Shown here one piece after another: positions 1 through 47,513 of a DNA stretch of 47,513 nt (positions within the stretch are counted from its first letter, which is position 1; the number at the start of each line of letters is the position of its first letter). The stretch covers positions 1-47,513 of the forward strand of contig JACSSA010000070.1 of NCBI GenBank assembly GCA_014879465.1. Direction: 5' to 3'. Below the pieces are notes generated by a model. That model ran no database searches. It worked only from the letters and a program-made list of their open reading frames with translations, and was not told where the DNA came from. The DNA is from Rhodothermales bacterium. Its GTDB lineage: Bacteria; Bacteroidota; Rhodothermia; Rhodothermales; BA12. The translations under genes and the position numbers were made by a program.

Positions 1-1148
1 CGCAAGAGGAAAATGCGCTCCGCGTGGACGTAGAGGCTGCGCGGATGGTGTGCCGCCACCTGCGGCTGCGCGACCTCGGCGGCATCATTTGCGTGGATTT
101 TATTGACCTCCGGGACGAGAAGAACCGCCGCAAGGTGCTCGACGAGATCAAAAAGGAGTTCAAGAAGGATCGCGCCGTCACGAAGGTGCTGCCGATGTCG
201 GACTTCGGCATCGTCCAGATCACCCGCCAGCGCCTCCGCCCATCGTTCACCACATGGGCCGGTGAGGACGACGGGCGGCGCGACGAGAGCGTGCCCGCGA
301 TGGCCGAGCGCCGCCGCGACGAAGAACGCCGAAACGCCGACCGACGCGACGGCGACCGTTTCCGCGACGGGCGCGAGCCGATCCGGCGCGACGAGCGCCC
401 GGAACGGGCAGCACCCCCCGCCGAGGCCGAACGGCCTTCGGCCCAGATTGCCGAGGACGGGGGCAGAACGCCGGAGGAGGCCACACCCAAGAAGCGTCGG
501 CGTGGCGGACGTGGACGCCGCCGGAGCGAGCCTGCCACCGATCCGAACGAGTCTGTCGTGCTTCATCCTGACACGGAAACGGCTCTGGATCCCACCGCCG
601 CGGCACTGGCCGAGGGCACACCGCCAGAACCGCCGGTGCACGCCACGCCGGAGGCCGAGGATCTCGCCGAGGCGCTCGAAGCCGCCGCCGAAGACACACC
701 CAAGAAGAAGCGCCGTCGCCGGGGAGGACGCGGGCGAGGCAGCCGGGGCGAGGCTCCGGCGCAAGGCGCTGACGATGCCTCGCCGTTGGAAGACACGAGC
801 GACGAAACGGCCGCGTTGGAAGTTGTAGCGATCGTGTCTGTTGAAGCCGAAACCGGCGAGGCGAAAGCCGAGGCGGCCGAACGCATCGAAGCCAAGCCGA
901 AACGGTCGCGGGCCAAGAAGACCGAGCCTGCGGCAGAGACGCCCGATGCGGACGCCAAGCCCAAACGCAGCCGCGCCAAGAAAGCCGAAGCCTCAGCATC
1001 AGAACCCGTCGCAGAGGAGGCAGAACCCGTCGAAGCCAAGCCCAAGCGAAGCCGCGCCAAGAAGGTCGAGCCTGCAACAACGACGCCCGAGGCCGAGGCA
1101 CAACCCAAGCGAAGCCGCGCCAAGAAGGTCGACGCTTCGGAGGCGTGA
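1..1148 (+). CDS. rng: Ribonuclease E/G family protein, C-terminal part (5' end outside window) with long basic disordered tail
   Basis: Frame open from the window edge; RNase E/G core residues 'RHLRLRDLGGIICVDFIDLRDEKNRRKVLDEIKKEFKKDRAVTKVLPMSDFGIVQITRQRLRPS', then a K/R-rich repetitive tail. Confidence 0.9.
   Translation, partial: QEENALRVDVEAARMVCRHLRLRDLGGIICVDFIDLRDEKNRRKVLDEIKKEFKKDRAVTKVLPMSDFGIVQITRQRLRPSFTTWAGEDDGRRDESVPAMAERRRDEERRNADRRDGDRFRDGREPIRRDERPERAAPPAEAERPSAQIAEDGGRTPEEATPKKRRRGGRGRRRSEPATDPNESVVLHPDTETALDPTAAALAEGTPPEPPVHATPEAEDLAEALEAAAEDTPKKKRRRRGGRGRGSRGEAPAQGADDASPLEDTSDETAALEVVAIVSVEAETGEAKAEAAERIEAKPKRSRAKKTEPAAETPDADAKPKRSRAKKAEASASEPVAEEAEPVEAKPKRSRAKKVEPATTTPEAEAQPKRSRAKKVDASEA
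889..1134 (+). repeat. In-frame repeats of (A)KPKRSRAKK in the RNase E/G tail (4 copies), with two TPKK(K)RRRGGRGR motifs further upstream
   Basis: Direct reading of the 24..1148 translation: AKPKRSRAKK / AKPKRSRAKK / AKPKRSRAKK / AQPKRSRAKK. Confidence 0.9.
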
Positions 1149-1179
1149 GCGCGTACCTTCGCCGGAATCCCCGGCCCTA

Positions 1180-1461
1180 ATGAAACCCGACGCGCTGCTC
1201 CGCGAACTCGACGCCCTTGCCCGTCGCCTCGGCTATGTGGTTCGGGTCGAACGCGGGCGGTTTCGGGGCGGGCGGTGCCGCGTGGACGACCAAAGGCTGG
1301 TGGTACTCAACCGAATGCATACTTCCGAAACGAATGCCGCCGTGCTCGCGCGCGCCCTTGCCCGCGAGCCGCTCGACGACGTGTTTCTTGCGCCAGCGGT
1401 ACGCAAAGCCCTGGACGCGGCCCGCGATGCGCCGGAGTTGGACACGAATAACGACGTGTGA
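1180..1461 (+). CDS. Small conserved-type hypothetical protein
   Basis: ATG at 1180 inside ORF 841..1461; 93 aa beginning MKPDALLRELDALARRLGY; sits between two well-supported genes. Confidence 0.6.
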   Translation: MKPDALLRELDALARRLGYVVRVERGRFRGGRCRVDDQRLVVLNRMHTSETNAAVLARALAREPLDDVFLAPAVRKALDAARDAPELDTNNDV

Positions 1462-1494
1462 CAGGATTGCCTTCGTTCATGCCGATCTTGCTGG

Positions 1495-2277
1495 ATGCGC
1501 CTCACGTTTCTCGGCACCGGCACGTCCACCGGCGTACCCGTCATCGGGTGCGGGTGCGACGTATGCACGTCGCTTGATCCACGGGACCGACGGCTGCGCA
1601 CCGCCGCGCTTGTGGAAGCGGGCGGACTGTCTGTGGTGATCGACACGGGGCCGGACTTTCGCACGCAGGCGCTTCGCGCCGGGATGACCCGCCTCGACGC
1701 GGTGCTGTTCACCCACGCGCACTACGACCATGTGGCCGGCCTCGACGACGTTCGCCCCTTCCTCTTCGACCAGACACGCCCGATTCCGTGCTACGCTGCG
1801 CCCGCCACCGCAGCGGCGCTCCGGCGCGTCTACCCGTACGCGTGGGGCGGCGACGCCTATCCCGGCGTGCCCGTGCTCGCGCTGCGCGAACTCGACGGCG
1901 AGCCGTTTGTCCTTGAAGGCCGCTACGACGACACCGTCGATGTCCGCCTGCCCGTCGTGCCGGTCTTGGTGCAGCACGGCACAGCCCCGATCCTCGGCTT
2001 CCGGCTGGGATCGCTGGCGTACCTGACCGACGTGAGCGCTATCCCGGACACGTCGCTGCCGCTGCTTGAGGGCCTCGACGTGCTCGTGCTTGACGCGCTG
2101 CGCCCAGAGCCTCATCCGATGCACCTGTCGCTGGACGAGGCCGTGGCGATGGCCGAGCAGATCGGAGCGCGGCACACGTACTTCGTCCACATGGCCCATC
2201 AGGTTCGGCACGCCGCCATCCGGTTGCCCGCCGGTATGACGCTCGCCTACGACGGCCTCGCGGTGAACGTGGGGTAA
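1495..2277 (+). CDS. MBL-fold metal-dependent hydrolase (PhnP-like)
   Basis: N-terminus MRLTFLGTGTSTGVPVIGCGCDVC and metal-binding motif HAHYDH. Confidence 0.88.
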   Translation: MRLTFLGTGTSTGVPVIGCGCDVCTSLDPRDRRLRTAALVEAGGLSVVIDTGPDFRTQALRAGMTRLDAVLFTHAHYDHVAGLDDVRPFLFDQTRPIPCYAAPATAAALRRVYPYAWGGDAYPGVPVLALRELDGEPFVLEGRYDDTVDVRLPVVPVLVQHGTAPILGFRLGSLAYLTDVSAIPDTSLPLLEGLDVLVLDALRPEPHPMHLSLDEAVAMAEQIGARHTYFVHMAHQVRHAAIRLPAGMTLAYDGLAVNVG

Positions 2278-2314
2278 GCACCGTTATCTTTCCGCTTCTC
2301 TGAAACCTGCCCCG

Positions 2315-2752
2315 ATGCGCCTCCTCGTCCTCAACGGCCCCAACCTGAACCTGCTCGGCATCCGCGAGCCCGAGGTGTACGGCTCCGGCACGCTCGACGA
2401 TTTGGAAGAGGCTCTGGTGGAGGCCTTTCCGGAAATCGCGTTCCGGTTCGTGCAATCCAACCACGAAGGCATCCTGATCGACGCGCTGCATGCGGCGCGG
2501 GAAGACGGTACCGACGGCGTGGTGATGAATCCGGGCGGTTTCAGCCACACAAGCGTGGCGCTGCGCGATGCCGTTTCGGCCATTGCGCCGGTTTCGGTGG
2601 TGGAAGTGCACATCTCGAACGTTCACACCCGCGAGGGTTTTCGGCACACGCTACTCAGCGGCGGCGCGTGCGTAGGCATCGTCTCCGGCCTTGGGCGCTA
2701 CGGCTACCACGCCGCTGTGCGGTACTTCGTGGAATCGGAGAGGTCGCAGTAG
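2315..2752 (+). CDS. aroQ: Type II 3-dehydroquinate dehydratase
   Basis: LVLNGPNLNLLGIREPEVYG, QSNHEGILIDALH, VMNPGGFSHTSVALRDA and EVHISN are type II DHQase signatures. Confidence 0.96.
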   Translation: MRLLVLNGPNLNLLGIREPEVYGSGTLDDLEEALVEAFPEIAFRFVQSNHEGILIDALHAAREDGTDGVVMNPGGFSHTSVALRDAVSAIAPVSVVEVHISNVHTREGFRHTLLSGGACVGIVSGLGRYGYHAAVRYFVESERSQ

Positions 2753-2851
2753 AGCCTCCTGTTGGGGCCTCTTTGCGCGGCAGAAAGGGAAGAAACTCGG
2801 AGCGTTCACCATCGCCGCACGAGGGATTCGATCGGCATTCCATCGTTACTT

Positions 2852-3352
2852 ATGGCTGGCTATCGGGGGCATTTGATGGGGGCGGCGGTGTTCTTCGCCG
2901 GCTACTTTGCGCTGCTCGTGCTCGTCTTCGCCTTCGACGGCGCATGGCAGCACTACACCACGCTCGAAGCGCTCGGCTATCCCATCGCGCTCTTTGGCCT
3001 GACCCTGCTTTTCGGCCTCTGGCCCGACGTGGACATCCACTCCATCGGGCAGAAGGTGTTCTACTGGATCTTCTTCGCCGTCGATCTCTTCCTCGTGGTC
3101 ACGCGCCAGTACGAGGCCGCCGCCTACTTCGGGCTGATCGCCATCCTGCCCATCCTTGCCAAACACCGGGGCTGGACGCACTCGTGGTGGGCGATGGTGG
3201 TGCTGCCGTTGCCGCTGCTCGTCCTACCCTATGTGCTCATTCCCGAACGCCCGCTGACGGGCCTTCCGTTCTACGGCGCGGCGGTGACCGGCTACCTCAG
3301 CCATCTGTTTATGGACGGCTTGCTGTGGAAACGCCGCCTGCGCCGCCGCTGA
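2852..3352 (+). CDS. Metal-dependent hydrolase, YdjM/LexA-regulated membrane protein-like
   Basis: Multi-TM protein; LWPDVDIHS, KHRGWTHSWW and YLSHLFMDGL motifs; start placed at internal ATG 2852 (MAGYRGH). Confidence 0.7.
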   Translation: MAGYRGHLMGAAVFFAGYFALLVLVFAFDGAWQHYTTLEALGYPIALFGLTLLFGLWPDVDIHSIGQKVFYWIFFAVDLFLVVTRQYEAAAYFGLIAILPILAKHRGWTHSWWAMVVLPLPLLVLPYVLIPERPLTGLPFYGAAVTGYLSHLFMDGLLWKRRLRRR

Positions 3353-3376
3353 CGGTTGTTTGGACGGGGCGTGGCC

Positions 3377-3399
3377 GAGACGTCCCGGTGGGCCGTCTC
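3377..3399. repeat. Degenerate member of the GAGACG...CGTCTC inverted-repeat family, possibly a terminator
   Basis: gagacgtcccggtgggccgtctc between the hydrolase stop and pbpC; outer ACGGG/CCCGT can also pair, followed by TTTT. Confidence 0.45.
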
Positions 3400-3416
3400 C
3401 CCGTTTTCCTGCCGCT

Positions 3417-5783
3417 ATGCCTCGCCCAATGAAACGTCGTGTGTGGACTGTGCTGGGGGCTGCGGTCACCCTTGGCGCGGCATCGCTGGCGTGGCCGCTG
3501 CCGCCGTCGGCGGGGACGACGGGGCCGGTGACCAGCGTCCGCGTGACGGCGTCGGACGGACGGCTGCTGCGTGAAATACGTCCCGACGGGCGAGGCACTC
3601 CTGTGGCGCTCGCCAACATCCCCACGTTCGCGCAACGAACCGTGGTAGCCGTCGAAGACCGCCGCTTCTACGACCACTACGGCGTGGATGTGTGGGCCAT
3701 TGGCCGGGCGTTGCTGGGCGCGGCACGCACGGGCGAAGCGTCGAGTGGAGCCAGCACGCTCACGATGCAGGTGGCCCGAAACCTCCGCGCCCACGGACAG
3801 CCCGAAGGTCGCCGAACCCTCACCGACAAGATCGCCGAGGCGCACCTCGCCCTCCGTCTCGAACTCCACCGCTCGAAGGCCGACCTCTTGGCTTTGTGGT
3901 TTAACCGGGCCTATTTCGGCCACGGTGCGTACGGCCTCGACGCGGCGGCAAGAACCTACTTCGGCAAAACCGCTCGCGACCTCACCGACGCCGAGGCCGC
4001 TCTGCTCGTGGGTCTGCCGCAACGGCCGTCGGGCTACGACCCAACGCGCCACCCCGACGCCGCGCTCCACCGCCGAAGCCGGGTGCTGGCCGCCGCCGTC
4101 CGAGCAGGCGTGCTCGATTCGACCCGCGCCGCCGCCCTCGACGCCACACCGCTCCATCTGGCCGTCCAAACGGCCGGGACGCAGGCGCTGCACCTGGCCG
4201 AGCAGTTAGGACGGGAGGCCCCGGCGGGGACGGTGGAGATCCGCACGACGCTCGACGCGCCGCTGCAGGCCGCCGCCGAAGCGCTCGTGCGCAGCCACCT
4301 CGCCCGGCTCGACGCAGACGGCCTGAACGCCTCGGTGCTGGTGGTGGACAACGCCACCGGACGCGTCCGCGCCTACGTCGGCAGCGCCGATTACTGGGAC
4401 GACGGCGCGCGCGGACGCATCGACGGCACGCGGGCGCTGCGGCAACCCGGCAGCGCCCTCAAACCCTTCACCTACGCCCTCGCCCTCGAATCGCGGCGCT
4501 ACACCTCCGCCACGATCCTGCCAGACTTGGAGATGACTGTTGCCGAGGGCGACGGCGCGTTCCGCCCGCAGAACTACGACCGGCAGTTTCACGGCCCCGT
4601 GCCGCTGGGCACCGCCCTCGCCTCGTCGTTCAACATCCCCGCCGTCGGCCTCGCCCGCGACCTCGGCCCGCACGCGCTGCTCGACGCCCTCCACCGCGCC
4701 GGGTTTGCCAGCCTGACCCGCAGCGCCGACGTGTACGGCGTGGGCCTCACGCTCGGCAACGGCGAGGTGACGCTCCACGAACTTGCCGCCGCCTACGCCG
4801 GTCTTGCACGCGGCGGCGTTCGCCCGACGCTGCGGCTGTGGGACTGGACGCGCACCGCCTACGGCGACACCCTGGCCGCCGCACCGCCTACGGGCGAACC
4901 CATGGGTGTTTTGCCCGAAACGGCCTTCCTCATCGCCCGCATCCTCTCCGACCCCGACGCCCGCGCCCCCGGCTTCGGACGGGGCAGCCCGCTCGAGCTG
5001 CCGTTTCCGGTGGCCGTCAAAACCGGCACGTCGAAGGACTACCGCGACAACTGGGCCGTGGGCTTTTCGCCCGTCTACACCGTTGCTGTGTGGGTGGGCT
5101 TTTTCGACGGACGCCCGATGCAACACGTCTCTGGCGTCTCCGGAGCCGGGCCGCTGCTGAATGCGCTTTTCCGCGAACTCGGCCCCGGCGGCGCGTTTAC
5201 GATGCCTCCCGGCGTGGCCGTGGCCACCGTCTGCCCGCATTCGGGAAAACGCCCCGGACGGTACTGCCCATCGCGTAAGGACGTGTTCGTGCTCAACGGA
5301 ACGGCTCCATCCGACACCTGCGACGTGCACCGTGCCCTGACGCTCGACCGGCGCACCGGCCTGCTTGCCGACGCGGCCACGCCGGCATCCCAACGCGAGC
5401 GGCGCGTCTACACCGACTACGGCGCTCGCTACCACTCGTGGATGCAGCAACACGGCCTGCCCCTGCCGCCTACGGCCTCGATGCGCACCGCCAACGCATC
5501 GCAGCTCGTCTATTCCCCTCGGCTCCGGGTCGAATACCCCGCCTCGGGCACACGCTTCCTGCTCGACCCACACCTGCGCCGCAACTTCCAGCGCCTGCCG
5601 CTTTCGGCCACCGCCGAAACAGGCCTTGTCGCCCTCGTCTGGAAGATCGACGGGCACGACGTTGGCCGCGGTTCCACACTCGACTGGGCGCTCGTGCCGG
5701 GCAGGCACGTCGCCGAACTGCACGCCGTGGACGAATCCGGGCAGCGTGTGCGCTCGGCCCCGGTAGAGTTCTGGGTAGAATGA
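3417..5783 (+). CDS. pbpC: Penicillin-binding protein 1C
   Basis: Transglycosylase motifs (VEDRRFYDHYGVD, GASTLTMQVARNL), transpeptidase motifs (GSALKPFTYALAL, KTGTSKDYRDNWAVGF) and a BiPBP_C-like C-terminus. Confidence 0.95.
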   Translation: MPRPMKRRVWTVLGAAVTLGAASLAWPLPPSAGTTGPVTSVRVTASDGRLLREIRPDGRGTPVALANIPTFAQRTVVAVEDRRFYDHYGVDVWAIGRALLGAARTGEASSGASTLTMQVARNLRAHGQPEGRRTLTDKIAEAHLALRLELHRSKADLLALWFNRAYFGHGAYGLDAAARTYFGKTARDLTDAEAALLVGLPQRPSGYDPTRHPDAALHRRSRVLAAAVRAGVLDSTRAAALDATPLHLAVQTAGTQALHLAEQLGREAPAGTVEIRTTLDAPLQAAAEALVRSHLARLDADGLNASVLVVDNATGRVRAYVGSADYWDDGARGRIDGTRALRQPGSALKPFTYALALESRRYTSATILPDLEMTVAEGDGAFRPQNYDRQFHGPVPLGTALASSFNIPAVGLARDLGPHALLDALHRAGFASLTRSADVYGVGLTLGNGEVTLHELAAAYAGLARGGVRPTLRLWDWTRTAYGDTLAAAPPTGEPMGVLPETAFLIARILSDPDARAPGFGRGSPLELPFPVAVKTGTSKDYRDNWAVGFSPVYTVAVWVGFFDGRPMQHVSGVSGAGPLLNALFRELGPGGAFTMPPGVAVATVCPHSGKRPGRYCPSRKDVFVLNGTAPSDTCDVHRALTLDRRTGLLADAATPASQRERRVYTDYGARYHSWMQQHGLPLPPTASMRTANASQLVYSPRLRVEYPASGTRFLLDPHLRRNFQRLPLSATAETGLVALVWKIDGHDVGRGSTLDWALVPGRHVAELHAVDESGQRVRSAPVEFWVE

Positions 5784-5834
5784 CACGCTGGACGCTTGAC
5801 GGTGCTGCGCTAAAAGGCTCAACCGAGACGCACT

Positions 5835-5870
5835 CGCAGGCGCATGTCCGTGATCGGGCGTGCGCCTGCG
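5835..5870. terminator. Stem-loop with 10-bp perfect arms between pbpC and the L,D-transpeptidase gene
   Basis: CGCAGGCGCA (5835-5844) pairs with TGCGCCTGCG (5861-5870); no clear U-tract, so terminator versus leader structure is unresolved. Confidence 0.4.
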
Positions 5871-5972
5871 TGCGTTGAGGCCGTGCGCAACGGGGGCCGC
5901 TGCGCACAAATCGTTGCAGCATCGGGGTCGACGAATGCCCGATCCTTGGCCACGCTCCCTTTCGCCCCACCG

Positions 5973-7652
5973 ATGCGCCACGCCCTCTGCCTTGCCCTGC
6001 TCGTTCTTTCGCTGGCCGGCTGTCGCAACCCCAACGCGCCTTCGCCCGAGGTCAAGGCGCAGGCCGCCCAATCCGAGACGCCGCAGGTACGCGACTACTA
6101 CGCCGAGGGCGGCACGACGCTGTGGACGGACGCACAAGGCGCGACGGCCGCCGCCGATGCGTTCCTGCAACGCCTTTGCGCCTCGTCCGCCGAGGGCCTC
6201 GATCCGTCAGCCTACCGCCTCGACGACCTCGCGGCCTTGCGCGACAGCCTCGCCGCGCTCGACTCCACCGACGCCGCCTCGCAGGATCGCTTGCTCGCCC
6301 GGTTTGAAGTGACCGCCACCGAGGCCTTCGTCCGCTTTGCTCACGACCTGGGCCGCGGACGAGTAGACCGCGACGCCCTCGGCGCGTCGTGGCATCTTCA
6401 GGGCGATACGCTCGTGGAGGCCCGCGCCCTCGCCGCCCTCCGCGACCACGGCCTCGCCGCCGCCCTCGACAGCCTCTCGCAGCACGGCAACGGCTACGAA
6501 CCGCTGCGCCAAGCCCTGCTCCGCTACCGCCGCGCCGAAGCCGCGGGCGGATGGCCCACCGTCTCCACCCAAACCGACACCGCCGGCCTGCGCCGACGCC
6601 TCGCCGCCGAGGGCGACCTCGACACGATGACCGCCGCACCGCTCGCCAACGGCATCCGGGCGTTCCAGCAGCGCCACGGTCTCAACGCTACCGGCACGGT
6701 GAACGACTCGACGCTCCACGCGCTCAACGTGCCGCTGGCCGAACGCATCGCCACGATGGAGGCCAACCTCGAACGCCTACGCTGGATGCCGTCTTCGTTT
6801 GGGCCAACGTACGTCGTCGTCAACATCCCGGACTTTTACCTCCAAGCCTTCGAGAACAACCGACGGGTGATGGAGATGGCCGTAATTGTGGGCGGTGAGG
6901 CCAACCGAACGCCCGCCTTTGCCGACACGATGCGCTACCTCGCCTTCGCGCCGTACTGGAACGTCCCGCCGTCCATCGCCTCGCGCGAACTGGCCGGGCG
7001 CAGCGCCGCCTCCTACCGCCGACGCGGCTACGAAGTCTTGCGCGGCAACACGGTCGTCTCCGCCAGCCTCGCCACCCGCGCCAATCTCGCCTCCGGACGC
7101 ATCCGGTTGCGCCAGAAACCGGGGCCAACCAACAGCCTTGGGCAGGTCAAGTTTATGTTTCCCAACGCCCACAACATCTACCTGCACGACACCCCTGCCG
7201 ACCAGCTCTTCGCCCGCCAAAACCGCGCCCTCTCGCACGGCTGCATCCGCCTCTCCCGCCCCGCCGACCTTGCCCTCTGGGCACTCGGTCCCAACGGCGG
7301 CTGGGATTCGACGCGGGTAGATTCAGCGATGAACGGCAGCCGCGAACTCCGCGTCAACCTCACCCGAACGATCCCTGTCTTCCTCGTCTACCAGACCGCG
7401 TGGGTGGACGAGGCCGGGCGCGTCCAGTTCCGCGACGACCTCTACGGCCACGACCGCCGCCTGCTCGCCGCGCTCTACGCCAACGGAAGCCGCCCAACCG
7501 CAGCGCAGGCCGTTCCAACGACCGCCGCCGATTCGCCCGTCGTGCCCGATAGCCTCGCCGAGGCTCCGCCTCTTGCAGCCGCCCCCGACACGCTGCCGAC
7601 GACCCGTCGATCCTCTGCCGTGCCCGTATGCCAGCGCCTTTCCGCTCGCTGA
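5973..7652 (+). CDS. L,D-transpeptidase family lipoprotein (YcbB/LdtD-like)
   Basis: Lipobox-like signal MRHALCLALLVLSLAGC; PG-binding region (GIRAFQQRHGLNATGTVNDSTLHALN); catalytic SHGCIRL. Confidence 0.92.
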   Translation: MRHALCLALLVLSLAGCRNPNAPSPEVKAQAAQSETPQVRDYYAEGGTTLWTDAQGATAAADAFLQRLCASSAEGLDPSAYRLDDLAALRDSLAALDSTDAASQDRLLARFEVTATEAFVRFAHDLGRGRVDRDALGASWHLQGDTLVEARALAALRDHGLAAALDSLSQHGNGYEPLRQALLRYRRAEAAGGWPTVSTQTDTAGLRRRLAAEGDLDTMTAAPLANGIRAFQQRHGLNATGTVNDSTLHALNVPLAERIATMEANLERLRWMPSSFGPTYVVVNIPDFYLQAFENNRRVMEMAVIVGGEANRTPAFADTMRYLAFAPYWNVPPSIASRELAGRSAASYRRRGYEVLRGNTVVSASLATRANLASGRIRLRQKPGPTNSLGQVKFMFPNAHNIYLHDTPADQLFARQNRALSHGCIRLSRPADLALWALGPNGGWDSTRVDSAMNGSRELRVNLTRTIPVFLVYQTAWVDEAGRVQFRDDLYGHDRRLLAALYANGSRPTAAQAVPTTAADSPVVPDSLAEAPPLAAAPDTLPTTRRSSAVPVCQRLSAR

Positions 7653-8596
7653 TCGCCGCCGCCGGCCTCGGCGCGGCCGGTACGTTGGCGTTCTTCGGCC
7701 TGCGCGACGGCGTTCTCGCCCCCGAACCGGCCCGGCCCGACTCGTCCACCGTGCTCAACCGCGCGGACGGCCGTCCCACAGCCCCCGGCGTTCTCGCCCC
7801 CTCGACGGCGACCGCCCCGGTGCCGGTTGCTGCGCCACCTTCCAACCTGACCGTGCGCGGCGTGGCGATTCCGTACCGACCGTTCGCGGTCTTCGTGCAG
7901 CCCGGCGAGGTCGTGCCGCTGCACTCGTCCGACGGAACGACCACATGGACGGCCCCGGCCTCGCCTGGCCCGGTGCCGCTGGGCACGACCGGCCTCACCG
8001 CCGTAGTGCGCAAACCGTTTGACAACGCCGCCGACACCGTGCTGAACGGCTACACGATTGGACGGTACGGCCCGGCACGGCACGGCGACGATTCGTCGTC
8101 GCCTCCCGCAGGCCTCGTGCTCGTCACCCGCGAACTCGCTGCTCTGCCCGTCTCGCCGTCGTTCCGCCTCGGCGACTTTCTCTGCCACCAGCAGCCCAAT
8201 CGCTGGCCCCAATACGTCCTGCTCGACGAGCGGCTGTTGGTGAAGCTCGAACGCCTTGTGGTGGCGGCGAAGGCACGGGGTTACGGGCCGATTCGGGTGC
8301 TGTCGGGCTACCGCACGCCCTGGTACAACCGCTCCATCGGCAACGAGACGACCTACAGCCACCACCTGTTTGGCCGCGCCGCCGACGTGTATATCGACGG
8401 CAACAACGACGGCACGATGGACGACCTTGACGGCGACGGGCAGGTCACCGAGGCCGACACGCAACGCCTCGAAGCGCTCGTGCTGGCACTCGACGGGGCC
8501 ACGCCGGGCGGCACCGGCCTCTACGCCCCGGCGGCGCACCGCGGACCGTTTGTGCACATGGACGTGAGCGGACGCGCCAGCCGTTGGACGCAATAA
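7628..8596 (+). CDS. Exported M15/YcbK-like (DUF882-type) peptidoglycan peptidase with an EF-hand-like loop
   Basis: Signal/TM N-terminus; YRTPWYNRSIGNETTYSHHLFGRAADVYID and GPFVHMDVSG resemble M15/YcbK zinc-site regions. Overlaps the upstream CDS by 25 nt. Confidence 0.8.
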   Translation: MPAPFRSLIAAAGLGAAGTLAFFGLRDGVLAPEPARPDSSTVLNRADGRPTAPGVLAPSTATAPVPVAAPPSNLTVRGVAIPYRPFAVFVQPGEVVPLHSSDGTTTWTAPASPGPVPLGTTGLTAVVRKPFDNAADTVLNGYTIGRYGPARHGDDSSSPPAGLVLVTRELAALPVSPSFRLGDFLCHQQPNRWPQYVLLDERLLVKLERLVVAAKARGYGPIRVLSGYRTPWYNRSIGNETTYSHHLFGRAADVYIDGNNDGTMDDLDGDGQVTEADTQRLEALVLALDGATPGGTGLYAPAAHRGPFVHMDVSGRASRWTQ

Positions 8597-8662
8597 ATCC
8601 TGCACCCTGCACGACAGAATAAGACGTGCATCGCGTACTTTTGCGTCAAGCCTACGCGACGC

Positions 8663-11134
8663 ATGCGCCCCGATGCCTTGCCCGACCCCCGCGCCTACCC
8701 GGCGTTGCTTGCGGCCTCGGCGCTGGCGCTCGGCATCGTGGCGGCGCGCAGCATACCGAGCCTTTCGCCGCTCGTCTGGACGGGATTTGCGGCAGCGTTC
8801 CTCCTTGGATTTGTCGCGTTCTCCCGCGTCCGCACCACGGCGCAGCCGCGCCTTGTCGCCCTCGCGCAAACCGCCCTTGCGCTCGTCGCCGTCGCAGCGC
8901 TCGGGGCCGCCCGCACCGCCCTGCTCGCCACACCTGCGCCATCCGACGTGTCGCACGTCGTGCCTGCCGAAGGGATAGAGGGGACACTCGTGGGGCGAGT
9001 GGCCGATGTGCCCACCGCGACGCCCGGACGCCTCCGGTTTCGCCTCGCCGTCGATTCTGTCCAGACCGTCGGCGCGATGCGCACGGCCTCGGGCCTCGTC
9101 CAAGCGGCGCTCTTCCCCGACGATTCGCTCGCCGCGCTGCCTGCACTCCGCCACGGCGAGCGCGTCCGCCTCGATGCCCGGCTTCGCCCGCCGCGTGCCC
9201 GCCGCAACCCGGCGGACTTCGACTACGCCGCGTTCCTCGCCCGCCAAGGCATCTGGACGACTGCCACGGCCTACGACGCCGACGCTCTCGCGGTTGGCTC
9301 GTCTACGCTTGGCCCGTTCGGTCGTCTCGTGCAACACATTCGGGCGTACGCGGAGCGCACCTTGCACCGCTTCGTGCCCGGCTCCGACGCACAGGCGTTG
9401 CTCGCGGCTCTCGTGCTGGGCGACCGCTCCGGTCTCGGCGACGCTACCAACGCTGCCTTTCGCAACACGGGACTGCTCCATCTGCTCGCCGTGTCGGGGC
9501 TGCATGTGCTGCTCGTTGGGATGCTGCTCTACGAACTGCTGCGTGGCCTGCTCCGCCGCACCCGCTTGTCCTACCGACAGGTCGAGATCGTCCGAGCGGT
9601 AGCGACGTTGGCGGTGCTCGTGATCTACGCTGCGCTCACCGGCGCATCGGCGAGCGTGGTGCGGGCCGTCGCGATGGCGACGGTGCTCATCCTCGCCAAC
9701 CTGACGCAGCGCCCCACCAGCGGGATGAACGCCCTCGGCGTGGCCGCGATCATCGTCTTGGCCGTCCGCCCGTCGCAACTCGTCGAGCCGGGGTTTCAGC
9801 TGTCGTTCGCCGCCGTGGCCGGACTTGTCGTGCTGCGCCCCGTTTTGGAAGACGCCATCAACGCACGGATTGGGCGCGGCTGGAAACGGTCGGCGTGGAA
9901 GCGCGAAGCGCTCGGCGGGATGCTCGCCACCGTGGCGGCCACCCTGGCCACACTGCCCGTGCTGCTCTACCACTTCGGGCGGTTGCCGTTTGCAGGCGTG
10001 GTGCTCAACCTCGTCGGCGTGCCGCTCACCACGCTTACCTTCGCCGCCGCCTTGGCCACGTTGGCCGTTGGGGGCGTGCCGCCGCTGGCGGCTGTGTTCG
10101 GCGCGGCCGCGGGGGTTTTGGCCGATGCGCTCGTGGCCCTCGCCGCGGGGGGCAACCGAACGCTCGCGGCCTTCTCGTTCGTCCACTACGAGACGCGGAC
10201 GCTGGCGCTTGCCGCCACCGCATCCGCCCTCGTCACCGTCGCCGCGTGGCCCTATCGGCGGCTGCGCGGGCGAATGCTGCTGTCCACGCTCGCGCTTGCT
10301 GTCGCAACGATTGCAGTCGACCTACGGACAGGACGAAGCCGCCCCACGCTCGACCTCGTGGCGTTCGACGTGGGGCAGGGCGACGCGCTGCTCGTCGTCA
10401 CACCCCAGCACAAGACACTTCTCGTAGATGCAGGCCCTCGCGATGCCCGCACCGACGCCGGAGAGGCGGTCGTGCTGCCGCACCTCCAACGGTTTGGCAT
10501 CGACCGGGTGGACGCGCTCGTCGTTACGCACCCCCACGCAGACCATGCGGGCGGAGCTCTTGCGCTGCTGCAGACCGGGCGCGTCGGGGCACTGTTTCAC
10601 AACGGCGACGATTACGACTCCGACCTATGGCGCGAAACCCTCGCCGAAGCCCGGCGGCAGGGCGTGCCTGTGGAAACCCTTCGTGCTGGCGACACCCTTG
10701 CACTTGACCCGGAGGTGCGGATGCAGGTGCTGGCCCCCGCCGAAACCCGCGCCCATCCGCCCGAAACCAACGATGCGTCCATCGCACTACGCCTCGCCTA
10801 CGGCCAGACCACGGCCTTGCTGCTCGGCGACGTCCAGTTGCAGGCCGAGGCCGAAATCGTGGCCCGCTACCGGGATCTGCTCGCCGCCGACGTCGTCAAG
10901 GTCAGCCACCACGGGAGCCGCACGTCCAGCGCCCCGCCGCTGCTCACCGCCCTTCGCAAGCCGGGCTGCATCGCGGTGGTGAGCGTCGCCGAACGCAATC
11001 GGTACGGCCTCCCCGACGAAGAGGTGCTGGCCCGCTGGCAACGGACGTGCCCCTCGGTGGACGTGACCAGCCGCACCGGAGCCGTCTGGCTTCGCTCCAA
11101 CGGGCAGCGATTCTCGGATGTGGCTTGGCGTTGA
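8663..11134 (+). CDS. comEC: DNA internalization-related competence protein ComEC/Rec2
   Basis: Competence domain (NTGLLHLLAVSGLHVLLVG) and C-terminal MBL domain (VAFDVGQGDALLV, THPHADHAGG, VKVSHHGSRTSSAP). Confidence 0.95.
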   Translation: MRPDALPDPRAYPALLAASALALGIVAARSIPSLSPLVWTGFAAAFLLGFVAFSRVRTTAQPRLVALAQTALALVAVAALGAARTALLATPAPSDVSHVVPAEGIEGTLVGRVADVPTATPGRLRFRLAVDSVQTVGAMRTASGLVQAALFPDDSLAALPALRHGERVRLDARLRPPRARRNPADFDYAAFLARQGIWTTATAYDADALAVGSSTLGPFGRLVQHIRAYAERTLHRFVPGSDAQALLAALVLGDRSGLGDATNAAFRNTGLLHLLAVSGLHVLLVGMLLYELLRGLLRRTRLSYRQVEIVRAVATLAVLVIYAALTGASASVVRAVAMATVLILANLTQRPTSGMNALGVAAIIVLAVRPSQLVEPGFQLSFAAVAGLVVLRPVLEDAINARIGRGWKRSAWKREALGGMLATVAATLATLPVLLYHFGRLPFAGVVLNLVGVPLTTLTFAAALATLAVGGVPPLAAVFGAAAGVLADALVALAAGGNRTLAAFSFVHYETRTLALAATASALVTVAAWPYRRLRGRMLLSTLALAVATIAVDLRTGRSRPTLDLVAFDVGQGDALLVVTPQHKTLLVDAGPRDARTDAGEAVVLPHLQRFGIDRVDALVVTHPHADHAGGALALLQTGRVGALFHNGDDYDSDLWRETLAEARRQGVPVETLRAGDTLALDPEVRMQVLAPAETRAHPPETNDASIALRLAYGQTTALLLGDVQLQAEAEIVARYRDLLAADVVKVSHHGSRTSSAPPLLTALRKPGCIAVVSVAERNRYGLPDEEVLARWQRTCPSVDVTSRTGAVWLRSNGQRFSDVAWR

Positions 11135-11818
11135 GCGGCGAGGAGCGAACGGTAGGGCATCGGGGCGGAGCGAACGGCGACGGGATCAACCTACCGCACC
11201 GTGCAGCCACGAATCAACCGGCTTATCCCTGCCCGCCTCTTTTCTTCCTCTTCCAATTGGATTAATAAAAAAGGGCAGTCGTTAAAGGCAGGGGCTGTGG
11301 AGTTGTGGGCGAAGATGGTTTCCCACCCGATGGACGCCGTGACGTGGACAATAGGCCTCCTTTTTCCACGATATGTGCACGAGGTGTACATATGATCACC
11401 ATCGCACATAGGTCAGAAAAAAGCGATTCTGGTGCGAAGGGTGCAGGTTCTCCACATCCCCACCGCTATCCACAGGTCAAGCAAATTGATCGGCACGGCG
11501 GAGCGTTTCGTTATCCACACCGTGGAGAAAAGTCGCCAAACGGTGGATAACCGGGGTTGCTTTCCACGTCTCCTCACACCCCTCCAGTTCAAGGCGGCTT
11601 ACCGACGGAATCTGCCGAGATGTCCACACGGCTATCCACGGTGTGGACAACGGCTCCGAATCGGCCTTCCTGCCCTCGTCTGCGCGGATTGGAGGCCGGT
11701 AACCGCCGTGTAACACGGAATGCCGCTGTGGAAAACCGGGAGGATCGTCGTTGCGGCGCGAAACGGGGCGGTTTAGACGGGCGTTAGTCGCGTCGCTTCT
11801 CTTCTCTGGCCTCACGCG
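11135..11818. other. Candidate replication origin (oriC) or DnaA-binding cluster
   Basis: ~680 bp without a credible CDS. DnaA boxes: perfect TTATCCACA 11511-11519; single-mismatch 11448-11456 (TTCTCCACA), 11466-11474 (CTATCCACA), 11542-11550 (rc TTATCCACC), 11642-11650 (rc TTGTCCACA), 11727-11735 (rc TTTTCCACA); several two-mismatch sites; AT-rich TTCCAATTGGATTAATAAAAAA near 11251-11272. Confidence 0.75.
11371..11393. promoter_or_regulatory. Near-perfect dyad ATATGTGCAC-GAG-GTGTACATAT inside the candidate oriC
   Basis: 10-bp arms with one mismatch and a 3-nt centre; not a DnaA box. Confidence 0.6.
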
Positions 11819-12445
11819 ATGATCTTCTTTATGCCCGACCGACCCGGTGCGCCGGTGCTTTTTACTGCCCTTGCCGATGCGCAGGCGCTCGCCGACCGGG
11901 TGTTTGTGGTGGATAGCGCGAAGGTGACCAACCTGCGAGGCGCTACGGTGGCGCTGACGTGCGACAGCGTGCCCCGCGAGGCCATTCTCAACGCCCGGCC
12001 GTATATGGCGCCGCGCAAGGTGTCGGCGGGTGGCGGCTACGTCGTGCGCGCAGGCGAACACGGCCCCGATGTGCTGCTCATCCACCGCCGTGGCGCATGG
12101 GATCTTCCAAAGGGCAAGCGCGACGGCGGCGAGGGGTGGGCCGACTGCGCCCGCCGCGAAGTCCGCGAAGAACTTGGCATCCGCGACCTTCGCATCGTCG
12201 CGCCGCTGGGCGCGACCGTCCACGGCTACGAGGAGAAAGGGCGCTACTGCGTCAAGCCCACCCGCTGGTACGCGATGACCACGCCGCACACGCGGTTTAC
12301 GCCGCAGGCGGCCGAGGGTATCGACGCGGTCGAGTGGGTTTCCTACGACGAGGCGCTGGAACGGCTTTCGTTCGAGACGCTGCGCACCCACGCCACGCTC
12401 GTGCGCCCGGTCATCGAGGCCATCGTGGCCGAAGGTGGCGCGTGA
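11819..12445 (+). CDS. NUDIX hydrolase
   Basis: Nudix box GKRDGGEGWADCARREVREELGI. Confidence 0.92.
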   Translation: MIFFMPDRPGAPVLFTALADAQALADRVFVVDSAKVTNLRGATVALTCDSVPREAILNARPYMAPRKVSAGGGYVVRAGEHGPDVLLIHRRGAWDLPKGKRDGGEGWADCARREVREELGIRDLRIVAPLGATVHGYEEKGRYCVKPTRWYAMTTPHTRFTPQAAEGIDAVEWVSYDEALERLSFETLRTHATLVRPVIEAIVAEGGA

Positions 12446-12492
12446 ACGGTTCGGAGGCGGCGGCGTTGCCGGTCGTCCATCCTGTTCGTCCA

Positions 12493-13182
12493 ATGCCCGA
12501 AGCCGAATCTTCCCGCGTGGCCATCGTGCCCGGCGCCACCGGGCTTGTGGGGCGCAACCTCGTGCGCGTGCTGCTGGAGGGGGATGCCTACGCCCGTGTG
12601 GTGGCGCTCGCCCGCCGCGAAACGCCGACGCTCGGCCCGCGCCACGAACCGACGCTTGTGGACTACGACCGGCTTGAAGAAGCGCATCTGCCGATGGAAG
12701 GAGCCGACGTGTTCTGTGCCTTGGGCACGACCATCCGAGACGCCGGCAGCCGCGAGGCGTTTCGGCGGGTGGACTTTACCTACGTCGTGCGGCTGGCCGC
12801 CGTGGCCGCCAGCCACGGCGCGCGGTCGTTCAGCCTCGTGAGCGCCGTCAGCGCCGATCCGAAGAGCCGCGTGTTTTACAGCCGCATCAAGGGCGAAGCC
12901 GAGCGGGCCGTGGCAGCGTCGGGCGTGCCCATCGTCCACCTGTTTCGCCCCAGTCTGCTTCTTGGCGAGCGCAACGCCATCCGGATGGGAGAGAGCGTGG
13001 CCGCGGCGCTGCTGCGTCCGCTGACGCCGGTGCTGCGGGGGCCGCTGGCCAACCTTCGCCCCATCTTTGGAGAGACCGTGGCGCGGGCGATGGTCGCGGC
13101 GGCCCTCACCGACGATGTCCCCGGCGTGCGCGTGTACGACCCCGCGGCGATGCGCCGCCTCGCCGCGTCAACAAGGGCCTGA
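12493..13182 (+). CDS. NAD(P)-binding SDR-like oxidoreductase (HTATIP2/YbjT-like)
   Basis: Rossmann motif GATGLVGRNLVRVLL, VSAVSADPKSRVFYSRIKGEAE; internal ATG at 12493. Confidence 0.85.
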   Translation: MPEAESSRVAIVPGATGLVGRNLVRVLLEGDAYARVVALARRETPTLGPRHEPTLVDYDRLEEAHLPMEGADVFCALGTTIRDAGSREAFRRVDFTYVVRLAAVAASHGARSFSLVSAVSADPKSRVFYSRIKGEAERAVAASGVPIVHLFRPSLLLGERNAIRMGESVAAALLRPLTPVLRGPLANLRPIFGETVARAMVAAALTDDVPGVRVYDPAAMRRLAASTRA

Positions 13183-13203
13183 TTCCGTCGCCTACGTTCG
13201 TCC

Positions 13204-13803
13204 GTGTACGTCCTCAAAATCTTTCACGAAGAGCCGGCGGCGCTGGGTGCGTCGTTTGACGGCGGCGAGAGCGCCGAAGCGTTCCTCAGCGCCCTCGGTG
13301 CGGCTCCGCGCTACGTTCGCCTCTACCTGACCGGCAGCGTCGCGCCAAACGAGGGCCATGCCGACGCGACAGGTCTGAGCGCACTCCCGGAAGAGGCGTG
13401 GAAGCCGGCATTGGCCAAGACGCTGGGTTTGGAACACCAAACGCCGTCCGCCCTCGACCGACTCGCGCCCGGCGCGTGGCATGTGCTGCCGGGGTTGGAT
13501 CGGTTGGATCGGTCGCTCACCGGCGCGCTTTCGTCCGACGACGCGCCTACGCGGCTTACCGCGCTTCGGGCGCTCCTCGACGCGGGGTGCACCGTGCTTC
13601 ACGCCGAGCCTGCCCCCGACGGCTTCGACCTGCACGTGTTCGCGCCGCATCCGCTGCTCGACCGGTTCGTCGCGGCGCTGCCGCCCGCACGCGGCGACCT
13701 CCGCCGGTTCGCCGCACCCTACCGCAGCCTTCGCAGCGAGGCCAAGTTCTACTTCGAACGCTGGGGGGCGCTTCCGCCTCCGCCGGGCCTCGTGGAAGTG
13801 TGA
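13204..13803 (+). CDS. Hypothetical protein (GTG start)
   Basis: 199-aa ORF fitting the spacing between flanking genes; no recognised domain. Confidence 0.65.
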   Translation: MYVLKIFHEEPAALGASFDGGESAEAFLSALGAAPRYVRLYLTGSVAPNEGHADATGLSALPEEAWKPALAKTLGLEHQTPSALDRLAPGAWHVLPGLDRLDRSLTGALSSDDAPTRLTALRALLDAGCTVLHAEPAPDGFDLHVFAPHPLLDRFVAALPPARGDLRRFAAPYRSLRSEAKFYFERWGALPPPPGLVEV

Positions 13804-14079
13804 CAGCAGGTTGATACGGTTGTGTCAGGGCTTTGATAAGTCTTCCGAGATGGGTTTCTCTGTTGTCCCGCCCGCGCAGGCGTAGATCAGTCAACTGCCA
13901 AAAGGCAGAGAGAAAACGCGCCGCCTCCCGTCGTAGCGATCCGTTGATGCTGGGCAGGGTTTGCGAGGACGAGGGGGCAAAAAGAGGGAAGAGGCGTTCG
14001 CCTAGCGCGGGCGGGACAGCGGCAGACGCGTTCCGAGGAGCCGACCTCTTGCCGTGCGTCCTTTCATCCCCCATTCCAC

Positions 14080-14769
14080 ATGTCCAAGCGCATCCTGCAC
14101 GTCGTTACGAACGTCGCCCACTACGACGATCCGTCCGAGCCGACGGGCCTGTGGCTGTCCGAGTTGACGCACGCCTACCATGTGTTCGAAGCGCAAGGCT
14201 ACACGCAGCGGATCGTCAGCCCCCACGGCGGCCCTTCGCCGCTCGAACCGCGGGCGCTCAAATGGCCCAACTTCGACGCCACGGCCAAGGCGTGGCACGC
14301 CGACCCCGCGAAGATGGCGCTGCTGGCGAGCACGGCCCGCCCCGACGAGATCGACTCGGCGGACTTCGACGTCATCTACTTTACCGGCGGCCACGCTGTG
14401 ATGTACGACTTTCCCGATTCGGAAGGCCTCCAGCGCATCACCCGCGAGATCTACGAACGCGGCGGCATCGTCTCGTCGGTGTGCCACGGCTACTGCGGCC
14501 TGCTCAACACCACGCTCTCCGACGGGAGCCTGCTCGTGGCGGGCAAGAAGCTCACCGGATTTGCGTGGCAGGAAGAGGTGCTGGCGGGCGTGGCGAAGAA
14601 GGTGCCCTACAACGCCGAGGAGGAGATGAAGCAACGCAGCGCGCGCTACGAAAAGGCGCTGCTGCCGTTCGTGTCGAATGTCGTGGTGGACGGGCGCTTG
14701 GTGACGGGCCAGAACCCGCAGTCGGCCAAGGCGACCGCCGAGCACGTCGTGACCGCGCTGTCCAACTGA
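14080..14769 (+). CDS. Type 1 glutamine amidotransferase-like / DJ-1/PfpI family protein
   Basis: VIYFTGGHAVMYDFPDSEGL and GGIVSSVCHGYCGLLN (nucleophile elbow), Hsp31/PfpI-like. Confidence 0.9.
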   Translation: MSKRILHVVTNVAHYDDPSEPTGLWLSELTHAYHVFEAQGYTQRIVSPHGGPSPLEPRALKWPNFDATAKAWHADPAKMALLASTARPDEIDSADFDVIYFTGGHAVMYDFPDSEGLQRITREIYERGGIVSSVCHGYCGLLNTTLSDGSLLVAGKKLTGFAWQEEVLAGVAKKVPYNAEEEMKQRSARYEKALLPFVSNVVVDGRLVTGQNPQSAKATAEHVVTALSN

Positions 14770-14791
14770 ATCTGTCCAACCGATCGCTGCT

Positions 14792-15976
14792 GTGCCTGAC
14801 GACCTCGCCCCGATGCTTCGCGCCCTCGCGCTCGCCGTGCGCGGGCAAGGGCAGGTGTCGCCCAACCCGCTGGTCGGCTGCGTGATCGTGAACGACGCGG
14901 GCGAGACGTTGGGCGAGGGCTGGCACGGGCGCTTCGGCGGGCCGCATGCGGAGGTGGAGGCCGTCCGCGACGCCGAGGCGCGGTACGGGTCGGACGCCGT
15001 GCGCGGGGCCACGGTGTATGTAACGCTGGAGCCGTGCAGTCACCACGGCAAGACGCCGCCGTGCGCCGATCTGCTCGTGGAAAAGGGCGTGGCGCGGGCG
15101 ATCGTGGGGACGGCCGACCCGAACCCCGTCGTGGCTGGCCGGGGCCTTGCGCGGCTGCGGGCGGCTGGCATTGAGGCGACGGTGACCGACGATCCGTTGG
15201 CGTCCCGCTTGATCGAAGGGTTTCGGATGCGGGTGACGACGAGCCGCCCGTTCGTGACGCTCAAGGTGGCGCAAACGCTCGACGGCTTCGCGGCGACGGC
15301 GACGGGCGACAGTCGCTGGGTGACGGGCGAGGCGGCCCGGCAGCACGTGCACCGCGTCCGAGCAGCGTCCGACGCCGTTTTGGTGGGCAGCGGCACGGCC
15401 CTCGCCGACGACCCGGCGCTGACGCTGCGGCACGGGGTGGAGGGCGTTCAGCCGCTGCGCGTCGTGCTCGACCGAAAGGCCGCGCTACCCGCGTCGCTGC
15501 GGCTGTTTTCGGACGAACACGCTGGCCGGACGGTGGCCGTCGTGGGCGAATCGGCGCTGGAGCCGTCGTACGCGGGGCGGGTTTCGACGATGCGGGTGCC
15601 GGAGGCGAACGGTCACCTTGACTTGCAGGCCGTGCTGGAGCGCCTCGCCTCGGGCGACGGGTTGCCCGGCGGGCGCGGCGTCAACACGGTGTTCGTCGAG
15701 GCTGGGCCAGGGCTGGCGGCGGCGTTCTGGTCGGCGGGTTTGGTGGATCGCTTGATGGTGTACGTTGCACCCAAGTTGCTCGGCGACGGCCTGCGGGCGC
15801 TGCCGGTTGCGCCTGCCGCGTCGATGGGCGAGGCGCACACGTTCCCCGCGTGGACGCGCCATCTTCTGGGCGAGGACGTGCTGTTTGTGGGCGACCGCAC
15901 GCCGATCCCCGCGCCGCTGCAGGCGTTGATGCCGTTGGTCCTTCCCGACGCGCTGCCGGACATCCAACCTCGGTAG
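14792..15976 (+). CDS. ribD: Bifunctional diaminohydroxyphosphoribosylaminopyrimidine deaminase / 5-amino-6-(5-phosphoribosylamino)uracil reductase (GTG start)
   Basis: HAEVEAV, TLEPCSHHGKTPPCADLL, TLKVAQTLDGFAATATGDSRWVTG. TAG stop lies within the palindrome. Confidence 0.96.
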   Translation: MPDDLAPMLRALALAVRGQGQVSPNPLVGCVIVNDAGETLGEGWHGRFGGPHAEVEAVRDAEARYGSDAVRGATVYVTLEPCSHHGKTPPCADLLVEKGVARAIVGTADPNPVVAGRGLARLRAAGIEATVTDDPLASRLIEGFRMRVTTSRPFVTLKVAQTLDGFAATATGDSRWVTGEAARQHVHRVRAASDAVLVGSGTALADDPALTLRHGVEGVQPLRVVLDRKAALPASLRLFSDEHAGRTVAVVGESALEPSYAGRVSTMRVPEANGHLDLQAVLERLASGDGLPGGRGVNTVFVEAGPGLAAAFWSAGLVDRLMVYVAPKLLGDGLRALPVAPAASMGEAHTFPAWTRHLLGEDVLFVGDRTPIPAPLQALMPLVLPDALPDIQPR

Positions 15977-16008
15977 AGACGTCCCACTGGGACGTCTCTA
16001 CCGAGGTT
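15966..16008. repeat. 43-nt perfect palindrome (21-bp arms, 1-nt centre), GTAGAGACG family
   Basis: AACCTCGGTAGAGACGTCCCA-C-TGGGACGTCTCTACCGAGGTT; contains the ribD stop codon at 15974-15976. Confidence 0.95.
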
Positions 16009-16033
16009 CCTACCGTCATCATTCCTCGATGCT

Positions 16034-16633
16034 ATGTTTACCGGACTGGTTGAAACCGTGGGGCGCGTGGCCCGCGTCGAACGGTTGCCCGAAGGGCGGC
16101 GGTTTCGCGTCGAAACGCCGTTTGCGCCGGAACTGACGCTCGGCGAATCCGTCGCGGTCAACGGCGTGTGCCTCACCGTCACCGCCTTCGACGCCGACGG
16201 GTTCGAGGCCGAAGCCATCGCCGAAACGCTTCGCAAGACCACGCTGAGCGCGTTGGACGAAGGCGATGCAATCAACCTCGAACGGGCGCTTCTGCCGACG
16301 CAGCGCCTCGGCGGGCACGTCGTGCTCGGGCACGTCGACACGACCGGCGAGATCGTAGAGATCGTGGACGACGGCGAGGCGTGGCGCATCACCGTCGCCT
16401 ATCCGCCCGACTTTGCGCCGTACCTCATCCCCGTGGGCAGCGTGACCGTGGACGGCATCAGCTTGACCGTCGCCCGCCTCGACGAGCCGGTCGGAACGTT
16501 TGCGGTGGCCGTCATCCCGCACACCCGCGCCGTCACGACCGTTTTAAGCTGGGCCGCAGGCCGCCGCGTCAACTTGGAGTTCGACGTGATCGGCAAGTAC
16601 GCGCTCCGGCAGCAGGGTTTAAAAGAGCGTTGA
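16034..16633 (+). CDS. ribE: Riboflavin synthase, alpha subunit
   Basis: MFTGLVETVGRV, ESVAVNGVCLTV, GHVVLGHVDTTGEI, VDGISLTV. Confidence 0.96.
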   Translation: MFTGLVETVGRVARVERLPEGRRFRVETPFAPELTLGESVAVNGVCLTVTAFDADGFEAEAIAETLRKTTLSALDEGDAINLERALLPTQRLGGHVVLGHVDTTGEIVEIVDDGEAWRITVAYPPDFAPYLIPVGSVTVDGISLTVARLDEPVGTFAVAVIPHTRAVTTVLSWAAGRRVNLEFDVIGKYALRQQGLKER

Positions 16634-16678
16634 GCTGCGGTACGAGACCTTAGATTGCGCAGACCAACCCCGCGAACG

Positions 16679-17377
16679 ATGGCTCGCCTTCCGCATCCCG
16701 AAAAACACCGCACCGAACACATCGGCTGGCTGCGGGCCGCCGTGCTGGGCGCGAACGACGGCCTCGTCTCGACGGCCAGTTTGATCGTGGGCGTCGCTTC
16801 GGCGGGGGGCGACCCGCGCGCCGTGCTGGTGGCGGGCGTGGCCGGGATGGTAGCCGGGGCCGCGTCGATGGCGGCGGGCGAGTACGTGTCGGTGAAGTCG
16901 CAGGCCGAAACCGAGGCCGCCGACACCGCGCGCGAAACCGCCGAACTGCGCGACCAGCCGGAGGAGGAGTTGGAGGAGCTGACGCAGATCTACCAGAAGC
17001 GCGGCCTCGACCGGGCGCTCGCCGAGCAGGTGGCGGCGCAGCTGATGCAGCACAACGCGCTGGAGGCGCACCTGCGCGACGAACTCGGCATCACCGAGGC
17101 GTTGAAGGCGCGGCCCGTGCAGGCGGCGCTGGCCAGCGCGGTGGCGTTCGCTGTAGGCGCGATGCTCCCGATCCTCGTCGTGCTCGTCGCCCCCGCCGCC
17201 TCGATGGTTTGGGCGGTCGGCGCGGCCACGCTCGTCTTTTTGGCCGTTTTGGGCGGATTGGCCGCGTACACCGGCGGCGCGCCGGTGGTGGCCGGGGCGC
17301 TGCGCGTCACGTTCTGGGGCGTGCTCGCGCTCGTGCTCACCAGCGTCGTCGGGCGGATCTTTGGCGTGACGGCGTGA
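16679..17377 (+). CDS. VIT1/CCC1 family (nodulin-21-like) transporter
   Basis: [44 protein letters not shown]. Confidence 0.93.
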
Positions 17378-17453
17378 CCGCGAGCACTGCGTCGACGCTT
17401 CGCGCAACCCCGTGCGTTTCCAAGGCGTTGCACCCGGCTTGCCCTTCGATCCG

Positions 17454-18920
17454 ATGCAGCCGCTTCTCGACCTCGACATCCTCCCCGATCCCCGCGTCCC
17501 CGGTTCCGGCGATCCGGAAGGGCAGGACGTGGACGCCCCCAAGGCGGTGGGCGCGGAAGTCGACGGGACGCGCCGCGTCTACATCGAGACGTACGGCTGC
17601 CAGATGAACGTGGCCGACTCCGAGGTCGTCGCCTCGGTGCTCACGGGCGAGGGCTACGGGCTCACGCTCGACGCCGCCAGCGCCGACGTCATCCTGCTCA
17701 ACACCTGCGCCATCCGCGAGAACGCCGAGCAGAAGGTGCGCCGCCGCCTCGCCGAACTGCGCCACGACAAGCGCCACCGGGGCCGCCCGATGCAGCTGGG
17801 CGTGCTCGGCTGCATGGCCGAGCGCCTCCGCACGAAGCTTTTGGAGGAGGAGAAGTTGGTGGACTTGGTCGTTGGGCCAGACGCCTACCGCGACCTGCCG
17901 CGCCTCTTGGACGCCAACGAAGGCACCGGACAGGCGGCGGTGAACGTCCAACTCTCCCGCGAGGAGACGTACGCCGAAATCGCGCCGGTGCGCTACGACA
18001 CCAACGGCCTGTCGGCGTTCGTGTCCATCATGCGCGGCTGCGACAACATGTGCGCCTTCTGCGTCGTGCCCTTCACGCGCGGACGCGAGCGGAGCCGTCC
18101 GTCCGACAGCATCCTCGACGAGGTGAAGGCGCTGGTGGACGCGGGCTACAAGGAAGTGACGGTGCTCGGGCAGAACGTCAACTCGTACCGCAGCGGCGAA
18201 AACGGCGCGACGGTGTCGTTCGCCGAACTGCTCTACCGCGTGTCGCTGCTGTCGCCGGAGCTGCGCATCCGCTACTCGACGAGCCATCCGAAAGACTGCT
18301 CCGACGAGCTGCTGCACGTCCATCGCGAGCGCACCAACGTGTGCAACTTCATCCACCTGCCCGTGCAGCACGGCTCGACCGAGGTGTTGGAGCGGATGCG
18401 CCGGACGTACACGCGCGACGAGTACCTCGCGCTGATCGAACGGGCGCGGGCGATTGTGCCGGGCGTGTCGTTCTCCACGGACCTCATCGCCGGATTCTGC
18501 GGCGAGACGGAAGCCGAGCACGCCGAGACGCTGTCGCTGATGGATCTCGTCCGCTACGACCACGCGTTTATGTTCGCGTATTCCGAGCGCCCGCAGACCT
18601 ACGCCGCCCGCAAGTTCGTGGACGACGTGCCGGAGGAGGTGAAGAAGCGCCGCCTCACCGAGATCATCGACCGGCAGCGGGCGCACGGGCTGGAGAGCAA
18701 CCGCCGCGACGTGGGCACGACGCAGGTCGTGTTGGTGGAAGGGCCGTCGAAGCGCTCGGACGCGCAGCTGATGGGCCGCACCGACACGAACAAGGTGGTC
18801 GTGTTCGACCGCGACGACCGCGTGCAGAAGGGCGACTACGCCCGCGTCCGCGTCGTAGACTGTTCGTCGGCGACGCTGCACGGTGCGTTCGTCGAGACGA
18901 CCACGCTGGCGGCAGGGTGA
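17454..18920 (+). CDS. miaB: tRNA-2-methylthio-N6-dimethylallyladenosine synthase
   Basis: [30 protein letters not shown], radical-SAM [25 protein letters not shown]-like tail. Start uncertain (17412 or 17454). Confidence 0.94.
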
Positions 18921-18923
18921 CCC

Positions 18924-18952
18924 GTAGAGACGCCCCAGCGGGGCGTCTCTAC
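18924..18952. repeat. Inverted repeat, GTAGAGACG family, 13-bp perfect arms
   Basis: GTAGAGACGCCCC-AGC-GGGGCGTCTCTAC, starting 3 nt after the miaB stop. Confidence 0.93.
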
Positions 18953-19054
18953 AACGTCGGGATGTTTCGCCCGCGTTTGCCGAACAGGACAACGTTGCCG
19001 CATACGACCTTCGCCCGCCGATCCGTTTCGTCCGGCATCTTTCCCTCGATCCCG

Positions 19055-19312
19055 ATGCGCCGCTTTTTCCCGCTTGTCCTCCTCGCCGTGTTGCCCGGTT
19101 GCTACACGCTCTTCCCGTCCGTTCGCGACCGTGCCATCGACGTGTGCCGCGAACAGGCGATCTCGGAGGGTTGGCGCGTGCAGGGCGTCGAAGACGTGCG
19201 GCGCGAAGGGACGGCCCAGCGCGTCACGATGAAAGCGTCCAAGTTGCTCCTCGGCACCCGTTCCGTCGTGTGCTACTACGACCCGGCCACGAGCCGCGCC
19301 ACGATCAACTGA
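19055..19312 (+). CDS. Small lipoprotein, hypothetical
   Basis: MRRFFPLVLLAVLPGCYTLF: signal peptide with lipobox; 85 aa. Confidence 0.7.
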   Translation: MRRFFPLVLLAVLPGCYTLFPSVRDRAIDVCREQAISEGWRVQGVEDVRREGTAQRVTMKASKLLLGTRSVVCYYDPATSRATIN

Positions 19313-19333
19313 CCGCCTCGCCCCGGCAGAGCC

Positions 19334-20893
<1,560 letters not shown>

Positions 20894-20967
20894 AGAGGGA
20901 GGAGAGATTTCCGCCCCGAACTTACCGCATTCGCGGCCTATTTTGCGCACGCCTCACCCGCGAAACG

Positions 20968-21861
20968 ATGGATCGGCGTCTTCTGTATGCTCTGCTCGTG
21001 CCCGTGGGCGCGTGCTTCACGCCCGCCTTGGCCCAACCGGGTGCGGCCGTGCGTCTCACCACCGGAACGTTGCGGGTGGGCACGCTGCTCGAAGACATCG
21101 AAACGCGCACGGCGGCGGCGCAGATCGACACGTCGATGGAGCACGGGCCTTTGGGCGGACAGGTGCTGGAGACGCGCCGGATGGGCTGGCGGGTGCTGGA
21201 ACGGACGCCCGGCACGGACGAACGCCGGGCCTACACCGGCGGCAGCATCGTGCTTCAGCCGATGGACGCCGAGGGGATGCCCGTTGGAGAACCGCACCGG
21301 GGCATGGGGCTGGCCGTGCTTGAAGGCGTGCCGATCGTCAAAACCCGCGTGCAGGGCGTGTGGCTGCTCGACGCCCCGCGCCGCCGTCTCACCGAAGAGC
21401 AAAACCAGGCGATCGAGATGCTCGTCTGGCCCGCCTTCGAGATCGGGTGGAACCGGCGAACCGCTCGGGTAGGGGAGTCGTGGACGGTTGGAGAGGACTC
21501 GCTTCGCCAGATGCTTGGGGTGGGGCCGTCGAATCGCTTGGCGGCCACGTTCCACGTTCGCTTCGACAGCGTGGGGACGCACCAAGGACTTCCCGCCGCG
21601 TTCCTTTCGTTCCGCTTGGAGGCCCAGTTCGGCAGCGACAACGTCACCATGTATATGGTCGTCGAGGGTGCGGTGATGCGCCGCCCGGACTTGGGCCTCG
21701 ACGTGCGAACGGAGGTGCGGAGCAGTTCCAACACGGTGGGGCAGATCCGCGGCCAGACCGGCCGCTTCGACGCCGAGGAGCATTTCGTGCGCGAAACGGT
21801 CGTGCGGCGGGGTGGGGCCGATCCGATACCCTCCCGCCGAGCGGTGCGCCGATCGCGTTAG
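20968..21861 (+). CDS. Secreted hypothetical protein
   Basis: Signal peptide MDRRLLYALLVPVGACFTPALAQ; no recognised domain. Confidence 0.7.
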   Translation: MDRRLLYALLVPVGACFTPALAQPGAAVRLTTGTLRVGTLLEDIETRTAAAQIDTSMEHGPLGGQVLETRRMGWRVLERTPGTDERRAYTGGSIVLQPMDAEGMPVGEPHRGMGLAVLEGVPIVKTRVQGVWLLDAPRRRLTEEQNQAIEMLVWPAFEIGWNRRTARVGESWTVGEDSLRQMLGVGPSNRLAATFHVRFDSVGTHQGLPAAFLSFRLEAQFGSDNVTMYMVVEGAVMRRPDLGLDVRTEVRSSSNTVGQIRGQTGRFDAEEHFVRETVVRRGGADPIPSRRAVRRSR

Positions 21862-21995
21862 GTGCACGCGCCGGGTGAGCTTGGGAACCGATCCAGCACG
21901 GCGGCCAAACCGAACAAGAGGTGCTCGTAAGGCGTCCTGACCCCACAGGGTCTTCTTCGTGCCGGGTGGCTCCGCTCGTCGTTTCTCCAAACGGT

Positions 21996-22355
21996 TCAGC
22001 CGTTCACGATCTCCGCCCGCCGGGCCTCTACGATCCTCCGTACGAGGTCGTCGGGAAGGGGATCGTCGGGCTGGAAGTGCAGCGTCCCCTTGCCCTTGAT
22101 CCGCCCGGCCAGCTCGTCGCCGAACCGGGTCAGCAGCGTGCCGCTCACCGCGTAGAGCGCGAGGTGGGCCTTGCCCGCTCCATAGGCGATCAGCATCTTC
22201 GTGCCGTAGCGAAACGTCGGGATGCCGTAGGCGAGGCGCTCGGTGGCGTCGGGGGCGGCGGCGCGGATGGTTTGGCGAAGCTGTTCGAGCGCCTCGCGCT
22301 GGACGCTTGGAAGGGCCGAGAGGTACGCTTCCACCGAGTCGGGTTGAGGCATCAT
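21996..22355 (-). CDS. DUF1801 / YdhG-like protein
   Basis: SVEAYLSALPSVQREALEQLRQTIRAAAPDATERLAYGIPTFRYGTKMLIAYGAGKAHLALY matches the DUF1801 pattern; start at 22355. Confidence 0.82.
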   Translation of the reverse strand: MMPQPDSVEAYLSALPSVQREALEQLRQTIRAAAPDATERLAYGIPTFRYGTKMLIAYGAGKAHLALYAVSGTLLTRFGDELAGRIKGKGTLHFQPDDPLPDDLVRRIVEARRAEIVNG

Positions 22356-22658
22356 GGTTGGGGTAGACGAAGAAGAAACCGAACACGCAGGTGCAATTTT
22401 ACTCACACCAGCACACTCATCGCCACAGCAAACCCATACGATCTTGATTGGGAAGTGCCCGACGTACGTCGTGGCGGCCCCGATGGAGTACCGGCAGGCA
22501 GGGTGATCGCCCCCAATCGCGACGTGCGGGCAAGGTCGTAGGGCGATATGCCAAGCGTGTGTCACCCACCGGACCGAAAAACGCAATCGTGACGAGTGCG
22601 AAGGTGCACGCGAAGCGCAAAAGCACTACGTTGACCCGGTGCGCCATTCTGCACCCCG

Positions 22659-23216
22659 ATGCCTGTCTTCCCCCTCGTCGCTGCTGCCTTGTGCGGCGCG
22701 TTCGCCGCCTCGGCGTTCGTGGCGTTCTTGTGGGCGCTGCGGGCCACGTTCCGGCACGGCCGGCCGGTCGGGTCGTGGATGGGGAAGGGGCTTGTCGGCG
22801 CGGCGCTGGTACCGCTGCTGCTGGCGGTAGGGTTGGCGCTGGTATGCATGGCCGCGGTGCCCGCCGCCGATGTGCAGGTGCAAGGCTGGACGAACCTGCT
22901 GCTTTCGCTCGGCACGGCCTTCGGTACTGCGGTCGCCGTGCTCGCCCGCACCGTGCTCGTCTTCGAAGACGGCGTACGCACCGGAGCAGGGCGAACCATC
23001 CTTCGCTGGGGCGAGGTGTCGGATTACGCCGACAAGGGCGACGGGCGCTACGTCTTCTTTGCCTCCTCCAACGGAAGCGACCGCCGCCGCATCGACGTGG
23101 TGGTGCCGCCGCGCCATCGCCACCGCTTCGACGCCGTCGTGTCGGCGTGCGTGGAGGCGCGATTGGCCTACGGCGTTCGGCGCGGCGCATACCCGCGTCC
23201 CGCGCCATTCCGATAA
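22659..23216 (+). CDS. Hypothetical membrane protein with PH-like C-terminal region
   Basis: N-terminal TM segments followed by [24 protein letters not shown]. Confidence 0.6.
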
Positions 23217-23253
23217 GGGAGGCGCACGCGTTATTTTCACGGTGTAGACCGAA

Positions 23254-23274
23254 CCGCCCGGGCGGCGTTTTCGT
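23254..23274 (+). terminator. Candidate intrinsic terminator upstream of hflX
   Basis: CCGCCCGGGCGG self-complementary stem followed by CGTTTTCGTT; 12-nt stem without a separate loop. Confidence 0.35.
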
Positions 23275-23305
23275 TGTAAACGCTCTGATTTTCACGACAT
23301 CTGTT

Positions 23306-24685
23306 TTGCTGGAAACCACCCGCGCCCCGCGCGAAACCGCCCTGCTCGTCGGCGTCACCACTGCCGATACCCGCCGCGTCGATACGCTGGACTCCCTTGC
23401 CGAACTGGCCGAGTTGGCCGACACCGCCGGGGCTGCCGTCGCGGCCACCGTCACGCAGAGCCTCGCCCACGCCAGCAGCAGCACCTACGTCGGTGCAGGC
23501 AAGGTGAACGAGATCAAGGGCCTTATCGAGGAGCACAGCGCCGATCTCGTCATCTTCGACGACGACCTCACGCCCTCGCAGCTCCGCAACCTCGAACGCG
23601 CCCTCTCGCACGGCGACAAGCCGGTCAAGCTCGTTGACCGCTCCGGCCTCATCCTCGACATCTTCGCCCGCCGCGCCAAGACCGCGCAGGCCAAGACGCA
23701 AGTCGAACTCGCCCAACTCGACTACCTCCGCACCCGCCTTACCCGGGCGTGGACGCACCTGTCGCGCCAAAAAGGCGGCATCGGCACCAAGGGGCCGGGC
23801 GAAACGCAGATCGAAACCGACCGCCGGATGATCGGCCTGCGGATGGCGGTGCTGCGCGACAAGCTCGAAGCCATCGACCGGCAGCGCGCCACCCAGCGGC
23901 AAGGACGGCAGGACTTCACCCGCTTCGCGCTCGTCGGCTACACCAACGCCGGCAAGTCTACGCTGATGAACGCGCTCTCGGGCGCGGGCGTGCACGCCGA
24001 AGACCGCCTCTTCGCCACGCTCGACGCCACCACGCGGCTCGTCACGCTCGGCGGCAACAAGCAGGTGCTGCTCTCCGACACCGTCGGGTTCATTCGGAAG
24101 CTGCCGCACAAGCTGATCGAGTCGTTCAAGTCCACCCTCGACGAAACGCGCGAGGCGGATTTGCTGCTGCACGTGGTGGATGCGAGCCATCCGCGCTTCG
24201 AGGAGCACATCGCGGTGGTGCGCGAGACGCTCAAGGAGATCGGCGCGGAAGAAAAGCGCACGCTGCTCGTCTTCAACAAGATCGACGCGCTCGACGAACT
24301 CGGCCTCCTGCCGATGCTCAAAGCGCAGTTCCCCGACGCCGTGTTCGTGTCGGCGCTGCGCGGCCACGGCCTCGAAACGCTCCGCCGCCGGATGCTCGAC
24401 CTCTCGGAAGCGGGCTTTGAGACGATCGACGCGCTCGTGCCCATGGCCGAGGGCAAGACGCTTGCGCACCTGCGCCGCGTGGCCGAGATTTTGGACGAGG
24501 ACTATGTGTACGCGCAGGAGACGGCCCGCGAGGCGTGGATGGACGCGCCGGAAGCCACGCCCGTGGCGGCGGTGCGGCTGCGGCTGCGGCTGGCCCCGCA
24601 CCACGCCCGCGACGTGCGCCCCACCCTCGATCGCTACCGCCATTTCGTGGTGGTGGACGACGCCGCCGAGGCGCAGGCTGCGTGA
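23306..24685 (+). CDS. hflX: GTPase HflX (non-ATG start likely)
   Basis: [78 protein letters not shown]. No ATG near the conserved N-terminus; TTG at 23306 proposed. Confidence 0.93.
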
Positions 24686-24819
24686 CGGCGCGGGCCTCCT
24701 CGACCGTTCACCCGGTTGGACAGTCCGTTCGTCCGGCCGTACGCCCCGCTGGCGTATTCCCCGCGTACGAGATCCTACAAAAACGTCGGGTTCTGCGTTT
24801 GTGCCCTGAACCGCCCTGT

Positions 24820-24834
24820 CGATACGTCGTATCG
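24820..24834. promoter_or_regulatory. 15-nt perfect palindrome CGATACG-T-CGTATCG upstream of the CBS-domain gene
   Basis: Seen directly; possible operator about 60 nt before the 24895 start. Confidence 0.4.
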
Positions 24835-24894
24835 TAATGACCGGCACGGGTGTTGTCTCGCAGAGCATTCGTACCCCGGAAGCCCTTTCTCCCG

Positions 24895-25614
24895 ATGACC
24901 GCTCCCACCCTTGCCGCTTGGATGCCTGAACCCCTCGCGCCGACGATGACGGTGGAGGAGGCCCTTGGGCGCACGATGGACGCCGAAGACGGCCTGCTGC
25001 CGGTTGTGGACGCCACGGGGCGGCTGCTCGGTGTGGTGTCCGAGGCCATGCTGCTGGATGCCGAAAGTCCGGATGCCGAAATCTCGACCGTGCTGCGCGG
25101 CCAGCCCGTCACCATCGGTCCCGATGCCCATACATTCGAGGCCACGAAGCTGCTCGTCCAGCACCGCCTCGCCGCCATTCCGGTGGTCGACGATTCGGGC
25201 CAGTACCTTGGGTTTGCCCGCCGCCACGACATCTTCGAGCGCTTCGCCTTGATGCTCGCCACGCAAGAGGCGGGCGCGGTGGTGAGCGTCGAAGTGCCGC
25301 CGCGCGACTACGCACTCGCCCAGCTCATCCACGCTGCCGAACAGAACGGCGTGCATGTACGCGCCGTCGTCACCGAACCCCGCGAGTCCGAACGGCTCGA
25401 AGGGGTAGACGAAGACGGCGAGCTTGTCGCTGCCGAACCCGACGCCGACGCGCCGCTGCGGGTGACGCTCAAACTCGACACCACCGACGCGAGCCGCGTC
25501 CGCGCGATGTTCGAGCACCACGGCTACCGCGTCGTGGCGTCCTACGGCGAAACCGAAGATCAGGACGACTTGAACGACCGTGTCCGCGCCTTCATGCGCT
25601 ACCTCGATACCTGA
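24895..25614 (+). CDS. CBS-domain protein
   Basis: VEEALGRTMDAEDGLLPVVDATGRLLGVVSEAMLL and HTFEATKLLVQHRLAAIPVVDDSGQYLGFARR form two CBS motifs. Confidence 0.88.
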   Translation: MTAPTLAAWMPEPLAPTMTVEEALGRTMDAEDGLLPVVDATGRLLGVVSEAMLLDAESPDAEISTVLRGQPVTIGPDAHTFEATKLLVQHRLAAIPVVDDSGQYLGFARRHDIFERFALMLATQEAGAVVSVEVPPRDYALAQLIHAAEQNGVHVRAVVTEPRESERLEGVDEDGELVAAEPDADAPLRVTLKLDTTDASRVRAMFEHHGYRVVASYGETEDQDDLNDRVRAFMRYLDT

Positions 25615-25800
25615 GCGCCAGGCGTGCCGGTTGGCATAACGGGTGAAACGGGTACATCGCTTGTGCTTGCCGAGGCATCGCAAGGTTTACGGCTCAGCCA
25701 GAAAGCCCGGCGGTGAAGGATGCTACCCCGTCTGATCGAGGTAGGCCGACGAGCAACCCGCAGGCCGGGGCGTCGTTCGCGGCTCAAACCCTCATCCGTT

Positions 25801-26331
25801 ATGGAAACCGCAACGCTTGGCGGCGGCTGTTTCTGGTGCGTCGAGGCCGTGATGGAACGGCTGCGCGGCGTCTCGTCCGTCGTCTCCGGCTACGCTGGCG
25901 GCCACGTCGAATACCCGACCTACGACGAGGTCTGCGGCAAGCAGACCGGCCACGCCGAGGTCGTCCGCGTGACGTTCGACCCCGCCGTCCTCTCGTACGA
26001 CGACCTGCTGCGCGTCTTTTTTACCACCCACGACCCGACGACGAAAGATCGGCAGGGCAACGACGTGGGGCCGCAGTACCGTTCGGTCGTCTTCACCGAG
26101 TCCGACGCGCAGGCCGAGGCCGCCGTGCGCGTGCGCGACGAGATCGAGGCGCTGGGCGTGTGGGATCGCCCGCTCGTCACCGAGATCGCCCCGCTCGACG
26201 TGTTCTACGAGGCCGAGGCGTACCACCAAGACTACTACCGCCGCAACCCGTTCAACGGCTACTGCTCCGCCGTGATCGCGCCGAAGGTGGCCAAGCTGCG
26301 CAAGCAGTACGCCCACCTTCTGGAAGGCTGA
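25801..26331 (+). CDS. msrA: Peptide-methionine (S)-S-oxide reductase
   Basis: ATLGGGCFWCVEAV, GYAGGHVEYPTYDEVCGKQTGHAEVVRVTFDP, EAYHQDYYRRNP. Confidence 0.97.
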   Translation: METATLGGGCFWCVEAVMERLRGVSSVVSGYAGGHVEYPTYDEVCGKQTGHAEVVRVTFDPAVLSYDDLLRVFFTTHDPTTKDRQGNDVGPQYRSVVFTESDAQAEAAVRVRDEIEALGVWDRPLVTEIAPLDVFYEAEAYHQDYYRRNPFNGYCSAVIAPKVAKLRKQYAHLLEG

Positions 26332-26346
26332 CCGGATTAAACCGAA

Positions 26347-26379
26347 ACGTCGGGACGGGTTCAGAACCCATCCCGACGT
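26347..26379. terminator. Stem-loop between convergent msrA and the LVIVD gene
   Basis: ACGTCGGGACGGGTT / AACCCATCCCGACGT: 15-nt arms with one mismatch, 3-nt loop, in a convergent spacer. Confidence 0.65.
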
Positions 26380-26400
26380 CCGGAAACCGTTCGGCACGCG

Positions 26401-28374
26401 TCAGCGCAGCGTCGCGGCCAGAGCGCGCAGCGACTCGGCCAGGCGCATAGACGACGCGTTGCTGCTGCTCAGGCTACGAGCGGCGGTGTTGAGCCGCGTG
26501 GCAACAGCCCGCTTCTGCGTGGCGGTGCGGGCACGCTCGGCGGTGAGCAGCGTCGCCGTGATCGTCCGGTTCTGCGCCGTCGTCACCGCCTGCGCGTCGC
26601 GGGCCTGCTTGAGGTAGGTGCGCGAGAGCACGACCGACGCGGGCCAGACGATCTTGGTTTGAAGCTGCGGGTTGATCTCGGTGGCGCGCACCGTATTGGC
26701 CGCAGCCACTTCGTCGGCGGTCAACTCGCTGCTGGGCGTGAGGCGGAACACGTCCACGCCACGTCCAATCTCGGAGCCGTAGATGTAGCCGTTGTACCAG
26801 TAGACCGACCAGTAGCCGCCGGTCACGAGGTCGTCAGCGTTCATCGGGCCGCGGTCGAAGTAGGCGATCTCGCGGGGGGCCGCCGGGTTGGTGAAGTCGA
26901 AGATCGACAGGCCGCCTTGGTACCACGCCTGCACCATCACGTCGCGCCCTGGAATCGGAACGAGCGAGCCGTTGTGGGCTACGCAGTTCTCCGTGCTGCC
27001 CTGAGCCGCCGGGAGTTTGTAGTACGACGTCTGGTGGAGCTTGCCGTCGTGGATGCGGAAGAGCGCGTTGGCACCCCACTCCATCCGGTCGGTGACGCGG
27101 CAGCGCGGGCCGCCGCCACCGCCCCATTCGTCGGTGAAGACGACCGACGTGGCGTCGTTGTTGAACGTCGCCGAGTGCCAGTAGGCGAAGTTGGCGTCGC
27201 CTGCAGAGTCGAGGCGGCGCGGGTTCTGCGGGTCGGAGATGTCAAGCAGGATGCCATACCCTTCGCACGCGCCGCCGGCAAGGCCTTTCTCCGGATAGAC
27301 GGTGATGTCGTGGCACGACGTAGGGCCGGTGCGGTTGGCGTTCCGGGCTTCCTGCTGCGCCACCAGCTGGGGCAGCCGCTCGCGGAGCATCGTGCTGTCG
27401 GCAGCGGTGGGTTCGCCGGTGCGTCCGGCTGCGCCCATCATCTGCTGGAGAATCTGGGCCGCCATCGCGTCGGGAAGCACCTGCTCCAGCCCTTGCCAGG
27501 TGATCGTGAACTTGCCCCGCGCCCGAGCTTCGGCGGCGCGCGCCGAGGCCTCGGCCTTCTCCGCATCCGACGGGATCTCGGATGCCGACTCCGGTGCGGC
27601 AGGCAGGCCGAGCAGGAAGCGCGCCGAGTTGACGACGCGGGCGTTTTGCGGGGCCGCCAGCGGCACCTTCACCACCTCAATGCGGAAGTACGACGATCCC
27701 TCGGCGTTTTCGGCGGGCGAGCCGCCGGCGCAACCGGCCAGCTCCTCTCCCGAACGCACGCCCGAGATGCCGGAGACGTACACGTACAGGCTTTGCGGGT
27801 CGTTCGGGTCGGGCACGAGCGTGTGCGTGTGCGAACCCCGGCACGTCTGCACCGTCGCCACCTGACGGGGCGCTTGCAGGTTCGAGATGTCGAACACACG
27901 GATGCCCACCAGACGCTCCGCACTTACGGGTTCGGGCACGCCTTGGCTGCCGCAGTCCAGACGGCCACGCGTCTCTTCCACCGACATAAAGAGCAGGTTG
28001 CCGTGCACCGAGACGTCGCCTTGGCCGCCGGCGCACACGATCTGCGAGACGAGGGCCGGGCGGGCCGGGTCGGCGAGGCTGTAGATCTGAACACCGGAGT
28101 AGTTGCCCACGAACATCGTCTGGCCTTGGAAGGCGAGGTCGGTGTTGGCCTTGCCGAAGTCGCCGGGGTTTTCCGGGTTGACAAACGGCCCGGAGCGCGG
28201 GATGTTGGCGACGTGTTCGAGGTTCCACGACGCGACCTGCGCATCATTCCAGCCGGCCCGAAGGTTGGCGCGAGGGTCGGTGGTGGAGGCGCGAGGTGCG
28301 TTGGTGGGCATCTGTGCCAGCGCAGGCGAGGCAAAGCCAAGCGCCAGCGCAGCAAGGGGAAGCAGACGGGGCAT
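26401..28374 (-). CDS. Secreted LVIVD-repeat / beta-propeller-type protein
   Basis: Signal peptide MPRLLPLAALALGFASPALAQ; repeated blade-like segments (MFVGNYSGVQIYSLADPARPALVSQI, VRVFDISN..., YGILLDISDPQNPRRL, GGLSIFDFTNPAAPREIAYF). Confidence 0.85.
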   Translation of the reverse strand: MPRLLPLAALALGFASPALAQMPTNAPRASTTDPRANLRAGWNDAQVASWNLEHVANIPRSGPFVNPENPGDFGKANTDLAFQGQTMFVGNYSGVQIYSLADPARPALVSQIVCAGGQGDVSVHGNLLFMSVEETRGRLDCGSQGVPEPVSAERLVGIRVFDISNLQAPRQVATVQTCRGSHTHTLVPDPNDPQSLYVYVSGISGVRSGEELAGCAGGSPAENAEGSSYFRIEVVKVPLAAPQNARVVNSARFLLGLPAAPESASEIPSDAEKAEASARAAEARARGKFTITWQGLEQVLPDAMAAQILQQMMGAAGRTGEPTAADSTMLRERLPQLVAQQEARNANRTGPTSCHDITVYPEKGLAGGACEGYGILLDISDPQNPRRLDSAGDANFAYWHSATFNNDATSVVFTDEWGGGGGPRCRVTDRMEWGANALFRIHDGKLHQTSYYKLPAAQGSTENCVAHNGSLVPIPGRDVMVQAWYQGGLSIFDFTNPAAPREIAYFDRGPMNADDLVTGGYWSVYWYNGYIYGSEIGRGVDVFRLTPSSELTADEVAAANTVRATEINPQLQTKIVWPASVVLSRTYLKQARDAQAVTTAQNRTITATLLTAERARTATQKRAVATRLNTAARSLSSSNASSMRLAESLRALAATLR

Positions 28375-28430
28375 AGATTCCGATAGGGTGGGAGAAAAAG
28401 AAGCGGCCACAGCGGTGGCCCGTATATCCG

Positions 28431-29102
28431 TCAATGACCGGAGTGGCCAGACGACGACGGCGGCGTCACAGGAACAAGCGGAACCGGCGCGAGCGTCGCC
28501 ATAAGGCCCCGCATCCGCACGATGTCCATCTTTTGGTCGGCTTCGATGTCCGTGGCAAGCTTGTGCACATCGGCCGTTTGGGCCGCGCCGTAGCTGGCGA
28601 AGAGGTCGCGGGCCATCGTGAGCGCACCCTCGTGGTGCTGAATCATGTAGGCGCAGAAGGTATACACAAACGCATCGCCGCGCTTGCCCGCAAGGTCGGC
28701 CATTTGTTCGGGCGTAAGCATGCCTTCCATGAGATGCCCGGCGTGGGCAGCCGGGTCTTGCCCGCGCTGTTCGAGCCAGTGGCGCATCCACCGGATCTCG
28801 TCGCGCTGCGCCGTTTCCATCCGCTCGGCGAGCATGCGGAAGCCGTGGTTATCGGTGCGGTCGGGCACGAGCGCCGTCATTTCGAGGGCCTGCTCGTGGT
28901 GCGGGATCATCATCTGCATGAACGTCGCGTCGGCCGGGTGGGCCGTCGTGGCCGTGGTCGTGGCCGCCGTCGGTTGCGCAGAGGGGGCCGGGGCGGCGGG
29001 CATCGTGCAGTGGCCCATCGCCGCGTGTTCGGGCGTGCAGGTCGATTGGGCGCGGACGGCAGGTGCAACCAACACCAGCCCGGCAAGAAGAAGGAGACGC
29101 AT
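28431..29102 (-). CDS. DUF305 secreted protein with N-terminal CTPEHAAMGHCTMP motif
   Basis: Signal peptide; DUF305 hallmarks FMQMMIPHHEQALEMTALV and YMIQHHEGALTMARDL. Confidence 0.92.
   Translation of the reverse strand: MRLLLLAGLVLVAPAVRAQSTCTPEHAAMGHCTMPAAPAPSAQPTAATTTATTAHPADATFMQMMIPHHEQALEMTALVPDRTDNHGFRMLAERMETAQRDEIRWMRHWLEQRGQDPAAHAGHLMEGMLTPEQMADLAGKRGDAFVYTFCAYMIQHHEGALTMARDLFASYGAAQTADVHKLATDIEADQKMDIVRMRGLMATLAPVPLVPVTPPSSSGHSGH
28998..29039 (-). repeat. Copy A of the 42-nt CTPEHAAMGHCTMP-coding repeat
   Basis: 41/42 nt identical to 38051-38092. Confidence 0.9.
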
Positions 29103-29170
29103 ACGAGGAGTGGAGGTGCGAAAATATAGGCACCAACGATCCAACCCCTACGATCCGTCTGCCAAGAAGG

Positions 29171-30712
29171 TTACGGCGTGCCGTAGCGGCGGCGCAGTTC
29201 GACGATCATGGCGCGGCGCACGTCGCGGTGGGTGGCCACGACCTTGACGTTCGGGTTCCTCGGGGCGAAGAAGCCGAGGTTGGCCTCGCGGCCCGACACG
29301 AGGAAGTCGCTGGTGGCGATCCGGTACGTCCGGCGCGGGTCGAGCGGCTGGCCGTTCACCGTCCACGCCCCCGGCCCGCCGCCGATCTGGTGCGTCTGCA
29401 AAAACCCGCCCGATCCCACGTTGCCGACGCCCGCCGCGAGCACGCTGTCGAGCGTCGCGCCGCGCACCTCGGCGGTCTGGACGAACCCGCCAAACGGCAG
29501 CACCCGGATCACGTCGTACTCGGTCATCGGCCCGGCGGGCAGCACATCGTCCACCCGAATCGAGCCGCTGTTGTAGACCGCCGCGTCCACCGCACCGTCC
29601 TGCGCGGCGTCGCGGAAGTAGGCCTCAGCGATGAGGCCGGTGAGCGGCGTGACGGTGTTGCGCACGCTCGCCTCGCGCCCGTCGAGCGGGATGGGCAGGG
29701 TCGTCACCACGGCGGTTGGCTCGAAGCCGTCGGCGCGGAATCCGGCGTAGCCCGCGTCCACCCAACGCTGGACTTCGGCGGCCACGGCCGGGTCGTCGGG
29801 CACCGAGGCGTCCACCGGCACAAGCTCGTGGTCGATGCGCAGCAGGCCGAGGCGCGGGTGAATCCGCAGGCGGTGGACGTAGACGGTGCGCACGTTGGCG
29901 TCGGCCTTGGCCAGCGGCGTCAGGTGCGGGCCGCGCATCAGCAGGATGTTCTCGTGCTCGTGGCCGCCCACGACGAGGTCGTACTGTCCGCCGCCGCCCA
30001 TCCGAGCCGCCACGACGAGGTCTTCGGCGAGGGTTTGGTGGGTGATGGCGACCTTCGCCGCCGGACGTCGGTCGTTCAGCCGAGACTCGGCCAGTCTCAG
30101 CGCGGTGAAGGCGTCGGTGTAGGCGACGTATGGCTTGACGGTGGCGGGTAGCGTCACGCCGGTAAAGCCCACGCGCACCGGCCCAAACCGGCTGGCGAAC
30201 GTGTAGGTGGTGTCGAGCGGGACGTTTCGAAACGGCTCCATCGTCGTCGCGTCGAGGACGTTGGCGGAGACGTAGCGGAAGCGGCTTTCGGCCATTCGTG
30301 CGCGAAAATCGGCTTCGGACAGGTCGAACTCGTGGTTCCCGAACGTGGCGAGGTCGAGGCCGAGGGCGTTGAGCACGGCCACCATCTGCCGCCCTTGCAG
30401 CCGCTGCCCGTTCACCCGCGCCGTGCCCAGCGCCGACGGCGAGTAGAAGTCGCCGGCGAGGAACGTCACCACATGCGGCGTCTCGGCAAGCAGGCGCTGG
30501 CGGATCGTCGCCACGCGGGCCATTCCGCCGTAGCGTCCGCCCTCAATCGGCGTGATCTCGTAGACGTCGTTGATCTGCAGCAGCGCCACCGTGACGGTCG
30601 AGTCGATGGTCACAGTGGGTGCAGCGGCGACGGGCGGCGTGACCGTGGGCGGGACGCTGGCGCACGCCGACGCGAGCGCGGCGAGCACGGGAAGGGCAAC
30701 CAAACGGCGCAT
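29171..30712 (-). CDS. 5'-nucleotidase / 2',3'-cyclic phosphodiesterase-type metallophosphatase, lipoprotein
   Basis: Lipobox-like LAALASACAS; LLQINDVYEI, FLAGDFYSPSALG, FGNHEFDLSE, VVGGHEHENIL; 5'-nucleotidase C-domain (DAAVYNSGSIRVDDVLPAGPMTEYDVIRVLPFGG). Confidence 0.93.
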   Translation of the reverse strand: MRRLVALPVLAALASACASVPPTVTPPVAAAPTVTIDSTVTVALLQINDVYEITPIEGGRYGGMARVATIRQRLLAETPHVVTFLAGDFYSPSALGTARVNGQRLQGRQMVAVLNALGLDLATFGNHEFDLSEADFRARMAESRFRYVSANVLDATTMEPFRNVPLDTTYTFASRFGPVRVGFTGVTLPATVKPYVAYTDAFTALRLAESRLNDRRPAAKVAITHQTLAEDLVVAARMGGGGQYDLVVGGHEHENILLMRGPHLTPLAKADANVRTVYVHRLRIHPRLGLLRIDHELVPVDASVPDDPAVAAEVQRWVDAGYAGFRADGFEPTAVVTTLPIPLDGREASVRNTVTPLTGLIAEAYFRDAAQDGAVDAAVYNSGSIRVDDVLPAGPMTEYDVIRVLPFGGFVQTAEVRGATLDSVLAAGVGNVGSGGFLQTHQIGGGPGAWTVNGQPLDPRRTYRIATSDFLVSGREANLGFFAPRNPNVKVVATHRDVRRAMIVELRRRYGTP

Positions 30713-30781
30713 CGGAGAAGGCGGGCAAGACAATCCGCACAGTTTACGGACGCGGCATGTCCAGCGACATAGCTCAAACGG

Positions 30782-30814
30782 GTAGCTTGCGTCCTACTTT
30801 TGCTTTCAAGCTAC
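30782..30814 (+). promoter_or_regulatory. Inverted repeat GTAGCTTG...CAAGCTAC flanking a TACTTTTG (-7-like) element upstream of the HNH gene
   Basis: Perfect 8-bp arms at 30782-30789 and 30807-30814; TACTTTTG at 30795-30802 fits the Bacteroidota TAnnTTTG -7 consensus. Confidence 0.55.
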
Positions 30815-30830
30815 TTGAGTTTTCCGACCT

Positions 30831-31541
30831 GTGACACGTAATCCTGACTGGACAACGGACGAGTTGATTCTAGCACTGGCTCTTTACATGCGAGTCGGCC
30901 GGAAGCAGCTTGAGCAAACTGACGAGCGAGTAATAGAGTTGAGCGAGACCCTTCAACACCTTCCTATCCACCCTCCAAGTGCTCGCACTCCCAACTTCAG
31001 GAATCCCGCAGGTGTCTCTATGAAGCTCGCCAACTTCTTGGCCCTGGACCCAAATTATCCGGGCCAGGCCCTTTCAAGAGGTGGACGTCTAGATCGCGAG
31101 GTTTGGGAGTCCTTCGCGGACCATCCTTATCAATTGGAACGAGCCGCCGAGGGCATTGCGATGGCTCGCGTATCTGACGCTATTGAAGGCTATCGTGCTG
31201 AAACAGACGAAGAGAAGTTCTCCGAAGGCGAGATTCTTACTCGCCTTCACCGTTCGCGGGAACGCAAACCCCAAGCGATCAAGAGCAAGAAAGAGGCCGT
31301 TCTACGCCAAACTGGAGCGTTGCGCTGCGAAGTATGCTCCTTTGATTTTGCAATTTTTTACGGGGAGATCGGGCATGGCTTTGCCGAGTGCCATCATTTG
31401 ACCCCGATCTCCGAGCTACGCCCCAATCAACGAACAACACTGCGCGACCTGGCGATCGTGTGCGCCAATTGCCACCGGATGCTCCACCGGGGTCCCAGGC
31501 TCCTTACTCTAGCAGAACTCCGGGCTCATCTTGCCGGGTAG
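30831..31541 (+). CDS. HNH endonuclease (McrA-like; GTG start)
   Basis: CEVCSFDFAIFYGEIGHGFAECHHLTPISEL...TTLRDLAIVCANCHRMLHR; N-terminal WTTDELILALALYMRVG module common in HNH restriction-type proteins. Confidence 0.92.
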   Translation: MTRNPDWTTDELILALALYMRVGRKQLEQTDERVIELSETLQHLPIHPPSARTPNFRNPAGVSMKLANFLALDPNYPGQALSRGGRLDREVWESFADHPYQLERAAEGIAMARVSDAIEGYRAETDEEKFSEGEILTRLHRSRERKPQAIKSKKEAVLRQTGALRCEVCSFDFAIFYGEIGHGFAECHHLTPISELRPNQRTTLRDLAIVCANCHRMLHRGPRLLTLAELRAHLAG

Positions 31542-31560
31542 TTTGATCTTTCGAATCCCA

Positions 31561-32613
31561 ATGCGCCGCCTCGTACTCCTTGTTCTTCTCCTCGTCGCTC
31601 CGGCGCTGAAGGCCCAGCCGCTGACGCTCCACGCGCTCGTGGACTCGACGCACGCGGCGGGGCGGTTCGATGGGGCGGTGCTGGTGTTCGACGGGCAGCG
31701 GACGATGGCGGCGACGGCGGGCGTGGCCGACCGCGAAGCGCGGACGCCGTGGACGCTTGCCACCCGGTCGCCGTGGGCGTCGGTGTCCAAACTGATCACG
31801 GCCTCGCTCGTGCTCCGGCACGTCGGAACGGGGCGGCTGCGCCTCGACGACGACGCGCGGGCGTGGCTTCCGGCGCTGCGCACCGGCCCGAAAACGACGC
31901 TGCGGCACCTGCTCGCCCACATGTCCGGCCTCGCCACCGGCTCGGACGTGCAGAACCTCTACGACCGCGCCACGCTGGCCGCCACCCGCGCGGCAATGGA
32001 TTCGGTGCTGGCCGGGCCGCGCCGCGATGCGCCAGGGGCGTCGTGGCGGTACAACAACCTTGACTACATCGCGATGGAACGCCTCGTGGCGGACGTTGAA
32101 GGCCGTCCGTATGCGTCGGCGGTGACCCGGCGGCTTCTGCGTCCGTTGGGGCTTCGGTCGGTGCAGATGGGCGAGGGCGGGCAGACGGTCGGCTACGCGG
32201 TGGATTCCACGGGCGCGGCCACGCCCGTGCGGCTTTCCGCCAACGTGCTCGCGGGCTTCGGCGCGGCGGGCGGCTTCGTCGGCGACGTGCGCGACCTGCT
32301 CCGCCTCGGGCGGGCGCTGGCGGACGGTCGGCTGCTGTCTCCAGCCCTCCGCGACACCCTCACGGCAGCGTTGCCCAATGCCCGGAGTGCGCTGTCGGTG
32401 TGGACGTACGAAGCCGAGACCCACGACGGAAGGCGCGTCCGCGTGATCGAGCGGCAGGGGTGGATCGCAGGCAACCGGGCGCTGCTGCTCGTCGTCCCTG
32501 AAACCGGGTCGGTCGTGGCCGTCTTGGCCAACACCGACGTGAGCGACCTCGGAAGCACAGCGTCGGGCGAGGGGTTCAGCGCGGCGTTGCTGGGCTTGGC
32601 GCTTCGGCGGTAG
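31561..32613 (+). CDS. Secreted serine hydrolase, beta-lactamase / class C family
   Basis: Signal peptide MRRLVLLVLLLVAPALKAQ; SxxK motif SVSK; WRYNNLDYIAMERLV (YxN). Confidence 0.9.
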   Translation: MRRLVLLVLLLVAPALKAQPLTLHALVDSTHAAGRFDGAVLVFDGQRTMAATAGVADREARTPWTLATRSPWASVSKLITASLVLRHVGTGRLRLDDDARAWLPALRTGPKTTLRHLLAHMSGLATGSDVQNLYDRATLAATRAAMDSVLAGPRRDAPGASWRYNNLDYIAMERLVADVEGRPYASAVTRRLLRPLGLRSVQMGEGGQTVGYAVDSTGAATPVRLSANVLAGFGAAGGFVGDVRDLLRLGRALADGRLLSPALRDTLTAALPNARSALSVWTYEAETHDGRRVRVIERQGWIAGNRALLLVVPETGSVVAVLANTDVSDLGSTASGEGFSAALLGLALRR

Positions 32614-32639
32614 CGAAGCCGCTGGATCGTTTTCGTGGA

Positions 32640-34601
32640 TCAGCCGCGCAAGGCGAGGCCCAACCCTTCGGACAGGGCGTCCGGGTCTTCGGGCGGGTAG
32701 GCCACCACGAGCGGCGCGTCGGGGTAGGCGGCGGCGAGGCGGCGCGGGAGCGTCCGGAGCGCGGGCGTCCACGCCACCCGTCCTTCGCGGGACGCTTCGA
32801 GCACAATCAAATCGCCCGGTTGAATCGCCACGTCGGCGAGCAGATCGGAGGCGCGGCTGGGCAACGCGACCGGCACCACCGGCGCGCCGAGGCGACTGGA
32901 CAAGCGCTGCACGAACGTCTGGACGGCCGCATGGCCGGGAGCACGGTCGGCCCGGTCGACCGCGAGGTGGACGATCCGGCGCGTGGTCGGAAGCGGAGAG
33001 GCAGCCCGGTAGACGAGCACCGAAGCCGCCACTTGGTCGAGCAGTTCGTCGAGGACGGAGCCGAAGATCGCCCCGACTTCGCGTCCTGCTTGCCCGTTCC
33101 AGCCGATCACCACACCGGCAATGCGCTGCTCGCGCACGGCCCGCTCGATGCCCGCCGGAATCCGCGCGTCGACGCGCACCAGGCCTTGGAACGGCACGTC
33201 GGCGGCGGCCACATGCGTGTGGGCCACGGCCACGAGCCGTTCGGCAGCGGCCACCCGTTCGGCCTCGCCCGGCCCGGCGGCAGCCACGGCCAAGACGTTC
33301 AGCGGCTCGTCGGCTTGGGGGTTGCGCAGCAGCAGCGCCAGCGCCGTGAGCGCTTCGGCGGTCTGCGGGTTGGCCAGCGGCACAAGCAGCCGCTGCGGCG
33401 CGGCAGCTTCGTCCGACGGCGCGAGGGCTTCGGCGTCGGCCATCCGGCGTCCGAAGTGTTCGGCGAGCGCGGCCCCGATCAGGCAGGTGACGAGGATCAT
33501 CACCACCACGGCGTTCACGGCATCGGAGTCGAACAGCCCGAGGTCGAACCCGATGAGCGTGACGGCGAGCGTGGCCGCCGCCTGCGGGACGGTCAGGCCC
33601 ACCATCGTCCACCCGGCGTCGCGGGATTGGCCGAACCGCCGCGCCGCGCCGAGCGCCGCCGCCGTTTTGCCCACGAGCACAAGCGCCGTGAAGAACGCCG
33701 CCATCCCCCAGAGCCGCCCGCTCGACACCAACGCGCGGCCGTCGACGAGCATCCCCACCGACAGCAGGAAGAACGGGATGAAGAGCGTCTCGCCCATCGC
33801 CCGCACCCGCGTCAGCAGCGCCGACGGCTCGGGCACCAACCGGTTGAGCGCCAGCCCGGCCATGAACGCGCCGATGATGGGGGCCAGTTTCGCGACGGAG
33901 GCGAGGTGGGCGGTGAGGAAGACGAGCGCCAGCAGGAAGACGAGCGCCACGTCCGTGCCCCGGTCGATGGTCTTGAAGAACCACCGTCCGATGCGCGGCA
34001 GCACCACGGCCACGAACACCCCGAAAAGGGCTACGCCAACGAGAAAGCGCACCCAAAACGCCGTGCCGCCGCCGCCGGTGACGCTCGCCTCCACCACCGC
34101 CAGCATCACGAGCGACAGCACGTCCGTCACCATCGTCGCACCCATCGTGAGCGTCACAGCAGGCGTCCGGGCCAAGCCCAGGCGTGCCACAATCGGGTAG
34201 GCCACCAGCGTGTGGCTGCCCACAATCGAGCCGAGCAAAAGCGCCGTCGGCAGGTCGTAGCCGAGCACCGGCCCGGCCAGCGCCACGGCGGCGAGTTGCG
34301 GGAGCAGGAACGACACCGCGCCGAAGGCAAGGCTCTGGCGGCGCACGCGGGCGAACTGCTGCAAATCGATGCTCAGCCCGGCGGTGAACATCAGGTAGAG
34401 CAGCCCCACGCCGCCGAGCAGTTCAAACGTCCCGGCGCGCTCGAACAGGCCCAAGCCGTACGGCCCGATGAGCGCACCGGCCAAAATGACGCCCACGACG
34501 CCCGGAATCTTGACTCGCTCGGCCAGAAGCGGCACCACCAGCACAAGCCCCATCACCACGGCAAACGTGAGGGCGGGAGACGTAATCGGCAAATCAAGCA
34601 T
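32640..34601 (-). CDS. CPA2-type cation:proton antiporter with C-terminal universal-stress-like region
   Basis: LAERVKIPGVVGVILAGALIGPYGLGLFE, LLYLMFTAGLSIDLQQF, LAPIIGAFMAGLALN; C-terminal region with a USP-like pattern. Confidence 0.92.
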   Translation of the reverse strand: MLDLPITSPALTFAVVMGLVLVVPLLAERVKIPGVVGVILAGALIGPYGLGLFERAGTFELLGGVGLLYLMFTAGLSIDLQQFARVRRQSLAFGAVSFLLPQLAAVALAGPVLGYDLPTALLLGSIVGSHTLVAYPIVARLGLARTPAVTLTMGATMVTDVLSLVMLAVVEASVTGGGGTAFWVRFLVGVALFGVFVAVVLPRIGRWFFKTIDRGTDVALVFLLALVFLTAHLASVAKLAPIIGAFMAGLALNRLVPEPSALLTRVRAMGETLFIPFFLLSVGMLVDGRALVSSGRLWGMAAFFTALVLVGKTAAALGAARRFGQSRDAGWTMVGLTVPQAAATLAVTLIGFDLGLFDSDAVNAVVVMILVTCLIGAALAEHFGRRMADAEALAPSDEAAAPQRLLVPLANPQTAEALTALALLLRNPQADEPLNVLAVAAAGPGEAERVAAAERLVAVAHTHVAAADVPFQGLVRVDARIPAGIERAVREQRIAGVVIGWNGQAGREVGAIFGSVLDELLDQVAASVLVYRAASPLPTTRRIVHLAVDRADRAPGHAAVQTFVQRLSSRLGAPVVPVALPSRASDLLADVAIQPGDLIVLEASREGRVAWTPALRTLPRRLAAAYPDAPLVVAYPPEDPDALSEGLGLALRG

Positions 34602-34706
34602 GGGCAACGGCGGAGCATCCGCTCGCAATCTACCCCATGCGCGCCGCTCAAACCCGAACGGGATGTTTGCGATGCTCCGTACCTTCCCATCCGTTCGCTT
34701 TATCGT

Positions 34707-35339
34707 ATGCATCTTGCCATCGTCGGTACCGGCGCAGTGGGAACGGCCCTCGGCATCCGCCTGTCCAAACATCACCGCATCGCATTCGGAAGCCGCGATC
34801 CGCAGTCGGAGGCGGCGCGGCAACTCGACCTGGCGCTCGGCACCAAGGCCGACGTGCGCCTCACGCCCGACGCCGTCGCGGAGGCTTCGGTCGTCATCCT
34901 CGCCACGCCGTGGCCCGTCACCGAGGCCATCGTGAAGGATCTCGACCTCGCGGGCAAGATCGTGGTAGACTGCACGAACGACGTGGGGCCGGACTTTCTG
35001 CCCGAGTCTTCGCCGGTGCCGTCGTGCGCCGAACGGCTGGCCGCGTGGCTGCCCGAAAGCCGCGTGGTGAAGGCGTTCAGCACCGCCGGCGCGGGCACGA
35101 TGGCCGATCCGAACTACGGCGCAGGCGCATGCGGCGTCCGCCCGATGATGCCGTTTTGCGGCGACGATGCCGAGGCCAAGCGGGTCGTGCGGGGACTGAT
35201 TGAAGAGGTGGGCTTCGAGCCGGTGGACGCGGGCGACCTCGTGGCGGCCCGCACGCTCGAGCCGCTGGCGCTTCTCTGGATACGCCTCGCCCACGGCGGC
35301 TACGGCTCCAACATCGCCTTTGCCCTGCTCACGCGATGA
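34707..35339 (+). CDS. F420H2:NADP+ oxidoreductase-like (NADPH-dependent F420 reductase family) protein
   Basis: MHLAIVGTGAVGTALGIRLSKHHRIAFGSRDP, VVILATPWPVTEAIV, VVDCTNDVGPDF. Confidence 0.88.
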   Translation: MHLAIVGTGAVGTALGIRLSKHHRIAFGSRDPQSEAARQLDLALGTKADVRLTPDAVAEASVVILATPWPVTEAIVKDLDLAGKIVVDCTNDVGPDFLPESSPVPSCAERLAAWLPESRVVKAFSTAGAGTMADPNYGAGACGVRPMMPFCGDDAEAKRVVRGLIEEVGFEPVDAGDLVAARTLEPLALLWIRLAHGGYGSNIAFALLTR

Positions 35340-36700
35340 TGTCTCCTCCCGACGACGCTTCTGCCTCCGAGGCTTCTGGTTGGCGGCGTCCCCGCCATCG
35401 CCGTAGCCTCAGCGAGGTGTACGGCAGCATCGCCACGGCAACGGAGGCCTCGCCCCGTCGGAGGTTTTGGGCCTTCTTTGGGCCGGGCCTGCTCGTGGCC
35501 GTCGGCTACATGGATCCGGGCAACTGGGCCACCGACCTCGCCGGAGGCGCGCGCTACGGCTACCTGCTGCTGTCGGTCGTGCTCCTGTCCAACCTGTTCG
35601 CGATGCTGCTGCAGCACCTCGCCGTCAAGTTGGGCCTGGCCACCGGGCGCGACCTCGCCCAAGCCTGCCGCGACGCCTACCCGACGCCCGTGGCGATGGC
35701 GCTCTGGGTGCTCGCCGAGATCGCCATCGCCGCCACCGACCTCGCCGAGATCATCGGGACGGCGCTGGCGCTCAACCTGCTCTTCGGCCTTCCGCTGCCC
35801 GTGGGCGTGGTGCTCACGGTGTTCGACGTGGCGATTGTGCTGGCGCTCCAACGCTTTGGCTTCCGCTGGATCGAAGCCGTCGTGGGCGGCCTGATCGCCA
35901 TCATCGGCGCGGCGTTTTTGTACGAGATCGTCGTTTCTCAGCCCGTCTGGGCCGACGTTGCCGCCGGACTGCTGCCGTCGCCGCGCATCGTCACCGAACC
36001 GGGCGCGCTCTACCTCGCCGTCGGGATTCTGGGTGCGACGGTGATGCCGCACAACCTCTACCTGCACTCGGCCATCGTCCAAACGCGGCAGGTCGAACCC
36101 GACGAGCCGTCGGTGCGCAAGGCCATCCGCTACGCCACCGTCGACTCCTCGGCGGCGCTGTCGATGGCGTTCTTCGTCAACGCGGCCATCCTCGTGCTCG
36201 CCGCCGCCACGTTCCACGGCACCGCCCACGCCGACGTCGCCGACATCCACGACGCCTACCTGCTGCTCTCGCCCACGCTCGGCGCGCCGCTGGCGTCGGT
36301 GCTGTTCGCCGTTGCCCTGCTCGCCGCCGGCCAAAACTCGACGCTCACCGGCACCATCGCCGGGCAGGTGGTGATGGAAGGGTTTCTGAACCTACGGATG
36401 AAGCCGTGGGCCCGACGTCTGCTTACGCGGCTCGTGGCCGTGATTCCCGCCGCGTGGGTGGCCGTGGTCTACGGCGAACGCGGCACGGGCGAACTGCTCG
36501 TGCTCAGCCAAGTCGTGCTGTCGCTGCAACTCTCGTTTGCCGTGGTGCCGCTGGTGATGCTCACCTCCAGCCGTGCCAAGATGGGGCCGTTCGCCAACGG
36601 CCCGCGCCTGCGCGTGCTCGCGTGGGCGGTGACGGCCGTCATCGCCGGGCTGAACGGCTACCTGCTGTGGGAGACCGTTCGCAACGGGCTGGGGTCGTAG
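35336..36700 (+). CDS. mntH: Nramp family divalent metal transporter
   Basis: VAVGYMDPGNWATDLAGGARYGYLLL (DPGN motif) and VMPHNLYLHSAIVQTR (MPH motif). ATG overlaps the upstream TGA. TAG stop lies in an inverted repeat. Confidence 0.96.
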   Translation: MMSPPDDASASEASGWRRPRHRRSLSEVYGSIATATEASPRRRFWAFFGPGLLVAVGYMDPGNWATDLAGGARYGYLLLSVVLLSNLFAMLLQHLAVKLGLATGRDLAQACRDAYPTPVAMALWVLAEIAIAATDLAEIIGTALALNLLFGLPLPVGVVLTVFDVAIVLALQRFGFRWIEAVVGGLIAIIGAAFLYEIVVSQPVWADVAAGLLPSPRIVTEPGALYLAVGILGATVMPHNLYLHSAIVQTRQVEPDEPSVRKAIRYATVDSSAALSMAFFVNAAILVLAAATFHGTAHADVADIHDAYLLLSPTLGAPLASVLFAVALLAAGQNSTLTGTIAGQVVMEGFLNLRMKPWARRLLTRLVAVIPAAWVAVVYGERGTGELLVLSQVVLSLQLSFAVVPLVMLTSSRAKMGPFANGPRLRVLAWAVTAVIAGLNGYLLWETVRNGLGS

Positions 36701-36725
36701 AGACGTTCCACTGGGACGTCTCTAC
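36697..36725. repeat. Inverted repeat, GTAGAGACG family, 14-nt arms with one mismatch
   Basis: GTAGAGACGTTCCA-C-TGGGACGTCTCTAC; contains the Nramp TAG stop at 36698-36700. Confidence 0.92.
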
Positions 36726-36739
36726 AGCGTTCGTTGCGT

Positions 36740-38257
36740 TCAGTGGTTCATCCCACCGTGCCCCGACGATCCGCCGTCCAGCACGATCCGCAAGAACGCC
36801 TGCGCCGACACCGGGAAGTCGCCGTACGCGCTGCGCACCTCGGTGGGCACTGCATAGACCGTTCCCGACGCGCCGAGTTGCGCCTTCGCCACGCCGAACC
36901 GCGCCAGCGTCCCCGCCGCGCCCAGCGTGAACGCGCCGACGTTGAGCGCGTGGCCGTGCGTGCCGGCGGGCAGCGTCACGTTCAGCTCGTCCGCGCCCTT
37001 TTGCACGAGTTCGGCGCGCCCAAACACGTTGAACGGCCCCCGCGCAAGGTCGGCCTCGGCGAGCAGCGAGTGGCCGCTGTGGTCGTCGGTGGCCTCGCCG
37101 TTTTCGCGGGCGGCGTTGTAGCCCCACACGAGCGCCCCCGTGAGCACGCCCGTGGGCGTGGGCTGGGCGTAGATGACGCTCGCGGTTGTCCGGACGATAT
37201 CGAGGTCTTCTTCGAGGGCCTCGGGCGAACGGATGAACCCCGCCGACGCCTGCATCGTCCAGTTCGCGTTCGGGGCGAAGGTGACGCGCCCGGAGTACGA
37301 GTCGAAGCGGGCACGGTCGAACACGTAGCGGTCTTCGTCGGGTTCGCGGCCGGTGAACAGGCTGGCGTCGAGTTTCACCGGGCCGACGACCGCGCCGAGC
37401 GTGGCGACGCCGAAGACGATGTGCGTGGCGTCCTGCCAGTGGTGCGACAGCGGCGCGTCCGGAAGCGTGCGCGCCGACGGGCGGTGCATGAACGCCGTCG
37501 GGCCGAGGGCCGGCTCGCCGGGGTAGGCGACGTAGCCGAACACGCTGGACGTCTCGCCCACCGGCACGGCGACCGTCGCCGACAACTCGGGGATGAGGTC
37601 GTGCGGGTGCTGTTCGTCCACGAGCGGCGCGCCGCCTACGGCCTCGCCGGTTTGGAAGAGCAGCGGGTAGCCGCGTTTGCCCTCGGTGAGCGGGTCGAGC
37701 GAGAGCATCGCCCGCAGGGTGAGGTGCGCCGCGCCGATCGGACGGTGCGCCGAGGCCATCGCCCAGTTGGGAAGCGAAAACTTGGTCGCGCCCCGGCTGC
37801 CCGCGTCAAACACGTCCTGCGCCGTGATGCGGGGCGAGGCGGCTCCGTGCAGCATCGTCGTCCAGCCGCCGAGCGTGCCGTGCAGCGCCTCCATCGGCGA
37901 GGCGTCGGGGTTCCACGACGTGCCGGAGGCGTCGCGGGTCATCGGGGCCGAGGGGAGCGTCGTCGCCCCTCCGCCGTGGGTCATCGAGGCGTGCATCGGG
38001 CACGACTCCATGGAGTCCATCCCACCGGGCATCGCACAGGCTTCGGAAGAGGGCATCGTGCAATGGCCCATCGCCGCGTGTTCGGGCGTGCACGAAGAGA
38101 CCTCGGCCGGCATCGTGCAATGCCCCATCGCGGCGTGCTCGGGCGTACACGAGCGGTTGGTGGTGTCGGGGCGGGGACGATGCTGCGCGGCGGCGGGCAG
38201 CGCAAACAGGGCAAGGGTGGCCGCGCCAAGGAGGCGGGCGGAAGAAAGAACGGTCAT
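36740..38257 (-). CDS. Outer-membrane/porin-like protein with N-terminal Cys/His/Met-rich repeats
   Basis: Signal peptide; two CTPEHAAMGHCTMP copies plus ACAMPGGMDSMESCPMHASMTHGG; beta-rich body with EQHPHDLIPELSATVA, PGEPALGPTAFMHRPSA, SHHWQDATHIVFGVATLG. Confidence 0.8.
   Translation of the reverse strand: MTVLSSARLLGAATLALFALPAAAQHRPRPDTTNRSCTPEHAAMGHCTMPAEVSSCTPEHAAMGHCTMPSSEACAMPGGMDSMESCPMHASMTHGGGATTLPSAPMTRDASGTSWNPDASPMEALHGTLGGWTTMLHGAASPRITAQDVFDAGSRGATKFSLPNWAMASAHRPIGAAHLTLRAMLSLDPLTEGKRGYPLLFQTGEAVGGAPLVDEQHPHDLIPELSATVAVPVGETSSVFGYVAYPGEPALGPTAFMHRPSARTLPDAPLSHHWQDATHIVFGVATLGAVVGPVKLDASLFTGREPDEDRYVFDRARFDSYSGRVTFAPNANWTMQASAGFIRSPEALEEDLDIVRTTASVIYAQPTPTGVLTGALVWGYNAARENGEATDDHSGHSLLAEADLARGPFNVFGRAELVQKGADELNVTLPAGTHGHALNVGAFTLGAAGTLARFGVAKAQLGASGTVYAVPTEVRSAYGDFPVSAQAFLRIVLDGGSSGHGGMNH
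38051..38092 (-). repeat. Copy B of the CTPEHAAMGHCTMP-coding repeat
   Basis: Direct sequence comparison with 28998-29039 (1 difference). Confidence 0.9.
38108..38149 (-). repeat. Copy C of the CTPEHAAMGHCTMP-coding repeat
   Basis: Same 14 aa; 5 nt differences from copy B, all synonymous. Confidence 0.9.
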
Positions 38258-38456
38258 GGATTCAAACGACAAGGCGCGACAAGGCGACGCAGAGATGCCG
38301 TGCGAGACATCTTCGGCCCAAGAAGCGGGTTTCTGATGAGCGTCGCAGCGTTCACGTCCCGTCGTGTCACGCCTGCGGCGGCGAAGTTGCGGGCTCGACA
38401 ACCGGCACGGCGTCCAACGTTCCACGAGCGGCGGCGGTTCGACGCCGCGCCGCGGG

Positions 38457-39056
38457 TCATCCCGCTTCGCGCAGCGCAAGGCGCACGAGTTCGTCGGCGG
38501 ATTGCAGACCCGGCTGAGCGCGCAGCACGAGGCGCATCTTCCGCTCGGCCACCGCCCGCGCAAACCCCAGAGCTTCGAGCGCCGCAAGCGCGTCGCCGCG
38601 GGCCGCCTGCCCGGCCCCGTCGGCCACCGTCCCACCACCTGCCGCCACGTCGAGGCGGGCCATCTTGTCGCGCAGTTCCACGATCAGCCGCTCCGCCGTC
38701 TTCTTGCCGATGCCGGGAATGGACGTGAGGAAGGCGGCGTCGCCCTCCACGATCCGCGTTTGCAGTTCCGCCGGGCGCATCGCCGACAGCATCGCCAGCG
38801 CCATCTTCGGCCCGATGCCGGAAACGCCGGTGGCCGCCACGAACGTCTCGCGCTCGCCCTCGGTGGCGAAGCCGTAGAGGAAGTGGCCGTCCTCGCGCAC
38901 CACGAACACCGTCAGCACGCGGCACGCCGCCCCGGCTTCGGGGAGCGCCTCGAACGTGCTGGCCGGGATGCCGACGAAATACCCGACGCCGCCGCACTCC
39001 ACGATGGCGTGCGTGGGCTTCTTCTCGACGAGCGTGCCGCGGAGGTGGTGAATCAT
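38457..39056 (-). CDS. ruvA: Holliday junction branch migration protein RuvA
   Basis: MIHHLRGTLVEKKPTHAIVECGGVGYFVGIPAST, GVSGIGPKMALAMLS, IPGIGKKTAERLIVELRDK. Confidence 0.97.
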   Translation of the reverse strand: MIHHLRGTLVEKKPTHAIVECGGVGYFVGIPASTFEALPEAGAACRVLTVFVVREDGHFLYGFATEGERETFVAATGVSGIGPKMALAMLSAMRPAELQTRIVEGDAAFLTSIPGIGKKTAERLIVELRDKMARLDVAAGGGTVADGAGQAARGDALAALEALGFARAVAERKMRLVLRAQPGLQSADELVRLALREAG

Positions 39057-39216
39057 GGGAAAGTCCGAAGAGCAAGGGGAAGCAAGGTACGGACGACCGA
39101 TGACAAGGGCATGGCAAGCGCCAAGAGGCGGCGATCCGCTCGCCGGTTGAGCGCTGGACGCCGAGAGGGGTTGCGTATGCGCAAGGACAACGCCCGCCGC
39201 CGCGCTGGTCGAGGCC

Positions 39217-39705
39217 CTATCGCGGCGGGGCCTCGGCGAGCAGTTTCCGCAGGTCGAGCGGGGCGGTCGTCATCGCCAGTTCGCCCGACGGCGTGCGCGG
39301 CCACTCGGCCTCGGGGCGGTCGCGGTAGAGTTCGACGCCGTTGCCGTCGGGGTCGCGCAGGTAAATCGCCTCCGAGACGCCGTGGTCGGCAGCGCCGTCG
39401 AGCGGATGTCCGGCGTCCACCAAACGACGCAGCGCGTCGGCGAGCGCGGCGCGGTCGGGGTAGAGGAACGCGACGTGGTAGAGGCCGGTCGTTCCCGGCG
39501 GCGGGGGCGATCCACCCTCGGATTCCCACGTGTTCAGCCCGATGTGGTGGTGGTAGCCGCCTGCCGACAGAAACGCGGCTTGCCGCCCAAAGTGCTGCAT
39601 CACGTCGAAGCCGAGCACATCGCGGTAGAACGCCGTGGAACGGTCGAGGTCGGCAACCTTGAGGTGAACGTGTCCGACGCGCACGCGAGGATCGATGGAG
39701 GTCAT
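39217..39705 (-). CDS. VOC/glyoxalase family protein
   Basis: VGHVHLKVADLDRSTAFYRDVLGFDV, YHHHIGLNTW, IYLRDPDGNGVELYRDRP. Confidence 0.94.
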   Translation of the reverse strand: MTSIDPRVRVGHVHLKVADLDRSTAFYRDVLGFDVMQHFGRQAAFLSAGGYHHHIGLNTWESEGGSPPPPGTTGLYHVAFLYPDRAALADALRRLVDAGHPLDGAADHGVSEAIYLRDPDGNGVELYRDRPEAEWPRTPSGELAMTTAPLDLRKLLAEAPPR

Positions 39706-39789
39706 GAGAGTGATGTCTGTTTGAACAAATGAACCATCGCTCCGCCCGCAGGTTCTCGCCTTCCCGACCGGGTCTCCCTTGCCGCTCCG

Positions 39790-40131
39790 ATGGTTGTCTA
39801 CGAAGTGAACCTGCGCGTCGCACCGGACGTGTTCGCCGTCTACCGGACGTGGCTCGACGGTCACATCGCCGAGATCCTCGCCCTCGACGGGTTCGTCTCG
39901 GCGACGGTCTTTGCCGACGATGCGCCCGACTCCGACGGCTGGCAGCGGCTGGTGGTGCACTACGCCTTGACCGACCGTGCGGCTCTCGACCGCTACCTCG
40001 AACACGAAGCACCAAGGCTTCGCGCCGACGGTGCGACGCGGTTCGGCGATCGGTTTGCGGCGACGCGTCGCATCCTGCTTCTTGAGACGGTGCACCCGAA
40101 GGAGCCGATCGGGTGGCGCAAAGCCGAGTGA
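39790..40131 (+). CDS. DUF4286 family protein
   Basis: MVVYEVNLRVAPDVFAVYRTWLDGHIAEILALDGFVSATVF resembles DUF4286. Confidence 0.8.
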   Translation: MVVYEVNLRVAPDVFAVYRTWLDGHIAEILALDGFVSATVFADDAPDSDGWQRLVVHYALTDRAALDRYLEHEAPRLRADGATRFGDRFAATRRILLLETVHPKEPIGWRKAE

Positions 40132-40186
40132 GGCTTGGGAACGCATTGGCGCGGTCGGCGTGGCGAAAGGACAGATTGAAACGCCT

Positions 40187-41524
40187 ATGGACCGCACGGC
40201 CCTCCAAGAACGCTACGGCCTCTTCGGCACGTCGCCGTCGTTTGTGCGCGTGCTCGACCGTATCCGCCTCGTCGCGCCCACCGATGCGAGCGTGCTGCTG
40301 CTGGGCGAAAGCGGTGTGGGCAAGGAATTGCTCGCCCAAGCCATCCACGGCCTCTCGCCGCGCCGGCACAAGCCGTTTGTGGTGGTGAACTGCGGGGCCA
40401 TCCCCGAGGGCCTCATCGAATCCGAGCTGTTCGGCGCGGAGAAGGGCGCGTACACGGGCAGCGTGGAGCGGCGAACGGGCTTCTTCGAAGAGGCCGACGG
40501 CGGGACGATCTTCCTCGACGAGGTGGGCGAACTTCCGGCAGCGGCGCAGGTGCGCCTGCTTCGTGTGCTCGAAAACGGCCAGTTCAGCCGCGTCGGCTCG
40601 TCGCAGGTGAAGACGGTGGACGTGCGCGTCGTGGCCGCAACCAACCGCAACCTTGGGGCGGAGGTGCAGGCCGGGCGTTTCCGCGAAGACCTCTACTACC
40701 GCCTTGCCACGGTCGTCGTCGAGATTCCGCCGCTTCGGGAGCGCCGCGAAGACATCGTGCCGCTGTTCGAACGCTACCTCCGCCAGACGGCCGAGCGTTA
40801 CAACACGCCGCCGCACCGCCTCGACGGCGACGCACGGGCGCTGCTGGAAGGGTATGCATGGCCGGGCAACGTGCGCGAGCTGCGCAATGTGGCCGAACAG
40901 GCCACCGTGCTCGTGCGCGGCGTGCCGCTCACGGCGTCGGAGTTGCGCCCGCTGCTGCGCGGCGTACCGTCGCCGCAAGGCTCCAGCGGGGCGCTTCTGC
41001 CGATGCGGGCCGGGGCTGCCCACGACGTGCAGCCGACGATGGGCGCGTTCGGCGGTTCCGGCACCGATGCCGTCCGCGAGCGCGAGATGATCTACCGCGC
41101 GCTGCTCGAACTGCGCCACGAAGTCCGCGACCTCCGCGAACAGGTGGCGGCGCTGCTCACCGTGGCACGGGTCACGCACGACGACCTCGACGCGGCGCGC
41201 CCCGGCCCCCGAGGCGAGGGCTTCGTGATCGTCCGCGATGCCGAGCCGTACGCGCCTACGGCGGGGTTTGCCTCGTCCTACACACCACCGCCGGTCTACT
41301 CCGAGGGCGACGAGGTGGAGGATGCGCCGTTCGAAATCGCCGACGCTCCGTCGTCGTCCGGTGCGCCGTTGCCGACGGTTGAGGACGCCGAGCGTGACCT
41401 GATCGTGCAAGCGCTGCACCGAACCGACGGCAACCGCCGCGAGGCTGCCCGGATGCTCGGGCTTTCCGAACGCACCCTCTACCGCAAAATCAGCCAGTAC
41501 GAAGCCCAAGGCGTCGACCTCTGA
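40187..41524 (+). CDS. Sigma-54-dependent-type transcriptional activator (AAA+ and Fis HTH, no receiver domain)
   Basis: Walker A GESGVGKE, GAEKGAYTGS loop, DEVGELPAAAQVRLLRVLE, C-terminal Fis-type HTH NRREAARMLGLSERTLYRKI. Confidence 0.93.
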   Translation: MDRTALQERYGLFGTSPSFVRVLDRIRLVAPTDASVLLLGESGVGKELLAQAIHGLSPRRHKPFVVVNCGAIPEGLIESELFGAEKGAYTGSVERRTGFFEEADGGTIFLDEVGELPAAAQVRLLRVLENGQFSRVGSSQVKTVDVRVVAATNRNLGAEVQAGRFREDLYYRLATVVVEIPPLRERREDIVPLFERYLRQTAERYNTPPHRLDGDARALLEGYAWPGNVRELRNVAEQATVLVRGVPLTASELRPLLRGVPSPQGSSGALLPMRAGAAHDVQPTMGAFGGSGTDAVREREMIYRALLELRHEVRDLREQVAALLTVARVTHDDLDAARPGPRGEGFVIVRDAEPYAPTAGFASSYTPPPVYSEGDEVEDAPFEIADAPSSSGAPLPTVEDAERDLIVQALHRTDGNRREAARMLGLSERTLYRKISQYEAQGVDL

Positions 41525-41663
41525 CGGCTGGGGCGATGCGTTCGGCTCACCCTTGGATGCCATCGGGCGGCAAGGGCGAGGCGGCTGCATCTTCCGGCGT
41601 ATTTCGGCGTAACACGCGCATCCTACGCTATCTTGCCCGTCTTGGGCTTACTCTGAAACCCCT

Positions 41664-42437
41664 ATGTGGAAACGCTTCACGCGGCTCGTGCGCTCGATGT
41701 TCGGCGGGGCCATCTCGGCGATGGAAGACCCGCGCCTGATCCTTGAACAGAACATCCGGGAACTGAACGATCAGGTTCCGAAGATGAACGAGAACATCGC
41801 CACCGTCAAGGCGAACGTCATCCTCCTGCAAAAAGAGGTCGCCGCTGCCGACCGCGAGGCCGCCGAACTGACGGCCAAGATCCGTGCCGCCATCACGCAG
41901 AACCGCGACGACATCGCGCAGGGCTTTGCGATGACGCTGGAGCAGGTGCGCACGCGCAAGGTGCAAAGCGAAGAGCAATTGCGCTACGCCGAGCTGGCCT
42001 ACGACAAGGCGCTGCAAATCAAGAAGGCGTTCATGCGCGAGCGCGAGCGCAAGATCGGCGAGGCGCAGGAGGCGCTCCGGGCGCACGAACGCGCCAAGTG
42101 GCAGGCGAAGGTCGCCGACGCCCTCGAATCGTTCGAGGTGGCGGGCGTAGACCAGACGCACCGCGAGATGATTCAGCGCGTCAACGAGCAGGCGGCCAAG
42201 AACGAGGCGCGCATGGAGATGGCGCTCGATTCCATCGACACGGGCCAGATGCGCATCGAAGAGGACGCCGAGGCGCTGCGGGCGCAAGACCTCGTCAACC
42301 AAATGAAGATCGAGATGGGCTTGGTGACGCCCGCGCCTCCGGTGCAGGCCGCGCCGGTGCCGCAAGTTCGGCTGCCCGAAGGCCCCGCCGAAGACGGCAC
42401 GGGCGGCGGAAGCCTCGACCGCACGCGCACCTCGTAA
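41664..42437 (+). CDS. pspA: PspA/IM30 family membrane-stress protein
   Basis: MWKRFTRLVRSMFGGAISAMEDPRLILEQNIRELNDQVPKMNENIATVKAN: amphipathic N-helix and PspA-type coiled coil. Confidence 0.93.
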   Translation: MWKRFTRLVRSMFGGAISAMEDPRLILEQNIRELNDQVPKMNENIATVKANVILLQKEVAAADREAAELTAKIRAAITQNRDDIAQGFAMTLEQVRTRKVQSEEQLRYAELAYDKALQIKKAFMRERERKIGEAQEALRAHERAKWQAKVADALESFEVAGVDQTHREMIQRVNEQAAKNEARMEMALDSIDTGQMRIEEDAEALRAQDLVNQMKIEMGLVTPAPPVQAAPVPQVRLPEGPAEDGTGGGSLDRTRTS

Positions 42438-42503
42438 ACGTCGAGCGCCGAGCGTCGAACGAGGAAGCGTTCGCCGTTCTGCCGCTCGCACCTCGCCGCT
42501 GCT

Positions 42504-43004
42504 ATGACGCCCGAAGAGTTCGAACGCATCAAAGAGCAGGAGAAGGCGCACCTGCGCCAGATCCGCGACCTCAAACGCCAGGCCTCCGACGCCGGGCGGA
42601 TGGGGCGTCTGGCCTCGGCGCTGGAGCAAATGTCTGGCGCCCTCACCGGCGGCGACGCCACGCGCGCGGAGTTCGTAGACCGCCTCTCCCGCGACGCCGC
42701 CCACACCGAGGCGCGGATGGAAATCGCGCTGGAAGGGCAGGCCGACGCCGAACGCCTCGCCGAGCAAGCCGCGGCCCAGGCCCGATTTGAGCGCGAACAG
42801 CAAGAAGCCCGCGCCCGCGCCACCCTCGACGCGCTCCGCGCCGAAATGGGCGGCGCACCCGCGTCCTCGGCGTCCACGCCAAGCGCGGCATCCGAGGCGT
42901 CGTCGAGCGCCGCCAAAACCCTCGGGCGCACGCTGTTGCCCGACGACCCCGGCCCGGCATCTCCCGACGGGCCACCTGCCAAGACCCTTGGGCGGTCGGC
43001 GTAA
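42504..43004 (+). CDS. Hypothetical coiled-coil protein with duplicated AKTLGR C-terminal motif (PspA-cluster partner)
   Basis: 166 aa, charged coiled coil, C-terminus SSAAKTLGRTLLPDDPGPASPDGPPAKTLGRSA. Confidence 0.75.
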   Translation: MTPEEFERIKEQEKAHLRQIRDLKRQASDAGRMGRLASALEQMSGALTGGDATRAEFVDRLSRDAAHTEARMEIALEGQADAERLAEQAAAQARFEREQQEARARATLDALRAEMGGAPASSASTPSAASEASSSAAKTLGRTLLPDDPGPASPDGPPAKTLGRSA

Positions 43005-43068
43005 CCGTCCCTCTCGCTTTGTTTTCCCTCCGCATCTTTCGCGGCCCTTGCGCCGTAGATGCGTCGCA

Positions 43069-43950
43069 ATGAAAGACCGCAGCCTCAACTTCGCCCGCGA
43101 GGCCTTCCTCGCCCCGTTCAACCTCGCCTTCCTCGCCGTGGCGCTCCTCGCCGCCGTGGTGCTGGGGAGCCTCGGCAGCGTGGCGATGAACGCGACGCTG
43201 CTCTTCGCCGCCGCTGCCGAACTGTTCTACCTCGGCTACATGCCCAAGAACGAGCGGTTTCAGCGCGTCATCCGCAGCCGCGCCGCCGCCGAAAAGGCGA
43301 AGGGGCCGAGCCAGAAGGAGGTGTTCAACACCCTCAGCCGCCAAAACCAGCAGCGGTACGGTCGTCTGCGCCAACTCGAAGTCGAGATCAAGGCCAACTA
43401 CGACCGCCTCTCCACGGCCAGCCAAGCGCTCACGGAAAACCACATGCGCAAGGTGGACGGGTTGCTCACGTCCTACCTCAACCTGCTCGCGCTGCGCGAA
43501 CGCTACGACGTGTCGATGCAGGCGTCCAGCCAGTCCGAGATCACCACGGCGATTGCCGCGCTTCAACTGGATATGGCCGACGATCCGCCGCGCGTGGCGG
43601 CCATCAAGGAGCGGCGTCTGCGGATTCTGGAAAACCGGCTCGACCGCATCAAGAAGGGGCGCGAGAACATCGAAATCATCGAGGCGCAATTGGCGACCAT
43701 CGAGGACGTCACGAAGTACGTGCACGAGCAAAGCCTCACGCTGCGCAACCCGGAAGAGGTGACGTACCAGCTCGACCTGCTGCTGTCGGAGGTTGAGCAG
43801 ACGGAGTCCACCATCCAGTCCATCGAAGACGTGCTCTCCGGCAACCTGCTCGGCGGCATCGACCTGAACGACTACGCCGATCCGATCCGCACCGACGACG
43901 TGCTCGACCCCCTGCCGTCCACGCCGCTGCCGCCCACCCGGACGACGTGA
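43069..43950 (+). CDS. Hypothetical membrane-anchored coiled-coil protein (PspA-cluster partner)
   Basis: Two N-terminal TM helices (AFLAPFNLAFLAVALLAAVVLGSL; LLFAAAAELFYLGYMP) then a long helical region; 293 aa. Confidence 0.8.
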   Translation: MKDRSLNFAREAFLAPFNLAFLAVALLAAVVLGSLGSVAMNATLLFAAAAELFYLGYMPKNERFQRVIRSRAAAEKAKGPSQKEVFNTLSRQNQQRYGRLRQLEVEIKANYDRLSTASQALTENHMRKVDGLLTSYLNLLALRERYDVSMQASSQSEITTAIAALQLDMADDPPRVAAIKERRLRILENRLDRIKKGRENIEIIEAQLATIEDVTKYVHEQSLTLRNPEEVTYQLDLLLSEVEQTESTIQSIEDVLSGNLLGGIDLNDYADPIRTDDVLDPLPSTPLPPTRTT

Positions 43951-44062
43951 GCAAAGGGCGCTCCGGAAGGCGTGTTGCGCCAGGCGAAGCCGTGGGCCTT
44001 GGGGGCTTCGTGTCGCGGTAGAACGTTGACCGGAGCACGGCGGCTTCAAGCTTCTGAGCCGC

Positions 44063-44476
44063 TCATGCACCTTCGGCCTTGCGCCACAGGTCGCGCATCG
44101 GCCAGCGGAGCGCCGGGACGCCCTCGAACCGGCGGCGGTCGAAGTGGAAAAACCCGACGGCGGTGTAGACTTCTGCGGGCGTCGTTCCCCAGAGCAGCTT
44201 GATCTCGTAGTCACGCTTCTGGTGGTCGAACGTGACAATCAGCCCGACAAGGCCAAGGTCTGGCCGGGAGCCGATCACCACATCCACCGCATCGCCGTCG
44301 CCGCTCGACGTGCCGGGGACGTAGCCGTAGTCGAACGGGTAGACGATGTCTGTAAACACGGGATGCGGCCTCGCGTGCGGGCGTTCCACTACGGGCGGGT
44401 GCTCGCGCAGCAGCGCCTCCCAGCGTTCCCACGCGAAGGCGGTTTCGAGCAGGTCGCGGACACGGTCGAGGCGCAT
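44063..44476 (-). CDS. Inorganic pyrophosphatase-like protein
   Basis: VYPFDYGYVPGTSSGDGDAVDVVIGSRP is a soluble PPase-like signature; short, 137 aa. Confidence 0.82.
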   Translation of the reverse strand: MRLDRVRDLLETAFAWERWEALLREHPPVVERPHARPHPVFTDIVYPFDYGYVPGTSSGDGDAVDVVIGSRPDLGLVGLIVTFDHQKRDYEIKLLWGTTPAEVYTAVGFFHFDRRRFEGVPALRWPMRDLWRKAEGA

Positions 44477-44483
44477 CGACGGC

Positions 44484-45692
44484 TCAGGCCTGCGCGTCGG
44501 GCGATGGCTCCGCTGGGGGGGCCTTCTCGTGGTCCACCCGGTTTTCGCCGGGCGGTTCTGGCTCGGCAATGGGGATAGGCAGCGCGGCGGTGCCCGTTTC
44601 GGGGGCGCGTCCGAGCATGGCGGACACGGGGTCTTCGTTAACGTTGAATTCCTCGGCGAACTGCTGCCACACGGTGAGGAAGAGCGCTGCCACGACGGGG
44701 CCTATGATGAGACCAGACAGCCCAAACGCGGCGATGCCGCCAAACGAGACCAGCAGCACGATCCAGTCGGGCACGCCGCTGTCTCGTCCGACCAGCACCG
44801 GACGGAGGAAGTTGTCCACCATCCCGATAACCCCGCCGCCGATGGCGATTAGAATGAGGCCTTTGCCCACACTTCCCGTTGCTAAGAGAAAAAGGGCTGT
44901 GGGTCCCCAGACGAGGGCGGTACCAACCGTGGGAATAAGCGAGGCGATAGACATAATGACGCCCCAGAAAATCGGCCCTTGGATGCCGAGCAGCCAGAAC
45001 GCGACGCCTCCGATGGTGCCCTGAACAAGGCCTACGATGACCGAGCCTTTGATGGTGGCGCGGGCGGTCGCGCCAAACCGGGAAATCATCTTTCGCTCGT
45101 GCTCGTCGCCCAGCGGCAGCGCTTCGACAATCTTGTCGAGGATGCGGTGGCCGTCTTTGAGGAAGAAGTAGACGAGGTAGAGCATCACGAAAAAGCTCAC
45201 CACCAGCCCCGCTACGTTCGAGAGCGTGTTGGTGACGTACGCCACGGCGCGCTGTCCAAGCTGTCCGGCGATTTCCACGATGCGCGCTTGCACCTGCGCC
45301 ATGTCGATGCCGCGTTCGGAGAGAAACTGCTGCACCGCCGGCAGCTGCGTCTGCACCCGAGTTACGAGCTGCTCAATGTTGTATTCGCCGGATTCGATGC
45401 GGGTGTAAATGGCGAAGCCTTGGTTGACCATGGCGGCCACGACGCCCGTGATGGGAACGACCACGACGAAGAAGATGAGCACCACCGTGAGCGTTGCCGC
45501 CAAGCCCTCGCGCCCTTTCGCCCGGTCGCACAGCTTCCGGTAGGTCGGGTGGAAGATAATGGCCAGCGCGATGGCCCACATCACGGGCAGAAAGAACGGC
45601 CTGATGAGTGCGAAAAACTCGCCGGAGACAAGGGCAAGCAGGATCAGCCAGAAGATGATTTGGATGACCGTGGTGCGGCGCGAGGTGAACAT
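44484..45692 (-). CDS. AI-2E family transporter / permease
   Basis: PVMWAIALAIIFHPTYRKL, SLIPTVGTALVWGPTALFLL, GIAAFGLSGLIIGPVVAALFLTVWQQF. Confidence 0.95.
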   Translation of the reverse strand: MFTSRRTTVIQIIFWLILLALVSGEFFALIRPFFLPVMWAIALAIIFHPTYRKLCDRAKGREGLAATLTVVLIFFVVVVPITGVVAAMVNQGFAIYTRIESGEYNIEQLVTRVQTQLPAVQQFLSERGIDMAQVQARIVEIAGQLGQRAVAYVTNTLSNVAGLVVSFFVMLYLVYFFLKDGHRILDKIVEALPLGDEHERKMISRFGATARATIKGSVIVGLVQGTIGGVAFWLLGIQGPIFWGVIMSIASLIPTVGTALVWGPTALFLLATGSVGKGLILIAIGGGVIGMVDNFLRPVLVGRDSGVPDWIVLLVSFGGIAAFGLSGLIIGPVVAALFLTVWQQFAEEFNVNEDPVSAMLGRAPETGTAALPIPIAEPEPPGENRVDHEKAPPAEPSPDAQA

Positions 45693-45798
45693 AAAGGAGG
45701 AAGATCAGGAGCGAAACGGGACGTTACGATACAGCGGCCCGTGCGCGCCGCCTTGCCCGTGTAATCGTTTGGGCAATGCTCGGTGCGGCCTCCTGCCC

Positions 45799-47513
45799 TT
45801 AGGCCTTGGTTTCGGGCGCGACGGTGCGGATGTGCAGCTCCACCAGTTGCGATTCGTCCACCACGTCGGGGCTGGCCACCATCGGCTCCTGCCCGGTTTG
45901 CGTCTTCGGGAAGGCGATGACGTCGCGGAGGCTCGGCGCGCCCGAGAGCAGCATCACCAGCCGGTCCAGGCCGAGGGCGAGGCCGCCGTGCGGAGGTGCG
46001 CCGTAGCGGAAGGCGTCGAGGAGGAAGCCAAAGCGCCGCTCCGCTTCTTCCGGGGAGATGCCGAGCAGATCGAACATCCGCTGCTGGATGGCCCGGTCGT
46101 GGATACGAATCGAGCCGCCGCCGACTTCCGAGCCGTTGAGCACGAGGTCGTAGGCCCGTGCCCGCACCGCGCCCGGCTCCGTCTCCAGCTTGCCGAAGTC
46201 TTCGGGGCGCGGCGACGTGAACGGGTGGTGCATGGCGAAGAAGCGCCCGGCGTCTTCGTCCCATTCGAGCAGCGGGAAATCCGTCACCCACAAAAACTCC
46301 CATGGGCCGGACGCGCCCTCGGGGATCAGCCCCAATTCTTTGGCAACGTGCAGGCGCAAATCGCCCGCTTGGCTGAACACCTTCGGCGTGGCCCCACCGG
46401 GCAGGCCCTTGCCCGCGAGCAGCAGCAGCGCCTCGCCGGGCTGGACGTTCGCCTGTGCCAGCGCGGCCTCCACAAACGACGCAGGCAGCACCTCGGCCTT
46501 CACCGACGACTGCGCGGCCTCGCCGGACGCCGGACGCCGGATGTGAATCAGTCCACCGGCGCGCAGCTTGCCGCGCACGACGTCCTTGTCGATACGGTCC
46601 ATCTGGCCGCGCCCCCAGTCGCCCGCGCCGGGCACGACGAAGCCGACGACCGCGCCGCCGCTCGCCAGCGCGTCCTCGAACACGCGGAAGCCCGATCCGG
46701 CGAACGTCTCGGACAGGTCGACGAGTTCGAGGCCGAAGCGCAGGTCCGGCTTGTCCGAGCCGTAGCGGCGCATCGCCTCGGCGTAGGGCATCCGGCGAAA
46801 CGGCGTCTCCAGGGTCACGCCCTTGAGGTCGCGCCAGAGCTCCACCATCAGCCCCTCGATCACGTCCTGCACCAGCTCCTCGCGGGCAAACGTCATCTCC
46901 ACGTCGATCTGCGTGAACTCCGGCTGGCGGTCGGCGCGGAGGTCTTCGTCGCGGAAGCACTTGGTGATCTGCACGTACCGGTCGAGGCCGGCGATCATCA
47001 GAATCTGCTTGTACGTCTGCGGGCTTTGCGGCAGCGCGTAGAACTTGCCGGGGTGGACGCGCGACGGCACGAGGAAGTCGCGCGCGCCTTCGGGCGTGGA
47101 CTTCATCAGCATCGGCGTCTCGATCTCCAAGAAGCCGTTCCGGTCGAAGTGGCGGCGGGTGATCTGGTAGACCTTGTGGCGCAGCACGAGGTTGTTGGCC
47201 AGCTCGGGCCGCCGCAGGTCGAGGTAGCGGTAGCGCAGGCGCAGGTCTTCGTTGGCCCCGAGGTTCTTCTCGCTGTGGGACGACACCGTGAACGGCAGCG
47301 GCTCCGACGTGTTGAGCAGCACGAGGCTGTCGGCCTTCACCTCGACCGCGCCGGTGGGCAGCTTGGCGTTGACGCCCGCCTCGCGGGCCTGCACCGTGCC
47401 TTGCACCGACACGACGTACTCGCTGCGCAGCTGCTCGGCCAGCGCGTAGGCGTCGGCGTTGGCCTGCGGGTAGAAGACGACCTGCGTGAGGCCGTGGCGG
47501 TCGCGCAGGTCGA
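45799..47513 (-). CDS. aspS: Aspartyl-tRNA synthetase (N-terminus beyond window end)
   Basis: Class II aaRS: RYRYLDLRRPELANNLVLRHKV, FLEIETPMLMKSTPEGARDFLVPSR, FALPQSPQTYKQILMIAGLDRYVQITKCFRDEDLRADRQPEFTQIDVEMTF, GGLALGLDRLVMLLSG; frame stays open to 47513. Confidence 0.97.
   Translation of the reverse strand, partial: DLRDRHGLTQVVFYPQANADAYALAEQLRSEYVVSVQGTVQAREAGVNAKLPTGAVEVKADSLVLLNTSEPLPFTVSSHSEKNLGANEDLRLRYRYLDLRRPELANNLVLRHKVYQITRRHFDRNGFLEIETPMLMKSTPEGARDFLVPSRVHPGKFYALPQSPQTYKQILMIAGLDRYVQITKCFRDEDLRADRQPEFTQIDVEMTFAREELVQDVIEGLMVELWRDLKGVTLETPFRRMPYAEAMRRYGSDKPDLRFGLELVDLSETFAGSGFRVFEDALASGGAVVGFVVPGAGDWGRGQMDRIDKDVVRGKLRAGGLIHIRRPASGEAAQSSVKAEVLPASFVEAALAQANVQPGEALLLLAGKGLPGGATPKVFSQAGDLRLHVAKELGLIPEGASGPWEFLWVTDFPLLEWDEDAGRFFAMHHPFTSPRPEDFGKLETEPGAVRARAYDLVLNGSEVGGGSIRIHDRAIQQRMFDLLGISPEEAERRFGFLLDAFRYGAPPHGGLALGLDRLVMLLSGAPSLRDVIAFPKTQTGQEPMVASPDVVDESQLVELHIRTVAPETKA

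Follow-up and report, generated by a model that had tools for sequence, protein, structure and literature searches.

The spacer between comEC and a NUDIX hydrolase gene raises the question of whether a chromosomal origin of replication may be located here, away from dnaA. It lies on contig C165 of a draft genome of 219 contigs and 2.97 Mb, and the whole stretch of DNA that was analysed (47.5 kb, hereafter the window) has a base composition of 68% GC. A previous reading made from the DNA letters alone (the sequence-only reading) had proposed a candidate oriC in this spacer, with no dnaA nearby; indeed, the window holds no dnaA, the gene being located on contig C78. The results described below indicate that the spacer (684 bp) is very probably the chromosomal oriC, a reading that is supported by the change of GC skew at the box cluster and by the conserved position of the cluster 3' of comEC.

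DnaA boxes in the comEC-NUDIX spacer

The interval between the comEC stop (11134) and the NUDIX start (11819) contains no credible gene, as had been proposed. The long antisense frame in 11135-11818 gave no protein-family match, and no Rfam family was matched in the same interval; a protein encoded on that frame and an RNA gene within the spacer were discarded on these grounds, respectively. The flanking genes, the spacer and the boxes with up to two mismatches are the following.

8663-11134, plus strand: comEC, the conserved neighbour, with its 3' end towards the putative origin
11135-11818, no strand: intergenic comEC-NUDIX region, putative oriC region, 684 bp
11343-11351, minus strand: DnaA box with two mismatches, TTGTCCACG
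11362-11370, plus strand: DnaA box with two mismatches, TTTTCCACG
11448-11456, plus strand: DnaA box with one mismatch, TTCTCCACA
11466-11474, plus strand: DnaA box with one mismatch, CTATCCACA
11511-11519, plus strand: perfect DnaA box, TTATCCACA
11521-11529, minus strand: DnaA box with two mismatches, TTCTCCACG
11542-11550, minus strand: DnaA box with one mismatch, TTATCCACC
11620-11628, plus strand: DnaA box with two mismatches, ATGTCCACA
11632-11640, plus strand: DnaA box with two mismatches, CTATCCACG
11642-11650, minus strand: DnaA box with one mismatch, TTGTCCACA
11727-11735, minus strand: DnaA box with one mismatch, TTTTCCACA
11509-11652, no strand: inverted repeat with arms of 18 nt (11509-11526 and 11635-11652) that are 94% complementary and consist of opposed boxes
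11819-12445, plus strand: NUDIX hydrolase gene, the right-hand neighbour

The sequence-only reading had described one perfect and five single-mismatch boxes in both orientations, and all of them were found at the expected positions. Allowing no more than one mismatch to TTATCCACA, the 47.5-kb window has these six sites only, and they are confined to 11448-11735. The two-mismatch sites that it listed (11343, 11521 on the minus strand; 11362, 11620, 11632 on the plus strand) were likewise recovered, giving eleven boxes with two or fewer mismatches in the spacer. Its rough estimate was some 0.15 sites by chance; dinucleotide shuffles of the spacer averaged 0.08 ± 0.27 sites with at most one mismatch and none of 2,000 reached the six observed. 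With up to two mismatches allowed, the shuffles rendered 1.1 ± 1.05 sites, and again none of 2,000 reached eleven. Similarly, when the letters of the box were permuted (n = 1,500), six sites were reached by the real box only.

The density of the TCCAC/GTGGA core was 19 per kb in the spacer versus 3.4 per kb in the window. When paired-box patterns were searched across the 2.97-Mb draft, the spacer proved to be the densest cluster, followed by the region upstream of dnaA; apart from the spacer, the only dense grouping in the genome consisted of the three boxes upstream of dnaA. The spacer thus presents the dense intergenic cluster of DnaA boxes that is expected of an oriC. An imperfect palindrome, ATATGTGCAC-GAG-GTGTACATAT, is also present within the cluster at 11371-11393, and could be a site for another protein.

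The dnaA locus and the GC skew

The genome contains a single full dnaA, which adjoins dnaN and with which contig C78 ends. A 2-kb contig, C188, overlaps the end of C78 at the start of dnaA, and the joined order is plsX-like, rpmF-like and DUF177-like genes (all three as read from their frames), a spacer of approximately 570 bp, dnaA and dnaN. The spacer of C188 (1471-2082 region) contains three DnaA boxes, namely one TTTTCCACA and two perfect boxes in inverted orientation with 21 bp between them, and boxes upstream of dnaA are also found in most relatives. The cluster on C165 is therefore not a dnaA-adjacent oriC, dnaA being on C78/C188, and in relatives the two are separated by about 12 kb to 230 kb. 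A second full or near-full DnaA-family protein, over the family cut-off, was found in many relatives of the order (G004, G008, G012, G013, G015, G018, G020, G023, G024, G026, G029, G030, G033, G034, G036 and G038), while the source genome has one.

The GC skew of the window averaged −0.083 to the left of the cluster (11.3 kb) and +0.024 to the right (12 kb). The sign changes there even though the genes on either side read rightward. The cumulative skew was flat at its lowest level between 11 and 15 kb, with its exact minimum at 14,520. As the source genome is a draft of 219 contigs, its curve covers the window, and complete relatives were examined as well.

In the complete genome G002, the cumulative minimum (over 220 kb around dnaA) fell at 31,160, 170 bp from the cluster at 31,328-31,785 and 31 kb from dnaA, which starts at base 25; skews sampled around this chromosome stayed positive as far as 1.6 Mb, and those from 1.8 Mb onward were negative. 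In G012, the minimum (17,419) was nearer to the cluster (12,671-13,086) than to dnaA. For its part, G007 showed negative skew to either side of dnaA (0.924 Mb), turning positive after about 1.18 Mb, near the cluster at 1.154 Mb; dnaA lies 230 kb from the shift. In G010, the sign changed near 2.47-2.50 Mb, with dnaA at 2.32 Mb and the cluster at 2.394 Mb, leaving a gap of 80-100 kb between the module (see below) and the change, which could reflect a recent inversion or a shift of the origin. The skew rose across the cluster in 14 of the 16 loci tested, the window included; the two exceptions include G021, and for one of them no more than 0.8 kb is available to one side of the cluster. As regards the GC-skew minimum expected of an oriC, the sign thus changes in the window, G002 has its minimum at the cluster, and G007 and G012 have a shift or minimum near it. 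The skew had been suggested as a check of the oriC proposal; it favours the cluster, the sign changing there and away from dnaA in complete relatives as in the window.

The putative unwinding module and its conservation beside comEC

The AT-rich stretch that had been noticed beside the cluster in this GC-rich genome was confirmed, with an AT content of 0.68 over 11240-11279 in a window of 68% GC. A tract of this kind beside the boxes is a further mark of an oriC, and in relatives it lies on the same side. Comparison with relatives added other elements around it, as listed here.

11223-11231, plus strand: degenerate outer box TTATCCCTG, three mismatches, aligned with the outer DnaA box of relatives
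11240-11279, plus strand: AT-rich tract (AT 0.68), candidate DNA unwinding element, with TAATAAAAA at 11263-11271
11273-11295, plus strand: tract where relatives carry their DnaA-trios (as TAG or GTT repeats), degenerate in the window and outside the strict trio rule
11296-11308, minus strand: degenerate tandem box pair TGTGGAGTTGTGG, three mismatches each (TGTGGAAATGTGG in relatives), absent from the list of the sequence-only reading

With comEC at the left, the module of the relatives consists of the AT-rich tract, repeated triplets, a short GC spacer, the tandem box pair TGTGGAnnTGTGG and then the remaining boxes. It was present at the clusters of families f7, f8, f9, f10, f11 and others. 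The triplets were TAG in f7, f8, f9, f10, f11 and f14, GTT or TTG in f13, and mixed in f3 and f5. In 4.08 Mb of scanned sequence, the pattern TAGTAGTAG-N0-8-TGTGG occurred only at comEC-side or equivalent clusters, including that of bin OFTM240, and at none of the dnaA loci examined. For the motif TGTGGnnnTGTGG alone, 1.58 Mb of sequence sampled from relatives gave two occurrences; the window has one, at 11296, with TTAATAAAAAA upstream at 11262-11272.

The arrangement resembles the basal unwinding system (BUS) of Bacillus subtilis, which comprises a DnaA-box pair, a GC-rich spacer and DnaA-trios (PMC8287927). The relatives keep the same order of parts, their canonical TAG repeats lying 1-4 bp away from the tandem box pair, whereas the window has degenerate forms of both pair and trios, and the triplets of Rhodothermus- and Salinibacter-like relatives have drifted to GTT/TTG. 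A strict BUS rule (a box with at most two mismatches, a spacer of 0-16 bp and three or more NAN triplets no farther than 16 bp from the box; PMC8287927) gave matches in G006, G007, G010, G012, G020 and G021, and none in the spacer of the window (11135-11818), because each box of its pair has three mismatches and fewer than three NAN triplets lie within 16 bp. The stretch 11240-11308 aligned with the module of 14 relatives, the triplets of the window having decayed. The TGTGG pair served as the seed of this alignment, and its invariance is therefore a selection effect; the AT-rich tract and the triplets were not selected in this way. As judged from the alignment, the module of the window is a putative unwinding module, collinear with that of the relatives and a degenerate version of it.

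The relatives compared carry the label of one order, apparently Rhodothermales, to which Rhodothermus and Salinibacter belong. Eight of its family labels, the source genome included, have a box cluster approximately 100-1300 bp 3' of comEC, and so does the metagenome bin GSL.Bin3. Clusters of 4-16 boxes in both orientations occupied this position in f3 and f13 (all tested), f7, f8, f4 and f9 (one of two each) and f10 (one of three), and weaker ones were observed in f2. Family f14 has its cluster on the opposite side of comEC, and in G010 it is ∼66 kb from comEC and 6 kb before the NUDIX gene. No cluster was seen 3' of comEC in the sequence examined of G001, G003, G009, G011, G031, G043, G046 and most of f5, some relatives being assessed on 1.5 kb of comEC flank only. 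Conservation at the same locus, as would be expected of an origin, thus holds, though not in every relative.

Conservation of the comEC-NUDIX spacer had been another suggested check, and it too favoured the proposal, the cluster being kept 3' of comEC; linkage to the NUDIX gene is looser, this gene being kilobases away or elsewhere in many relatives. The NUDIX gene was also tried as a synteny anchor and set aside, since few boxes lay within 1.5 kb of it in most relatives; comEC is the anchor instead. Bins GSL.Bin3 and OFTM240 were among the matches listed from a ComEC alignment scan of genome contigs, most of the listed matches being from distant phyla. OFTM240 (Bacteroidota, ComEC 31% identical) carries a canonical module of TAG trios and tandem boxes ∼1 kb 3' of comEC (12671-12760 of the locus), which coincides with a change of sign of the GC skew. 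Bacillaceae loci among the matches listed from the same scan also show box clusters.

The probable origin is kept beside comEC across much of the order, at a distance from dnaA and the boxes upstream of that gene; the comEC-side address appears to be typical of the order.

Proposed mechanism, alternatives and known systems

The boxes, the AT-rich tract, the change of skew, the conserved position and the conserved layout were observed directly, and it is from them that we infer DnaA binding, melting at the tract and use of the locus as an origin. DnaA, made from the distant dnaA gene, would bind the boxes at 11343-11735 in both orientations and nucleate on the tandem pair (11296-11308). On the comEC side it would then open the AT-rich tract (11240-11279), where the helicase would be loaded and bidirectional replication would start.

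Boxes upstream of dnaA, in the source genome (C188) as in most relatives, would also suit a bipartite or dual origin, in which they act together with the comEC-side cluster and DnaA binds at both, as in Helicobacter pylori. Such an arrangement is nonetheless improbable. The parts of known bipartite origins are separated by a short gap, far exceeded by the distances of about 12-230 kb found in relatives; the upstream boxes are equally explained by autoregulation, and the trio-plus-box module was not found there in the dnaA loci examined. Dense boxes with no dnaA nearby are, on the other hand, what a DnaA-titrating or DnaA-reactivating locus of the datA/DARS type would offer, the real origin then being at dnaA, and comparable clusters titrate DnaA in Escherichia coli. 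The likeness to E. coli datA/DARS lies in the clustering of boxes at a distance from dnaA. However, those loci are not known to lie at the GC-skew minimum or to have an unwinding module, whereas here the minimum and the sign change fall at the comEC-side locus and not at dnaA, so the cluster does not appear to be away from the replication origin, and a titration site would have no need of an unwinding element such as the AT-rich/trio module of the relatives. This reading is even less probable than the bipartite one.

The spacer also lies directly upstream of the NUDIX start, and its boxes could in principle form a DnaA-controlled regulatory region for that gene or for comEC, with no origin involved. 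We consider this the least probable reading, one hardly to be entertained, since relatives with the cluster have the NUDIX gene kilobases away or elsewhere, and comEC presents its 3' end, not its promoter, to the cluster. None of these alternatives explains the skew together with the module.

The oriC reading has precedents in origins that lie apart from dnaA, such as those of E. coli and Synechococcus elongatus, with which the locus shares a two-orientation box cluster, an adjacent AT-rich tract, an intergenic position and the GC-skew minimum. The oriC of S. elongatus adjoins dnaN (PMC7198777). Here, in contrast to both, the conserved neighbour is comEC, which is not reported as an origin neighbour in the literature searched. 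The kind of element is already known, and its address is lineage-specific. A wider proposal, which we advance tentatively and hold to be somewhat short of probable, is that a comEC-anchored origin is order-wide, with dnaA 12-230 kb off, that its module decays from TAG trios through GTT repeats to a degenerate form, and that the lineage may open its origin with a non-canonical DnaA-trio. The literature searched held no report of a comEC-linked origin or of graded trio decay; an Ori-Finder/DoriC prediction for Rhodothermus marinus or Salinibacter ruber may exist.

The locus would provide a well-supported origin location for an order whose complete genome records often open at dnaA, and the position 3' of comEC a simple marker for ordering draft genomes and for reading growth rates from coverage. 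That trios may vary in sequence is a possibility already raised (PMC8287927), and the graded DnaA-trio series across families offers a natural test of the variation that is tolerated.
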